Source: Pseudomonadota bacterium (GTDB lineage Bacteria > Pseudomonadota > Alphaproteobacteria > Dongiales > Dongiaceae). From it: a stretch of DNA of 64,000 bases. Below are positions 1 through 64,000 of this stretch, piece by piece. The notes beneath the pieces were generated by a model. It saw nothing but the letters and a program-made list of their open reading frames with translations, ran no database searches and had not been told where the DNA came from. The stretch is from positions 1,178,001 through 1,242,000 of the forward strand of contig JACPDN010000006.1 in NCBI GenBank assembly GCA_016183985.1, written 5' to 3'. A program made the translations under genes and the position numbers. Position 1 is the stretch's first letter; each line of letters opens with the position of its first letter.

Positions 1-85
1 GAGGCGGCAAGCCGGATGTCTGCGCGAAGGCCGTTCCGACCGCAATGAACGCCAGGCCGGCCAGCAAAAGGAAACGGAAAGCCAC
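1..85 (-). CDS. N-terminus of a secreted/periplasmic protein, truncated by window edge
   Basis: Reverse strand from GTG at 85 reads VAFRFLLLAGLAFIAVGTAFAQTSGLPP, a typical signal peptide with AFA-Q cleavage site; starts just downstream of the 95..448 ORF. Confidence 0.5.
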   Translation of the reverse strand, partial: MAFRFLLLAGLAFIAVGTAFAQTSGLPP

Positions 86-94
86 GAGCTCGAC

Positions 95-448
95 TTACGG
101 CGCCAGTACCGCATTGTGGAACAGGAGGGCGATGAACGCCGCCAGCGTGAAGGCCGCCAATCCTAACCCGAAGACGACGATCTGGCTCAGGCGGTCGGCC
201 GGACGCAGCTGCCGGTCGAGATGCCGGCGGGCGTTCGAGCGTTTCTCCTTGCCGAGCAGGAAGACCAGATAGGCCCGTTCGCCGAAGGGCAGCGGCAGGG
301 ACATGCGGAAATCGACCGGATGCCGGCGCTGGATCGTGCCTTGCGCCACACGGCCGATCGCCTCGGTCTGCGCCGGTGTCAGGCTGTCGCGGATGTTCTG
401 CGGCAGCTTACGCAGAAAGGCTTCGCCGCGGACCTCGTCCATCAGCAT
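95..448 (-). CDS. Hypothetical protein with C-terminal transmembrane segment
   Basis: 117 aa ORF, same strand and close to the signal-peptide ORF; hydrophobic C-terminus (IVVFGLGLAAFTLAAFIALLF). Confidence 0.5.
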   Translation of the reverse strand: MLMDEVRGEAFLRKLPQNIRDSLTPAQTEAIGRVAQGTIQRRHPVDFRMSLPLPFGERAYLVFLLGKEKRSNARRHLDRQLRPADRLSQIVVFGLGLAAFTLAAFIALLFHNAVLAP

Positions 449-748
449 GGGTCATCTCCTAGCATTTACCATCGGAGACAGCGCTGGCATCCTGGACGGA
501 CACCGTCCCAGCCGTCCCCCGACTTCTCTTTTCAGGAGAATGACGCCCGATGGTTTAAATTTTCTTTACCAAAACAGGACTAGAAGCGTGAAAACGGGTC
601 CAAAGACCCACGAAACAATCGATTGGGCGGCTTTTTGCAGGGCCCGGCCGGCCTTGTGCCGGATTGGCTCTTTTGTGGCGCTTGGGCTAGAATCGCAAAT
701 AATTACAACAACTAATCACCAATCACTGTCATCGGGGATATTGCTATC

Positions 749-3700
749 ATGCGAGCGGAAAAGCTGAAAACCCAGCTGATCGACGAAGTCGTGCGCTATG
801 TCGGCGAACGAATTGAGCGCAAGCGCGCCACACTCATCGAAAACTTCATCCGCCAATTCTACGCCTATGTCCCGCAATCGGACATTGCCGGTGACAGCGC
901 CGAGGATCTCTTCAGCGCGGCACTCTCGCTTGCCAATTTCGCGCAAACGCGCGGTCCCGGCCAGGCGAAGGTCCGCGTCTTCAATCCGCGTATCGATGAG
1001 CATGGCTGGCGCTCGCCCCATACCGTGGTCGAAGTCGTCAATGACGACATGCCGTTCCTGGTCGATTCACTGACGGCCGAGCTCAATCGCCAGGATCTCG
1101 GCGTCCATCTCGTGATCCATCCGATCATGAAGATGAGCCGCGATGCCAAAGGCCAACTCACCGCCATCGGTGCCCCCGATGGTCAATCTGCGGACGGCAA
1201 ACCTGAATCCGTCATGCAGCTCCGCGTCAACCAGGTGGCGACGCAGGAACAGCTCGATGCCGTGAAGGCGCGAATTGAAATCGTCCTGCGCGACGTCCGC
1301 CTTGCCGTCACCGACTGGCAGAAGATGCGCGCCAAGCTCGCCGCCGTCATCGCCGATGCGACCAAGCGCAAGTTGCCGCTGCCCAAGGAGGAAGTGACCG
1401 AGGTCTCGGACTTCCTCAATTGGATCAATGACGACCATTTCACCTTCCTCGGTTACCGCGAATACACCTTTGCCGGCGATGGTGATGCCGTCACCTATCA
1501 CATCAAGAAGGAAGCCGGCCTCGGCGTCCTCGCCGATCCCGAGACGCGCGTCTTCGAGGGCATGCGCAATCTCGACGCCCTGCCGCCCGATGTCAGGAGC
1601 TTCCTCACCCAGCCCAAGATGATCCTGGTCACCAAGGCCAATCTACGCTCGACAGTGCACCGCAACGTGCATCTCGACACGATCGGCATCAAGATCTTCA
1701 ACGACAAGGGCGAGGTCGTTGGCGAGCATCTCTTTGCCGGCCTCTTCACCTCGGTCGCCTACAATCGCTCGCCCTGGGAAATCCCGCTGCTGCGCCACAA
1801 GGTCGAAACCGTCAGTAAGCGCGCCGGCTTCAACCCGCAGAGCCACGACGGCAAGGCGCTGGCTCATATCCTCGAAATCTATCCGCGCGACGAACTATTC
1901 CAGATCGACATTGACGAATTGCTGGAAACCTCGCTCGGCATCCTCAATCTGCAGGACCGCCAGCGCGTCGCCCTCTTCGTGCGCCGCGATCCTTATGAGC
2001 GCTTCGTCTCCTGCTTCGTCTATCTGCCGCGCGACTGGCAGACGACGGAACTGCGCCAGCGCATCCAGAACATTCTCTGCAAGGCCTTCAACGGCCGCGT
2101 CTCCAATTACTTCGTGCATCTCACGGAAAGCCCGCTGGCGCGCGTTCATCTCATCATCGCCACCAAGCCCGGCGAGATCCCACCCTATGACGTCAAGGAA
2201 CTGGAACAGCTGGTGGCCGACGCCTGCCGCTCCTGGGCCGATCATTTGAAGGAAGCGTTGATCGAGACCAAGGGCGAGGCCGAGGGGCTCAACCTGCTGC
2301 GCCTTTACGGCGACGCCTTCCCGCTGGGCTTCGAGGAATATTTCAACGCCCATGCCGCCGTCTCCGATATCGACCGCATCGAAGAGGCGCTGAAATACAA
2401 CAAGACGGCGATCAACCTCTATCGCCCGATCGAGGCGGCGGAGAACGAGCTGCATTTGAAGCTCTATAAATCCGGCGACAAGATTGCGCTCTCGACCGTG
2501 CTACCCTCGCTCGAGAATTTCGGCCTCAAGGTCATCAGCGAGAACCCGTTCGAAATCCGGCCCGCCGGCCAGGAACAGCCGATCTGGATCCACGCCTTCA
2601 CCATGGTGACGGCGGATGGGCGCGAAGTCGACATCGCCGCCATCCGCGACAAGTTCCATGAGGCTTACGCCAAGATCTGGGAAGGCCAGATGGAGGATGA
2701 CGGCTTCAACCGCCTCGTCATCACCGCGGGGCTCGGTTGGCGCGACATCACTTTGGTGCGCGCCTATTGCAAATACCTGCGCCAGGCGGCAATCGCCTTC
2801 AGCCAGGCCTATATGGAGACGACGCTCAACGCCAATCCCGGCATCACGCGCAACATCGTGCAGCTCTTCCATGTGCGCAACGATCCGGCCTTTGCCGGCA
2901 ATCGCGACGAGAAGTCGCTGCAGATCGCCGAAAAGATCGGCCAAAAACTCGATGCCGTTGTCAATCTCGACGAGGACCGCATCCTCCGCCGCTATTTGAA
3001 TGCCGTGCAGTGCACGCTGCGCACCAATTTCTACCAGCCGGCGGCGGAAGGGGGCCCGAAGGAATACGTCTCCTTCAAGCTCGACTCCCACAAGATCGAG
3101 GAATTGCCGCTGCCACGGCCGGTGGTCGAAGTCTTCGTCTACTCACCCCGCGCCGAGGCCATTCACTTGCGCGGTGGCAAGGTGGCGCGTGGCGGCATCC
3201 GCTGGTCAGACCGGCGCGAGGATTTCCGCACCGAGGTTCTGGGCTTGATGAAGGCGCAGATGGTGAAGAATGCCGTCATCGTGCCGGTGGGCTCCAAGGG
3301 CGGCTTCGTCGTGAAGCGCCCGGTCCAGGGCGACCGCGACGCCGTGATGGCCGAGGTTGTGCATTGCTATAAGACCCTGATGCGCGGCCTTCTCGACATC
3401 ACCGACAATCTCGCCGGCGGTTCGGTGAAGCCGCCGGTAAAGGTCGTTCGCCATGACGGCGACGACCCCTACCTCGTCGTCGCCGCCGATAAGGGCACGG
3501 CGACTTTCTCCGACATCGCCAACTCAGTGTCGCGCGATTACGGCTTCTGGCTGGATGACGCTTTTGCCTCAGGCGGTTCGGCCGGCTACGACCACAAGAA
3601 AATGGGCATCACGGCGCGGGGTGCCTGGGAATGCGTGAAACGCCATTTCCGCGAACTCGACCACGACATCCAGAATGTCGATTTCTCCTGTGTCGGCGTC

Positions 3701-5575
3701 GGTGACATGTCGGGCGACGTGTTCGGCAATGGGATGCTGCTGTCGCAGCACACCAAGCTCATTGCCGCCTTCAACCACATGCACATCTTCCTCGACCCCA
3801 GCCCGGACGTGAAGAAGAGCTTTGCCGAGCGCCAGCGCCTCTTCAACCTGCCGCGTTCGGCCTGGAGCGATTACGATGCCAAGCTGATTTCCCCCGGCGG
3901 CGGCATCTTCGAGCGCAAGGCGAAATCGATCAAGCTGAGCGCGGAAGTGAAGCAGCGTTTCGGCTTCACCCAGGATCAGGTGACGCCAAACGAGCTCATC
4001 CAGCTGCTCCTGAAAGCCGAGGTCGATCTGCTGTTCTTCGGCGGCATCGGCACCTATGTGAAGTCGAGCGACGAGACCCATGCCGATGTCGGCGACCGCG
4101 CCAATGATGCCGTGCGCATCAATGCCGAGGACGTCCGCGCTCGCGTCATCGGCGAAGGCGCCAATCTGGGCTGCACCCAGCGCGGCCGCATCGAGGCGGC
4201 ACTCACGGGCAAGCGCCTCAATACCGACGCCGTCGACAATTCTGCCGGCGTCGACACCTCCGATCACGAAGTCAACATCAAGATCCTCATCAACGAGGCC
4301 GTGGCGGCGGGCGATCTGACGTTGAAGCAGCGTGACAAGCTGCTGGCCGAAATGACCGACGAGGTGGGTGGGCTGGTCCTGCGCGACAATTACCTGCAAT
4401 CCCAGGCGCTTTCTGTGGCCGAGGCGCAAGGCTATACGCTCCTCGACCAGCAGGGCCGCTTCATGCGGGCGCTGGAGCGCACCGGCCAGCTCAACCGCGA
4501 GGTCGAATACCTGCCTGACGACGAGACGCTGCGCCATCGCCTGACGCAGCGCATCGGCCTCACCCGTTCCGAAAGCGCCGTCCTGCTCGCTTATTCCAAG
4601 ATGGCGCTTTATGACGAGCTGCTGCCCTCGGATCTCCCCGACGATCCGCAGCTCGCCGATGATCTCATCACCTATTTCCCCAAGAAACTGCAGGAGGGCT
4701 ATCAGCCGCTCATCGCCAAGCACCGCCTGCGGCGCGAGATCATCTCGACCGTCGTCACCAACTCCCTCGTCAATCGCATGGGGGCTACTTTCATCCATGT
4801 GACCAAGGAAAAAACCGGGCAAAGCGCTTCGGCGATCACCCGCGCCTATGCCATCACCCGCGGCGCCTTCAAGCTCCGCGACATGTGGACGTCGATCCAG
4901 GGGCTCGACAACAAGGTTTCGGCCAGCGTCCAGACCTCGATGCTGACCGAGATCAACCGTTTGGCCGAACAGGCGACCTTGTGGTTCCTCCGCAATTGCG
5001 AGCACCCGCTCGACATCGCCGCCAACATCGCGGGCACGGCGCCGGGCATCGCCGCCATTGAAGCGGCGCTGCCGAAGATCATCTCCGCGGCGGACAGCCA
5101 GGCCAACCAGAAGCGCCAGGGCGCCCTGCAATCGGCGGGTGTCCCTGAAGCACTCGCCCGGCGCATCTCGCAACTTGGATCGCTCGCCATGATCCTCGAC
5201 GTGGTGAAGATCGCGGCGCAGACCAAGATCAAGGTCGAGGATGTGGCGGCGACCTATTTCGCCATCGGCGACCAGTTCAACATCGACTGGCTGCGGAGCG
5301 GTGCCAAGGGCCTCATCGGCGACAGCCATTGGCAGCGCCTGGCGGTGTTCGCGATCATCGACGATCTCAATACCCACCAGCGCGATCTCACGGCCGCGGT
5401 CCTCGCCAACGATCTGGCCTTGACCGGCGAAAAGGCGATCGAAGGTTGGAAATCCGGCCGCAACGCTGCCTTGCCCCGTGCCGAAGCTCTGTTCGCCGAT
5501 CTGCGGCAAGTGGGCAAACTGGAACTCGCCATGCTGGCGGTGGCCAACCGCGCGCTCAGGAGCTTGTTGGATTAA
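749..5575 (+). CDS. gdhB: NAD-specific glutamate dehydrogenase, large (~180 kDa) class
   Basis: 1608 aa ORF with large bacterial NAD-GDH features (GGKVARGGIRWSDRREDFRTEVLGLMKAQMVKNAVIVPVGSKGGFVVK). Confidence 0.96.
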   Translation: MRAEKLKTQLIDEVVRYVGERIERKRATLIENFIRQFYAYVPQSDIAGDSAEDLFSAALSLANFAQTRGPGQAKVRVFNPRIDEHGWRSPHTVVEVVNDDMPFLVDSLTAELNRQDLGVHLVIHPIMKMSRDAKGQLTAIGAPDGQSADGKPESVMQLRVNQVATQEQLDAVKARIEIVLRDVRLAVTDWQKMRAKLAAVIADATKRKLPLPKEEVTEVSDFLNWINDDHFTFLGYREYTFAGDGDAVTYHIKKEAGLGVLADPETRVFEGMRNLDALPPDVRSFLTQPKMILVTKANLRSTVHRNVHLDTIGIKIFNDKGEVVGEHLFAGLFTSVAYNRSPWEIPLLRHKVETVSKRAGFNPQSHDGKALAHILEIYPRDELFQIDIDELLETSLGILNLQDRQRVALFVRRDPYERFVSCFVYLPRDWQTTELRQRIQNILCKAFNGRVSNYFVHLTESPLARVHLIIATKPGEIPPYDVKELEQLVADACRSWADHLKEALIETKGEAEGLNLLRLYGDAFPLGFEEYFNAHAAVSDIDRIEEALKYNKTAINLYRPIEAAENELHLKLYKSGDKIALSTVLPSLENFGLKVISENPFEIRPAGQEQPIWIHAFTMVTADGREVDIAAIRDKFHEAYAKIWEGQMEDDGFNRLVITAGLGWRDITLVRAYCKYLRQAAIAFSQAYMETTLNANPGITRNIVQLFHVRNDPAFAGNRDEKSLQIAEKIGQKLDAVVNLDEDRILRRYLNAVQCTLRTNFYQPAAEGGPKEYVSFKLDSHKIEELPLPRPVVEVFVYSPRAEAIHLRGGKVARGGIRWSDRREDFRTEVLGLMKAQMVKNAVIVPVGSKGGFVVKRPVQGDRDAVMAEVVHCYKTLMRGLLDITDNLAGGSVKPPVKVVRHDGDDPYLVVAADKGTATFSDIANSVSRDYGFWLDDAFASGGSAGYDHKKMGITARGAWECVKRHFRELDHDIQNVDFSCVGVGDMSGDVFGNGMLLSQHTKLIAAFNHMHIFLDPSPDVKKSFAERQRLFNLPRSAWSDYDAKLISPGGGIFERKAKSIKLSAEVKQRFGFTQDQVTPNELIQLLLKAEVDLLFFGGIGTYVKSSDETHADVGDRANDAVRINAEDVRARVIGEGANLGCTQRGRIEAALTGKRLNTDAVDNSAGVDTSDHEVNIKILINEAVAAGDLTLKQRDKLLAEMTDEVGGLVLRDNYLQSQALSVAEAQGYTLLDQQGRFMRALERTGQLNREVEYLPDDETLRHRLTQRIGLTRSESAVLLAYSKMALYDELLPSDLPDDPQLADDLITYFPKKLQEGYQPLIAKHRLRREIISTVVTNSLVNRMGATFIHVTKEKTGQSASAITRAYAITRGAFKLRDMWTSIQGLDNKVSASVQTSMLTEINRLAEQATLWFLRNCEHPLDIAANIAGTAPGIAAIEAALPKIISAADSQANQKRQGALQSAGVPEALARRISQLGSLAMILDVVKIAAQTKIKVEDVAATYFAIGDQFNIDWLRSGAKGLIGDSHWQRLAVFAIIDDLNTHQRDLTAAVLANDLALTGEKAIEGWKSGRNAALPRAEALFADLRQVGKLELAMLAVANRALRSLLD

Positions 5576-5576
5576 G

Positions 5577-5640
5577 TAACCCCCTAACCCCGACCCTCTC
5601 CCCGCAAGCGGGGCGAGGGTCGGGGTGAGGGGCTCTTTCT
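5577..5640. repeat. GC-rich palindromic intergenic repeat (family A, CCCTCTCCCCGCAAGCGGGGCGAGGG core), possible bidirectional terminator
   Basis: Direct inspection; similar cores near 15461, 38341 and 52520. Confidence 0.75.
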
Positions 5641-6270
5641 TTAAATCTTGCCGCCACCGAAAATAAGCCGCAACCCCAGCGCCGCCATCACGGCGCCGGC
5701 GGTGCGGTCGATCCAGGCCTTGAAGCTCAAGTAAACGGCACGCGGCCGCGCGGTCGAGAAGGCGAGTGCCACGGCGCTGTACCAGCCGCCCTCAATGAGA
5801 AACAGGATGAAGGGCAGGATCATGATGACGGCAAGCGAAGGCCGCGCCGGCAGCAAGGCTGCAAACACGCTCGAATAGAAGATCACCGTCTTCGGATTGC
5901 TGAGCTGCGTGCCCAGTGCCAGCAGGAAGGTGCGGAACAATCCACCGCGCATCTGCGTCATGTTACCGGCGGTGAGGGGTTCCCTCGCCCCGCGCCACAG
6001 GCGAACCCCAAGATAGACGAGATAGGCACCACCGCCGAGCTTGAAGCCCATATAGAGCCATTCGACCTGCATGAAGATCGCCTGCAGGCCGACGACCGCG
6101 AGTGTGGCGAGGAACATCCCGCCGACGCCCATGCCCAACGCCGAAGCGAGGCCATGCCCGCGCGACTGGGAGAGCGATATCCGCGCCACCAGCAGAAAAC
6201 TCGGCCCCGGGCTGATGGCACCGACCAGGATGGCGGCCATGATGGCCAGGACGGACATGAACTCGGTCAT
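5641..6270 (-). CDS. LysE/RhtB family amino-acid exporter
   Basis: 209 aa, N-terminal ISPGPSFLLVARISLSQSRGHGLASALGMGVG motif, multiple TM segments. Confidence 0.9.
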   Translation of the reverse strand: MTEFMSVLAIMAAILVGAISPGPSFLLVARISLSQSRGHGLASALGMGVGGMFLATLAVVGLQAIFMQVEWLYMGFKLGGGAYLVYLGVRLWRGAREPLTAGNMTQMRGGLFRTFLLALGTQLSNPKTVIFYSSVFAALLPARPSLAVIMILPFILFLIEGGWYSAVALAFSTARPRAVYLSFKAWIDRTAGAVMAALGLRLIFGGGKI

Positions 6271-6720
6271 GAATGAGCTCCTTTGGTTGCAGTGCCAAAC
6301 TCAAATTGTCATGACCCGCCATATTTGTCGGCTGCGGCGGGGCCATCCACGCGCGAGCCGGCGACATGAGGGGCTTGATAGCCAATGGTAAACGGGGCGA
6401 GAACAGCCCTGGAATCGAGCAGCAAGGGCGCCTCGGCACCAAATGTCAGGCGCTCGCCCGGGAAATCCGGCCGTCTGCCGGAAAATTGGCTGATCTCGGA
6501 CGACATATCGGGGTCGCTGGCTCACGCGCTCGAATAGGCTGGCAGGAAACCTGTCAGATGCCGGCCTGTCAATGGCAAGTTTCAAGGTTTTCTTTGCTTT
6601 TCCGCCTCTTGGCGGCTATCACTGGCCCCGGTCGGCCGTCCGCCGGCAGGGCCCGGGATGGGGCTCCATGCGCGGCGATTTCGAGGCGGCTTTCGGAACA
6701 GGCATTGGACGGTCGGGGAT

Positions 6721-7674
6721 ATGCAGGGGCCAGACGGCACTGGGGATGGCACTGGGGGCAGCACAGGGGTCTCCAATGGCGGGGACGATCTGAGCCAGCT
6801 CAGGCAGAAGATCGATGCGATCGACAGCCAGCTTCATGATCTGCTGATGCAGCGGACGGAGCTTGCGGTGGCCGTCGGCGCTGCCAAGGCGGCAAAGCAG
6901 CCGCTCACCGGGGAATCGCCCGCCGAGGGCGCCAAGTTTATCCGCCCCGCGCGCGAGGCAAAGATCCTGCGCCGTCTCGCCGCCCGTCATATGGGCAAGC
7001 TGCCCAAGGCCGTGGTCGTGCGCATGTGGCGCGAGATGATCTCCGCCCTCCTGCAGGTCGAAGGCCCCTTTGCCGTCGCGGTCTATGCCCCGGCCACGCA
7101 GCCGGGCTTCTGGGATGTGGCGCGCGACCATTATGGCAGCCGTGTCAAGATCCTGACCTTCAGCCGCGTCGACCGCGCGCTCTCGGCCGTCATGGACGGC
7201 TCGGCCACCGTCGCCGTGCTCCCTTTCCCGCGTGAGGACGATACCGGGCCCTGGTGGCGCCGCCTGGTCGGCTCGGCCCAGCTGCCGCACGTCATCGCGC
7301 GCCTGCCCTTCGGCGATCCCGGCAACCAGCGCAATCCGGATCTCCAGGCTCTCGTCGTCGGCCGGACGCCCACCGAACCCACGGACCGCGACCATTCGCT
7401 GCTGGTCCTCGAGACCGCCGAGCCGGTGAGCCGCTCGACCTTCCGCCAGGCCCTGGCCGGCGTCGGCCTCAGCACCAGCTTCATCCATGGCGGTCGCGAC
7501 CAGCAGGAAGCCGATCTCAACCTCGCCGAGGTTGCCGGCTATATCGATGGCAGCGACCCGCGCCTCGGCCTCGTCGCCAGCGCGCTGGGCAAGGGCGCCC
7601 GGCTGCACAGCATCGGCTCCTATGCCGAACCCCTCACCAAAGAAGAACTGGCCGACGACAAATCGGGCCATTGA
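6721..7674 (+). CDS. Chorismate mutase (AroQ-type) domain protein with C-terminal extension
   Basis: ORF track starts at 6658; ATG at 6721 preferred. Domain: LSQLRQKIDAIDSQLHDLLMQRTELAVAVGAAKAAK. Confidence 0.85.
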   Translation: MQGPDGTGDGTGGSTGVSNGGDDLSQLRQKIDAIDSQLHDLLMQRTELAVAVGAAKAAKQPLTGESPAEGAKFIRPAREAKILRRLAARHMGKLPKAVVVRMWREMISALLQVEGPFAVAVYAPATQPGFWDVARDHYGSRVKILTFSRVDRALSAVMDGSATVAVLPFPREDDTGPWWRRLVGSAQLPHVIARLPFGDPGNQRNPDLQALVVGRTPTEPTDRDHSLLVLETAEPVSRSTFRQALAGVGLSTSFIHGGRDQQEADLNLAEVAGYIDGSDPRLGLVASALGKGARLHSIGSYAEPLTKEELADDKSGH

Positions 7675-7716
7675 CACGAAAGCGGGCGCATAGCCTCGCG
7701 CCCTGGAGCTGACATC

Positions 7717-8817
7717 ATGACACTGCAAGTTCGCCCCGGAATTCTCGACATCGCCGCCTATGTACCGGGCGAGCATGATCTGCCCGGCTCCGGCCCCATC
7801 TACAAGATGTCGTCGAATGAAAGCGCGCTCGGCGCCAGCCAGCTCGCCATGGACGCCTACGCCGAAGGCGCCGCCGAGCTCCACCGCTATCCCGACGGCG
7901 CCAGTCATATGCTGCGTTCCGCCCTTGCGCGCGAAGTCGGCGGCAAGGAAGACGAGATCATCTGCGGCACGGGCTCCGACGATATCCTCGTCCTCATCAC
8001 CCGCGCCTATGCCGGCCCCGGCGACGAGGTGCTCTATTCACGCCATGGTTTCCTGATCTATCCGATTGCCGCGCAATCGGTCGGTGCCACACCCGTGACG
8101 GCACCGGAAAAGAACCTCACCACCGATGTCGACGCGCTGCTCGCGGCCGTGACACCTCAGACCAGGATCTGCTTCGTCGCCAATCCCAACAATCCGACCG
8201 GCAGCTATATCCCGGCCGCGGAAATGCGGCGCTTGCGTGAAGGCCTGCCGGCCAATGTCTTGCTCGTGATCGACGCCGCCTATGCCGAATATGTGAACGC
8301 GCCCGATTACACCGATGGCGCCGAGCTGGTGAAGGCATACGACAACGTCATCATGTCGCGCACCTTCTCCAAGATCTACGGCCTCGCTGCCGTGCGCCTG
8401 GGCTGGGCCTATGGCCATAAATCGATCATCGACGTGCTGCACCGCATCCGTGGCGTCTTCAACGTGGCGGCCCCGGCGCAGCTCGCCGGTGTCGCGGGCC
8501 TTGCCGACAAGAACCATGTGAAGCGTTCCAAGGCGCATAACGATTACTGGTTGCCCTGGTTCGTGAACGAGGTGAAGCGCATCGGCCTTCATCCCTATCC
8601 ATCCGTCGGCAATTTCCTGCTGGTGCGTTTCCCGACGGATCCGAAGCTCAACGCCGATGCCGCCGAGAAGTTCTTGAAGTCGCGCCGCGTGCTGGTCAGG
8701 AAAATGGGCGCCTATGGCCTGCCCGATTGCCTGCGCATCACCATCGCCGAAGAAGCCGCCGTGAAGGCCTGTGCGCAAGCCCTGGCCGATTTCGTGGCAG
8801 AAGCGGCAACGCAATGA
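7717..8817 (+). CDS. hisC: Histidinol-phosphate/aromatic aminotransferase
   Basis: 366 aa fold-type I PLP enzyme; NPNNPTGSYIP, SRTFSKIYGLAAVRLGW motifs. Confidence 0.93.
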   Translation: MTLQVRPGILDIAAYVPGEHDLPGSGPIYKMSSNESALGASQLAMDAYAEGAAELHRYPDGASHMLRSALAREVGGKEDEIICGTGSDDILVLITRAYAGPGDEVLYSRHGFLIYPIAAQSVGATPVTAPEKNLTTDVDALLAAVTPQTRICFVANPNNPTGSYIPAAEMRRLREGLPANVLLVIDAAYAEYVNAPDYTDGAELVKAYDNVIMSRTFSKIYGLAAVRLGWAYGHKSIIDVLHRIRGVFNVAAPAQLAGVAGLADKNHVKRSKAHNDYWLPWFVNEVKRIGLHPYPSVGNFLLVRFPTDPKLNADAAEKFLKSRRVLVRKMGAYGLPDCLRITIAEEAAVKACAQALADFVAEAATQ

Positions 8818-9695
8818 CCGATCCGCTCTTTGGCCGCATCGCCTTTATCGGCATCGGCCTCATCGGCTCGTCGCTCGCCCGTGCGGTGGCCGAACAGAAA
8901 CTTGCCGCCGAGATCGTCATCTTCGACGCCAGCGCCGATGCCCGTGCCGCCGCCGCCGAGCTGAAACTGGGCCATGTGGTCGATAGCGCCGCCGCCGCGG
9001 TTGCCGGTTCCGACCTCGTTATCCTCGCGACGCCGATTGGTGCCTATGCCGATCTTGGCCCCGTCATCGCGCCGCATCTCAAGAAGGGCGCCATCCTCAC
9101 CGATGTGGGCTCCGTGAAGCAGGCGGTCATCCGCGACCTCGGCCCCCATGTGCCGGAAGGGGTGCATTTCATTCCCGGCCACCCGATTGCGGGCACCGAG
9201 CATTCCGGCCCCCGCGCCGGCTTTGCCGAGTTATTCAAGGGCCGCTGGGCGATCATCACGCCCGTCACCGGCACCGACCCGGCCGCGACCGCCAAGCTGC
9301 AACAGCTCTGGTCCGCCGTCGGCTCGATGGTCGAGGTGATGGAGCCCGGCCATCACGACCAGGTGCTGGCCATCACCTCGCATCTGCCGCACTTGATCGC
9401 TTACACCATCGTTGATACGGCGACACAATTGGAGACCTCGACGCAATCCGAGGTGATCAAATTCTCGGCTTCGGGCTTCCGCGACTTCACACGCATTGCT
9501 GCGTCGGACCCCACCATGTGGCGCGATATCTTTTTGAACAACCGCGAGGCAGTCCTCGAAATCCTCGGCCGCTTCACCGAGGATCTCACGGCCTTGCAGC
9601 GCGCGATCCGCTGGGGCGAGGGTGACAAACTCTTCGACACCTTCACCCGCACCCGTGCCGTGCGCCGCGGCATCATCGACGCGAAACAGGCATGA
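8814..9695 (+). CDS. Prephenate/arogenate dehydrogenase
   Basis: Start overlaps hisC stop (ATGA); Rossmann GIGLIGSSLARAV, PGHPIAGTEHSGP motif. Confidence 0.93.
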   Translation: MTDPLFGRIAFIGIGLIGSSLARAVAEQKLAAEIVIFDASADARAAAAELKLGHVVDSAAAAVAGSDLVILATPIGAYADLGPVIAPHLKKGAILTDVGSVKQAVIRDLGPHVPEGVHFIPGHPIAGTEHSGPRAGFAELFKGRWAIITPVTGTDPAATAKLQQLWSAVGSMVEVMEPGHHDQVLAITSHLPHLIAYTIVDTATQLETSTQSEVIKFSASGFRDFTRIAASDPTMWRDIFLNNREAVLEILGRFTEDLTALQRAIRWGEGDKLFDTFTRTRAVRRGIIDAKQA

Positions 9696-10006
9696 CGATG
9701 ACCACACGCCGCAAGACCTGCCGCGACATGGACGAGGTGCGCGCCGAGATCGATGCGCTTGACCGCGACATTGTGGCGTTGCTCGCTGACCGGCTGCATT
9801 TCATCGGCGAGGCGGCGCGCATCAAGGCCGACCGCGACGCCGTCCGCGACGAACCGCGCATCGAAGACGTGGTTAAGAAAGTCCGCGCGGAAGCCGCCAA
9901 GGCCGGCATCGACCCCGACTTCGTCGAGCCGCTCTACCGCGACCTCATCGAGCGCTCCATCGCCCACGAATTCGCCCTATTCGACCGCTTGCGCAAGTCT
10001 TCCTGA
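9692..10006 (+). CDS. Chorismate mutase (AroQ-type), small
   Basis: 104 aa, DEVRAEIDALDRDIVALLADRLHFIGEAARIK; overlaps the dehydrogenase stop. Confidence 0.9.
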   Translation: MTMTTRRKTCRDMDEVRAEIDALDRDIVALLADRLHFIGEAARIKADRDAVRDEPRIEDVVKKVRAEAAKAGIDPDFVEPLYRDLIERSIAHEFALFDRLRKSS

Positions 10007-10028
10007 CAGCGCGTGCATTCCCCCAAGA

Positions 10029-10112
10029 AATGCCGTCATCCCCGGGCGAAGTCCCGGGGATCCAGTGGTGGCGCTTGATGGACTGGATGCCCGGGTCGAG
10101 CCCGGGCATGCC
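10029..10112. repeat. Palindromic intergenic repeat (family B, GTCATCCCCGGGCGAAGTCCCGGGGATCCA core)
   Basis: Two adjacent palindromes (CCCCGGG..CCCGGGG and GCCCGGG..CCCGGGC); related sequences at 11752 and 17819. Confidence 0.75.
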
Positions 10113-10319
10113 GGTCAGAAAGGGGCGCAGCAAAACCACACACCGCACCCTGTAAAATTCACTTGCGATCCCCCCCGATTTTCCGTAACTCCCGAAGTTC
10201 GGGGCTATTCGGTCGACAATCCCGCGCTTGCCGCGCTACCCGGGATACCTATGGGGGCAACGCCGGCTGCGCTATCTGACGCAGCAACACCGACCGTCGT
10301 TTTTTCGAACATGAGGTAG

Positions 10320-11744
10320 ATGATGGCAAAATTCCCTTATAAGGGCCGCATTGTAATGATTGGCTATGGCTCGGTCGGCCGGTGCACGATGCCGCTGATC
10401 GAGCGTCACTTTGACATGCCTTTGAGCCGCGTCACGGTGGTCGACGGTCACGACCATTCCGAAGATGCCGCGCGCTTCATCGAGAAGGGTGTCAATTACA
10501 TCGTCGAGCCCCTGCACGAGGGCAATTATATCAAGGTGCTGTCGAAGCAGCTCTCGAAGGGTGATCTGTTGATCAACCTCTCGGTCGAGGTCGATTCGCT
10601 GGCGCTCATCGCCTGGTGCCAGAAGTCCGGGGTGCTCTATATCGACACCTGCATCGAACCCTGGGCCAATTATTACGACAACACCGCCATTCCGGAAGAG
10701 CAGCGCACGAACTATTTCCTGCGCCATCGCGCCCTGGAAGCGGCGAAGAAGTTTCCCAAGAACGGCCCCTCGGCGCTGCTCACGCATGGCGCCAATCCGG
10801 GCCTCATCACCCATTTCATCAAGCAGGGCCTGCTCGACGTCGCGCGCATGCGCGGCCTCAAATTCTCGAAGCCGAAGAGCCGCGAGGATTGGGCCAAGCT
10901 GATGCGCGATGCCGGCGTCAAAACCATTCACGTCGCCGAGCACGATCTGCAGGTGACCGACGTGCCGAAGCTTCCCGGCGAGTTCGTCAATACCTGGTCG
11001 ATCCCGGGTTTCGTCGGCGAAGGCTGCCAGCCGGCCGAGCTTGGCTGGGGCACGCATGAGAAGAAGATTCCGGAGAATGCCGGCCAGCATAAGGTGGGCT
11101 CGAAGGCCGCGATTTACCTGCGCCAGCCGGGCTGCACCACCGAGGTGCGCTCCTGGACACCGCATGGCGGCCCGATGATCGCCTATCTCATCACCCATGG
11201 CGAATCGATCACCACCGCCGATTACTTCTCCGTCACTGAGAAGGGCAAGGTGACCTATCGCCCGACAGTGCATTACGCCTATCACCCCTGCGACGATGCC
11301 GTTCTGTCGGTGCGTGAGTTCCAGGAAAAGAACTTCACCATGCAGAAGGATGTGCGCCTGCTGGGTGAGGAGATCGTCGACGGCATCGACGAGCTCGGCG
11401 CTTTGCTGATGGGCGATTTCGGCGCCTATTGGTACGGCTCGCAGCTCTCGATCCACGAGGCGCGCCGCATCATGGGTGTGGAATACAACGCGACCTCGCC
11501 GCAGATCGCCTCGCCGGTTCTCGCCGGTGCCATGTGGCTCATCGAGAATCCCAATCGCGGCGTCGTGGAACCGGAAGAGATCGACCACGACTACATCCTC
11601 GACATCTGCCGGCCCTATCTGGGTCCGGTGGTCGGCTGCTACAGCGATTGGACACCGTTGAAGGACCGCAATGTCCTCTTCAAGGAAGAAAATCTCGATT
11701 TGACCGACCCGTGGCAGTTCGAGAACTTCCGCGTTCGGCGGTAA
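10320..11744 (+). CDS. hss: Homospermidine synthase
   Basis: 474 aa; KGRIVMIGYGSVGRCTMPLIERHFDMP ... DTCIEPW motifs. Confidence 0.95.
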   Translation: MMAKFPYKGRIVMIGYGSVGRCTMPLIERHFDMPLSRVTVVDGHDHSEDAARFIEKGVNYIVEPLHEGNYIKVLSKQLSKGDLLINLSVEVDSLALIAWCQKSGVLYIDTCIEPWANYYDNTAIPEEQRTNYFLRHRALEAAKKFPKNGPSALLTHGANPGLITHFIKQGLLDVARMRGLKFSKPKSREDWAKLMRDAGVKTIHVAEHDLQVTDVPKLPGEFVNTWSIPGFVGEGCQPAELGWGTHEKKIPENAGQHKVGSKAAIYLRQPGCTTEVRSWTPHGGPMIAYLITHGESITTADYFSVTEKGKVTYRPTVHYAYHPCDDAVLSVREFQEKNFTMQKDVRLLGEEIVDGIDELGALLMGDFGAYWYGSQLSIHEARRIMGVEYNATSPQIASPVLAGAMWLIENPNRGVVEPEEIDHDYILDICRPYLGPVVGCYSDWTPLKDRNVLFKEENLDLTDPWQFENFRVRR

Positions 11745-11806
11745 GCATTGGCCAAAAGTGGGTGCCCGGGGCTTAACCCGGGGATCCACTGCCGGAGAGA
11801 ATTGAG

Positions 11807-11841
11807 AAAGGCCCGCTCTTTTCGAGCGGGCCTTTTCTTTT
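11807..11841 (+). terminator. Rho-independent terminator at convergent hss / DUF2125 junction
   Basis: AAAGGCCCGCTC-TTTTC-GAGCGGGCCTTTT followed by CTTTT. Confidence 0.88.
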
Positions 11842-12736
11842 AGAAATTGAAACTCGGCAGCTTTGCGAGCTTCACCGGCCCCAGCCACAAATGCCCCTGT
11901 TGCAGGCTGAGGCTCAGATCGACATATGCTTTGCCCGTATCGTCCGGTTTGGCGAGACCCTGCACCATGATCCGCGCCGTCTTGGCGCTGCGCTCATCGA
12001 GCAGGCCATCGCGATCGAGCATATCCACCGTCTCGGCGACACCATGCGCCCGCAAGGTGATTGCGCCCAAGGGCTGCAAGGCTTCATCGAGCGCCAGCGT
12101 CCCCTCGCCCGCCGCATCGAGCGGCTTCTGCGCGAAAGAGAACGCCTTCACTTCGAGCACGCCGCCCGCCTGTGCCCAACCACGCAAGGCCGTGCCGAGA
12201 TCCGGCGCCATCGGCACCGGCCCCATCACGGCGCCGCGTGCGGCCACGAGCTCGATCGGCCCGGCGGTCACGGCGCGCTGACCCTCGGGCAATTGCACGT
12301 TCGCAGCCGCCAGATCGAAACCAAGGAAGGGCTGGTGATAATCGGCGGGCGGCACTTTCGGAATATCGACACTGCCATCGAGTGCGCCCGCCTTATAGAC
12401 GCCCGGCGAACCGCTGAAACTGACATCGCGAGCCGTCACGATGACGGTGTTGAGGTTCCAGGGCTTGATCTCGGCAATGACGGAAGCCGCCACGATTTGC
12501 GCCGGGGCGGCACCTTGCAGCAGCATCTCCGCAGCGCCGAAATCGCGCCGGAAGGTCAGCGGAAAGCCGCCGATCGATCCGTCGGCAAGGCGCACGTCGT
12601 TGCCACCCGCGCGCTGCTCGGCGACCCAGACCTCGATCCCCGCCTGCAGCTTTGCCGCCACGAAGAACCAATAGCCGGTATAGGCAGCACCCAGGACGAG
12701 AATCAGCCCGAGGCCGAGAAGCGTCGGCAACTTCAC
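11840..12736 (-). CDS. DUF2125 domain-containing protein
   Basis: N-terminal TM then LQAGIEVWVAEQRAGGNDVRLADGSIGGFPLTFRRDF. Confidence 0.85.
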   Translation of the reverse strand: MKLPTLLGLGLILVLGAAYTGYWFFVAAKLQAGIEVWVAEQRAGGNDVRLADGSIGGFPLTFRRDFGAAEMLLQGAAPAQIVAASVIAEIKPWNLNTVIVTARDVSFSGSPGVYKAGALDGSVDIPKVPPADYHQPFLGFDLAAANVQLPEGQRAVTAGPIELVAARGAVMGPVPMAPDLGTALRGWAQAGGVLEVKAFSFAQKPLDAAGEGTLALDEALQPLGAITLRAHGVAETVDMLDRDGLLDERSAKTARIMVQGLAKPDDTGKAYVDLSLSLQQGHLWLGPVKLAKLPSFNF

Positions 12737-12746
12737 GCTTTCACGA

Positions 12747-13475
12747 TCATGCTTGCGCCTGGGCCGGCTTATCCGAGGTCGGAATGGCCAGGCGGTCCTT
12801 GTTGAGCTTGCGCTCCACCCAGTTGAGGCCGCGCGTCAACACGAAGACGGTGACGAAATAGACGATGCCGGCGCCGATCAGCGTGTCGTAGACGCGATAG
12901 GTGTCGACACGGATTGAAGTCGCCGTGCCCATCACCTCATATACCGTGACCAGCGAAGCGACTGATGTCACCTTGAGCAGCAGGATCGTCTCCGAGCTCA
13001 TGGTCGGCAGGCAGATGCGCACGGCGCGCGGCAATGTGATCCGCCAGAAGACCTGGGCCCGGCTCATGCCGAAGGCGCGCGCCGCCTCGATCTCGCCATG
13101 CGGCACGGCGAGGATGGCACCGCGCAGGATTTCGCCGGTATAGCCCGCCGTATTGAGCGAGAGCGCGAAGATCGCGTAGTAGAGCCCGTTCTTCAGAAAC
13201 GGATAACCGCGCATCATCCAGCCCGGAATCAGTTCGCCCAGGCCGTAATAGATAAAGAAGAGCTGAATGAGGAAAGGCGTACCGCGCATCGTAAAGATGA
13301 AAGCGCGCGCCGGGATCCAGAGAAGCGGATTGGGATTGAGACGGGCCAGTGCCACTGGCACGGCGAGAGAGTTCCCAATGACACTGGAAGTAATGGTGAG
13401 TAGCAAGGTGAGTGGCAGGACAGCAATAAGCTGCGGCAGCACCACGGTGATCATATAGATCGGATCGAATTTCAT
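12747..13475 (-). CDS. Amino-acid ABC transporter permease (HisM-type)
   Basis: EAARAFGMSRAQVFWRITLPRAVRICLP coupling-loop motif; start at MKFDPIYM preferred over ORF-track start 13544. Confidence 0.9.
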   Translation of the reverse strand: MKFDPIYMITVVLPQLIAVLPLTLLLTITSSVIGNSLAVPVALARLNPNPLLWIPARAFIFTMRGTPFLIQLFFIYYGLGELIPGWMMRGYPFLKNGLYYAIFALSLNTAGYTGEILRGAILAVPHGEIEAARAFGMSRAQVFWRITLPRAVRICLPTMSSETILLLKVTSVASLVTVYEVMGTATSIRVDTYRVYDTLIGAGIVYFVTVFVLTRGLNWVERKLNKDRLAIPTSDKPAQAQA

Positions 13476-13491
13476 CCCTGTGCCCCGCTCC

Positions 13492-14220
13492 TTAAGCGCG
13501 CCTGACGCCGCGATTGGCGCGCTTTTCGAGACGGCCGGTGACATACATGGAAACGCCCGACACGATCATGAACACAATGGCGGTCGCCCCGTAATAGAAG
13601 ATGAAATGCTTGGTCTGTGTGGCGGCGCCGCGACCGACCGACATGATGTCGCCAACCGCCGCCACCACGCTCACAAAGGCGCTGTCCTTGGTGATGTTGA
13701 GCCACTGGTTGCCAAGCCCCGTGATCGAATAGCGGATCATCTGCGGCAGGATGATGCGCACGAAACGCCGTGGCCCATGCATGCCGAAGGCCTTCGCCGC
13801 TTCGATCTGCCCCTTCGGCACCGCCTGGATGCCGCCGCGCAGGACGTCGGTGAGATAGGCACCATAGATGATGCCGAGTGCCGCGATGACGGCGCCAAAC
13901 GGGTTGATCTCCACTCCACGCTCGGCGAGGCCCAGCCCCACCAGCACGCTGGAGAGGGTCGAGGTGCCGGCATAGAAAATGAGGATGATGAGCAGCAGCT
14001 CCGGCACCGACCTCACGACCGTGGTATAGACCTCACCGGCGCGGTTGAGCGCCCGCACATGGCACAGCTTCGACCAAGCACCCAGCATGCCAATGCCAAA
14101 GGCAATGATATAGGCGCATGCCGAGATGAAGAGCGTGATGTAGATGCCCTTGAAGAATTCGTCGCCATAGCCCGTCTCACCCCAGGCTAGCGTCGCCCAT
14201 AAGGATTGTGCAGCCGCCAA
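13492..14220 (-). CDS. Amino-acid ABC transporter permease (HisQ-type)
   Basis: RGGIQAVPKGQIEAAKAFGMHGPRRFVRIILPQMIRY motif. Confidence 0.9.
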   Translation of the reverse strand: MAAAQSLWATLAWGETGYGDEFFKGIYITLFISACAYIIAFGIGMLGAWSKLCHVRALNRAGEVYTTVVRSVPELLLIILIFYAGTSTLSSVLVGLGLAERGVEINPFGAVIAALGIIYGAYLTDVLRGGIQAVPKGQIEAAKAFGMHGPRRFVRIILPQMIRYSITGLGNQWLNITKDSAFVSVVAAVGDIMSVGRGAATQTKHFIFYYGATAIVFMIVSGVSMYVTGRLEKRANRGVRRA

Positions 14221-14361
14221 AGCTGGCCCCCATCGTAAAACCTGTTCCCTGCATCGGCCGGTTTGCCCGGCTCGTAGCTATGCAGGATCGTACCCCCCGC
14301 CCCCCGCCGGCAGCAATACCGCATTGCGGCGCCAATAGACAAAAGCGGGGCGTATGAAAGC

Positions 14362-14394
14362 AAAACCGCCCGGCCAGGGGGCCGGGCGGTTCCG
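14362..14394 (-). terminator. Intra-operon hairpin/terminator between SBP and permease genes
   Basis: AACCGCCCGGCC-AGGG-GGCCGGGCGGTT; minus-strand transcript then has TTTTG. Confidence 0.7.
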
Positions 14395-14412
14395 ATTGCA
14401 GCATCAATCCGC

Positions 14413-15225
14413 TTAGTTGGTCGCCGTGAAGCTCGGCTTAATCAGCATGCCGGTCAGTTCCGGATACTTCGCCGTGATCTCGTCATACTTGCCGCTGACG
14501 ACCACGTCCTTGATCGCCGCGTTGAGCAGGTCGAGCGTCGCCTGGTCATCCTTGCGGACGGCGGCACCGACGCCTTCACCCATGATCGGATCCTGCGGCA
14601 CGACGGCCTTTTCTTCGTAATCCTTGCCAGCGTCCGAAGCGAGGAACGGGGCCAGGGTCGAACGGCCTTCCTGGACGTAGTCGACGCGGCCGGCGGCGAG
14701 ATCGGCCAGCGCCGTGTCGAGACCGTCATAGGTCTTGATTTCGGCGGCGGAGCCGAAGCGCTTCTGCAGGAACTTCGAGTGGATCGTGGCGTTCTGCGCG
14801 CCCATGATCTTGCCCTTCATCGATTCCGCGTTGTCGAAATCGATCTTCGTCGCATCCGACTTCGGCCCGATGATGATCGTGGTCGAGTCATAATAGAAAT
14901 GCGTGAAGTTGACCTGCTGCTTGCGGTCTTCGTTGATCGTCATCGAGGCGAAGATAAAATCGATCTTGCCTTCCTGCAGTGCCGGGATGATTCCATCCCA
15001 GGCCGTCGGGAAAAGCTCGCACTTGATCTTCGCCGCGTCGCACACCGCCATGGCGAGATCGACTTCCCAGCCGGTCCACTTGCCGCTGGTGTCCTTGGTG
15101 GCAAAGGGCGGATAGTCGGTCTGGTCCATACCGACCTTGTAAACCTTATCCTCGGCATGCGCGCTGACGGCCATGACGGCGAGGACGGCACCGGCGACGA
15201 TGCTCCCAAACAAGCTCTTTTTCAT
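14413..15225 (-). CDS. Amino-acid ABC transporter substrate-binding protein
   Basis: Signal peptide MKKSLFGSIVAGAVLAVMAVSAHA then KVYKVGMDQTDYPPFATKDTSGKWTGWEVDLAMAVC; alternative start 15231. Confidence 0.92.
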   Translation of the reverse strand: MKKSLFGSIVAGAVLAVMAVSAHAEDKVYKVGMDQTDYPPFATKDTSGKWTGWEVDLAMAVCDAAKIKCELFPTAWDGIIPALQEGKIDFIFASMTINEDRKQQVNFTHFYYDSTTIIIGPKSDATKIDFDNAESMKGKIMGAQNATIHSKFLQKRFGSAAEIKTYDGLDTALADLAAGRVDYVQEGRSTLAPFLASDAGKDYEEKAVVPQDPIMGEGVGAAVRKDDQATLDLLNAAIKDVVVSGKYDEITAKYPELTGMLIKPSFTATN

Positions 15226-15460
15226 GATCATTCCCTGGTCAAAGTTGCCCTGTTTAAACCTCTGATACCGATCCTCTTGCTGCCGTCCCGCTGACCGCTC
15301 TGATGTCGGCCTTGAGGCGGGGGTAAAGGGTCGGCTCAGGCAAAAGACTAGCACAAGGAAATCCGGCTTGGGTAGCAGCCATACGGGTGTCAAACAGACA
15401 AATCCGCGTGAGAAAGCCCTGTGATTGGACGGTGTTAACCCTCAAATCGCCGGAAGCAGC

Positions 15461-15556
15461 CCCTCGCCCCAACCCTCTCCCCGCAAGCGGGGCGAGGGAG
15501 TCTCCAGCGAGTCACGGCAGCTAGCCCCTCGCCCCACGAAGTGGGGAGTGGGGCCT
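15461..15556. repeat. Two adjacent family A GC-rich palindromic repeats
   Basis: CCCCAACCCTCTCCCCGCAAGCGGGGCGAGGG and CCCCTCGCCCCACGAAGTGGGGAGTGGGG. Confidence 0.7.
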
Positions 15557-15570
15557 TTTCTGAAGCGCGC

Positions 15571-16761
15571 TCACGCCTTCCCCAGGAACGCCTCGAACCG
15601 GTCCATGGCTTCCGACAGCCGCTCGTTGGACTGGGCGTAGCAGAGGCGCAAATAGCCCTCGCCGCCGGCACCGAAAGCCGTTCCCGGGGCAAGCCCCACG
15701 CGCCCCTCGACCACCAGACGCTTGCAGAAATTGAGCGCGGCATCGGGCGCATCGCCAAGCTCGGCCACCTGCAGCATCAGGTAGAACGAGGCGTCGGCGG
15801 GGATGACGCGGACACGATTCATGCGCCCCAAGCGCTCAAGCACCAGGTCGCGCCCGCTCTTGCAGCGCGCCACCATCCATTTCACCCAATCCTCGCCATC
15901 GCGGATCGCCTTCACGCAGGCCGCCTGCAGGAAGGGCTGTCCGCCCGAGGTATTGAATTCCAGCAATCGCTCGAAGGCGGTCGTGGCTGCCCGCGGCATC
16001 ACCATCCAGCCCACGCGCCAGCCGGTCATCGCCCAGGTCTTCGAGAAGGAATTGACCACGAAGACCGGATCGTCGGGCGTCGCGATCTCCAGGAACGAGG
16101 GCGCCACCGGGCGGTTATAGACCAGGCGGTTGTAGACCTCGTCGGCGATGAGCGCGATGCCGCGTGTCCGGCAGAAATCGAGCAGCGCCTTGCGCTGTTC
16201 CTCCGGCATGATCCAACCGGTGGGATTGCCGGGCGAGGCCACATAGATGGCGCGCGTGCGTGCGTCGCAGGCGGCAAAGAGCTTTCCAAGATCGAGATGC
16301 CAACCGTCATCCTCGCCTTTGAGCGGCACCTGTCGCGCCTCGCCACCCATGATCGTGACGGCACGATAGATGTTCGGCCAGACCGGGCTGACGCAGACCA
16401 TATTGTCGCCGGCACCAATCAGCGATTGCACGATCAGCATCATCGCGTTCATGCCCGATGACGTCACCGCGATGCGATCCTCGGTGAGTTCGATGCCATA
16501 GAGGCGGCGGTGATAATCGATGAGCGCGTCGCGCAGCTCCGGAATGCCGCGCTTATAGGTATAGAAGGTCTTGCCTTCTTTAAGCGCCTCGGCCGCCGCG
16601 TCGCAGACGAATTTGGTGGTCGGCAGATCGCCTTCGCCCACCCACAGGCCAATGACGTCCGGCACGTGAAAGCCCATCTTCCACACATCGACGATCTGCG
16701 AATCCTCGAGGGAGGCGATGGCGGGGCGAAGATTGAGGCCTGCTGTGGTGGGGGCGGTCAT
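15571..16761 (-). CDS. Class I/II PLP-dependent aminotransferase
   Basis: SPGNPTGWIMPEEQ, NSFSKTWAMTGWRVGWMV motifs. Confidence 0.93.
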   Translation of the reverse strand: MTAPTTAGLNLRPAIASLEDSQIVDVWKMGFHVPDVIGLWVGEGDLPTTKFVCDAAAEALKEGKTFYTYKRGIPELRDALIDYHRRLYGIELTEDRIAVTSSGMNAMMLIVQSLIGAGDNMVCVSPVWPNIYRAVTIMGGEARQVPLKGEDDGWHLDLGKLFAACDARTRAIYVASPGNPTGWIMPEEQRKALLDFCRTRGIALIADEVYNRLVYNRPVAPSFLEIATPDDPVFVVNSFSKTWAMTGWRVGWMVMPRAATTAFERLLEFNTSGGQPFLQAACVKAIRDGEDWVKWMVARCKSGRDLVLERLGRMNRVRVIPADASFYLMLQVAELGDAPDAALNFCKRLVVEGRVGLAPGTAFGAGGEGYLRLCYAQSNERLSEAMDRFEAFLGKA

Positions 16762-16776
16762 GGCGGGAAGATCTCG

Positions 16777-17712
16777 TCAAGGTGAACGGGGTTGCGCGAT
16801 CGCCGCGGCAGCCGGCTTTTTCTCACGCGGGCGCCACAGCACTAGAAGGTTGCCGGACATTACCAAAGCAAAGCCCAGTCCCGCCAGGGGCGACCAGCTA
16901 TAGCCTTCCAGGAAAGTGGAAAGGGTGAGGGCCACGATCGGGAACATGACGCTGGAATAGGCGGCCCGCGCCGCACCGATGCGCTGCACCAGATGCAGAT
17001 AGCAGCCGAAGCCGATCACGGTGGCAAAGAGCGCCAGGCCAATGAGCGAGATCGTATAAGCGGGCCGCGGATCGTAATTGAAGCTCGCCCCGGCAGCGAG
17101 GGCGAAGCCCAGGCAGAACAGCGCCCCGAAGCTCATGCCGATGGTGTTGGATTGGATGACCGGGATCTCCAGCGCCTTCAATCGCACGCTCACCATATTG
17201 CCGAGCGATGCAAGATAAGTGGCAAGCAGTGAGAGACCGAGGCCCAAAGCCGGCGCCGAGCCGAGCCCATTGCTGGCAAGCTCCGGATAGAAGACGAGGC
17301 AAAGCCCGGTCAACCCGATGAGGGCCACCACGAAGGCGCGACCGTCGATCTTCTGCCGGAAGAACAGTGCCAGGTTGATGATGTTCATCATCGACATGGT
17401 GGAGAAGCAGACCGCGAGCAACCCGCTCACCAGATGGCTTCCTGCAAAATAGAACAGGATGTAATTGCCGCAGAAGAGACACATCCCCTGCACCGCCATC
17501 AAGAGAACGACGCGGGCCGGAAAGCGCAGCGAGCGCCGGGTGACGGCACAGAAGCCGATGAGAATCACGGCGGAGAGCAGGAAGCGATAGCTAAGCGACA
17601 CCTGCGGCGCCACGACGCCCAATTGCTGCTCGATCCCGTACCAGGACGACCCCCAGATCAGCACGACCAGTGTGTAAAGCGCCCAGACGGGCATGCAGAT
17701 CACTCCCCTCAA
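16777..17712 (-). CDS. EamA/DMT family transporter
   Basis: About 10 TM segments; IWGSSWYGIEQQLG, C-terminal EGYSWSPLAGLGFALVMSGNLLVL. Confidence 0.88.
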   Translation of the reverse strand: MRGVICMPVWALYTLVVLIWGSSWYGIEQQLGVVAPQVSLSYRFLLSAVILIGFCAVTRRSLRFPARVVLLMAVQGMCLFCGNYILFYFAGSHLVSGLLAVCFSTMSMMNIINLALFFRQKIDGRAFVVALIGLTGLCLVFYPELASNGLGSAPALGLGLSLLATYLASLGNMVSVRLKALEIPVIQSNTIGMSFGALFCLGFALAAGASFNYDPRPAYTISLIGLALFATVIGFGCYLHLVQRIGAARAAYSSVMFPIVALTLSTFLEGYSWSPLAGLGFALVMSGNLLVLWRPREKKPAAAAIAQPRSP

Positions 17713-17862
17713 CGAGAAGTGCCGACGCTAGTGGCCCAGCACTATTCGCACAATTTCCGATACGGCATGCGTGTCATGCGACGGGCAATGTGTGGAGACA
17801 ATGGTACCATTGAATTGCCATCCCCCGCGAAGACGGGGGATGACAACAGGGTTCGGGAATTC

Positions 17863-19503
17863 TCACGCCACCAGATTGAAGAATATCCGCGTGTTGTCGT
17901 AGCCGGCGGCGATGGTCAGGCGATCGCCGGGGCTCACGGCGATGGGTTCCTTGAAGAAATGCGCCGCCTGCTTCCAGTGATTGGTGCGGTTATGGCTGTC
18001 GGAGCGGTAGACGACGTCCTCGAACATGTGAAGGTCGAACCAGAAGGCGACACCGTGGCAGAGGCCCGCTTCCGTCACCGGCACGACCAGCCGGTGGCTG
18101 TCCATCTCCTTCATGTCGACGCGGAAGTCGAAATCGAGTGCCGCGAAGCGGTCGGAGAGGCGCCGGTGTGGGTCGCTTGCGAAATCGATCACCGCGTAAC
18201 CTGGCGAGCGGAAGCGATCCATCACCGACATGTCGAAACCGGCGATCTCGCCTACCGGATTGATCCGCGCCAGATGATCGCATTCCAGCAACACGCCATA
18301 GACGGTTGAGGCTTCGGGGATGATGCGCCCCTCGGGCTTCACCAGATTCTCCCGCGCGTGGCGGATGATGGACAGCATATTGGGCGCCAGCATGCCGACA
18401 TTGATGAGTTCCGACACAAAGAGATCTGCCTTTTCCGGCAGGTCTTCGCCCAATCGCAATTGCGTTGATTTCTTGGTGATGACGGTGATCCTGTCGGCAT
18501 AGCCATTGGCCGCGATGATGTCGCGCGCGGCATCGGCGATGGTCGGCAGCACCTCGCAAGTAACGACTTGGCCGGCACCGGCGCGCGCCGCCATCATCGA
18601 AACAATGCCGGAACCGGTGCCGATCTCGAACACCAGATCGCCGGGCCGCACCGCGCGCTGCAATGCGCTGTCATAGGCCTCGTTGCGCTCCTCGTCATTG
18701 ATCATCGGGATATGCCAGGCCGGCACCATCGACGACAATTGCAGGCGCAGGGCGAAATTGAGATCCTCATCTTCCGGCAGTTCGGCAAGCCCGGCGCGGA
18801 TCACATCCATCGCGCCGTCGGGCTGCTGCTGATCATGCAGCGCTTGTGCCAGCGACGCATAAGCCGGCGCGCATTTGGGGTCGAGCCGCAGCGCTTCGCG
18901 GAAGCAGTTCTCCGCCTCCGGCATGTGGTCGAGCTGGTAGAGAATCTCGCCGGCGTTGAAATGCGCATCGACAAAAGCGGGGTCGTGGCGGATCGCCTCG
19001 TTGAAGCAGATCAGCGCCTTGTCGAACTGGCCGCGCCGCTTGAGGGCCATACCCAGATTGTTGATCGCCGCCACCTGCACCGGCGGCCGCGCCAGTGCCT
19101 GGCGAAAAGCACCCTCCGCCTCCTCGACCCGGTCGAGGCGCAAGAGGGCGTTCCCCAGATTGTTCCAGGCCATGCTGTCTTCGGGGCGCAACATGGTGGC
19201 GCGCCGGAAGCTCACTTCCGCATCGCCATTGCGTCCGAGCGCATAGAGCAGTGCTCCACGGCTGTTATGAAACTGTCCCCAGGTCGGGTCGAGGGTGATC
19301 GCGCGTTCAATGAGGTCGAGGGCCTGGGCCGAATCCGCACCACCCTGAAAGCCGATCACGCCGAGAAGATGGACCGCATCGGCATTGTCCGGCTCGCGCG
19401 CCACGATATCGGCACAGATCGCACTAGCCTCGCCGAGCTGCCCGTTTTCGATGGCAACCATCACCGGCTCGATGGATTGGGCCCGTTCTTCAGCAGTTTT
19501 CAT
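17863..19503 (-). CDS. TPR protein fused to PRMT-like SAM-dependent methyltransferase
   Basis: N-terminal TPR units, then LVFEIGTGSGIVSMMAARAGAGQVVTCEVLP...VSELINVGMLAPN. Confidence 0.85.
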   Translation of the reverse strand: MKTAEERAQSIEPVMVAIENGQLGEASAICADIVAREPDNADAVHLLGVIGFQGGADSAQALDLIERAITLDPTWGQFHNSRGALLYALGRNGDAEVSFRRATMLRPEDSMAWNNLGNALLRLDRVEEAEGAFRQALARPPVQVAAINNLGMALKRRGQFDKALICFNEAIRHDPAFVDAHFNAGEILYQLDHMPEAENCFREALRLDPKCAPAYASLAQALHDQQQPDGAMDVIRAGLAELPEDEDLNFALRLQLSSMVPAWHIPMINDEERNEAYDSALQRAVRPGDLVFEIGTGSGIVSMMAARAGAGQVVTCEVLPTIADAARDIIAANGYADRITVITKKSTQLRLGEDLPEKADLFVSELINVGMLAPNMLSIIRHARENLVKPEGRIIPEASTVYGVLLECDHLARINPVGEIAGFDMSVMDRFRSPGYAVIDFASDPHRRLSDRFAALDFDFRVDMKEMDSHRLVVPVTEAGLCHGVAFWFDLHMFEDVVYRSDSHNRTNHWKQAAHFFKEPIAVSPGDRLTIAAGYDNTRIFFNLVA

Positions 19504-19603
19504 GACTTAAGGCCTTCCGCTCCGCAATTTCGCGGGCAGTCTAGCGCGCAGAATCGGCCGAACGCCAGTTTAGGCGTCGGTCTAGCGGCTTAAGGCCTGG
19601 ATT

Positions 19604-19891
19604 TTAAGCGAGGATATTGACCAGCGACCCGCGGCCGCCGGCCGGGGTGTTGCCGGAAGCGGTCGGCGTGGCACTGCCATTGCCGCTGTCGAGTTGCGGG
19701 GCCGATGGCGCCTGTGGGGCGCTGGGTGCGGCCCCCGCCACCTGCTTGGCGGCACTCACCGCCTGGCTCAGCAGATTGGCAACGTTCTGATCCTGGTTCT
19801 GCTGGCCCTTGATGCCGGCAAAGGCAAGCTGCTGCCCGCGCTGGGCGCTAGCGATCTGGGAGGCGGCAAAACCGGCGGCGGCGACGTCCAT
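19604..19891 (-). CDS. Small YjfB-like (putative motility) protein
   Basis: MDVAAAGFAASQIASAQRGQQLAFAGIKGQQ...GRGSLVNILA. Confidence 0.55.
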   Translation of the reverse strand: MDVAAAGFAASQIASAQRGQQLAFAGIKGQQNQDQNVANLLSQAVSAAKQVAGAAPSAPQAPSAPQLDSGNGSATPTASGNTPAGGRGSLVNILA

Positions 19892-19910
19892 GAAATCGGA
19901 TCCTGATCTC

Positions 19911-20129
19911 TTAGGCGGTGATGTCGAGGAGGGCTTGGGTATTCTCGGCGTCGGCGCGGATGACCGCCGTATTGGCCTTGAAACTGGTGGCAGCCAAGCT
20001 CAGCGAGACGATGTCTTCCGGATCGAGCGAGCCCGCCGCGATGTTCTGGGCGCTCTTTTCGATATCGCTCTGGGCCTTCTTCAGCCCTTCGATGGCCGTG
20101 CTGACAGCTGGGGTCGATGAAATTTCCAT
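19911..20129 (-). CDS. Small protein resembling C-terminal module of flagellar rod/hook proteins
   Basis: MEISSTPAVSTAIEGLKKAQSDIEKSAQNIAAG...TSFKANTAVIRADAENTQALLDITA; ORF-track start 20186 trimmed. Confidence 0.6.
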   Translation of the reverse strand: MEISSTPAVSTAIEGLKKAQSDIEKSAQNIAAGSLDPEDIVSLSLAATSFKANTAVIRADAENTQALLDITA

Positions 20130-20356
20130 GGTCACCTCCCTGGCCGCTTGAAACCGCGACCGCTTGTTGGCTCCGGTCTGGAACATAGCCCAGCCCCGTT
20201 AAAATTTCGTTTCTTTTCCGCCCTCGAAGCCGAAGCGGATAAATAATGGTTAACAAATTTCCGGCTTTTCGGCAACGCCGCCCCTGACTAAGGTCGCAGC
20301 CTCCTTGCATTTTTACCACTTGATCGAGTTTCCGCAGGCTTGTTAGCATCTGCAGC

Positions 20357-21274
20357 ATGACTAATTCGGAAGCCTCACCAGCCATGACCATTCGACCGCG
20401 CCGCTCGGTCCTCTATCTCCCGGCCAGCAATGCCCGCGCGCTTGAGAAGGCGCGCTCGCTCCCCGTCGACGCGCTCATCCTCGACCTTGAGGACGCCGTG
20501 GCGCCGGAGGCCAAGGAAGCCGCGCGCGCCCAGCTCGCGGCCGCCCTCACGGAAGGCGGCTTTGCCAAGCGCGAGGTCGTCGTGCGCGTCAATGCGCTGG
20601 ACACGCCCTGGGGTGCCGATGATGTGGCGGCTGTCGCCAAGCTCGGCGCCGATGCGATCCTCTTCCCCAAGATCAACACGCCGGACGATGTGCTGAAAGC
20701 GATTGCGGCCCTCGACGAGGCCGGCGCACCGGCGGATCTGCCGATCTGGATCATGGCGGAGACGCCCCGCTGCATCATGGGCATGGATGCGATCGCGGGT
20801 GCGAGCAAGCGCCTGACCTGCCTCGTTGCCGGAACCTCGGATTTGAGTCGCGATCTCAGAGCACGTCCCGCACCGGGGCGCATCGGTGTCATCTCGGCGC
20901 TCTCGATCATCGTCATCGCCGCCCGCGCCCATGGGCTCGATGCGCTCGACGGTGTGCATCTCGATATGAATGACGATGCCGGTTACTTGGCCGCCTGCGA
21001 ACAGGGGCGCGATCTCGGCTTCGACGGCAAGACGCTCATCCATCCCAAGCAGATCCCCGGCGCCAACGAAGCCTTCGCGCCGAGTGTCGCCGAGATCGAG
21101 CAGGCCAAGGCCATCGTTGCCGCCTGGACCGAGGCACGCGCCGCCGGCAAGGGTATCGTCGTCCTCAATGGCAAGCTGATCGAAAAGCTGCATGTCGAGG
21201 ATGCCGAGCGCCTCCTCGCCCTCCATGCCGCGATCCTGGAACGGGGCGTAGGGACCAGTTCGGCCGCCGCTTAA
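20357..21274 (+). CDS. HpcH/HpaI aldolase/citrate lyase family (CitE-like CoA ester lyase)
   Basis: RRSVLYLPASNARALEKARSLPVDALILDLEDAVAPEAKEAAR; alternative start ATG 20384. Confidence 0.93.
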   Translation: MTNSEASPAMTIRPRRSVLYLPASNARALEKARSLPVDALILDLEDAVAPEAKEAARAQLAAALTEGGFAKREVVVRVNALDTPWGADDVAAVAKLGADAILFPKINTPDDVLKAIAALDEAGAPADLPIWIMAETPRCIMGMDAIAGASKRLTCLVAGTSDLSRDLRARPAPGRIGVISALSIIVIAARAHGLDALDGVHLDMNDDAGYLAACEQGRDLGFDGKTLIHPKQIPGANEAFAPSVAEIEQAKAIVAAWTEARAAGKGIVVLNGKLIEKLHVEDAERLLALHAAILERGVGTSSAAA

Positions 21275-21435
21275 TCCTTGCCGCCGATACGGTCGACGCA
21301 GCCCATCTGGACCAGGCGATCCACCTGATTGTAGGCGCCGAGATTGGGAGCGCCGCCGGCAGCACAGGCCGAGAGGCCGCCGCCAAGCAGCGCCACAATC
21401 GTCAGCGACTTGATATATTTGGCAAAAATCGACAT
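21271..21435 (-). CDS. Small predicted lipoprotein
   Basis: MSIFAKYIKSLTIVALLGGGLSACAAGG, lipobox LSAC; tail overlaps citE-like stop. Confidence 0.55.
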   Translation of the reverse strand: MSIFAKYIKSLTIVALLGGGLSACAAGGAPNLGAYNQVDRLVQMGCVDRIGGKD

Positions 21436-21556
21436 TTTCCAACCCTTCCTTAAGAACCGGCACCGCGCTCCGACAATCGGCTTTGCGACCGGCGATGCCC
21501 TTAACCTGGGCAATCCTTTCGGTTAGGTTGTGAACCTCTTCACATGACCCGCAGCT

Positions 21557-22336
21557 TTGCACGACCCTTTGGGGGAGGCCTTCATCAGCACCGACGCTCA
21601 TAGTTCCCCGACCGCGGGTGGCAATCTCGCCATCCTGGCCGTGCGCGCGCAGTTGCTGGCGAAGAGTTTCCTGTTCCGTGGATTGGAACAGAGTCTGCTC
21701 GAACGCGTGGCGCGGCTCTGTCAGCCGCGGCGCCTCAATGTCGGCGAGACCTTGTTCTGGGAGGATGAGCCGGCGGATGCGCTTTACGGTGTCGCCAAGG
21801 GCCTCATCCGCATCTGGGTGCATGGTCCGGACGGGCGCGAGTTGACGCTGAACCTGATGGAGAGCGGCGACTTCTTCGGCGAGATCGCCCTCCTCGACGG
21901 GTTGCCGCGCACAGCCAGTGCCAGTGCATTGGCCGATACCGAGATGCTGAATGTGCCGCGCGCGGCGTTCCTCGATCTCATGAAGGCGGAGCCAAAACTG
22001 GCGCTCCATATCATCGAACTGCTGTGCGAGCGTCTGCGCCACAACACCGACCGCATCCGCGACGCCGCTTTCCTCGATCTCGGCACGCGGCTCGCGAAAA
22101 CCCTCGAAGCCCTGGCCATGGGCCATGGCGAGGAGAGCGACGAGGGCACCGTCATCACCGCCAAGCTCAATCAAAGCGAACTCGCCCAGCTTCTGGGTGT
22201 GACGCGCGAGGCGGTCAACAAGCAGTTGAAGCAATTTGCCCAAGACGGCCTCATCGCCACCAAAGGCAGCCGCATCGTGGTGCGCGACAGCGTGCGCCTA
22301 TCCGCCCGCGGCAAAATGAAGGAAGAGAGCGCCTAA
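21557..22336 (+). CDS. Crp/Fnr family transcriptional regulator
   Basis: cNMP-binding fold (GETLFWEDEPADALYGVAKGLIRIW) and HTH (LNQSELAQLLGVTREAVNKQLKQF). Confidence 0.93.
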   Translation: MHDPLGEAFISTDAHSSPTAGGNLAILAVRAQLLAKSFLFRGLEQSLLERVARLCQPRRLNVGETLFWEDEPADALYGVAKGLIRIWVHGPDGRELTLNLMESGDFFGEIALLDGLPRTASASALADTEMLNVPRAAFLDLMKAEPKLALHIIELLCERLRHNTDRIRDAAFLDLGTRLAKTLEALAMGHGEESDEGTVITAKLNQSELAQLLGVTREAVNKQLKQFAQDGLIATKGSRIVVRDSVRLSARGKMKEESA

Positions 22337-22342
22337 CCCCCA

Positions 22343-23665
22343 ATGACCGACGTCCCTATCGAAGACACGTCCCTCTGGTTCGAAATCGTCATCGTCCTCC
22401 TGCTGATCCTGCTCAACGGCTTCTTCGCCATGTCGGAGCTCGCCATCGTCTCGGCGCGCCGCGCGCGGCTGAAACCGATTGCCGATGCCGGCCATCGCGG
22501 CGCCAAGAAGGCGCTGGAACTGGCGGATGATCCCACCCAGTTTCTGTCCACCGTGCAGATCGGCATCACGCTGGTTGGCATCGTCGCCGGTGCCTATTCG
22601 GGTGCCACACTCTCGGCACCCCTTGCCGCCGTCCTCGACGATTGGGCGCTGATTTCGGCCTATGCCTATCCGATCGCGGTGACGCTGGTCGTGGCCAGCA
22701 TCACCTATCTCTCACTCATTGTCGGCGAGTTGGTGCCGAAGCGCATCGCCATGAACCATGCGGAATCGATCGCGATGCGCGTGAGCCTCCCCATGGCGTT
22801 TATCGCCAAGGTCGGCGCACCTCTGGTCTTCATCCTGCGCGTCTCGACCAATGCGCTCCTTACCCTCATCGGCCTCAGTGCCGACCGCGACACGGCGGTG
22901 ACGGAAGAGGAAGTGAAGACGATGGTGGCCGAAGGCACCGAAAGCGGCGTCTTCGAGGAGGAAGAGCGGCATCTCATCGACCGCGTGCTGCATTTGGCGG
23001 ATTACACCATCCGCTCGATCATGACGCCGCGCCCCGATATCGACTGGATCGATCTCAACGATCCGATCGAGAGCATGATGGCGCAGATCCGCGAGAGCAA
23101 GCACACGCGTCTCCTTCTCTGCCAGGGTAGCGTCGACGAGGTGGTGGGCGTTGTCCATACCAAGGATCTGCTGCACCAGCTGACTGCCGGCGAGACACTC
23201 GACCTTGCCGCCGTGGCGAAACCGGCGCTGACGCTGCATGAGACGACGACCATTCTCAGGCTCCTCGAGCTCTTCCGCAAATCGCCCAGCCACATGGCGG
23301 TGGTGCTCGACGAATATGGCAGCGTCGAGGGTATCGCCACGCAATCCGACATCTTCACCGTCATCGCCGGCGAGATGACCGAGGGCGAGACGGAAGACGA
23401 ATCCATCGCCCAGCGCGCCGATGGCTCGTGGCTGATCGACGGTCGCACCCGCCTCATCGATGTCGAGCGCCGCATCGGCGCCACCGGCTTCGTCCATGCC
23501 GATTACGCCACCATCGCCGGCCTGGTGCTGCACCGCCTGGGCCGCGTGCCGAAGGTAGGTGAAAGTGTCACCTATCACGGCTTCCGCATCGAGGTCGTCG
23601 ATCTCGACGGCCGCCGCATCGACAGGGTGATGGTCGACCGCGTCGAGGCACCGGAAGAGGATTGA
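22343..23665 (+). CDS. Hemolysin family/CNNM-CBS-CorC domain membrane protein
   Basis: NGFFAMSELAIVSARRARLK, CBS pair, CorC_HlyC C-terminus. Confidence 0.93.
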   Translation: MTDVPIEDTSLWFEIVIVLLLILLNGFFAMSELAIVSARRARLKPIADAGHRGAKKALELADDPTQFLSTVQIGITLVGIVAGAYSGATLSAPLAAVLDDWALISAYAYPIAVTLVVASITYLSLIVGELVPKRIAMNHAESIAMRVSLPMAFIAKVGAPLVFILRVSTNALLTLIGLSADRDTAVTEEEVKTMVAEGTESGVFEEEERHLIDRVLHLADYTIRSIMTPRPDIDWIDLNDPIESMMAQIRESKHTRLLLCQGSVDEVVGVVHTKDLLHQLTAGETLDLAAVAKPALTLHETTTILRLLELFRKSPSHMAVVLDEYGSVEGIATQSDIFTVIAGEMTEGETEDESIAQRADGSWLIDGRTRLIDVERRIGATGFVHADYATIAGLVLHRLGRVPKVGESVTYHGFRIEVVDLDGRRIDRVMVDRVEAPEED

Positions 23666-23721
23666 GCGTCGCAACGCCGACCCCTCACCTCAACCCCTCA
23701 ATCTCAGCCATCCTTCTCAAC

Positions 23722-24135
23722 GGTCATCTGCAATCACTCGGGCAGTCGGGGCGGCGTTTTGCGGCGGCTGCCCTTGCGCCGGGACACGGGGGGTAACCTC
23801 GCCGGCCCGAGGGGATCGCCTCACCCATGGCGATCCGGGGGAGCCCTGTGTCCACCAGGCTCGGGGGGATGCCGGTTCCCGATCGGCATCGCGGGGCCTC
23901 GGCATACCCTGAGCCGAGGCAACGGGGGCCGCTATCACCGCCGACAGGCCAGGCGGAGGTCCATCACCCCGGAATCCCAAGGGAGCCGGTTTATAGCCAC
24001 CGGCAAAAGGCCGCCAACCTGCGCCCGCCGCCGCAGGGGTTTGATCCTGCAGAGACAGCTTGCGTCGGCAAACAACCGAGTGATTGCAGATGGCCGCTGT
24101 CTGGCCGAAACGAGATATGCGCGCGTTCTTTTTTA
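23722..24135 (+). ncRNA. Candidate unclassified structured RNA element (~370-410 nt)
   Basis: GGTCATCTGCAATCACTCGG (23722-23741) pairs with CCGAGTGATTGCAGATGGCC (24076-24095), 19/20; internal perfect hairpins listed in findings; T-rich run at 24126-24134; no credible ORF. Confidence 0.6.
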
Positions 24136-24230
24136 GTACAGCATTCCTAGTGTTTTGTCAAGAACATTTTAGGAACATATCGCCGCGAACCGGTGTATCC
24201 TGCGCGCCTACCGGATGTGGAGATGATGCG

Positions 24231-24659
24231 ATGCCTGACGCCGCCGATCTGCGCCGCCTGTTCGACCGCTGGGAGCAGGTCTGGCATGAGGGGAGATTCG
24301 ATCTGGTCCCAAGCTGTGTAGCACCGCTTTACATCCGACATGACGAAGCCGGCAGCCGCGTGGTGACGCGCGACGCCTATGCCGCCGAGCTTACCAAGCT
24401 GAAGGCAGACCGGCCGGACGTGCGCATCCTGGTCTATGACCACGCCTTGCACGGCAACGCCGCCTGGTATCGCTTCACCATGCGATGGACCGACCGGGTG
24501 AGCGGAGAGACGCGTTGCCGCGCCGGCATGCAGAGCTACCGCATCGCGGACGGACTCCTCGCCGAGACATGGGTCATGCTGCAACCGCCGGGATCCGCCT
24601 GGAGCGATCCTGTCGCGCAGGAAAGCTGGACGAGCGCGCCGCCGAAGCAAGCGACATAG
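24231..24659 (+). CDS. SnoaL/NTF2-like protein
   Basis: MPDAADLRRLFDRWEQVWHEGRFDLVPSCVAPLYIRHDEAG; ORF-track start 24084 trimmed. Confidence 0.75.
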   Translation: MPDAADLRRLFDRWEQVWHEGRFDLVPSCVAPLYIRHDEAGSRVVTRDAYAAELTKLKADRPDVRILVYDHALHGNAAWYRFTMRWTDRVSGETRCRAGMQSYRIADGLLAETWVMLQPPGSAWSDPVAQESWTSAPPKQAT

Positions 24660-24664
24660 CGATG

Positions 24665-24688
24665 ATATTTCGATAATCATCAAAATAT
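24665..24688. promoter_or_regulatory. Candidate ArsR operator 1
   Basis: ATATTTCGAT-AATC-ATCAAAATAT dyad (9/10). Confidence 0.7.
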
Positions 24689-24713
24689 TCTTGACCGCAT
24701 CGACCGCCACCTG

Positions 24714-24737
24714 TTATTTCGACAAACATCGAAATAT
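24714..24737. promoter_or_regulatory. Candidate ArsR operator 2
   Basis: TTATTTCGAC-AAAC-ATCGAAATAT dyad, same 10-4-10 layout as operator 1. Confidence 0.75.
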
Positions 24738-25117
24738 TGGAGGGCGCCGTGGCGCAGGGTTCAGAAGCGATTGTCACAAGCCTGGGTGCCCTGGCGCATG
24801 AGCACCGGCTGGCGGTCTATCGGCTGCTGGTCGCACGCGGGCCGGAAGGACTGCCCGCCGGGAACCTGGCCGAGACGATGGCGATGCCACCCTCCTCGCT
24901 CACCTTCCACCTGCAGCAATTGCTGCAGGCGGGTCTCGTCACCCAGCGGCGGCTGGGGCGGCAGATCATCTATGCCGCCGACTTCGCCAACATGAACAGC
25001 CTTGTCGCCTATCTCACCGAGAATTGCTGCGGCGGTGGCCAATGCGCCCCCGTCTGCGATCCGACACCCAAGGGAGACGCCCAAGATGAAACGCCTGCAC
25101 GTCAACGTTGCCGTTGA
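24737..25117 (+). CDS. arsR: ArsR/SmtB family transcriptional regulator
   Basis: ALAHEHRLAVYRLLVARGPEGLPAGNLAETMAMPPSSLTFHLQQLLQAGLVTQRRLGRQIIY; C-terminal Cys pair; head of ars cluster. Confidence 0.9.
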   Translation: MEGAVAQGSEAIVTSLGALAHEHRLAVYRLLVARGPEGLPAGNLAETMAMPPSSLTFHLQQLLQAGLVTQRRLGRQIIYAADFANMNSLVAYLTENCCGGGQCAPVCDPTPKGDAQDETPARQRCR

Positions 25118-25565
25118 GAATCTCGAGGAAGCGATCCGCTTCTATTCGACGCTGTTCGCGGCCAAGCCCAGCGTCGAGAAGGCCGATTACGCCAAATGGA
25201 TGCTGGACGATCCGCGCGTCAACTTCGCCATCACGGCGCGCGGCCGCGAAAGCGGGCTGGATCATCTGGGCATCCAGGTGGAGAACGAGGCCGAGCTTGG
25301 CGAGGTCTATGCGCGGCTGAAACAGGCCGAGCGGCCGGTTGTCGACCAGGGCAATGTCACCTGCTGCTATGCCAAATCGACCAAGAGCTGGATCACCGAT
25401 CCCGCCGGCATTTCCTGGGAGACGTTCCTCACCCATGGTGCCAGCACGGTCTATGGCGGCGACGGCGAGACAGCGCCCGTTGAAACCGCTGCCAGTGCCT
25501 GTTGCGGCGACGATCCCTGCGGCACGAAAGCGGCGGCACCCACCGAGTCAGCCTGTTGCGCGTGA
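25086..25565 (+). CDS. arsI: ArsI/CadI family metalloenzyme (probable C-As lyase)
   Basis: MKRLHVNVAVENLEEAIRFYSTLFAAKPSVEKADYAKWMLDDPRVNFAI; VTCCYAKSTKSW Cys pair; Cys-rich tail ACCGDDPC..ACCA. Confidence 0.87.
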   Translation: MKRLHVNVAVENLEEAIRFYSTLFAAKPSVEKADYAKWMLDDPRVNFAITARGRESGLDHLGIQVENEAELGEVYARLKQAERPVVDQGNVTCCYAKSTKSWITDPAGISWETFLTHGASTVYGGDGETAPVETAASACCGDDPCGTKAAAPTESACCA

Positions 25566-25573
25566 GGGGAAAG

Positions 25574-26101
25574 ATGACAAAGAAGACATACAACGTGCTT
25601 TTCCTGTGCACCGGTAATTCGGCGCGCTCGATTCTGGCTGAGAGCATCTTGCGCAAAGACGGCACCAAGCATTTCCATGCTTTCTCGGCCGGCAGCCTGC
25701 CCAAGGGCCAGGTGCATCCGATGGCGCTCAAAGTGCTCAGCGATGCCGGCTATCCGATCGACGGTTTCCGCTCGAAAAGCTGGGACGAATTCGCCAGCCA
25801 TGACGCGCCGCAGATGGATTTCGTCTTTACCGTCTGCGACAACGCCGCCGGCGAGGTCTGCCCCGTCTGGCCGGGACAGCCGATCTCGGCGCATTGGGGC
25901 ATAGAAGACCCGGCCGCTGTCATGGGCTCGCCGCTGGAGCAGGAGGCGGCTTTCGTCACGGCGCTGCGCTATATGAAGAATCGCATCGCGGCCTTTACCA
26001 GCCTGCCGCTTGCCAGCCTCGACCGCATGACTCTGGGTGCCAAGCTCGCCGAGATCGGCACGCGCGATGGTGCCACGCAGCAACGACCGAATGTGGCTTG
26101 A
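25574..26101 (+). CDS. arsC: Arsenate reductase, LMW-phosphatase type
   Basis: VLFLCTGNSARSILAESILR P-loop; ORF-track start 25502 trimmed. Confidence 0.93.
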   Translation: MTKKTYNVLFLCTGNSARSILAESILRKDGTKHFHAFSAGSLPKGQVHPMALKVLSDAGYPIDGFRSKSWDEFASHDAPQMDFVFTVCDNAAGEVCPVWPGQPISAHWGIEDPAAVMGSPLEQEAAFVTALRYMKNRIAAFTSLPLASLDRMTLGAKLAEIGTRDGATQQRPNVA

Positions 26102-26104
26102 GCC

Positions 26105-27142
26105 ATGGGATTGTTCGAGCGTTATCTCACCCTGTGGGTGGCCCTCTGCATCGCCGTCGGCATCGGGCTCGGCTTCTTGATGCCCGGTGTCTTTGCCGCC
26201 ATCGCCGGCGCGGAAATCGCCAAGGTCAATCTGCCGGTCGCCCTCCTTATCTGGGCGATGATCGTGCCGATGCTCTTGAAGATCGATTTCGGGGCGCTGG
26301 CCGGCGTCCGGGAGCATTGGCGCGGCGTCGCCGTGACCTTGCTGGTCAATTGGGCGGTGAAGCCCTTTTCCATGGCGCTGCTCGGCACCTTCTTCCTCGG
26401 CGGCTTGTTTGCGCCGCTGCTGGTTTCGGAACAGATACCGGCCTATATCGCCGGCCTCATTCTGCTGGCCGCCGCACCCTGCACGGCGATGGTTTTCGTC
26501 TGGTCCAATCTGGTCGATGGCGAACCGCATTTCACGCTGAGCCAGGTGGCGCTCAACGACCTCATCATGATTTTCGCCTTCGCACCTATCGTGGCGCTGC
26601 TGCTCGGCGTCGCCTCGATCAGCATTCCGTGGGAAACGCTGCTGCTCTCCGTGCTGCTCTACATCGTCATTCCCGTGGTCGCCGCGCAGGCCGCGCGCCG
26701 CCTGCTGGTGCGCAGCGGGCAGTTGGAACCTTGCCTCGCAATGTTGCGGCCCTATAGCCTTGCAGCCTTGCTGGTGACGCTTGTCTTGCTGTTCGCCTTC
26801 CAGGGCGAGGCCATCGTGGCACAGCCGATCACCATTGCGCTCATCGCCGTGCCCATTCTGATCCAGGTCTATTTCAATGCGGGTCTTGCCTATGTCTTGA
26901 GCCGGCGATTGGGCGTGGCCTGGTGCGTTGCCGGGCCAGCAGCACTCATCGGCGCCAGCAACTTCTTCGAGCTTGCGGTGGCCGCTGCCATCAGCCTCTT
27001 CGGCTTGAATTCGGGGGCTGCCCTTGCCACGGTCGTCGGTGTTCTGGTGGAGGTGCCGGTGATGCTGTCGGTCGTGCGGATCGTCCGCGCCAGCCGCGGC
27101 TGGTATGAGGGAAAGCATGCTGTCGCTCGCTCCGCAGAGTAA
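26105..27142 (+). CDS. acr3: ACR3 family arsenite efflux permease
   Basis: 345 aa, ~10 TM, APCTAMVFVWSNLVDGEPHFTLSQVALNDLIMIF motif. Confidence 0.95.
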   Translation: MGLFERYLTLWVALCIAVGIGLGFLMPGVFAAIAGAEIAKVNLPVALLIWAMIVPMLLKIDFGALAGVREHWRGVAVTLLVNWAVKPFSMALLGTFFLGGLFAPLLVSEQIPAYIAGLILLAAAPCTAMVFVWSNLVDGEPHFTLSQVALNDLIMIFAFAPIVALLLGVASISIPWETLLLSVLLYIVIPVVAAQAARRLLVRSGQLEPCLAMLRPYSLAALLVTLVLLFAFQGEAIVAQPITIALIAVPILIQVYFNAGLAYVLSRRLGVAWCVAGPAALIGASNFFELAVAAAISLFGLNSGAALATVVGVLVEVPVMLSVVRIVRASRGWYEGKHAVARSAE

Positions 27143-27545
27143 TGCCGGCGAACTGGCGGCCGCATTGATCGCAGCCAAACTGCCGGCCGACGACATCTCG
27201 GAAGGCGGAAGGCGGTTCTGGCGTGCCATTGATGAGACTGGCGCCGTCATCGGTTACGGCGGGCTCGAAGGGAGCGGCGCGGACCTGCTGCTGCGTTCCG
27301 TCGTCATCCTGCCCGCGCGGCGTGGTTCGGGGTTGGGACGCGCATTGATCGACGCCCTGCTACGAGAGGCAAAGCATGCCGGTGGCAGGCGTGTCTGGCT
27401 GCTGACCACGGGTGCAGCGGATTTCTTCGATCGCCTCGGTTTTGAGCGAAAAGAACGCGCCGACGCGCCAGCGGTCGTCACGCAGTCGCGGCAGTTCACG
27501 GCACTGTGCCCGGCGAGCGCGATGGTTCTCGTGAAGTCCGTCTGA
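27105..27545 (+). CDS. arsN2: ArsN2-type GNAT acetyltransferase
   Basis: SVVILPARRGSGLGRALIDALLREAKHAGGRRVWLLTTGAADFFDRLGFE; overlaps acr3 end; start may be 27117. Confidence 0.87.
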   Translation: MRESMLSLAPQSNAGELAAALIAAKLPADDISEGGRRFWRAIDETGAVIGYGGLEGSGADLLLRSVVILPARRGSGLGRALIDALLREAKHAGGRRVWLLTTGAADFFDRLGFERKERADAPAVVTQSRQFTALCPASAMVLVKSV

Positions 27546-27559
27546 ACGCCTGAGCCGGC

Positions 27560-28204
27560 CTATTTCTCCCAACCGGCATCAAACGGATATCGCCGAGCCC
27601 AGAAAGCGGTGAGGCGGGGATCGGCATCGACGCGACGGACGATCTCGGCCATTTTGGGGGCGCTGCGGTAGAAGCGATTGCGGCCCGGGTTGAAGCGCGA
27701 GATGACGGCGACATAGAGATCGAGCGCCGAGAGGTCGTCGCCGAGGATGTAGCGGCCGGGCGCGATCTGTTCATCCATCATACGCCAGCAATCGGCGCGG
27801 CGGTCGAGCAGCGGCGCGATCACGGATTGCGCCTGCGTCTTCTCGGCGACGATGCGGGTCGGATCGTCGACGATCCAGACCAGCGCATAGATCGCTGCCG
27901 ACACATAGGTCATCCAGCGCAGGAATTGCGCACGCTTCGGGTCATTGATGCCGGGTGCGAGCTTTGCCTGCGGGTGGAGATCGGCGAGGTAGATCATGAT
28001 CGCCGCACTTTCGGTCATGATCTCGCCGGTGGGAAGAACCAGTGCTGGCACCTGGCGCAGGGGATTGACCGTCTCGACCAGCTGGCGCGCGGTTTCGCTG
28101 TCCCAGGTGACGGCTTCGACCACCTCATAGGGGATTTGAAGCAGCGTCAGCATGGCTTCGATCGGCACCGAGCCGGATCCGGCAGCTCCGAAAATTTTCA
28201 GCAT
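27560..28204 (-). CDS. Glutathione S-transferase family protein
   Basis: MLKIFGAAGSGSVPIEAMLTLLQIPYEVVE...ALVLPTGEIMTESAAIMIYLAD; ORF-track start 28549 trimmed. Confidence 0.88.
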   Translation of the reverse strand: MLKIFGAAGSGSVPIEAMLTLLQIPYEVVEAVTWDSETARQLVETVNPLRQVPALVLPTGEIMTESAAIMIYLADLHPQAKLAPGINDPKRAQFLRWMTYVSAAIYALVWIVDDPTRIVAEKTQAQSVIAPLLDRRADCWRMMDEQIAPGRYILGDDLSALDLYVAVISRFNPGRNRFYRSAPKMAEIVRRVDADPRLTAFWARRYPFDAGWEK

Positions 28205-28283
28205 GCGGCAACCTCCTGGACTGTTGTCCTCGCCATGCGCCGTCTCCTCGTTCTTCATATAGATGCCGCAACAGCAACGGCAG

Positions 28284-28660
28284 TCAGACCGAATCATCGA
28301 GAACCGTGAAACCAGGCCAGGGGTTTCTCCTCGCCGCAAGCATCCTGGCAGCGAGATCCGAGACATGGATTTCCAGCTTGTGACCATCAGGGTCAAGGAA
28401 ATAATGCGACGCACCTTCGCTTGTATTCTCCTGCCTTGCCACGGCGCCGGATGCTTCGATACGCCGGCGCATCGTCTCGAAATCCGTCGGGGCCAGCGTG
28501 AAGGCAAGATGCGTGTATTCGGGTAGTGGCCCTTCACGCGCGCGGACATCGAGCGTCAAGGCGCGCCACCGGTTTCAGCCCCCAGGATGTCAGCATAGAA
28601 GTCAAACGGCCGCTCGAGATCACGTACGGCGAGCGTGATGTGGTTGAGGCCGGTGATCAT
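28284..28660 (-). pseudogene. fosA-like glyoxalase/VOC gene disrupted by internal deletion/frameshift
   Basis: N-part MITGLNHITLAVRDLERPFDFYADILGAETGGAP* and C-part TLDVRAREGPLPEYTHLAF...SEGASHYFLDPDGHKLEIHVSDLAAR are consecutive parts of a FosA-like protein in different frames. Confidence 0.8.
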
Positions 28661-28691
28661 GTCTTGCCTCCCTTGGTGTTGACCTGAACCG

Positions 28692-29024
28692 CTACCTGCC
28701 AAATTCCAGCGGCAGCACAAACTGATGGAAGAGCACAACAAGCGCCAGAAGAACAAGCATCAACGGCAAAAGATCATAGCGTCGCTGAAATTTCGCTTTG
28801 ATCCCAATCCAAAGCAGCGGTATCCAGATCGCAAAGACCAAGGCATTCTTAACAAAGGCCCAAGCACGAACCGCGCCGTCGCTCCACCAATGCCATGCGC
28901 TCAGACCGGAGAGCGCAACAACGAGCGCGATATAGATCCAGATCCAAACACGGCTTGTCTTGGCACCAGTCGAATGGTCGTCAAAGACATGCGTGATGGC
29001 GACTGCAAAGAGGCGAAGCATCAA
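28692..29024 (-). CDS. Small integral membrane protein, unknown function
   Basis: 110 aa with 3 hydrophobic segments; start overlaps stop of next gene. Confidence 0.6.
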   Translation of the reverse strand: MMLRLFAVAITHVFDDHSTGAKTSRVWIWIYIALVVALSGLSAWHWWSDGAVRAWAFVKNALVFAIWIPLLWIGIKAKFQRRYDLLPLMLVLLALVVLFHQFVLPLEFGR

Positions 29025-30427
29025 GCCCTGAAAATCTTGCCCGGGTTCATGCGGTTGTCGGGATCGAGCGTCGCTTTCAGTTGCCGCATGACGGCGACCG
29101 CCGACCCATGCTCGGCTTCGAGGAACGGGATCTTGCCATAGCCGATGCCGTGTTCGCCGGTGCAGGTGCCGCCCATGGCGATGGCGCGGTGCGCGAGACG
29201 ATCGGTCAATGCCTTGGCGCGGGCGGCTTCTTCCGCATCATTGGGATCGAGGATGATGCAGAGATGGAAATTGCCGTCGCCGACATGGCCGACGAGCGGC
29301 GTCAGCAGGCCGGATTTCGCGACGTCTTCCTTCGTTTCGAGAATACAATCGGCAAGGCGCGAGATCGGCACGCAGACGTCGGTCGGCCAGCCCTTGGCGC
29401 CGGGACGAAGGGCGAGGCCGGCATAGAAGGCATCATGGCGTGCCTGCCACATTTTGTTGCGGTCCTCGGCCTTCGAGGTCCAGCTGAAATCGCTCATGCC
29501 GAATTCGGCGCCGATCTCACCCACCAGGGCCGATTGTTCGGCGACACCCGTCTCTGTGCCGTGGAATTCGAAGAACAAGGTCGGACGCACCGCGAAAGAG
29601 AGCTTCGAATATTTGTTGATGGCGTCGATCTGTACTTCATCGAGGAGCTCGATGCGCGCCACCGGCACGCCAGCCTGGATGGTGCGGATGACGGTGTTCA
29701 CCGCCGAACCGATATCGGGGAAGTTCGCGACCGCCGCCGCCATCGCTTCGGGCACGCCATAGAGGCGCAGGCGGATTTCGGTGATGATGCCGAGCGTGCC
29801 TTCGGAGCCGACGAAAAGGCGCGTGAGGTCGTAGCCGGCCGCCGATTTACGCGAGCGCCCGCCGGTCTGGATGATGCGGCCATCGGCCAGTACCACGGTG
29901 AGGCCCAGCACGTTTTCGCGCATGGTGCCGTAGCGCACGGCATTGGTGCCGGATGCGCGCGTCGCCGTCATGCCACCGATCGTGGCATCGGCACCGGGAT
30001 CGATCGGGAAAAAGAGGCCCTGATCCTTGATATAGGCGTTGAGCGCCTTGCGGGTCACACCGGCCTCAACCTTCACGTCGAGATCGTCGGCATTGACCTC
30101 GATCACCTTGTTCATGCGGCCCATGTCGATGCTGATGCCGCCATCGAGCGCCGCCACATGGCCTTCAAGTGACGTGCCGACGCCGAAGGGAATGACGGGC
30201 GCGCCGAACTCGGCCGCAACCTTCGCAATAGCCGACACCTCTTCCGTCGATTCCGGGAACACCACGACATCGGGCGCGTGGGCTTCGTGATAAGATTCAT
30301 CATGCCCGTGGCGATCGCGGATACCCGCATTGGTCGACACCTGATCGGCTTTCAGGATCTTCTGCAATGCCTCGACGAGGCCGGGGACATTGAGATTGCG
30401 TTGCGGGCGGGCAGATGCGGCGGTCAT
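29021..30427 (-). CDS. FAD-binding oxidoreductase (D-lactate dehydrogenase/GlcD family)
   Basis: PVIPFGVGTSLEGHVAALDGGISIDMGRMNKVIEV; GGTCTGEHGIGYGK motif. Confidence 0.94.
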   Translation of the reverse strand: MTAASARPQRNLNVPGLVEALQKILKADQVSTNAGIRDRHGHDESYHEAHAPDVVVFPESTEEVSAIAKVAAEFGAPVIPFGVGTSLEGHVAALDGGISIDMGRMNKVIEVNADDLDVKVEAGVTRKALNAYIKDQGLFFPIDPGADATIGGMTATRASGTNAVRYGTMRENVLGLTVVLADGRIIQTGGRSRKSAAGYDLTRLFVGSEGTLGIITEIRLRLYGVPEAMAAAVANFPDIGSAVNTVIRTIQAGVPVARIELLDEVQIDAINKYSKLSFAVRPTLFFEFHGTETGVAEQSALVGEIGAEFGMSDFSWTSKAEDRNKMWQARHDAFYAGLALRPGAKGWPTDVCVPISRLADCILETKEDVAKSGLLTPLVGHVGDGNFHLCIILDPNDAEEAARAKALTDRLAHRAIAMGGTCTGEHGIGYGKIPFLEAEHGSAVAVMRQLKATLDPDNRMNPGKIFRA

Positions 30428-30485
30428 GGCATAATCCTCGTCTGGTTCCGGCCCATCTCGTGGGCCGGACTTGTCTGACGAAAGC

Positions 30486-31349
30486 CTAGCACAAGGCCCG
30501 TTGCCGCTGTCCCAGAATATGCGCGAGCACCGCCCCGAAAACGATCAGGCCGCCGGCCAGGGTCGCGGCATCCGGCCGGATGCCGAAGGCGAGCCAGACC
30601 CAGATCGGGGCCAAAGGCGCATCGAGCGCGCCGATGAGGGCGGTCTCGATCGGCGGCAGCAACCGCGCGCCCAAGGTGAAGAGCGCCAGGCCCAGGGCGG
30701 AATTCACCAGGCCGAACAGGATCAGGGCGATCCAGGTGGTCTGGGTATAGGCCGCGGCCTCACCAGTAAACGGCAGAGCACCGAGCGCGCTCAACGCGGC
30801 GGAGAGTGTGGCGGCGGCGAGCGTCGGGATGCCGGGGCAACGCTTGGCGATGGTCATGAGCAGCGCCAGGGAGAGCGTCATGCCGAGAGCTAGAAGATCG
30901 CCGGCAAGGCTCGCCTGAACCTCGAGGCCCGGCAGGACCATGACCAGGACGCCAAGCAAGGCCAACGCGGCGGCGATCAAGGCGTGCCGCGTCGGTACCG
31001 CACGCAGCAGGAGCCAGCCCGCGCCGGCGGCGATGAAAGGCGCCGTGCCGTAAATAACCGCGACATGGGCGACGCTGGTCAAGGTCAGCGACGTGATGAA
31101 GCAGAGCATGCCGATAGCGGAGATGATGGCATAGAGCCAACCCGCGGTTCCCAGATGATGGAAATCGGTGAACGTCCGGTGCCCGCGCGTGAGGCCCATG
31201 AAAGCCAGCAGCCCCAGCGCACCGATGAGCCCGCGCCAAAGCAGCAGTGACCAATTGTCGAGGCCGATCAGCGTCGTGAAATAGCCCGCCGTGCTCCAGG
31301 CGATGGCCGAGAGCGCGGTGAGGAGCAGCCCGAGGCGGTAGGGGTTCAT
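30486..31349 (-). CDS. EamA/DMT family transporter
   Basis: 10-TM protein with EamA-like C-terminus; start MNPYRLGLLLTALSAIAWSTAGYF preferred. Confidence 0.88.
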   Translation of the reverse strand: MNPYRLGLLLTALSAIAWSTAGYFTTLIGLDNWSLLLWRGLIGALGLLAFMGLTRGHRTFTDFHHLGTAGWLYAIISAIGMLCFITSLTLTSVAHVAVIYGTAPFIAAGAGWLLLRAVPTRHALIAAALALLGVLVMVLPGLEVQASLAGDLLALGMTLSLALLMTIAKRCPGIPTLAAATLSAALSALGALPFTGEAAAYTQTTWIALILFGLVNSALGLALFTLGARLLPPIETALIGALDAPLAPIWVWLAFGIRPDAATLAGGLIVFGAVLAHILGQRQRALC

Positions 31350-31783
31350 GCCTCTGCCTTCTTCCAGTCGCCTGTCGTGTTCCACCAGCGATGGGGATTG
31401 TCGCGGTCGTCGAGACCCTTGGAGCGGCTGGCCAATGCCTCGCGTATCAGGATGGTGGGTTCTTGATAGGAATGGATCTGAAAGATTGTTTCGGCGAGGC
31501 GCGCGAGCAAAGCCTGGTCAGCATCGATCTGGAAGGTAATGGCGGCGACACCGGGGCGTTGCCGGGTACCTGCCTCCACCCCGGCCACGGCGCCTTCGCG
31601 CGGGCGATAACGCTCGATGCCCGGGGCCGATTGGAAGGCGTTGTTGTCATAGGCGCCGATGCGCAAGGGCGTTACCGCTGCCACGGCTTCCATGATGCGC
31701 TCGACATCCTCCAGCGGCATCTGGATTTCGACGAGGTAACAGGGGACGAGATGGAGCGATTGGGTCTCGGCGGGTGATAGCAT
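31346..31783 (-). CDS. Hypothetical protein, NIF3/CutA-like alpha-beta fold (tentative)
   Basis: YLVEIQMPLEDVERIMEAVAAVTPLRIGAYDNNAFQSAPGIERYRP...HSYQEPTILIREALASR. Confidence 0.6.
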   Translation of the reverse strand: MLSPAETQSLHLVPCYLVEIQMPLEDVERIMEAVAAVTPLRIGAYDNNAFQSAPGIERYRPREGAVAGVEAGTRQRPGVAAITFQIDADQALLARLAETIFQIHSYQEPTILIREALASRSKGLDDRDNPHRWWNTTGDWKKAEA

Positions 31784-31823
31784 GATGGGGCTCCTTGGGG
31801 GCTGGATCCCGTGGTCTTAACCG

Positions 31824-31855
31824 ATCACTCCTGACAGCCTTTTGTCAGGAGTGAT
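31824..31855. promoter_or_regulatory. Perfect 13-bp inverted repeat in divergent promoter; candidate YafY/WYL operator
   Basis: ATCACTCCTGACA-GCCTTT-TGTCAGGAGTGAT. Confidence 0.8.
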
Positions 31856-31868
31856 GGTAGGATGCCCC

Positions 31869-32543
31869 ATGTCCCGCTCCGACCGCCTGTTCGACATCAT
31901 CCAGCGCCTGCGAGGCGCCAAGAAACCCTTGCGCGCCATTGATCTGGCGCAGGCACTGGAGGTGACCGAGCGCACCATCTATCGCGACATGGCAGCGCTC
32001 CAATCGATGCGGGTGCCTGTCGAGGGGGCGGCCGGGATCGGCTATGTGATGCGCGCCGGCTTCGACCTGCCGCCGGTCAATTTCGATACGGAAGAGGTGG
32101 AGGCGATCCTGGTCGGGCTCTCGCTGCTGGCCCGGACCGGCGATAAGGGATTGCTCAAAGCGGCGGCACGGGTCGGCGCCAAGATCGGCACCATCCTGCC
32201 GGCCGAGCGGGCGCGGATGCTGGAAGGCAATCATCTCAAAGTCTCGCGCTGGGGTGTCGCGACCGAGATCAAGGTGGATATCGCGGAACTGCGCCGCGCC
32301 ATCCGCGAGGAGCGAAAGCTCAAGATCGCTTACGTCGACGATAAGGGCGCGCGCAGCACGCGAAAGCTCCGGCCCATCGGCATCATTTATTGGATCGAGG
32401 TCGTGGTACTGGTGGCCTGGTGCGAGAAGCGCCGCGCCATCCGTCATTTCCGCCTCGACCGCATCACCTCGGCCCGCACGCTGAAGGAAGATTTCCGCGG
32501 TCAGGGCGATAGCTTGCGGGTGAAATGGCAGGCGGAGATTTAG
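31869..32543 (+). CDS. YafY family WYL-domain transcriptional regulator
   Basis: MSRSDRLFDIIQRLRGAKKPLRAIDLAQALEVTERTIYRDMAALQSMRVPVEG; C-terminal WYL-like region. Confidence 0.92.
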   Translation: MSRSDRLFDIIQRLRGAKKPLRAIDLAQALEVTERTIYRDMAALQSMRVPVEGAAGIGYVMRAGFDLPPVNFDTEEVEAILVGLSLLARTGDKGLLKAAARVGAKIGTILPAERARMLEGNHLKVSRWGVATEIKVDIAELRRAIREERKLKIAYVDDKGARSTRKLRPIGIIYWIEVVVLVAWCEKRRAIRHFRLDRITSARTLKEDFRGQGDSLRVKWQAEI

Positions 32544-32584
32544 TAATTTGTCATCCTCCGCGAAGGCGGACCATGACAACGGGG

Positions 32585-35500
32585 TTAAGCCAGCCCATAC
32601 CCGCCGCCACCCGGGGTTTCGATCAGGAAGACGTCGCCCGGCTGCATGTCGGCGCCGTCGGTGCCTTTGAGGATCTCGACGCGGCCATCGGTGCGGATGA
32701 CGCTGTTCTTGCCGAGCGCACCCTCGCCGCCGCCATTCAATCCGTAAGGGGCAACGCGGCGGTGGCCGGAAAGGATGCCGGCGGTCATGGCTTCCAGGAA
32801 GCGGACGCGGCGCACGACGCCGTCGCCGCCCTTGTGCCGGCCTTTGCCGCCACTGCCACGGCGGATGTGGAAATCCTCCAGCAACACGGGAAAGCGGAAT
32901 TCGAGCACTTCCGGATCCGTGAGGCGCGAATTGGTCATATGCGTCTGCACGGCGTCCGTGCCGTCGAAATCGGCGCCCGCACCGGAGCCGCCGGCGATGG
33001 TCTCGTAATATTGATGGCGCTGATTGCCGAAGGTGAAGTTGTTCATCGTGCCCTGCGCCGCCGCCATAGCATTCATGGCGCCATAGAGCGCGTCGGTAAT
33101 GCATTGCGAGGTTTCGACATTGCCCGCCACCACCGCCGCCGGATAGCGGGGGCGCAGCATCGACCCTTCCGGGATGACGATGTCGAGCGGGTCGAGACAA
33201 CCCTGGTTCATCGGGATCTCGTCATCGATCAGTGTCCTGAAGACATAGAGCACGGCGGCCTTCGCAACAGCCGAGGGGGCGTTGAAATTGGTGCCGAGCT
33301 GGGCCGAGGTGCCGGTGAAATCGACCTTGGCACGGCGCGCCTGACGATCGACCGTGACAGCGACCTTGATCACCGCACCATCGTCCATCTCATAGGCGAA
33401 GCTGCCGTCCTTCAGCCGGTCGAGCACGCGGCGCACCTGTTCCGCGGCATTGGCCTTCACATGGTTCATATAGGCGTCAACCACAGCGAGGCCGAACTGG
33501 CCGACCATGCGGCGCAGCTCCTGGACGCCCTTTTCATTGGCGGCTACTTGCGCGCCGAGATCGGCGATGTTCTGGTCCGGGTTGCGCGCCGGGTATTTGC
33601 CGGAAGCGAGCAGCGCCCGCATGTCCTTTTCCAGCATCACGCCCCTATCGACCAGCTTCACATTGTCGATGAGAACGCCCTCCTCCTCGACCGTGCGGCT
33701 ATAGGGCGGCATGGAGCCGGGGGTGAGGCCGCCGATATCGGCATGATGGCCGCGGCTGGCGACATAGAAGAGGATCCGGGCGCCTTTGTCATCGAAGACC
33801 GGCGTCACCACGGTGATGTCGGGAAGATGCGTGCCGCCGTTATAGGGGGCGTTCAGCACATAGACATCACCCGGCAGCATGTCGGTGCCGCCATCCGCGG
33901 TGGCATGGGCGCGGATGACGCTTTCCACGCTCTCGCCCATCGACCCCAGATGCACCGGCATGTGCGGGGCATTGGCGATGAGATGGCCCTTTGCATCGAA
34001 GAGCGCGCAGGAGAAGTCGAGCCGTTCCTTGATGTTGACCGAGTGGCTGGTCTTTTCGAGCGTCGAGCCCATCTGCTCCGCGATCGACATGAAGAGATTG
34101 TTGAAAATCTCCAGCATCACGGGATCGACGTCGGTCCCCACCGCATGTTTGCGGCGGGCGGCGATATAGCGCTCCATCACCAGATGGCCGCGCTCGTTCA
34201 AGACCCCGCGCCAGCCGGGTTCGACGACGTTGGTCGAGATCGGCTCAAGGATGATGGCGGGACCATCGATCTGCTGGCCGGGGCGGAGCGCGGCGCGGTC
34301 GTAGACAGGCGCCGTCAAGGCTTCGCCATGCGCCCAGAACGGAACATGGCTAAGCGGTTGGGCGTCATGCTCCATGGGTGTCAGCAAGGGATCGACGACT
34401 TGCTCGGTCTTGCCAATGGCTTCGACGGAGATGGAATCGACGATGAGCGCCTTGGCCGGCACGATGAAGCCGTAACGCTGGCGGTGTGCCTCCTCGAAGC
34501 CGGCCTGGATCTCGGCCGCCGTGCCGAAATCGGTGATGAGCGGCGCGTCGGTGCCGGCATATTTCACATGCACCTGGCGGCGGATATCGATCTGCCCAGG
34601 CGCGATACCCTGGGTCGCGATCTCGACACTGGCGGCTTCCGCCATGGTATCGAGTTCGATGGCAAGGCCGGTGGCGAGATGCTGGTCGAGCGCGCCTTCC
34701 ACCGTCTTGTGCCGGATGGCGCGAATATCGGCGAGGCCCATGCCATAGGCCGACAGCACGCCGGCCAGCGGATGCAGGAAGATCCTGGTCATGCCCAGCG
34801 CATCGGCGACACGGCAGGCATGCTGGCCGCCCGCACCGCCGAAGCAAGCGAGCGCGTAACGGCTGACATCATAGCCGCGCTGGATCGAGATTTCCTTGAT
34901 CGCATTGGCCATGTTGGCGACGGCAATATCGAGGAAGCCCTCGGCCACATCCTCGGGCTTCGGCGTCTTGCCGGTTGCCTTGGCTATGTCGGCGGCGAGC
35001 GCCTTGAACTTCGCTATCACCACGTCACGGTCGAGGGGCTGGTCGCCAATGCGGCCGAAGACTTTCGGGAAATGGTCGGGATGAAGGCGGCCCATCATGA
35101 CATTGCAATCGGTGACGGCGAGCGGGCCGCCGCGGCGATAGGAGGCGGGGCCCGGATTGGCACCGGCGGAATCCGGGCCGACACGATAACGGCTGCCATC
35201 GAAATGCAGGATCGAGCCGCCGCCTGCTGCCACGGTGTGGATCAGCATCATGGGCGCGCGCATGCGAACACCCGCCACTTGCGCCTCGTAGGAGCGTTCG
35301 AACTCGCCGTTGAAATGGGAGACATCGGTCGAGGTGCCGCCCATGTCGAAGCCGATGATCTCGTTGAAACCGGCTTGTTTTGCCGTCTCGACCGCGCCGA
35401 CGATGCCGCCGGCGGGGCCGGAAAGGATGCTGTCCTTGCCCTGGAATTTCGCGGCGTCAGTGAGGCCGCCATTCGACTGCATGAACATGAGGCGTGTCGT

Positions 35501-36190
35501 CTTGTTCCCGATCTCACCTGCCACCTGATCGACATAGCGCCGCAGGATCGGCGAGAGATAGGCGTCAACCACGGTGGTGTCGCCGCGACTCACCAGCTTC
35601 ATCAGCGGCGAGACCTCGTGGCTGACCGAGATCTGGGTGAAGCCGGTATCTTCGGCAAGTTTCTTGAGCACCTGTTCATGTGCCTGATAGCGGAACCCAT
35701 GCATCAACAGGATGGCGATGGCACGGTAGCCCTTGGCATAAGCCGCCTTGAAACCGGCGCTGGCCTTCTCGAGATCAAGGGGCGTCAGGATCTTGCCAGC
35801 CGTGTCGACGCGCTCGTCGATTTCGATCACGTCGCGATGGAGGAGTTCGGGAAGATCGATGCGGCGGGCGAAGATCTTGGGGCGGTTCTGATAGGCGATG
35901 CGGAGCGCGTCCTTGAAGCCCTTGGTCACGGCGAGCACGACCGCCTCGCCCTTCCTTTCGAGGAGCGCATTGGTGGCGACGGTGGTACCCATCTTGATGG
36001 CGGCGATTTCGGCGGGCAGGGCTGCGTCTGGCTCGAGGCTCAGGATGGCACGGATGCCCGCCATCGCCGCATCCTTATAGCGTTCCGGATTTTCGGAGAG
36101 CAGCTTATGCGTGATGAGGCGCCCATCCGGTGCCTTCGCCACGATGTCGGTAAACGTCCCACCACGATCGATCCAGAACTGCCAGGTCAC
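32585..36190 (-). CDS. Hydantoinase B/oxoprolinase family protein (HyuA-HyuB fusion)
   Basis: [21 protein letters not shown]...[17 protein letters not shown]; HyuB half [41 protein letters not shown]; start GTG 36190. Confidence 0.93.
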
Positions 36191-36209
36191 GATTTTTCGC
36201 CTCTCGTCC

Positions 36210-36303
36210 CTTGTCATCCTCCGCGAAGGCGGAGGATCCACGAGTTACTTTCTTCAGTCGCCCGCAAACTCGTGGATGGTCCGCCTTCGCGGACCATGAC
36301 AAG
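36210..36303. repeat. Intergenic inverted repeat (GTCATCCTCCGCGAAGGCGGA ... TCCGCCTTCGCGGACCATGAC)
   Basis: Seen directly; same half at 32547-32576. Confidence 0.75.
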
Positions 36304-36317
36304 TTGGAGCGGTGTCG

Positions 36318-37469
36318 TTACCGCGTCACCAGATCCGTGCCGCGCTTCGATAGTACGCGGCAGCCGGTATCGGTCACAACGACCGTTTGGCCGGAAGTCA
36401 TGGCGAGGTTTCGTTCGCTGTCGAAGATGATCATGTGGATGAAGAAGACCTGGTTGGGCGCCGCGAGCTCCGCATTGCCGTGATAGAACATCGGGTAATC
36501 CATCCAGTTCGGCGCAAAGGTCGTGCCGAGGGAATAGCCGGTGGCGTTCATGCGGTGGGCCTGATAGCCGGCGGCATCGAGCACTTTGGCGTGCGCGTCG
36601 AAGACCTCGCCGATGGGGCGGTCGGGCTTCAGGGCGGCCTTGCAGGCCTCCAGCGCGTCGACCGCGACCTTGTGCATTTCCACCTGGCGCGGCGGCACCT
36701 TGCCCACCGGAATGGTGCGCATGAGGGCCGAATGGTAGTGGCGGAAGACACCGGCGAATTCGAGGGTGAGCTGATCGTCCTGATCGAGGACGCGGCGGCC
36801 GGAATGATAACGGCAGAGCAGTGCCTCGGGCCCGGAGCCGATGATGAATTCGTTGGCCGGATCGTCGCCATCATTGCGGATGATAATGCTCTGCATGGCA
36901 GCGAGAATCTCCGCCTCCGAGACGCCGGGGGCGGTCAGGCGATGTGCCTCATCAAGGGCGAGGTCGGCAAGATGCGCTGCCTTCTCGACATAGGCGATCT
37001 CGGTGGCCGATTTCACCAGGCGCTGCTTGGAGACGATGTCGCTGGCATCGACCAGCGTCGCAAAGCCCTCGAACGCCGCCGCCATGCGCATGCCGTTCTT
37101 GGCGGTGAGGCCATAGGAATCCCATTCGATGCCGAGTTTCTTGCCGGAGAGGCCCCAGGCCTTGAGCATGTCGCGGAGTTCAGTCGACGGATTGGCCTCC
37201 GGGCGATCGACCCAGATTCGGATGTCGGCGATGTCCGAGGTGAGCTGCGCCTGCCTGAGGTCCGGCGCACGGGTGAGGAGGAACTGCCTGCCATCGGCGC
37301 CGAGATAATAACATTGGAAGAAGACATAGCCGAAAGTGTCGTAGCCGGAGAGGTAATACATGCTCTCCTGCCGGAACATGAGCAGGCCGGAAAGGCCGCG
37401 CGCTTCGAGCGTCGCGATGGTGGCCTTGCGGCGGGCGGCGAATTCGTCGCGGGTGAAATGGAGAGGCAT
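36318..37469 (-). CDS. M24 family metallopeptidase (Xaa-Pro peptidase/creatinase-like)
   Basis: MPLHFTRDEFAARRKATIATLEARGLSGLLMFRQESMYYLSGYDTFGY; ORF-track start 37550 trimmed. Confidence 0.9.
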   Translation of the reverse strand: MPLHFTRDEFAARRKATIATLEARGLSGLLMFRQESMYYLSGYDTFGYVFFQCYYLGADGRQFLLTRAPDLRQAQLTSDIADIRIWVDRPEANPSTELRDMLKAWGLSGKKLGIEWDSYGLTAKNGMRMAAAFEGFATLVDASDIVSKQRLVKSATEIAYVEKAAHLADLALDEAHRLTAPGVSEAEILAAMQSIIIRNDGDDPANEFIIGSGPEALLCRYHSGRRVLDQDDQLTLEFAGVFRHYHSALMRTIPVGKVPPRQVEMHKVAVDALEACKAALKPDRPIGEVFDAHAKVLDAAGYQAHRMNATGYSLGTTFAPNWMDYPMFYHGNAELAAPNQVFFIHMIIFDSERNLAMTSGQTVVVTDTGCRVLSKRGTDLVTR

Positions 37470-37551
37470 GGGGGCGGGACTCCGGCTCTGGTGGCGATGG
37501 GCTTCAAGAAGACCATGGGCGGCACCCGGCCACAAATGCACAAGTGACATT

Positions 37552-37570
37552 TATTCTACAATGTAGAATA
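37552..37570. promoter_or_regulatory. Perfect palindrome; candidate IclR-family operator
   Basis: TATTCTACA-A-TGTAGAATA immediately upstream of the IclR gene and divergent from the M24 peptidase. Confidence 0.82.
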
Positions 37571-37577
37571 TGGAGTC

Positions 37578-38336
37578 ATGAGAGAGATCAGAATCCAGGC
37601 GCTGGCCCGGGCAGACGACATTCTGGAGGCCCTGTCGAAAGGCCCGCCGGAGGGCCTGCGACTGCAGGACGTCGCCACGCGCACCGGATTGAAGACCGTC
37701 ACCACGCTAACCCTGCTGCAAAGCCTCGTCGGGCTGCGTCTTGCCGAACAGCTGGGGAAGCGCGGCCGCTATCGGCTGGGGCCGCGGCTGCTGCAATTGG
37801 GCCGGAAGGTCGAGGCGCGGCTCGATATCATCGCGCTGGCGCGGCCAGCGCTCATCCGGCTCTGCCAGCAATCGGGCGAGATGGTCAATTTGCTCATCCC
37901 TTCCACCACCACCATGGTCGTGGTGGAGAGCCTTAAAGGCGAGGTGTTCCTGAAGGCGACGCCGCTCAAAGGGCGCGATCTGCCGATGCATGGCACGGCG
38001 TCAGGGAAATGTTATCTCGCCTTCTCATCCGACGCGGCGCAGCGGTCGATCCTTGCCACGCTCACCTTCACCAAGACGACACAGAAGACGATCGGCGATG
38101 CCAAGCGCCTGGAAAAGGAGTTCGCGAAGATCCGCAAACAGGGATATGCGACGGAAGAGGACGAATATACCGCCGACACCGTGGCGCTCGCCGTGCCGAT
38201 CATCGATCAAGGGGCCAAGATCCGCGCGACCTTGAGCTTGCATGGGCCCGGCGCAAGGTTTGGCCCGGCGCGGCGGCCGCGGCTGTTGGCCATGTTGCAG
38301 AAGGAAGCGCAAAGGATTGGTCGGGAGTTGTTGTGA
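37578..38336 (+). CDS. IclR family transcriptional regulator
   Basis: ALARADDILEALSKGPPEGLRLQDVATRTGLKTVTTLTLLQSL; effector domain MHGTASGKCYLAF. Confidence 0.93.
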   Translation: MREIRIQALARADDILEALSKGPPEGLRLQDVATRTGLKTVTTLTLLQSLVGLRLAEQLGKRGRYRLGPRLLQLGRKVEARLDIIALARPALIRLCQQSGEMVNLLIPSTTTMVVVESLKGEVFLKATPLKGRDLPMHGTASGKCYLAFSSDAAQRSILATLTFTKTTQKTIGDAKRLEKEFAKIRKQGYATEEDEYTADTVALAVPIIDQGAKIRATLSLHGPGARFGPARRPRLLAMLQKEAQRIGRELL

Positions 38337-38379
38337 GGTCGCAAGGCCCCTCTCCCCGCAAACGGGGCGAGGGAGTTTC

Positions 38380-39288
38380 CTAGAGCAGCTTCGCCGGAAA
38401 GCCCGGCGCCCGCAGATCCGTTTTCAGCGCGTCTTCAAGGAGCTTCACGATCATCGGCGATTCGGCCTTGCCGCCATAGACGGCCTTGGCTTCGACATAG
38501 GTCTGGTTGGTGATCGAGGCGAGTTCCAGCGGCACGCCGAATTCGCGGCCAAAATTCAAGGCAAAGCCCAGATCCTTCAAGGCGAGGTCCATCGAGAAGC
38601 CGATATCGTAGGAGCCGTTGAGGATGAGCTGACCCTCGGTCTCATGGACGAAGGAGTTGCCTGACGAAGCCGCAATCGCCTGATAGGCCTGACCCAGGTC
38701 AAGGCCGCCGCGCTTGGCGAGCATCAAGGCCTCGCCCACGGCTTTCAAATGGATGAAGGCCAGCATGTTGGTGATGACCTTGATCACTGCTGCCGAACCC
38801 AGCGGCCCCATATGAAAGATCTTGCGGCCCATCTTCGCCAAAGCTGGCTGGTGGATGTCAAAGAGATCCTTGTCGCCGCCGGCCAGCACCGTGACCTCGC
38901 CGGTTGCCGCGAGATGAATGCCGCCGGTGATGGGCGATTCCAGGGTGCGGACGCCATGCTGCTTGGCCATGTCGGCAAAGCGCAGAATCTCGTCACGGCC
39001 GAGCGTGCCCATCTCGATCCAATGGCCGCCGTCGTCAAGGCCGGCAAGGATGCCGTCCTTGTCCGCGAGGACTTCCTGGGTGGCGCCGGGGCTGGGCAAA
39101 CAGGTGATGACGGTATCGACCTGTTCGGCAAGGCTCCGCGGGCAATCGGCCCATTTGGCACCGAGATCCAGCAAGGGCTTCGCCGATTCCTGGCGCAGAT
39201 CGTGGACGATGAGAGGGAAACCACCGCGCTGCAGGCTCGAGGCCAGATGCTGCCCGATATGGCCGAGACCGATGAAGCCGTAACGCAT
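38380..39288 (-). CDS. 3-hydroxyisobutyrate dehydrogenase family NAD(P)-dependent oxidoreductase
   Basis: MRYGFIGLGHIGQHLASSLQRGG; GPLGSAAVIKVITNML motif. Confidence 0.93.
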   Translation of the reverse strand: MRYGFIGLGHIGQHLASSLQRGGFPLIVHDLRQESAKPLLDLGAKWADCPRSLAEQVDTVITCLPSPGATQEVLADKDGILAGLDDGGHWIEMGTLGRDEILRFADMAKQHGVRTLESPITGGIHLAATGEVTVLAGGDKDLFDIHQPALAKMGRKIFHMGPLGSAAVIKVITNMLAFIHLKAVGEALMLAKRGGLDLGQAYQAIAASSGNSFVHETEGQLILNGSYDIGFSMDLALKDLGFALNFGREFGVPLELASITNQTYVEAKAVYGGKAESPMIVKLLEDALKTDLRAPGFPAKLL

Positions 39289-39353
39289 GTTATTCTCCCC
39301 ATTTCTTCTATTCCGTCATGGTCGGCGCAGGCCGACCATGACGAGAAGAAGTT

Positions 39354-40547
39354 CTATTGAATCACCCGATTCGTCATTTCCAAATGCAGATTCTTGCCGG
39401 TGTAAGGATGGGCCTTGGCCACATCTTCGTCGAGTTCGATCCCAAGACCCGGTTCGGTTGGTGGAATGACATAACCCTCCTCCCATTGCACCGGCTTCTT
39501 GATGATTTTGCCGAGGAAGCCGCCCCAGGTTTCGATGCTTTCGAGAATAAGGAAGTTGGGGCTCGCGGTCGCGAGATGGACATTGGCCATGCCGATGACC
39601 GGGCCCGCATAAAGATGCGGCGCTATTTGCGCGTAATAGGCCTCGGCCATGCTGGCGATCTTCTTGGCCTCCAGCAATCCCCCGACACGGCCCACCTGCA
39701 TTTGCAGGATGGAGGCGGCACGCTGTTCGAGCACGCGGGCGAATTCGTATTTGGTGACGAGGCGCTCGCCGGTCGCAATCGGAATCTTGGTGCCGCGTGC
39801 GACGAGAGCCATTTCCTCCGGCTTTTCCGGCGGGGTCGGCTCTTCGAACCAGAGCGGCTCGTATTTCTCGATGCGCTGGGCAAAGCGGATGGCGCCCGCC
39901 GTGGTGAACTGGCCATGCGTGCCAAAGAGAAGATCGGCCTTGGAACCGACGGCCTCACGGATGAGCCTGCAGAACTTCTCGCACAGATCCATCGATTCCA
40001 GCGAGGGCTGGCGCGGATCAAACGGCGAGTAAGGGGCGGCGGGATCGAATTTGATACCGGTAAAGCCCATCTTCACATAATGCGCGGCACGCTCGGCCGA
40101 GGCTTCCGGATTCCAATAGATGGAACTGTCCTGGCCCTTGGCGACATCCGGATAGATATAGGTGTAGGAGCGCAGACGCTCATGCACGCGGCCACCAAGG
40201 AGTTCGTAGACCGGCTTCCCCGTCGCCTTGCCCTTGATGTCCCAGAGAGCGATCTCGATGGCGGAGAGCACGCTCATCGCCGTCACATCGGGGCGCAATG
40301 TGTAGCCGGACCCGTAGGCAAGGCGCCACAGCTTCTCGATATGGAAGGGGTCCATCCCTTCGACATAGCGCTGATACATGTCCTCGATCGCCGCTACCAT
40401 CGTCTTCGGGCCGAAGGCGGTGCCGTAGACCTCGCCGAGGCCTTCGATGCCGCTATCGGTCACGAGCTTCACGAAGATGAAATACTGGCCGCCGAAGCAT
40501 GGCGGCGGATTGCCGACGACGAACGTCTTGAGACCGGTGATTTTCAT
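39354..40547 (-). CDS. Mandelate racemase/muconate lactonizing enzyme family protein
   Basis: SVLSAIEIALWDIKGKATGKPVYELLGG; LWFEEPTPPE. Confidence 0.92.
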   Translation of the reverse strand: MKITGLKTFVVGNPPPCFGGQYFIFVKLVTDSGIEGLGEVYGTAFGPKTMVAAIEDMYQRYVEGMDPFHIEKLWRLAYGSGYTLRPDVTAMSVLSAIEIALWDIKGKATGKPVYELLGGRVHERLRSYTYIYPDVAKGQDSSIYWNPEASAERAAHYVKMGFTGIKFDPAAPYSPFDPRQPSLESMDLCEKFCRLIREAVGSKADLLFGTHGQFTTAGAIRFAQRIEKYEPLWFEEPTPPEKPEEMALVARGTKIPIATGERLVTKYEFARVLEQRAASILQMQVGRVGGLLEAKKIASMAEAYYAQIAPHLYAGPVIGMANVHLATASPNFLILESIETWGGFLGKIIKKPVQWEEGYVIPPTEPGLGIELDEDVAKAHPYTGKNLHLEMTNRVIQ

Positions 40548-40578
40548 GGGAGCGGCTGTTTACCCGAGAGATAAGGGC

Positions 40579-40612
40579 GGTTGCGGGCCGCATAACCGAT
40601 CGGCCCGCAACC
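40579..40612 (-). terminator. 12-bp perfect hairpin between SBP and MR/MLE genes
   Basis: GGTTGCGGGCCG-CATAACCGAT-CGGCCCGCAACC; no clear T-tract, so may stabilise rather than terminate. Confidence 0.55.
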
Positions 40613-40627
40613 GGTCATTCGGGTCGC

Positions 40628-42211
40628 TTAGGCAAACCACCAGCGCTGGGTGATCTTCATGCCGTCGACGTCCCAGTTTGGAGCGACGAGATCGGGATGT
40701 GCAACGGTTTTAGCGCATGCGTTCATGTAATTATAGAACATAAGGACCGCGACGCCGCCGTCTTCTGCGACGATGTCCTGCATTTCACCATAGATCTCGG
40801 CGCGCTTCCCCTGATCGAGCTCACTGCGGCCCGCGGCCAGCAGCTTGTTGAATTGGTCGTTCTTCCAGAAGCTGTCGTTCCAGGCGGCATCCCCCGCATA
40901 GGCCGTCGAGAACATCAGATCCGGGGTCGGCCGGCCAGACCAATAGGACATGCACCAGGGCTTCTTCATCCACACGGCATCCCAATAGGCGTCGCCAGCC
41001 TCCTGGATCACGTTGATGTCGATGCCGCATTTCGAGGCCGATTCCTTCATCAGCTGCGCTGCGTCGACGGCACCGGCAAAGGCCGCATCGGAGGTCGAGA
41101 GATCGACCTTCAACGAGGTAAGACCCGCTTTGTTGAGGTGGAACTTCACCTTTTCCGGATCGAAGGCGTGCTTGACTTTCGGCTCCTTGAAGAAGGGCAC
41201 GCCGGAGGCGATCGGGTTGTCGTTGCCGACGGAGCCGTGGCCGCGCAGCACCTTCTTCACGATCTCTTCGCGGTCGATCGAATATTTCAGCGCCAGGCGC
41301 ACATCGACATTGTCGAAGGGTGCCACGGTGCAATTCATCGGCGCCACGTAGTGGGCGAAACCGGCGACCTCGGAGATGTCGATATTGCCGCCACGGGCCA
41401 TCATGTCGACCGTCTTCAGATCGACGCGGTCGATATAATCCACGTCGCCGCTGGCGAGGGCGTTGCTGCGCGCGACCACATCGGTGATGGCCTTGATCTC
41501 GATCTCATCGAAATAGGTTTCGCGATGATAATTGGCGTAACGCTTGCCTTCGGCACTGACGCCCGGCTGGTAGCGCCCCATGACATAGGGGCCGGTGCCG
41601 TCGCCGGATTGCCAATCCGCCTTGCCGTCTTTCGCCGGCATGATCGGCATGTGGTAGTCGGAAATGACGAAGGGAAAGTCGGCATTCCCTTCGCTCAAGG
41701 TAACGACGACCTTGTTCTTGCCGTCGGCCTTCACATCCGTGACGGCGGTCAGCAGCGATTTCGCCGCCGATTTCGATTCCGGCGCGCGGTGGTGATTGAT
41801 CGAACCGACGACGTCATCGGCATCGACCGATTTGCCGGAATGGAATTGGGTGCCGTTGCGCAAAGTGAAGACCCAGGTCTTGGCGTCCTTCGATGCTTCG
41901 AAGCCCTCGGCGAGATCGGGGACGACTTTGCCCTCCGGCGTCACCTCGGTGAGGCTGGAACGCAGCGACCCCCAACCATAGACACCGTTGAAAGTGTCCG
42001 GGAAGGTCGCGGGATCGAGCGTGTCGGTCGTGGCGCCGCTGCCCAGCGCCATGCGGAAGCGGCCACCCTTCTTCGGTTCGGCGCGGGCGGCCTTGGCGAA
42101 CATGGTTTGCGCGGTGGCGGCGGTGACGCCCGCCGCCATGGCGAGCTGAACGAAATCGCGGCGCGACATCTTCCCCTTCGCCGCCAGGCTGGTCATCGAC
42201 TTGATATCCAT
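40628..42211 (-). CDS. Family 5 (peptide/opine-type) ABC solute-binding protein with Tat signal
   Basis: KMSRRDFVQLAMAAGVTAATAQTMFAKAARA Tat-like leader; GGRFRMALGSGATTDTLDPATF. Confidence 0.92.
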   Translation of the reverse strand: MDIKSMTSLAAKGKMSRRDFVQLAMAAGVTAATAQTMFAKAARAEPKKGGRFRMALGSGATTDTLDPATFPDTFNGVYGWGSLRSSLTEVTPEGKVVPDLAEGFEASKDAKTWVFTLRNGTQFHSGKSVDADDVVGSINHHRAPESKSAAKSLLTAVTDVKADGKNKVVVTLSEGNADFPFVISDYHMPIMPAKDGKADWQSGDGTGPYVMGRYQPGVSAEGKRYANYHRETYFDEIEIKAITDVVARSNALASGDVDYIDRVDLKTVDMMARGGNIDISEVAGFAHYVAPMNCTVAPFDNVDVRLALKYSIDREEIVKKVLRGHGSVGNDNPIASGVPFFKEPKVKHAFDPEKVKFHLNKAGLTSLKVDLSTSDAAFAGAVDAAQLMKESASKCGIDINVIQEAGDAYWDAVWMKKPWCMSYWSGRPTPDLMFSTAYAGDAAWNDSFWKNDQFNKLLAAGRSELDQGKRAEIYGEMQDIVAEDGGVAVLMFYNYMNACAKTVAHPDLVAPNWDVDGMKITQRWWFA

Positions 42212-42385
42212 GGAGCTTTTCTCCCCTGCATTTGCGGTTTCTGAATTGGCACGCAGCCACATCGTCGCCTTATCAAAGAGGCGGCGATGTGGGCGGCTGC
42301 GCGCATTGCAGCGCTTGACAGGATCAAAAATCAAACGATGTATTATGGGCCTAAGACCTCATTTTATTTGTCGCTGATCTGTCCC

Positions 42386-43327
42386 ATGTCTTATCGCCTG
42401 CCCCCACTTCCCTGGTTGCGCGCCTTTGAGGCCTCGGCGCGGCGCGGTTCTTTTGCCGCCGCCGCCGACGAATTGAGCCTGACCCCGGCGGCGGTCAGCC
42501 ACCAGATGCGCTCGCTGGAACAGGAACTGGGCTATCCGCTGTTCGAGCGCCTGGCGCGGGGCTTGCGCCTCACCGATCTCGGCAAGGCCTATCTGGTGCC
42601 GGTCAGGCAGGCCTTCAGCGAATTGTCCATCTCGACCTTGAGCATTTTCGGCCCCGAGGGTGAGACGACGCTGAATGTGCGCGTGCCCGTCTCCTTCGCG
42701 GTGCTGTGGATGACGCCGCGCTTGAAGCGTTTTGCCAAGGCGCATCCCGGCATCCGCCTGCGCCTCTTTTCAGCGATCTGGGCCGATGCGCTGCCGGCCG
42801 ACAAGGCCGATATCGACATCCGCTTCGGCTATGGCAATTGGCCGGGATCGGCGGCGCAGCTGCTGGTCAACGACCCCATCGTGCTGGTGACGGCGCGCGG
42901 CTCGCGCATCAAATCGGTGCGCGATATCGGCGAAGCTGAGATGGTGCAGATCATGGGGGTCGAAAGCGATTGGCTGCATCTCTTCGAGGCGGCAGGCATG
43001 GAACTGCCCAAGGGCGGCGCCGGCATTTCGGTCGATACCAGCCTGGCGGCGCTGGAGATCGTGGCCTCCGGCCATGGTGCGGCGCTGGTTCTGTCGCGCT
43101 TTGCCCAGGCCTTCGAAGCGATGGGCAAGGTCGAGCGGGTCAAGGGCGTCGAACTGCCGCACGACCAATCGCATTACCTGCTCACCACGCAGAGCGCGGA
43201 CGCGCCGCGCGCCGAGGCGCTGCTCTTCATTGATTGGCTGCGTCACGAATTGGCGGCGGAGGCCGCACAACAGATGAAAGGCAAGGCGGCCGCAAGCGGG
43301 CGCCGACGGAGATCCCATGGGAAGTGA
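42386..43327 (+). CDS. LysR family transcriptional regulator (GcvA-like)
   Basis: LPPLPWLRAFEASARRGSFAAAADELSLTPAAVSHQMRSLEQELG; ORF-track start 42287 trimmed. Confidence 0.94.
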   Translation: MSYRLPPLPWLRAFEASARRGSFAAAADELSLTPAAVSHQMRSLEQELGYPLFERLARGLRLTDLGKAYLVPVRQAFSELSISTLSIFGPEGETTLNVRVPVSFAVLWMTPRLKRFAKAHPGIRLRLFSAIWADALPADKADIDIRFGYGNWPGSAAQLLVNDPIVLVTARGSRIKSVRDIGEAEMVQIMGVESDWLHLFEAAGMELPKGGAGISVDTSLAALEIVASGHGAALVLSRFAQAFEAMGKVERVKGVELPHDQSHYLLTTQSADAPRAEALLFIDWLRHELAAEAAQQMKGKAAASGRRRRSHGK

Positions 43328-43328
43328 T

Positions 43329-44948
43329 ATGAACAACGCCGATTACGTCATTGTGGGCGGCGGCTCGGCCGGTTGCGTGATGGCGGCGCGCCTCAGCGAG
43401 AACGGGCGGCACAAGGTGCTGCTGATCGAGGCCGGCCCCAGCGACCGGCGTTTCGATATCGACGTGCCGGTGGGCTATGCGCGCACCTATTTCGACGCCC
43501 GCGTCAATTGGATGTTCAACAGCGCGCCGGTGCCGGCGCTGGGCGATCGCGTGGTCTATTACCCGCGCGGCAAAGTGCTGGGCGGCTCCGGCTCGATCAA
43601 CGCCATGGTCTTTGCGCGGGGGCAGCCGGAAGATTTCGAGGAATGGGAGAAGGTCGGCAATCAGGGCTGGGGCTGGCGCGACGTGCTGCCTTTCTACAAG
43701 AAGATGGAGACCCATGATTTTGGCGCCGGCGAGTTGCATGGCGGCGACGGGCCGATGCATGTGACGCAGATGGGCCGCGACACGCATCCCATCTGCGAGA
43801 CCTTCTTCAAGGCGGCCGAGGAGCTGGGTTTCAAGCATTTGCAGGATTTGAACGGTGCCGAGACCGAAGGCGTCGGGCATTACCAGGTCAATATAAAAAA
43901 AGGCCAGCGGCATTCATCGGCCAAGGCCTATCTGCGGCCCGCCTTGAAGCGCGGCAATCTCGAGGTGATCACCGGCGCGCAAGTGCTGAAGATCCTCATT
44001 GAGGGGAAGCGCGCTGTGGGTGTGCGCCTGCGTCGCGACGGCGTCGTGCAGGACGTGCGAGCGCAACGCGAGGTGATCCTCTCGGCCGGCGCCATCGGCT
44101 CGCCGCATCTGCTGCTGCTTTCCGGCGTCGGCGCGGCGGTAGACTTGCAGGCGCAAGGTATCGAGGTGATCCATGATTTGCCGATGGTCGGGCAGAATCT
44201 GATGGATCACATATGCTACGACCACTATTTCGAAGCGACGGTGCCGACGCTGAATTCGGAGCTTGGCAACTGGTTCGGCAAGATCAAGGCCGGCGCGCAA
44301 TATGCCTTGCTGCGGCGGGGGCCACTCGCCGGAAGCCTCAACCAGGCGGGTGGTTTCGTGCGCTCCTCACCGACACGCGAGCGGCCGAATATCCAGCTCT
44401 ATTTTTGCCCGCTCGCCTATGAGAAGGCGTCGCCGGAGAGTCGCGAGCTGATCATTGTGCGCTCAACACCGGCATTCTCGCTCAGCGCCTCGCCTTGCCG
44501 GCCGAAGAGTCGCGGATATTTGCGCCTGAAATCGTCCGACGCCAGTGTGGCGCCGGAGATCCAGCCCAATCTGCTGTCGCATCCGGATGACATGACGGAG
44601 ATCGTGGAGGCAGCGCATCTGATGCGGCGCCTCTCCAACACCAAGGCGCTGGGCGGCATCATCCGCCTGGAAACGAAACCGGGATTGCACACGCAATCGG
44701 ACAAGGATTTCGAAGCTTACGTGAAGGAAGCGACCTACTCGATCTTCCATCCCAGCGGCACCTGCCGCATGGGCGCGAGTGCCGCCGATTCCGTGGTGGA
44801 TTCACGCCTGCGCGTGCATGGGCTTCAAGGCTTGCGCGTCATCGATTCCGCGATCTTCCCCAGCATCCCGTCGGCCAACACCAACGCGCCGACCATGATG
44901 GTGGCGGAAAAGGGCGCAGCGTTCATTCTGGGTGAGGATAATAGGTAG
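43329..44948 (+). CDS. GMC family FAD-dependent oxidoreductase (choline dehydrogenase-like)
   Basis: ADYVIVGGGSAGCVMAARLSENGRHKVLLIEAG; GKVLGGSGSINAMVFARGQ. Confidence 0.95.
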   Translation: MNNADYVIVGGGSAGCVMAARLSENGRHKVLLIEAGPSDRRFDIDVPVGYARTYFDARVNWMFNSAPVPALGDRVVYYPRGKVLGGSGSINAMVFARGQPEDFEEWEKVGNQGWGWRDVLPFYKKMETHDFGAGELHGGDGPMHVTQMGRDTHPICETFFKAAEELGFKHLQDLNGAETEGVGHYQVNIKKGQRHSSAKAYLRPALKRGNLEVITGAQVLKILIEGKRAVGVRLRRDGVVQDVRAQREVILSAGAIGSPHLLLLSGVGAAVDLQAQGIEVIHDLPMVGQNLMDHICYDHYFEATVPTLNSELGNWFGKIKAGAQYALLRRGPLAGSLNQAGGFVRSSPTRERPNIQLYFCPLAYEKASPESRELIIVRSTPAFSLSASPCRPKSRGYLRLKSSDASVAPEIQPNLLSHPDDMTEIVEAAHLMRRLSNTKALGGIIRLETKPGLHTQSDKDFEAYVKEATYSIFHPSGTCRMGASAADSVVDSRLRVHGLQGLRVIDSAIFPSIPSANTNAPTMMVAEKGAAFILGEDNR

Positions 44949-44964
44949 CTTGGCGAGAGTCATC

Positions 44965-45078
44965 GCTTACCCCCCACCCTACCCTCCCCCTAAAGGGAGA
45001 GGGTTTAAAGCGAGGAGATGGTGCGAACTCCACATCGTCCTCTCCCCCTTTAGGGGGAGAGTTAGAGAGGGGGGCTCT
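44965..45078. repeat. Intergenic inverted repeat (CCTCCCCCTAAAGGGAGAGGG ... CCTCTCCCCCTTTAGGGGGAGAG)
   Basis: Seen directly at convergent gene junction. Confidence 0.7.
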
Positions 45079-47129
45079 CAGATCGCCTTCGTCGCCTCAT
45101 TGAGCCAGGCGAGGTCGCTGCCGGTGAGCTGCGGCGCCAGGGCCGCGCGGACTCTGGCGTGATAGGCGTTGAGCCAGGCGATTTCTTCCGCCGTCATGAG
45201 CTTCTTCTCGATCGCGTTGAGGTCGATCGGCGCCAGGGTCAGGGTTTCGAATTCCAGCCAGTCGGCATTGTCCTTCACTTCCCGCACGACAACGAGATTC
45301 TCGATGCGGATGCCGAATTCGCCTTCCTTGTAATAGCCGGGCTCGTTCGAGACGATCATGCCGGGCTCGAGCGCCACGCGGTTCGGCACCTTCGATATGC
45401 GCTGCGGGCCTTCATGCACGGAGAGATATGAGCCGACACCGTGGCCGGTGCCGTGATCGTAATCGAGCCCCACATCCCAAAGCGGTTTCCTGGCCAGGGC
45501 ATCGAGTGCCGAGCCGGTGGTGCCTTTGGGGAAGCGTGCGGTGCCCAGCGCGATATGGCCTTTCAGCACACGGGTGAAACACTCCTTCATCTCCTGCGTC
45601 ACCGTACCCACGGCGATGGTGCGGGTGATGTCGGTGGTGCCGTCGAGATATTGCCCACCGGAATCGATCAGGTAGAGCGAGTTCACGGGGATCTCGCGCT
45701 GCGTTTCCGGCATCGCCTTGTAATGGCAGATGGCGCCGTTGGGGCCGGCCGCCGAGATGCTGTCGAAAGAGAGATTGCGGAAGTAGTCGTTGCCGTGACG
45801 GAAGGCTGCCAGCTGGTCCGAGGCCTCGATCTCCTTGAGGCCGCCTTTCGGCGCACGCTCGGCAATCCAGGCGAGATAGCGGGCGACCGAAGCGCCGTCG
45901 CGGGTATGGGCGTTGCGCGAGCCCTGCACCTCGATCTCGTTCTTCGCGGCCTTGGGGAGCGCGCAGACACATTCGCCGACGCTCACCCGCGCGCCGGATT
46001 TCGCGAGATTGTCGTAGACCCATTCCGAGGTGGTCGCGGCATCGATGGCGACGACCGATTTCGCTTCACCCAGTGCCTTCAAACCGGCTTCGAAAGCGTC
46101 GGGCGCCGCCACCGCGACCTCGTTGCCCAGATGCGTGAGCGCCTGGGGCGTCAGCTTGCGGCGGTCCATATAAAGATCGACGCGGGCGTCGTCATGAAGC
46201 ACGGCGAAGCCGAGCGCGAACGGTGTGCGCGGCACGTCGGCGCCGCGGATGTTGAGCAGCCAGCAGAGGGAATCCGGGCCGGAGATGATCGCAGCCGCCT
46301 TCCCTTCCGCCTTCAGCCTGGCAGCGAGGGCGCGCCGTTTCTCGGCAGAACCCTCGCCGGCAAACTTCATGTCATGCGGCAGGACGGGTGAAATGGGATC
46401 GGCGGGTCGGCCGGCCCAGATCTCGTCGACCGGGTTCCTTGCGACCGCCACCAGCTCCGCCCCGGCGCGCTTGGCGGCCGCACGGAAGCGGCCCGCCTGG
46501 TCCGGCGTGAAGAGCTTGGGATCGAAGCCGATCTTCTGCCCCGGCTTCATCTCGGCAGCGATATAGAGGTCGGCCGGCTCAGTCACCAGATGACGATATA
46601 TATAGAGCGACGGGTCGACCTGATCCTTCACCTGGATGGTGTAGCGGCCGTCGACAAAGATCGCGGCCTTGTCTTTAAGGACCACCGCCATGCCGGCCGA
46701 GCCGGTGAAGTTGGAGATATAGGCGAGGCGCTCGGCATTCTTGGGAACATATTCCCCTTGATGATCGTCGGCGCGGCCGATGATGAAGCCGTCGAGGCCT
46801 TGGCGCTTCAATGCCTCACGCAAGAGGGTGAGGCGGGCGGCGATGGGCTGACCTTGCGTCTGGGCGGAGCGAGATTCCTTTTCCCGCCGGAAGGCCTGCA
46901 GCTGGGCGACCAAGGCCGGGCTCGGGTTATCCGCCACCAGATCCATCCAGGCATCCGGCCGCTCGCCCGCCGGCGCCGCCGCGATCCCCGGCAAAAGTTC
47001 AGTAAGGGCGTTAATACTTAAGTGCGCCTGGTGCTTTTTGAGCAGCCCGCTAAGCGCGTCATCCCCTTGATAGGTCTCGCGGCAAGCTGAATCCGGGGAA
47101 GTTACCATCTTGATCTCCAAATTAACCAT
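45078..47129 (-). CDS. Aminopeptidase P family (M24B) protein with N-terminal extension
   Basis: RLTLLREALKRQGLDGFIIGRADDHQGEYVPKNAERLAYISNFTGSAG; GHGVGSYLSVHEGPQRI; exact start uncertain. Confidence 0.9.
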   Translation of the reverse strand: MVNLEIKMVTSPDSACRETYQGDDALSGLLKKHQAHLSINALTELLPGIAAAPAGERPDAWMDLVADNPSPALVAQLQAFRREKESRSAQTQGQPIAARLTLLREALKRQGLDGFIIGRADDHQGEYVPKNAERLAYISNFTGSAGMAVVLKDKAAIFVDGRYTIQVKDQVDPSLYIYRHLVTEPADLYIAAEMKPGQKIGFDPKLFTPDQAGRFRAAAKRAGAELVAVARNPVDEIWAGRPADPISPVLPHDMKFAGEGSAEKRRALAARLKAEGKAAAIISGPDSLCWLLNIRGADVPRTPFALGFAVLHDDARVDLYMDRRKLTPQALTHLGNEVAVAAPDAFEAGLKALGEAKSVVAIDAATTSEWVYDNLAKSGARVSVGECVCALPKAAKNEIEVQGSRNAHTRDGASVARYLAWIAERAPKGGLKEIEASDQLAAFRHGNDYFRNLSFDSISAAGPNGAICHYKAMPETQREIPVNSLYLIDSGGQYLDGTTDITRTIAVGTVTQEMKECFTRVLKGHIALGTARFPKGTTGSALDALARKPLWDVGLDYDHGTGHGVGSYLSVHEGPQRISKVPNRVALEPGMIVSNEPGYYKEGEFGIRIENLVVVREVKDNADWLEFETLTLAPIDLNAIEKKLMTAEEIAWLNAYHARVRAALAPQLTGSDLAWLNEATKAI

Positions 47130-47348
47130 AAATGCTGTGACAGCTAAGTCACTATACCGTCTTAATTAGTTCTTAGTGATATGCATCACACTGCCATCTT
47201 GGCCGTTTTGCATGCGTCAGATGCATTGCTGCGATGCGGCGAAACCACTACTAAACGGGTCGGGTAAAGCCTATGTTCAATCTGTCCGCACAACAGAAGT
47301 GATGGCAACGGTGCCATCTGAACTTAAGAGCCGGATTGGAAGGTTACT

Positions 47349-48005
47349 ATGAATCGGATCGTGATCAATCAGAACGTGGCGTCGAACGTGGCCCTCGCGC
47401 CTGCCGCCACCAAGGAAATCGGCCTCGCTGCTTTCGCGCGCTTTGGCCGTGCCATCTCCAGCGCCGTGCGCCGCACCTATGCGCGCATCCAGCTGGAAAA
47501 CGAACTCTACGCCCTCGACGATCGTTCGCTGAACGACATCGGCGTGGGCCGTGGCTCCATCCCGGCGCTGGCGCGCGAAGCCCTGCCGGCCGGTGACGAG
47601 AGCCTCTTCGCGGAATTCAGCCGCCTCGTCGTCAACGGTGTCCTCCGTCCGGCGATCGACTGGAACCGTCGCCGCAAGGCCCGTGCGACCCTCGAGGCGC
47701 TCGATGACCGGTTGCTGGCCGATATCGGCCTCGCCCGTTTCGAGATCGAGGCTCACGTGGCCCGTCTCTCCGGCGCCATCAACGGCCCGCTCCCCGCGGC
47801 CGTCCAGGCGATGGAAGAAGACGTGACCGCGCCGCTCAAGGCCTGGTCTGCGGCCCGTGCCACCGCGAAGGAATTGTCGCGCCTGACCGATCGCCAGTTG
47901 ATGGATATCGGCGTCATCCGCGGCGACATCGACGAGTTGGCCGGCAACCTCGCCGAGCGTGGCCTTGCTGCCAACAGCAACGCCCTCGCCCCGAAGGCCG
48001 CCTAA
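47349..48005 (+). CDS. Protein with three DUF1127-like motifs
   Basis: ALDDRSLNDIGVGRGSI, ALDDRLLADIGLARFEI, RLTDRQLMDIGVIRGDI. Confidence 0.82.
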   Translation: MNRIVINQNVASNVALAPAATKEIGLAAFARFGRAISSAVRRTYARIQLENELYALDDRSLNDIGVGRGSIPALAREALPAGDESLFAEFSRLVVNGVLRPAIDWNRRRKARATLEALDDRLLADIGLARFEIEAHVARLSGAINGPLPAAVQAMEEDVTAPLKAWSAARATAKELSRLTDRQLMDIGVIRGDIDELAGNLAERGLAANSNALAPKAA

Positions 48006-48041
48006 AAGTACGACTACTGAGTTTCCCCTAAGTAGTGCGCC

Positions 48042-48084
48042 GAAACGGCGGTCCGGGTTCGCCCGGGCCGCCGTTTCAGTTTTT
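48042..48084 (+). terminator. Strong rho-independent terminator (likely bidirectional)
   Basis: GAAACGGCGGTCCGGG-TTCG-CCCGGGCCGCCGTTTC then AGTTTTTG. Confidence 0.9.
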
Positions 48085-48963
48085 GCGGCCCTTGCGCTTC
48101 AGCACCAGCACCGACCAATCGTTCTGGCGGATGCGGAAATCGAGTTCGAGGCCCACGGCCTGATGGGCCGCCAGCACGTCCTTCTCCTGGGTCTTCAACA
48201 AGCCGGAGAGAATGGCGCGGCCGTTGCGCCCCAGGCTCTTGGCAAGATCCGGCGCCAGTGAAATGAGCGGATTGGCAAGGATGTTCGCCGTGATGAGGTC
48301 ATAGGGACCGTTGTCGCGAATGGCCTTTGCCCGGTAGCCGTCCGAAGCGAGAATGCGAATCTCCTTCTTGAGACCGTTGATCGCCGCGTTCTCGCGCGCC
48401 ACCCGCACCGCGTCCTTATCGTTGTCGCCGGCCATCACTTTGACGCCAAAGAGATGATGTGCCGCGAAGGCCAGGATGCCGGTACCGGTACCGATATCGA
48501 GCACCTTCTTCACCTTCATCGTCTTCGAAAGCTTCAGCAGGGCCTTGACGCAGCCGCTGGTCGTTTCATGCCGGCCGGTGCCAAACGCCATGCCGGCGTC
48601 GATCTCGAGCGGGATGACATTCCTGGGCGCCTTGCCGCGGTCGTGTTCGCCATGGATGAAGAACGGCCCCATCTTGATCGGTGCCAGGCCCTTGCGGCTT
48701 TCGGCCAGCCAATCCTTGTCCGGGACCGGGCCGATGACGGCCTTGAGATTCCCGAACGGCTTCAATACGGCCTTCACGGCAGCGGCCGACGGCTTGTCCT
48801 CGCCGATTACTTCCATGTGCCAGCCCTTGCCGCCATCGGTCTCGAAACTGACCAAGGCGGCACCGAAGGGCTCCAGCGCTTCCTCGAGCGCCAGGCGCCA
48901 GGCGGTTTCCGGCTTGAAGTCGAAATCGACCGTCACCGCGTAGAGTTTCACTTTTGCCGTCAT
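48076..48963 (-). CDS. prmA: Ribosomal protein L11 methyltransferase
   Basis: MAFGTGRHETTSGCVKALLKL, VLDIGTGTGILAFAAHHL. Confidence 0.94.
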   Translation of the reverse strand: MTAKVKLYAVTVDFDFKPETAWRLALEEALEPFGAALVSFETDGGKGWHMEVIGEDKPSAAAVKAVLKPFGNLKAVIGPVPDKDWLAESRKGLAPIKMGPFFIHGEHDRGKAPRNVIPLEIDAGMAFGTGRHETTSGCVKALLKLSKTMKVKKVLDIGTGTGILAFAAHHLFGVKVMAGDNDKDAVRVARENAAINGLKKEIRILASDGYRAKAIRDNGPYDLITANILANPLISLAPDLAKSLGRNGRAILSGLLKTQEKDVLAAHQAVGLELDFRIRQNDWSVLVLKRKGRKN

Positions 48964-48967
48964 CCCC

Positions 48968-51214
48968 TTACCCCGCCTTTTCCGCCGGCAGCACGAAGCC
49001 GGCCATGACCTTTTTGACACCCGCCTTGTCGAAGGCGATTTCGAGCTTATCGCCATCGGCGGTCAAGACCTTGCCGTAGCCGAACTTCTGATGGAAGACC
49101 CGCGTGCCGGACGGATAGACGCCGGAGGAACTGGGCAGCACCTCTACTTCGACATCGATCGTCGGCGGCTTCCGCTGGGCAAACGACCGGCCATTGCCGG
49201 CCCAGGGATGCGCATTGCCGCCCCAGGTCTGGGCGCCGAAGCCCGATGGCTTAGGTGCTGCAAATCCCACGTGATCCTGGCGGTCGATGTTTTCCTTCGG
49301 GAGCTCGGCCAAGAAGCGCGAGGGCAGCGAGTTCTGCCACTGGTTATGAATGCGACGCGAGCCGGCATGGCCGATGATGGCAAGCTTCTTGGCGCGCGTG
49401 ATGCCGACATAGGCCAGGCGCCGTTCTTCTTCGAGCCCCTTGATGCCGTTCTCGTCGAGCGCCCGCGGATGGGGAAACAGCCCCTCCTCCCAGCCGGGCA
49501 AAAAGACGATATCGAATTCGAGCCCCTTGGCGCCGTGAAGCGTCATGATCGAAACCTGGTCGCGCGGGCCAGCTTCGGCATTTTCCATCACCAAGGAGAC
49601 GTGATCGAGGAAGCTTTCGAGGCTGTCGAAATCCTCGAGCGCACGCACGAGTTCCTTCAAGTTTTCGAGCCTTCCCGGCGCCTCGATCGACTTGTCCTGC
49701 TGCCACATCGCGGTATAGCCGCTTTCATCGAGGACAATCTGCGCCAGTTCGGCGTGATGCGTATTCGCAGCCGTCTGTCGCCAGCGCGCGACGTCGTTCA
49801 TGAAGGAGCCCAGCGCGCGGCGGGCGGCCGGTTTCAGCTCATCGGTCGAGACGATCTGGCGCGCCACCTCCGGGATCGAGAGCGATTGGGCGCGCGCGAT
49901 CTCATTCAGCTGCTTCAGCGTCGTCTCACCGAGGCCCCGGCGCGGCGTGTTGACGATGCGCTCGAAGGCCAGGCCATCATCGGGTTGATGAATGAGGCGC
50001 AAGTAAGCCAGCGCATCGCGGATTTCCTGGCGTTCATAGAAGCGTGGGCCGCCGATGACGCGATAGGGGATGCCCAGTGTGATGAAGCGTTCTTCGAATT
50101 CGCGCGTCTGGAAACCGGCGCGGACCAGGATGGCAATGTCCTTGAGCTCGGTGCCGCGCCGCTGCAGCGTTTCGATCTCATCGCCGATCTGGCGCGCCTC
50201 TTCCGTGCCGTCCCAGGCGCCGATGATGCGCACCTTCTCGCCTTCAGCGACATCGGTCCAGAGCGTCTTCCCCAAGCGCCCCTCGTTATGGGCGATGAGG
50301 CCGGAGGCGGCAGCAAGGATATGCGGGGTCGAGCGGTAATTCTGTTCCAGGCGGATGACTTTGGCGCCGGGGAAGTCCTTTTCGAATTTCAGGATGTTCT
50401 CGACCTCGGCACCGCGCCAGCCATAAACCGACTGGTCGTCATCGCCGACGCAGCAGATGTTCTTGTGACCCTGGGCAAGCGCCCGCAGCCAAAGATATTG
50501 GGCGACGTTGGTGTCCTGGTATTCGTCGACCAGGATGTAGCGGAATTGGCTCTGGTAGCGTTCGAGCTGGTCGGGGGCCGTTCGGAAAATGGTGAGGTTG
50601 TGCAGCAGCAGGTCGCCGAAGTCGCAGGCGTTCAAGGTCAGCAAACGCTGCTGGTAAGCGTGATAGAGGTCGAGGATACGGCCCGACGCCACCTCGGCCA
50701 GCTCCGCGCGGCTGACCTTATCTGGAGTGAGGCCGCGATCCTTCCAGCGCTCGATGATCCCCAGCACCACGCGCGATGGCCAGCGCTGTGAATCGAGACC
50801 TTCCGCCTCGATCAGCTGCTTCACCAGGCGCAGCTGATCGTCGGTGGAGACGATGGTGAAATTAGGCTTGAGGCCGACGAGTTCCGCCTGGCTGCGCAGG
50901 ATGCGAGCGGCCAGCGCGTGGAAAGTGCCGAGCCACCAGCCTTCGACCGGACGGCCGATGAGACGGCCGATGCGTTCCTTCATCTCGTTGGCGGCCTTGT
51001 TGGTGAAGGTCACCGCGAGAATCTGCGACGGCCAGGCAAGGCCCGAGGTCAGGATATGCGCCAACCTTGTGGTGAGGACGCGTGTCTTGCCCGTGCCGGC
51101 GCCGGCCAGCACCAGAACGGGGCCATCCAACGCCAACACGGCCTCGCGCTGGCGGTCATTGAGCCCGCCGAGATAGGGGGCGTTAAGAGCGGAGATATCG
51201 GTCGAATCGGTCAT
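48968..51214 (-). CDS. UvrD/PcrA-type ATP-dependent DNA helicase
   Basis: LNDRQREAVLALDGPVLVLAGAGTGKTRVLTTRLAHIL; VDEYQDTN; FLPGWEEGLFPHPRAL. Confidence 0.96.
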   Translation of the reverse strand: MTDSTDISALNAPYLGGLNDRQREAVLALDGPVLVLAGAGTGKTRVLTTRLAHILTSGLAWPSQILAVTFTNKAANEMKERIGRLIGRPVEGWWLGTFHALAARILRSQAELVGLKPNFTIVSTDDQLRLVKQLIEAEGLDSQRWPSRVVLGIIERWKDRGLTPDKVSRAELAEVASGRILDLYHAYQQRLLTLNACDFGDLLLHNLTIFRTAPDQLERYQSQFRYILVDEYQDTNVAQYLWLRALAQGHKNICCVGDDDQSVYGWRGAEVENILKFEKDFPGAKVIRLEQNYRSTPHILAAASGLIAHNEGRLGKTLWTDVAEGEKVRIIGAWDGTEEARQIGDEIETLQRRGTELKDIAILVRAGFQTREFEERFITLGIPYRVIGGPRFYERQEIRDALAYLRLIHQPDDGLAFERIVNTPRRGLGETTLKQLNEIARAQSLSIPEVARQIVSTDELKPAARRALGSFMNDVARWRQTAANTHHAELAQIVLDESGYTAMWQQDKSIEAPGRLENLKELVRALEDFDSLESFLDHVSLVMENAEAGPRDQVSIMTLHGAKGLEFDIVFLPGWEEGLFPHPRALDENGIKGLEEERRLAYVGITRAKKLAIIGHAGSRRIHNQWQNSLPSRFLAELPKENIDRQDHVGFAAPKPSGFGAQTWGGNAHPWAGNGRSFAQRKPPTIDVEVEVLPSSSGVYPSGTRVFHQKFGYGKVLTADGDKLEIAFDKAGVKKVMAGFVLPAEKAG

Positions 51215-51371
51215 GGGTTCTTATAGCACCGGGATGGCGATTTCGCGCGCGGCGCGCACAAGAATTCCCACATCCTTGACAGGCGCTATTCGGACCTGCC
51301 CAATGCCGCCGAAATTTGTGAAGAGGCCGTAGAATTTCGGCTATGCCACATCATTTGGAGAAAAATTCACC

Positions 51372-52517
51372 ATGACCAAGACGATCGAGCGGATTTCGCT
51401 GGGCTCGATGAGCCCCGGCACCGAGCGCTTCCTGGCTGTGCATCGCTATGGCACCAAGGGGGCGAGGCCCAAGGCCTATGTTCAGGCCTCGCTGCATTCG
51501 GATGAAATCCCCGGCATGCTGGCGGCGCATCACCTGTTGCGCCTGCTTGATGCCGCCGACAAGAAGGGCGAGATCAAGGGCGAAATCGTCGTGGTGCCGG
51601 TCGCCAACCCGATCGGCCTCGGCCAGATCGTCAATGGCAGCCATAGCGGTCGCTATGAACTGCGCGGCGGCGGCAATTTCAATCGGCAATGGCCCGACCT
51701 TTTCGACGGCCTGGTCGATGCCGTGCGTGCAAAGCTGGGGCCGGACGAAGCGGACAATGTGGCCGTCGTGCGCGCCGCCATCGGCACCAAGATCAACCAG
51801 ATGACGCCCGACACCGAACTGTCGCGGCTCAAGGTCGAGCTGGCGCGCCTTGCGCATGATTCCGACATGGTGCTGGACCTGCATTGCGACGACGAAGCCT
51901 TGATGCATGTCTACATGCAGCCGATGCATTGGAAGGATTTCGGCGATCTCGCCGCCGAGCTCGGTGCGCGGGCAAGCCTGCTTTGCGTCGATTCAAAGGC
52001 GCAGAGCTTCGACGAAACCTTCTCGCTGCCCTGGAGCAAAATGCAGGACGCGGTGGGCGACAAATTCCCCATCCCCAATGCCTGCTTTGCCACCACGGTC
52101 GAATTCCGCGGCCAAGCCGATGTGTTCGATGAGGTGGCCAGCGAAGACGCAGCCGGCCTCTTCCGCTTCCTGCAGCGCCATGGAGTACTTGCCGGCAATC
52201 CGGGCAAGGCACCGGAGCTGCAATGCGAAGGCACGGATCTCGAGGCCACCGATATCGTGCGCGCGCCGAAAGCCGGCGTGCTCGCCTATAAGGCGGCCCT
52301 TGGTGCCCATGTGAAGAAGGGCGACCTCATCGCCGAGCTGGTCGACCCGCTGGCCGACGACCCCAACAAGGCCCGCCACCCGGTCCGCGCCCTCACCGAT
52401 GGCCTCGTGCTATCGCGCTGCCTCAAGAAGCTGGTCTCGCCCGGCGACGGCATTGCCATGATCGTCGGCACCGACAAGCTTGCCCATCGCAAGGGCGGGG
52501 CTTTGCTGAGCGATTGA
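51372..52517 (+). CDS. Succinylglutamate desuccinylase/aspartoacylase family protein
   Basis: ASLHSDEIPGMLAAHHLLRLL; DLHCDDEALMHVYMQP. Confidence 0.92.
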   Translation: MTKTIERISLGSMSPGTERFLAVHRYGTKGARPKAYVQASLHSDEIPGMLAAHHLLRLLDAADKKGEIKGEIVVVPVANPIGLGQIVNGSHSGRYELRGGGNFNRQWPDLFDGLVDAVRAKLGPDEADNVAVVRAAIGTKINQMTPDTELSRLKVELARLAHDSDMVLDLHCDDEALMHVYMQPMHWKDFGDLAAELGARASLLCVDSKAQSFDETFSLPWSKMQDAVGDKFPIPNACFATTVEFRGQADVFDEVASEDAAGLFRFLQRHGVLAGNPGKAPELQCEGTDLEATDIVRAPKAGVLAYKAALGAHVKKGDLIAELVDPLADDPNKARHPVRALTDGLVLSRCLKKLVSPGDGIAMIVGTDKLAHRKGGALLSD

Positions 52518-52519
52518 GT

Positions 52520-52582
52520 CCTTAAAACCCCTCACCCCGAGCCTCGCCCCGCTTGCGGGGAGAGGGGTTGAGGTGAGGGGTC
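52520..52582. repeat. Family A GC-rich palindromic repeat
   Basis: AACCCCTCACCCCGAGCCTCGCCCCGCTTGCGGGGAGAGGGGTTGAGGTGAGGGGT. Confidence 0.75.
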
Positions 52583-53427
52583 TAAGACGCGATCCGGGCC
52601 GTCGCTGACCACCACCCTGGGTGCCTCGCGGTGATGGCTGCGCGGGCCGCATCGGCGGCGGCGGCGCTTTCATAGAGGCCGAAACAGGTGGCGCCGCTGC
52701 CCGACAAGCGCGAGAGCAGACAGGCCGGTGTTGCAGCGATTGCGCCGAGCACATCCGCCACAACCGGCGCCACGACGATCGCGGGATCGGTGAGGTCGTT
52801 CTTGCGGCCCTTGAGATAGGCTGCAAGATCGGCCGCCGTCGCCGGTACTTGGTGCCAGCGGGCGCTTTCCGAGAAACCGCCGCGGCGCGCCTTGAAGACA
52901 GCGGGCGTCGGCGTTTCCACCAGCGGATTGACCAGCAGGATATGGGTTTCCGGCAAGGTTCCCGCCGCTTCGATATCCTCGCCCACCCCACCCACGAAAG
53001 CAGGCCTGCCGTCGAGACAGACCGGCACATCGGCACCGAGCTTTTCGGCAAGCTTGTAGAGTGCAACACGCTCCGGCTTCACCTGCCAGAGGTCGATCAG
53101 CGCTGACAAGGCTGTCGCCGCATCCGCCGAGCCGCCGCCGATGCCGGAAGCAAGCGGCAGATTCTTGGTGAGATGGATCGCTGCACCCTGTGCGGTACCG
53201 GCGAGGTCACGCAAGGCAAGGGCCGCCCGCATCACCAGATTGCCGGCGCCAGTATCGAGGCCGTTGCCGAACGGCCCATCGATGGTGAGCGTCAGATCAT
53301 CGGCAGGGGACACGCGGATATCGTCGCCGGTTTCGGCAAAGACGATGAGCGAGTCGAGGAGATGGTAGCCATCGGCGCGCTTGCCGACGACATGCAGATA
53401 GAGATTGACCTTCGCGCGGGCGAGCAT
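52582..53427 (-). CDS. ispE: 4-diphosphocytidyl-2-C-methyl-D-erythritol kinase
   Basis: AKVNLYLHVVGKRADGYHLLDSLIVFAE; NLPLASGIGGGSADAATAL. Confidence 0.95.
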   Translation of the reverse strand: MLARAKVNLYLHVVGKRADGYHLLDSLIVFAETGDDIRVSPADDLTLTIDGPFGNGLDTGAGNLVMRAALALRDLAGTAQGAAIHLTKNLPLASGIGGGSADAATALSALIDLWQVKPERVALYKLAEKLGADVPVCLDGRPAFVGGVGEDIEAAGTLPETHILLVNPLVETPTPAVFKARRGGFSESARWHQVPATAADLAAYLKGRKNDLTDPAIVVAPVVADVLGAIAATPACLLSRLSGSGATCFGLYESAAAADAARAAITARHPGWWSATARIAS

Positions 53428-53455
53428 GGCGTGATCTTCAGGAAATCTGACGGGA

Positions 53456-55240
53456 TCAGCCGCCCGAAGGGGCCGCGGCTTCCGGCTTTGTCGCGCCCAA
53501 GCCGCTCTTCAGCTTTTCCTGGATGAGGCCGATCTGGTCCTCTTCCGGCTTGAAGGAGAGCGAGCGGTGCCATTGGAAACGCGCCTCGTTCTTGCGGCCC
53601 ACCCGCCAATAGGCGTCGCCCAGATGATCGTTCAAGACCGGATCCGTCGGCTGCAACTCGACCGCGCGTTCGAGATAGGTGACGGCCTTCTCGAAATCGC
53701 CGAGTTGGAAATAGGCCCAGCCCAGGCTGTCGACGATGAAGCCTTCCTCCGGCCGCTGCTCGACGGCGTTGTTGAGCATCTTCAGCGCTTCGTCGAGATT
53801 CTCGCGCCGCTCGACCCAGGTATAAGCGAGGTAATTGAGGGCGTAGGGCTGGTCCGGCGAGAGTTCCAGCGCCTTCTTGAAATCGGGCTCGGCCTTGTCC
53901 CATTCCTTGTTGCGTTCATGCGCCACGCCGCGCGAGTAGAACAGCGACCAGTCATCGGCCTTGGGATCCTTGATCGTGGCGATAACGGTGTCGTAGGCCT
54001 TCACCGCATCGGCAAAGCGCTTTTCGCGGCGATAGAGATCGCCGAGTTCGACGACGGCCTCGGTGCGGCCGGGCCGCGCCTTCACCAATCCTTCCAGCGT
54101 CGCGATGGCGCCGTTGATGTCTTCGAGTTTCTGTTGGCAATCGGCAATGGAAATCTCAGCCGACCAGCGGAAGATCGAGCTTTCCGGAATGGTGCGGTAC
54201 ATCTCGATCGCGTCAGCGCAGCGCTCACGCTGCTGCATGATGTTGCCGAGCAGCATGCGGGCGATATCGAGCTTGGGGTCAAGCTCCAGCGCCATGCGCG
54301 CGAATACCTTGGCCTGGTCGCCGGCATTCTCGGATTGCAGGATGGAGCCGAGATCGAAGAACGCCTCGGCCAAGCCTTGCGCCGGGGTCTTAACGATCGG
54401 CCCCTTCTCGACTGGTTGCGCGAGGCGCTCGGCGAGCGGGTCGGCGATAGCGCCGGCAATACCGGCATTGGCCGAGCGGAAGAGGCCGAGGAAAGCTTCC
54501 GCGTCGCCCTTGTCGCCGGACCGGCGCAGAAATTCGATATAGAGCTCGATGAAGCGGGCACTGGCGGCGCCGGCATCGGCCGCACCTTTCATGCGCTCAA
54601 GCGCCTGCTGCGTGCGGCCCAGATGATCCTCCATCAAGGCGGTGTGCTGCGCCACGACCGAACCGAGCCCATTGAAATCGGACAGCGGCCCGAGCGCTGC
54701 CACCGCCGGGTCGAGCTTGCCACTTGAGCCCAGTTCGACCCAGGCTGCGAGGAATGGCTTGGCGATGCGCCCGACACCGTCGTCGGAGATGGTATCGAGC
54801 GAAGCCTTGGCACCTTTCCAATCGGCGGCCTTGGCACGGTCCACCACTTCGACATAGCCGATGAGCGGCGTCTTGGCGCCTTGCGCCTTGATCTCGGCCG
54901 CGAGTTTCACCGCCTCGGCGAAATCGCCGCTGCTGACCAGGGCCGAAAGGGTGCTGGTGGCAAGGATCTGGTCACCGGGCGCTGCTGCACGGGCGATGCC
55001 AAGGAGCCGGGCCGCGGTGGCGTCATCGCCTTCATTGAAGGCCAAACGACCAGCGAGCAGGGCGCCGGAGAGCGACCATTGCGGCTCGACCGGGGCTGTC
55101 GCAGTGGCATTGCCGGTATTGGAATCCGCCCGGGCGGTACCGTTGCCGTCTTCCTTCCCGGCGCAGGCGATCATCGCCGGCAGCAGGGCCAGAGCCAACA
55201 TCGCCGGCTTGAGGCGCGGCACGGAAAGACGGATTTTCAT
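53456..55240 (-). CDS. TPR-rich (lipo)protein
   Basis: Signal/lipobox-like LALLPAMIACAGKEDG; many TPR units (YLAYTWVERRENLDEALKMLNNAVEQRPEEG). Confidence 0.88.
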   Translation of the reverse strand: MKIRLSVPRLKPAMLALALLPAMIACAGKEDGNGTARADSNTGNATATAPVEPQWSLSGALLAGRLAFNEGDDATAARLLGIARAAAPGDQILATSTLSALVSSGDFAEAVKLAAEIKAQGAKTPLIGYVEVVDRAKAADWKGAKASLDTISDDGVGRIAKPFLAAWVELGSSGKLDPAVAALGPLSDFNGLGSVVAQHTALMEDHLGRTQQALERMKGAADAGAASARFIELYIEFLRRSGDKGDAEAFLGLFRSANAGIAGAIADPLAERLAQPVEKGPIVKTPAQGLAEAFFDLGSILQSENAGDQAKVFARMALELDPKLDIARMLLGNIMQQRERCADAIEMYRTIPESSIFRWSAEISIADCQQKLEDINGAIATLEGLVKARPGRTEAVVELGDLYRREKRFADAVKAYDTVIATIKDPKADDWSLFYSRGVAHERNKEWDKAEPDFKKALELSPDQPYALNYLAYTWVERRENLDEALKMLNNAVEQRPEEGFIVDSLGWAYFQLGDFEKAVTYLERAVELQPTDPVLNDHLGDAYWRVGRKNEARFQWHRSLSFKPEEDQIGLIQEKLKSGLGATKPEAAAPSGG

Positions 55241-55372
55241 GGGCGAAAACAGCCTTCAACTGATGAATTGTCGAGTTCCAACAGCACTCTTAGCAGGAAG
55301 TACCCAAAGCAGAAAGGGGCCGCCATCACAATGCGATGGCGACCCCTTAATGACCTTCGGCCAAATAGATTG

Positions 55373-57025
55373 TCACATATTCGGGTAGTTCGGGCCGCCG
55401 CCGCCTTCCGGGGTGACCCAGTTGATGTTCTGGGTCGGGTCCTTGATGTCGCAGGTTTTGCAATGGACGCAGTTCTGCGCGTTGATCTGCAGGCGCGGAT
55501 TGCTGCCGTCGGCTTCGCGGACGATTTCGTAGACGCCGGCCGGGCAGTAGCGCTGTTCCGGCGCATCGTAGAGCGGCAGGTTCACCTCGATCGGAACCCT
55601 GGGGTCTTTCAGGGTCAAATGGCAGGGCTGGTCTTCCTCGTGATTGGTCGAGGAAAGGAAGACGGATGACAGGCGATCGAAGGAGATCTTGTTGTCCGGT
55701 TTCGGGTACGCGATCGGCTGATAAGCGTCCTTCTTCTTGGTCTTGGCGTTGTCGGGCGTCTTGTTGTGGAGCGTCCAGGGTGCCTTGCCGCCGAAGAGCT
55801 TCTGGTCCATGCCGGCCATGACGGTACCGACGAGGAGGCCTTTGTTCATCCACGGCTTGAAATTGCGCGCCTTGTAGAGCTCGTCATAGAGCCAGGATTT
55901 CTCGAAGGCTTCCGGGTACGCCGTGAGTTCGTCATGCTGGCGATCGGCGCTGACGGCGGCGAAGGCCGCTTCGGCGCCCAGCATGCCGGTCTTGATCGCG
56001 GCGTGGCTGCCCTTGATGCGCGGCACGTTCAGGAAACCGGCATTGTCGCCGATGAGCGCACCGCCCGGGAAAGTGAGTTTGGGGAGCGCCTGCAGGCCGC
56101 CCGTCACGATGGCGCGCGCACCATAGGCGACGCGGCGGCCGCCTTCGAGGAATTGCGCGATCTCGGGATGGTGCTTGTAACGCTGGAATTCCTCGAACGG
56201 GTAGAGATAGGGGTTCTGATAGCCGAGCCCGATGACGAAGCCCACCATCACCTGGTTGTTGTCGCCGTGATAGAGGAATGAGCCGCCATAGGTCGAATTG
56301 TCCATCGGCCAGCCGGCGGTGTGCATGGCAAGGCCCGGCTTGTGCTTGGCCGGATCAATGTCCCAGAGTTCCTTGATGCCGATCGAATAGCTCTGCGCGT
56401 CGCGGCCTTCATCAAGGTTGAAATGCTGGATGAGGCGCTTGCCGAGCGAACCGCGGCAGCCTTCGGCGAAGAGCGTGTACCTGCCCATGAGCGCCATGCC
56501 GGGCTGGAATTCGGCCTTTTCGCTGCCATCCTTGGCGCGGCCCATATCGCCGGTGATGATGCCAAGCACCTTTTTCTTCTCGTCATCGAAGACGAGATCG
56601 GCGGCGGCAAATCCTGGGAAAATTTCGACGCCGAGGCCTTCGGCCTGGGTCGCGAGCCAACGGCAGACATTGCCGAGGCTGACGATATAGTTGCCCTCGT
56701 TATGAAGGCTTTCCGGCAGCAGGCCGTTGGGGAAGCGGACCGAATTGGTGTCGTTGGTCAGGAAGAGGAAGCGGTCCTCGGTCACCGGGCAGGTGAGCGG
56801 CGCGCCCTGTTCCTTCCAATCCGGGATCAGTTCGGTCAGCGCCTTCGGGTCCATGATGGCGCCGGACAGAATATGGGCACCCACTTCAGAGCCCTTTTCG
56901 ATGACGACGACCGAGACTTCCTTGCCGGTTTCGGCGGCAAGCTGCTTGATGCGGATGGCGGCTGAAAGACCGGCGGGGCCGCCGCCGACGATCACCACAT
57001 CATATTCCATCACTTCCCGGTCCAT
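55373..57025 (-). CDS. Electron transfer flavoprotein-ubiquinone oxidoreductase
   Basis: YDVVIVGGGPAGLSAAIRIKQLA; C-terminal NAQNCVHCKTCDIKDPTQNINWVTPEGGGGPNYPNM. Confidence 0.96.
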   Translation of the reverse strand: MDREVMEYDVVIVGGGPAGLSAAIRIKQLAAETGKEVSVVVIEKGSEVGAHILSGAIMDPKALTELIPDWKEQGAPLTCPVTEDRFLFLTNDTNSVRFPNGLLPESLHNEGNYIVSLGNVCRWLATQAEGLGVEIFPGFAAADLVFDDEKKKVLGIITGDMGRAKDGSEKAEFQPGMALMGRYTLFAEGCRGSLGKRLIQHFNLDEGRDAQSYSIGIKELWDIDPAKHKPGLAMHTAGWPMDNSTYGGSFLYHGDNNQVMVGFVIGLGYQNPYLYPFEEFQRYKHHPEIAQFLEGGRRVAYGARAIVTGGLQALPKLTFPGGALIGDNAGFLNVPRIKGSHAAIKTGMLGAEAAFAAVSADRQHDELTAYPEAFEKSWLYDELYKARNFKPWMNKGLLVGTVMAGMDQKLFGGKAPWTLHNKTPDNAKTKKKDAYQPIAYPKPDNKISFDRLSSVFLSSTNHEEDQPCHLTLKDPRVPIEVNLPLYDAPEQRYCPAGVYEIVREADGSNPRLQINAQNCVHCKTCDIKDPTQNINWVTPEGGGGPNYPNM

Positions 57026-57188
57026 GGGCCCCTCCCCTTATTACGCGGCATGCCAGGCGCAAAACGTGTGGCCCAGGCGGCGTGGTTGCTTACAACGGCC
57101 GGTGCCCCGCGCGCAACCGGCCGTCCCTTATATATAGTGTGGTCCACTCGGCTGGACCGTCACCAGGGCGCGATGCTAGCCTTGCGGC

Positions 57189-58091
57189 ATGACCCCATCC
57201 GGCCCAGTTTCCGACATTTCCGCGCCCATTTCCGACGCCGCCCAGGCGCTGGCCCTGCTCCGATTCTACCTGGATGCCGGGGCGGACGCGGCCATCGAGG
57301 AGACCCCCATCAGCCGCTTCGGCCTGGCTGGTACCCGGACGGAGCCGGCAGGCCCCAAGGCGCCAGCACCTGTTCGGGTGCCAGCACCAATTCGGGCGAC
57401 GGAACCATCGGCGCCGAAAGCAGCGGCACCACGCGCGAATGTGACCCAGGCCGCCGCCATTCTCGGCGCCAACGACCGGGCCTTGGCCGAATCCGCCCGG
57501 GCGGCGGCGGCCTCCGCGCGCTCCCTTGACGAGCTCAAGGAGATCCTGGGGCGGTTCGAAGGCATCGAAAGCCTGCGGGCGCGTGCCACCAATATGGTCT
57601 TTGCCGACGGCAACCCAGAATCGCGGGTAATGCTGGTGGGCGAGGCGCCGGGTGCCGACGAAGACCGGCTGGGGAAGCCCTTCGTGGGCGTTTCCGGGCA
57701 GTTGCTCGACCGCATGCTGGGCTCGATCGGCCTCGACCGCACCAGTTTCTACATCACCAATATCTGCTTCTGGCGGCCGCCCGGAAACCGCAAGCCCACC
57801 GAGGCGGAACTGGTCGCCCAGGCCCCGTTCGTCCAGCGCCATGTCGAGCTGGTGAATCCCAAGGTGCTGGTTCTGGTCGGTGCCTCGTCGGCCCATGCGC
57901 TGCTCGGCACCAATGACGGCATCACGCGGCTGCGCGGGCGCTGGTTCGAGTACAAATCGGCCGGCCTTCCCGCCCCCATTCCGGCACTGCCGATCTTCCA
58001 CCCCGCCTTCCTGCTGCGCCAGCCAGGGCAGAAGCGCGAGACCTGGGCGGACCTCCTCAAGCTGAAAGCCCGGCTCGCCGAGCTTGGTTAA
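57189..58091 (+). CDS. Family 4 uracil-DNA glycosylase
   Basis: [49 protein letters not shown]. Confidence 0.93.
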
Positions 58092-58392
58092 TGCCGCCGG
58101 CGAAACGCCGGGATTCGGACGCTTTGCGGCCGTTAATCTTTGCGGCGCTTTTGTGATAAAGCCGCGACCCTTTGCCCGATCACCTAAAATTTTACCGAGC
58201 TAATCAATATATAGTGGTTAATTTAGCCTGCGACACCATATCTGTAGATCTACACAGGCGTTTTTTCTGGACGGGGCTAGTTCGAATCGGTAACGCTGGG
58301 AACCAGAAGAAACTGTAACTCGTTAATTCCGCGCTCGCTGACAGGTCCACTGGGGGATCTCGGGAGCGGTTCGCTCTAAGGGGGGCGAAAGA

Positions 58393-59961
58393 TTGCTGAC
58401 TAGGAATGCACAACACGGCTGGCGCCGAGTTTTGGCGTCGACCGCGGCGGCGGTGCTGCTGCCTCCAGCGATCGTGCTGGGCGCAACGCTGGCCAAGGCC
58501 GACGATCTCTCCGGTGCCACGCTTGGCACGGATAGCAGCACGACAGCGTCGCTGCAGACCGGACCGGATGTATTCGGCGCCTCGCTGCCGCAGCCCCTCG
58601 ATGCCGTCAATGCCGACCGCTATCGCCAGATTTTCCGCCTGCAGGCTGCGGGCGACTTCGCGAATTCGGATCGGCTGATCAGCGACCTCACCGACCCTGT
58701 TTTGCTCGGCCATGTGCTGGCTGACCGCTATATGGCGCCCGGTTACAAGAGCAAGCCCAAGGAACTCACCGACTGGCTGAAATCCTATTCGGCGCTGCCT
58801 GAGGCTGAGGCGATTTATACCCTCGCCGCCAAGAAGGGCGCCAAGAAGGCTGCCCTCACCAAGCCGAAATTCGACATCACGCGCGTAGGCTCGCCGGACG
58901 AGAATTCGAACGACAACGATCCGAACTGGCAAGCCGGCCTCAATGCCTGGCGCGCCAAGAATTACGACCAGGCAGCTGCGCAGTTCGAAAAAGCTGCGAT
59001 CCGCACGGCGTCTTCGGGCTGGGATCGTTCGGCCGCTGCCTATTGGGCGAGCCGCGCGCATGTCCGCGCCAAGAACCCGGACAAGGTCAGCCACTGGCTG
59101 AAGGTTGCCTCCGAGTTTCCGTATACCTTCTATGGCCAGCTGGCCACCCGCGCGCTCGGCCTCGAGCCGCAATTCGACTGGCGCGTACCGACGCTGACAG
59201 GTGGTCATGGCGCCCAGCTGATGACCTCGCGCATCGGCAAGCGCGCGCTTGGCCTGCTGCAGGTCGGCCAGGTCGATCTCGCTGAAAAAGAACTACTCAT
59301 CCTGCAGAACGATGCCGGCCCGGAAGTGAGCGACGCGCTCGTTGCCATCAGCCAGGCCTATCGTCTGCCGTCGCTCGCCTTGAAGATCGGTGCGTGGCGC
59401 GCCCTCAAAGGTGGCGCACGCATGGATGCCGCCCTCTATCCGCTGCCCTCGTGGAAGCCGGCCAATGGCTTCGCCGTCGATCAGGCGCTGCTCTTCTCGG
59501 TCATGCGCCAGGAATCGGGCTTCAACCCCAATGCCGTTTCGGGCGCGGGCGCAGTTGGACTGATGCAGCTGATGCCGGGTACGGCCGCAGCGATCGGCGC
59601 GCCGCAGGGCGCACGCCTCAAGGATCCGCTGACGTCGCTTGCCTATGGGCAGAAGTACATTCAGCGCTTGCTGGAAGAGCCGTCGGTGAAGGGCGATCTC
59701 TTCATGATGGCCGCGGCCTATAACGCCGGCCCCGGCAACCTCATCAAGTGGAAGAAGAGCATCCGCGGCTCGGAAGATCCGTTGCTCTTCATCGAAAGCA
59801 TGCCGTCGCGCGAGACGCGCAATTTCGTCGAGCGTGTCATGGCGGGCTATTGGGTCTATCAGGCCCGCCTCGGCCAGCCGGCACGTTCGCTTGAAGCGGT
59901 CGCCAATGGTGCGTGGCCCAGCTACCAGCACAGCGACAACACTTCAGCCGCCTCGAACTAA
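58393..59961 (+). CDS. Lytic transglycosylase (SLT domain)
   Basis: FSVMRQESGFNPNAVSGAGAVGLMQLMPGTA ... AAYNAGPGNLIKW. Confidence 0.94.
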   Translation: MLTRNAQHGWRRVLASTAAAVLLPPAIVLGATLAKADDLSGATLGTDSSTTASLQTGPDVFGASLPQPLDAVNADRYRQIFRLQAAGDFANSDRLISDLTDPVLLGHVLADRYMAPGYKSKPKELTDWLKSYSALPEAEAIYTLAAKKGAKKAALTKPKFDITRVGSPDENSNDNDPNWQAGLNAWRAKNYDQAAAQFEKAAIRTASSGWDRSAAAYWASRAHVRAKNPDKVSHWLKVASEFPYTFYGQLATRALGLEPQFDWRVPTLTGGHGAQLMTSRIGKRALGLLQVGQVDLAEKELLILQNDAGPEVSDALVAISQAYRLPSLALKIGAWRALKGGARMDAALYPLPSWKPANGFAVDQALLFSVMRQESGFNPNAVSGAGAVGLMQLMPGTAAAIGAPQGARLKDPLTSLAYGQKYIQRLLEEPSVKGDLFMMAAAYNAGPGNLIKWKKSIRGSEDPLLFIESMPSRETRNFVERVMAGYWVYQARLGQPARSLEAVANGAWPSYQHSDNTSAASN

Positions 59962-59967
59962 ACCCCC

Positions 59968-60507
59968 ATGTCGCGGATCGATGAGACGCGTCCGTTCCTG
60001 CCCGTTGGCATCGCGGTGCTGACGGTCTCGGACACGCGGACGGCCGCCACCGACAAATCCGGCGACACGCTGGTCGAACTCCTGAAGCGTGACGGCCATC
60101 GGCTGGCCGCCCGCGCTATCGTCAAAGACGATGTCGCTGCCATTACAGCGCAGGTGAAGACCTGGATCGATGACCAACACGTCGATGTCGTGATCTCGAC
60201 CGGCGGCACGGGCGTCACCGGCCGTGACGTGACGCCGGAAGCCTTCGAGAGCATCTTCGAAAAGAAGATCGACGGTTTCGGCGAGCTTTTCCGCTGGATC
60301 TCCTACCAGAAGATCAAGACCTCGACGATCCAGTCGCGGGCCACGGGCGGCGTTGCTGGCGGCACCTATCTCTTCGCCCTGCCCGGTTCACCCGGCGCAG
60401 CCCGAGACGGCTGGGAGGAGATCCTGAAATGGCAGCTCGATTACCGGCATCTGCCGTGCAATCTGGTCGAGCTGATGCCGCGTCTCACTGAACATCTTCT
60501 CAAATAA
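59968..60507 (+). CDS. moaB: Molybdenum cofactor biosynthesis protein B
   Basis: VLTVSDTRTAATDKSGDTLVELLKRDGH; STGGTGVTGRDVTPEA. Confidence 0.94.
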   Translation: MSRIDETRPFLPVGIAVLTVSDTRTAATDKSGDTLVELLKRDGHRLAARAIVKDDVAAITAQVKTWIDDQHVDVVISTGGTGVTGRDVTPEAFESIFEKKIDGFGELFRWISYQKIKTSTIQSRATGGVAGGTYLFALPGSPGAARDGWEEILKWQLDYRHLPCNLVELMPRLTEHLLK

Positions 60508-60567
60508 CGGCCTTCTCAAACAGGCTTTGTTCTTGAAATGTTCTTGTTGGCGTGGCAGGATTTCGCT

Positions 60568-61803
60568 ATGCGCTATGAACGTGATCCCGTCGACCCCTTC
60601 CAGGACGCCCCCAGGCCCAATCTCGCCCGCAAGGGCCGGGGAGCCGCCAGCAACCGTGCCGGCCGTTTCGAACCCGGTGAGCGGCCGCTGGAGAACGATG
60701 GCTGGGACGAGACCCGCAGCGGCAGTGAAAGCGAGAGCTTTACCGGTCTGACCTTCAAGGGTGTCTCGCTCAATCTCTCACCCAAGCCGATGCCGAAGGG
60801 CGGTGACGACGATGAATTGCCACCGCTCAAAACCCAGGTGGCGCTCGACACGGCGCGCTCGATCATCGCGCATAACAAATCGCCCGACATTCCCTTCGAT
60901 CAGTCGATCAATCCCTATCGTGGCTGCGAGCATGGCTGCATCTATTGCTATGCGCGCCCGACCCACGCCTATCTCGGCCATTCGCCGGGGCTCGATTTCG
61001 AGACCAAGCTCTATATGAAGGCGGATGGCGCGAAGCTTTTGGAGAAGGAGCTGCGCAAGCCCGGTTACAAGCCCAGCGTCATTGCCCTTGGCGCCAATAC
61101 CGATTGCTATCAGCCGATCGAGAAGCGCTATGGCATCACGCGCGAAGTGCTGCATGTGCTGGCGGCCTATAACCACCCGGTCGGCATCACGACCAAATCG
61201 GCCAATGTCTGCCGCGACATCGATATCCTCGCCCCCATGGCGGCGAAAGGCCTCGCCAAGGTTTATATCTCGGTGACCTCGCTCGACCGCGAGCTGGCGC
61301 GTGTCATGGAGCCCAGAGCTTCGACGCCGACGAAACGGCTGGACGCCATCAAGCGCTTGAGCGAGGCGGGCATTCCAGTCGGCGTCTCCGTGGCGCCGAT
61401 CATTCCGGGCCTCACCGACCATGAGATCGAGGCGATCATCGAGGCGGCAGCCGGCATGGGCGCCAGCAGCGTCAACTGGACGATGCTGCGCCTGCCCCTG
61501 GAGATCAAGGATCTGTTCCGCGAATGGCTGGAGGAGCATCACCCCTTGAAAGCCAAGCGCGTGCTGGACCTGATGCGCGAATGCCGCGACGGTGCGCTCT
61601 ACAAGGCCGAGTTCGGCGAGCGCATGAAGGGGAGCGGCCCCTACGCCACCCTCATCCGGCAGCGCGTGCAGGCGATGGCCAAGAAGCTCAGCCTCAACAA
61701 TTACCGCTGGGATGTGGACGGCTCGCAGTTCAAGGCACCGGCCGGGCGCATGACGGGACCGGAGACGGAAGCGGAGAAGGCGCAGCTCAGCCTCTTTGGT
61801 TAA
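60568..61803 (+). CDS. PA0069-type radical SAM protein
   Basis: NPYRGCEHGCIYCYARPTHAYLGHSPGLDFETKLYMK. Confidence 0.93.
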   Translation: MRYERDPVDPFQDAPRPNLARKGRGAASNRAGRFEPGERPLENDGWDETRSGSESESFTGLTFKGVSLNLSPKPMPKGGDDDELPPLKTQVALDTARSIIAHNKSPDIPFDQSINPYRGCEHGCIYCYARPTHAYLGHSPGLDFETKLYMKADGAKLLEKELRKPGYKPSVIALGANTDCYQPIEKRYGITREVLHVLAAYNHPVGITTKSANVCRDIDILAPMAAKGLAKVYISVTSLDRELARVMEPRASTPTKRLDAIKRLSEAGIPVGVSVAPIIPGLTDHEIEAIIEAAAGMGASSVNWTMLRLPLEIKDLFREWLEEHHPLKAKRVLDLMRECRDGALYKAEFGERMKGSGPYATLIRQRVQAMAKKLSLNNYRWDVDGSQFKAPAGRMTGPETEAEKAQLSLFG

Positions 61804-61866
61804 CCGGAACATCCTTGCCGGCTGGCTGTTATGACCGGCAGCTTCCATCAGCTACGAGGTCACGCC

Positions 61867-62199
61867 ATGACCATATTCAGGACGATTGTCATTTCTGCCG
61901 CCCTCATCTCTGCCTTAGGGATCGGCGGGGCGCTGACGCCGGCCGCCGCCGACAACATGACGCCGACGCAGCCGACCGATCTCAATACACAAAGCGGCAA
62001 CAACTGCACCAATGGCGAAAAGATCGACGCCAGCACCGCCGAGCAGGCCTTGGCCAAGTTCAAGGCTGCCGGCTACAGCGACGTCCAGATTTTGCAGAAG
62101 GGCTGCGATAACTACTGGCACGCTACTGGCATCAAGGGCGGGCAGAGCGGCAACATCGTGCTCTCGCCCACCGGCGAGGTGATGCCGGAAGGCTATTAA
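61867..62199 (+). CDS. Small secreted protein, PepSY-like (tentative)
   Basis: MTIFRTIVISAALISALGIGGALTPAAADN signal peptide; AEQALAKFKAAGYSDVQILQKGCDNYWHATGIKGG. Confidence 0.65.
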   Translation: MTIFRTIVISAALISALGIGGALTPAAADNMTPTQPTDLNTQSGNNCTNGEKIDASTAEQALAKFKAAGYSDVQILQKGCDNYWHATGIKGGQSGNIVLSPTGEVMPEGY

Positions 62200-62216
62200 C
62201 GCCTTCTTGTGATTTC

Positions 62217-62260
62217 CCCCACCGCCCCTCTCCTGCCCGCAGGAGAGGGTTTTTCTTTTT
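62217..62260 (+). terminator. Terminator-like hairpin downstream of small secreted protein
   Basis: CCCTCTCCTGCCCGCAGGAGAGGGTTTTTCTTTTT. Confidence 0.8.
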
Positions 62261-62787
62261 GAGCCACCGGGATGGTCCGGGCAGAATGCACCGTCTTCAA
62301 TCAGCGCGTTGTGAGTCGTCATGCCCAATTGGGCCTTTGAAATCGCCGCCGGCATGGATACCGGCATGCTCGTCTGCGGGGTGGATGAGGTGGGGCGTGG
62401 GCCTTTGGCCGGGCCGGTGATGGCTTGCGCGGTGATCCTCGACCCGGCACGGGTTCCGAAGGCGCTGCAGAAGCGCCTCGATGATTCCAAAAAGTTGTCG
62501 GCGGCATTGCGCGACGAGTTCGCCGCCGCCTTGCGTGAGATCGCGGTCTTCTCGATCGCCGAGGCGAGTGTGGCCGAGATCGACGCGATCAACATTCTGC
62601 AGGCAACGCATCTTGCGATGCGCCGCGCCGTGGAGGGCCTGGCGCAAAAACCGGCCCATGCGCTCATCGACGGCAACCGGGCACCGAAACTTTTCTGCCC
62701 CACGACCTGCGTCATCGGCGGGGACGCCAAATCCCTCTCCATCGCCGCCGCCTCGATTCTCGCGAAGGTGGAGCGGGACAAGATCAT

Positions 62788-64000
<1,213 letters not shown>

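Follow-up and report, generated by a model that had tools for sequence, protein, structure and literature searches.

The sponge RNAs CsrB/CsrC and RsmX/Y/Z are trans-acting and multivalent, and are built of tandem small hairpins with purine-rich GG loops. In E. coli, the RNA-centred tisB/istR locus is under SOS control through LexA, and its SOS transcript encodes a toxic peptide. The HEARO/omega-RNAs (IscB, IsrB) are large structured RNAs for which a nuclease nearby is optional, and the ToxI RNAs of type III toxin-antitoxin systems consist of tandem short structured units. GOLLD, ROOL and OLE are likewise large and multi-branched non-coding RNAs, with functions that are unclear; these ornate RNAs are reported to form homo-oligomers (PMC12286853).

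The element described here lies in a 64,000-nucleotide stretch of DNA (the window) from a genome of the genus Dongia, between a CNNM/CorC gene and a SnoaL-like gene (24231-24659). Judged by comparison with its relatives, the region very probably belongs to a family of structured RNAs whose promoter is of the LexA type, and it would be a gene for a non-coding RNA of about 400 nt, on the minus strand from near 24122 to approximately 23722. It shares tandem small hairpins and purine-rich, GG-containing loops with CsrB/CsrC and RsmX/Y/Z, but its loops lack an invariant GGA, and it possesses a long closing helix, a P2 core and a LexA-type promoter. GGA in most hairpin loops, which would mark a Csr/Rsm RNA, was not found. 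A Csr/Rsm sponge was disfavoured because CsrA (PF02599), the best-known protein of this kind, was absent from all seven Dongia genomes, while control genomes were positive. The predicted SOS control recalls tisB/istR, but the Dongia element has no conserved reading frame.

The preliminary description of this DNA had considered a HEARO/omega-RNA relative. The element would likewise be a large structured RNA, but it has no Rfam match and no adjacent nuclease gene, and this relationship was not upheld; no HNH/RuvC nuclease ORF was found at the locus, where the neighbours are the CNNM/CorC and SnoaL-like genes. Rfam returned zero matches for the region even at E=10 (RNase P, tmRNA, SRP, riboswitches and HEARO included). 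With ten relatives (E<=5), five hits were obtained, all far below the gathering scores, and there was no family match. A retron or other reverse transcriptase-dependent RNA was also rejected, since reverse transcriptase (PF00078) was absent in the source genome (G000) and in the Dongia genomes G002, G003, G005 and G006. The tandem units resemble those of ToxI, but they are not near-identical, as their stems differ, and the window copy has no adjacent toxin gene; a search for ToxN-type toxin genes gave zero matches, as it did in the control genomes. Compared with GOLLD, ROOL and OLE, the element is similarly large and multi-branched, but it consists of repeated simple hairpins rather than ornate folds and, again, has no Rfam match. 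No description of such an RNA family was found in the open-licence literature searched.

Promoter and LexA-type operator

The element extends rightwards past the closing repeat into its own promoter, to 24176. On the minus strand, a sigma-70 promoter directly abuts an exact GTTC-N7-GTTC box, the two together covering 24176-24133. This LexA-type operator (GTTCCTAAAATGTTC, 24162..24176) was present in 30 of 30 members with at most one mismatch. It is followed by a −35 element, TTGACA (24156..24161), and, 17 nt from the latter, by a −10 element, TACTAA (24133..24138). Nearly all members have TTGAC directly after the operator, and the −10 element is TACTAT, TACTAG or TACTAA in most of them. The spacer contains a conserved CTAGGAAT (24143..24150), which is kept in most members, is inverted relative to the TTCCTA of the operator and may be the site of a second regulator. 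The transcript is predicted to start near 24122 and to run left through the element. A simple promoter scan did not list the promoter at 24176-24133, and the promoter call therefore rests on family-wide conservation. Because the promoter position and its limited distance to the closing helix P1 are kept in all members, the gene was assigned to the minus strand; the plus strand, adopted in the preliminary description, was wrong.

GTTC-N7-GTTC is the LexA operator of Alphaproteobacteria, and the lexA gene of the source genome (L199) has an operator of the same type, GTTCTAGTTTAGTTC, upstream. A covariance model (R1) was constructed from P2 and the 5' strand of P1 only, with the promoter sequence excluded, and it matched 30 members in 4 of the 17 genomes of the GTDB family. 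GTTCN7GTTC was located 56-112 nt upstream in all 30 members at no more than one mismatch, and exactly in 23; some of these members are recent duplicates, so that the occurrences cannot be counted as 30 separate events, and the promoter had itself first led to many of the sequences from which R1 was built. The background in random 160-nt stretches of the window was 3.4% (at most one mismatch) and 0.25% (exact). An operator at the promoter, as expected of the LexA (SOS) regulon, is thus found in exact form in the window copy and in 30 of 30 members. From its sequence, the promoter should be repressed by LexA and so be switched on by DNA damage.

Other loci with LexA-type sites were also observed. 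The operator at 24162-24176 sits between the RNA element and the divergent SnoaL-like gene (24231-24659), and LexA regulation may extend to that gene. Exact GTTCN7GTTC occurs only twice in the 64-kb window, at 24162-24176 and at 60529-60543. The second site, on the plus strand, overlaps the beginning of an ORF (60538-61803) for a radical SAM protein that weakly resembles spore photoproduct lyase; this ORF is a candidate SOS gene. A multi-copy Dongia protein family has the same LexA-type promoter (L107, L109, L111, L114, L117, L121 and L124-L128; full ORFs in L211-L214). Its members have a conserved N-terminus of about 140 aa (YRGPDGxYRFxNxxTIE), for which there is no Pfam match, and variable C-termini, and are like an SOS-induced polymorphic toxin family. 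CTAGGAAT is absent from the spacers of these protein genes.

Closing helix, P2 and the tandem hairpin array

In the 5' to 3' direction, the element is composed of a palindrome, the 5' strand of P1, YUGUY, the stem P2, a hairpin array, CUG and, finally, the 3' strand of P1. In the window copy, the 5' palindrome at the predicted transcript start is only 6 nt long (CGCGCG, 24119..24125), and other members have TGTGCACA, TGCGCGCA and TTGTGCGCACAA. Palindromes of at least 8 nt were found at the predicted start in 21 of 28 distinct promoters, compared with a mean of 1.7 and a maximum of 6 in shuffles. By analogy with the oligomers of GOLLD, ROOL and OLE, this palindrome could allow the Dongia RNA to dimerize.

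The 5' strand of P1 (GGCCATCTGCAATCACTCGG, 24076..24095) pairs with the 3' strand (CCGAGTGATTGCAGATGACC, 23722..23741), which marks the approximate 3' end of the element; no obvious terminator-like site was detected there (~23722) in a scan. Among the 12 members counted, from which the bulge carriers L115 and L118 were excluded, 92.1% of the cells were paired, and 10 of the 18 pairs were changed on both sides. P1 pairs in all 14 members examined when L115 and L118, inspected by eye, are included. The conserved YUGUY lies at the inner end of P1 (24071..24075), opposite the conserved CUG, in the alignments. P2 is formed by 24054..24069, which contributes GCAA to its internal loop, and 24013..24026, which contributes GCAG, as indicated by pairing and alignments; this loop is symmetric and of the GCAA/GCAG type. 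In P2, 94.6% of the cells were paired, and 6 of 10 pairs were changed on both sides. The covariation of P1 was 0.445 versus 0.220 after shuffling (0/500) and 0.20 or less in slid controls, and that of P2 (17 members) was 0.439 versus 0.260 (0/500); a shuffle control can be beaten by related sequences without structure, but the slid controls retain this relatedness and score far lower. These compensatory double changes in the homologs support the earlier proposal that a long-range helix closes a large structured RNA of a new class. The family, its structure and its LexA-type promoter are thus supported by sequence comparison.

In subfamily A (8 sequences), the fold of the whole element comprises P1, P2 and roughly nine hairpins, and 16 of its 74 consensus pairs show double changes. 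The window copy folds better than 100 dinucleotide shuffles, with z values of −5.4 (plus strand) and −4.3 (minus strand), and the minimum-free-energy structure predicted from its minus strand by itself reproduces the comparative model only in part. The sequences quoted in the preliminary description were all found in place, and the 20-nt closing inverted repeat (23722-23741/24076-24095) and the hairpins at 23797-23812, 23813-23836, 23868-23890, 23896-23920, 23985-24004 and 24018-24037 were verified. A longer pairing proposed there between GGACACGGG (23782-23790) and CCTGTGTCC (23845-23853) does exist, with one G-U, but it has no comparative support and competes with a hairpin at 23841-23862.

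The tandem hairpin array with its C-rich linkers occupies 23742..24012, as derived from comparison and from the subfamily A consensus fold. On the minus strand it includes GCCGGU-GGCUAUAA-ACCGGC (23985..24004), GCCUCGGC-UCAGGGUAU-GCCGAGGC (23896..23920), GAUGCCG-AUCGGGAAC-CGGCAUC (23868..23890), GAGCC-UGGUGGACACAG-GGCUC (23841..23862) and GGAUCGCC-AUGGGUGA-GGCGAUCC (23813..23836). The array comprises about 5-10 tandem hairpins in different members. Its stems vary almost freely, and its loops tend to be purine-rich with GG, appearing as GGG, GGU or GGA besides others. A loose loop motif, GGNHNA, was found in 29 of 74 hairpins, compared with 7 expected from shuffled loops (maximum 16). Almost every member has C-rich linkers, for example UCCCC and CCUCCC. 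Array hairpins are only partly kept in some ortholog pairs, L014/L015 retaining 9 of 28 changed pairs, and several of the computed hairpins behind this comparison are probably wrong.

Copies of the element and their distribution

Copies were collected by searching the DNA of the source genome and of related genomes, by a search for the LexA-promoter pattern and by inspection of the matches. The window element, read leftwards on the minus strand, is a member of a multi-copy family. About 20 further copies, truncated ones included, are dispersed in the source genome, and others were found in four other Dongia genomes: approximately 10 in G006, two in G003, one in G002 and a divergent subfamily in G005. 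The true copy number in G000 is uncertain because several contigs end inside or beside subfamily-A copies (contig ends C2, C3, C4, C9, C10, C11, C13, C14 and C15).

Each of four species has a homolog 3' of the CNNM gene, represented by the window copy, L009, L014 and L015, and these homologs differ in array content. The 3' half has been lost from the G006 ortholog (L009), and the window copy is therefore not indispensable. Further same-locus pairs are L123/L110, L041/L113 and L017/L013. The flanks of the L017 locus are only about 100 bp apart in G002 and about 250 bp apart in G005, leaving no room for the element; thus loci have been gained or lost over time. The genes adjoining the copies differ between copies, and there is no transposase beside the window copy. 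A MITE with terminal inverted repeats of about 20 bp, suggested earlier, does not fit as stated, since the window holds a single copy and one locus is kept in four species. In addition, the "terminal" repeats differ in sequence between copies yet stay complementary, and the promoter lies outside them. Separately, a MITE-like palindromic repeat of about 125 bp, CCCTCTCCC...GGGAGAGGG, was observed in the downstream flank of L010/L013 and at many places in G000, G002 and G006, with tens of copies per genome; it often adjoins subfamily-A RNA copies.

Across 395 alphaproteobacterial genomes, R1 found no homologs outside Dongia. Eight other alphaproteobacteria gave weak matches (E 5e-4 to 0.01), roughly as many as chance would produce, and the loci inspected looked like ordinary coding DNA. 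Blastn against phages and plasmids gave zero matches. A pattern scan of IMG/VR yielded 24 loci with a best R1 score of 24 bits, which were not taken as homologs, and a Rhodoferax match (L074) reads as coding sequence and was attributed to chance. At the search sensitivity used, the family appears to be limited to Dongia.

Proposed function and alternative explanations

The element is best read as belonging to a new family at genus level, in which SOS-controlled RNAs would act in trans as scaffolds or decoys. We infer transcription, induction, a protein partner and dimer formation in the following way. DNA damage would relieve LexA repression, and the minus-strand RNA would be made from the sigma-70 promoter. 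P1 would close and protect the hairpin array. During the SOS response, several molecules of a single RNA-binding protein would bind to the repeated loops, and two RNAs may pair through the 5' palindrome. A trans role is likelier than cis control because the neighbouring genes differ between copies. Since the loops are repeated on variable stems, it would be the loops that are recognized, by a protein, and not the stems by base pairing. Taken as a whole, a trans-acting, SOS-controlled RNA of about 400 nt that serves as a multivalent scaffold or decoy is a reasonably probable account, and its decoy or scaffold step, considered separately, is tentative. It is rather doubtful that the family forms a new SOS-induced class of multivalent ribonucleoprotein or RNA-only particles, in which dozens of similar RNAs would be released together upon DNA damage, dimerize via the palindrome and titrate or organize an RNA-binding protein.

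Since C-rich linkers are a feature of almost every member while the stems vary freely, the RNA might instead be an SOS-induced antisense or anti-Shine-Dalgarno RNA, in which the unpaired linkers pair with the G-rich ribosome-binding sites of numerous mRNAs and damp translation during DNA damage, the hairpins serving only as spacers. However, neither the length nor the sequence of the linkers is constant, no anti-Shine-Dalgarno word is common to all, and the recurrent loop motifs would be left unexplained; this function is unlikely. A selfish dispersed element, that is, mobile DNA with its own SOS promoter and structured RNA but without benefit to the host, would account for the about 20 dispersed copies in G000, for the 85-97% identity among many subfamily A copies, for flanks that are unrelated immediately upstream of the operator, and for the locus whose flanking genes are close, with the element absent, in G002 and G005. 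On the other hand, the same locus is retained in two to four species (window/L009/L014/L015; L123/L110; L041/L113; L017/L013), the copy-bearing genomes have no reverse transcriptase and the window copy no adjacent transposase, and both the compensatory evolution of the RNA and the conservation of the operator imply selection on a product. We consider a purely selfish element improbable.

The strong folding of both strands would be expected if the array acted as structured single-stranded DNA in repair, recombination or integrase sites and lay by an SOS promoter. This is very unlikely, because the promoter keeps to one side and one orientation throughout and lies within a restricted distance of the closing helix, and because G-U among the kept pairs of P1 and P2 favours RNA. 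A degraded or overlapping coding region was suggested by stop-free frames of up to 136 codons in the element; long frames of this kind occur in all six frames of this GC-rich stretch. However, no reading frame is conserved among the homologs and no Pfam match was obtained for the reading frames of the element, and a coding region is hardly credible.

To our knowledge, catalogues of the SOS response consist almost entirely of protein genes. The repeated, compensating hairpins of the scaffold or decoy RNA proposed here offer a clear handle for finding its binding partner. If true, the retention of a LexA operator by a multi-copy structured RNA family, at about 20 loci in one genome, would give the DNA-damage response a new RNA arm.
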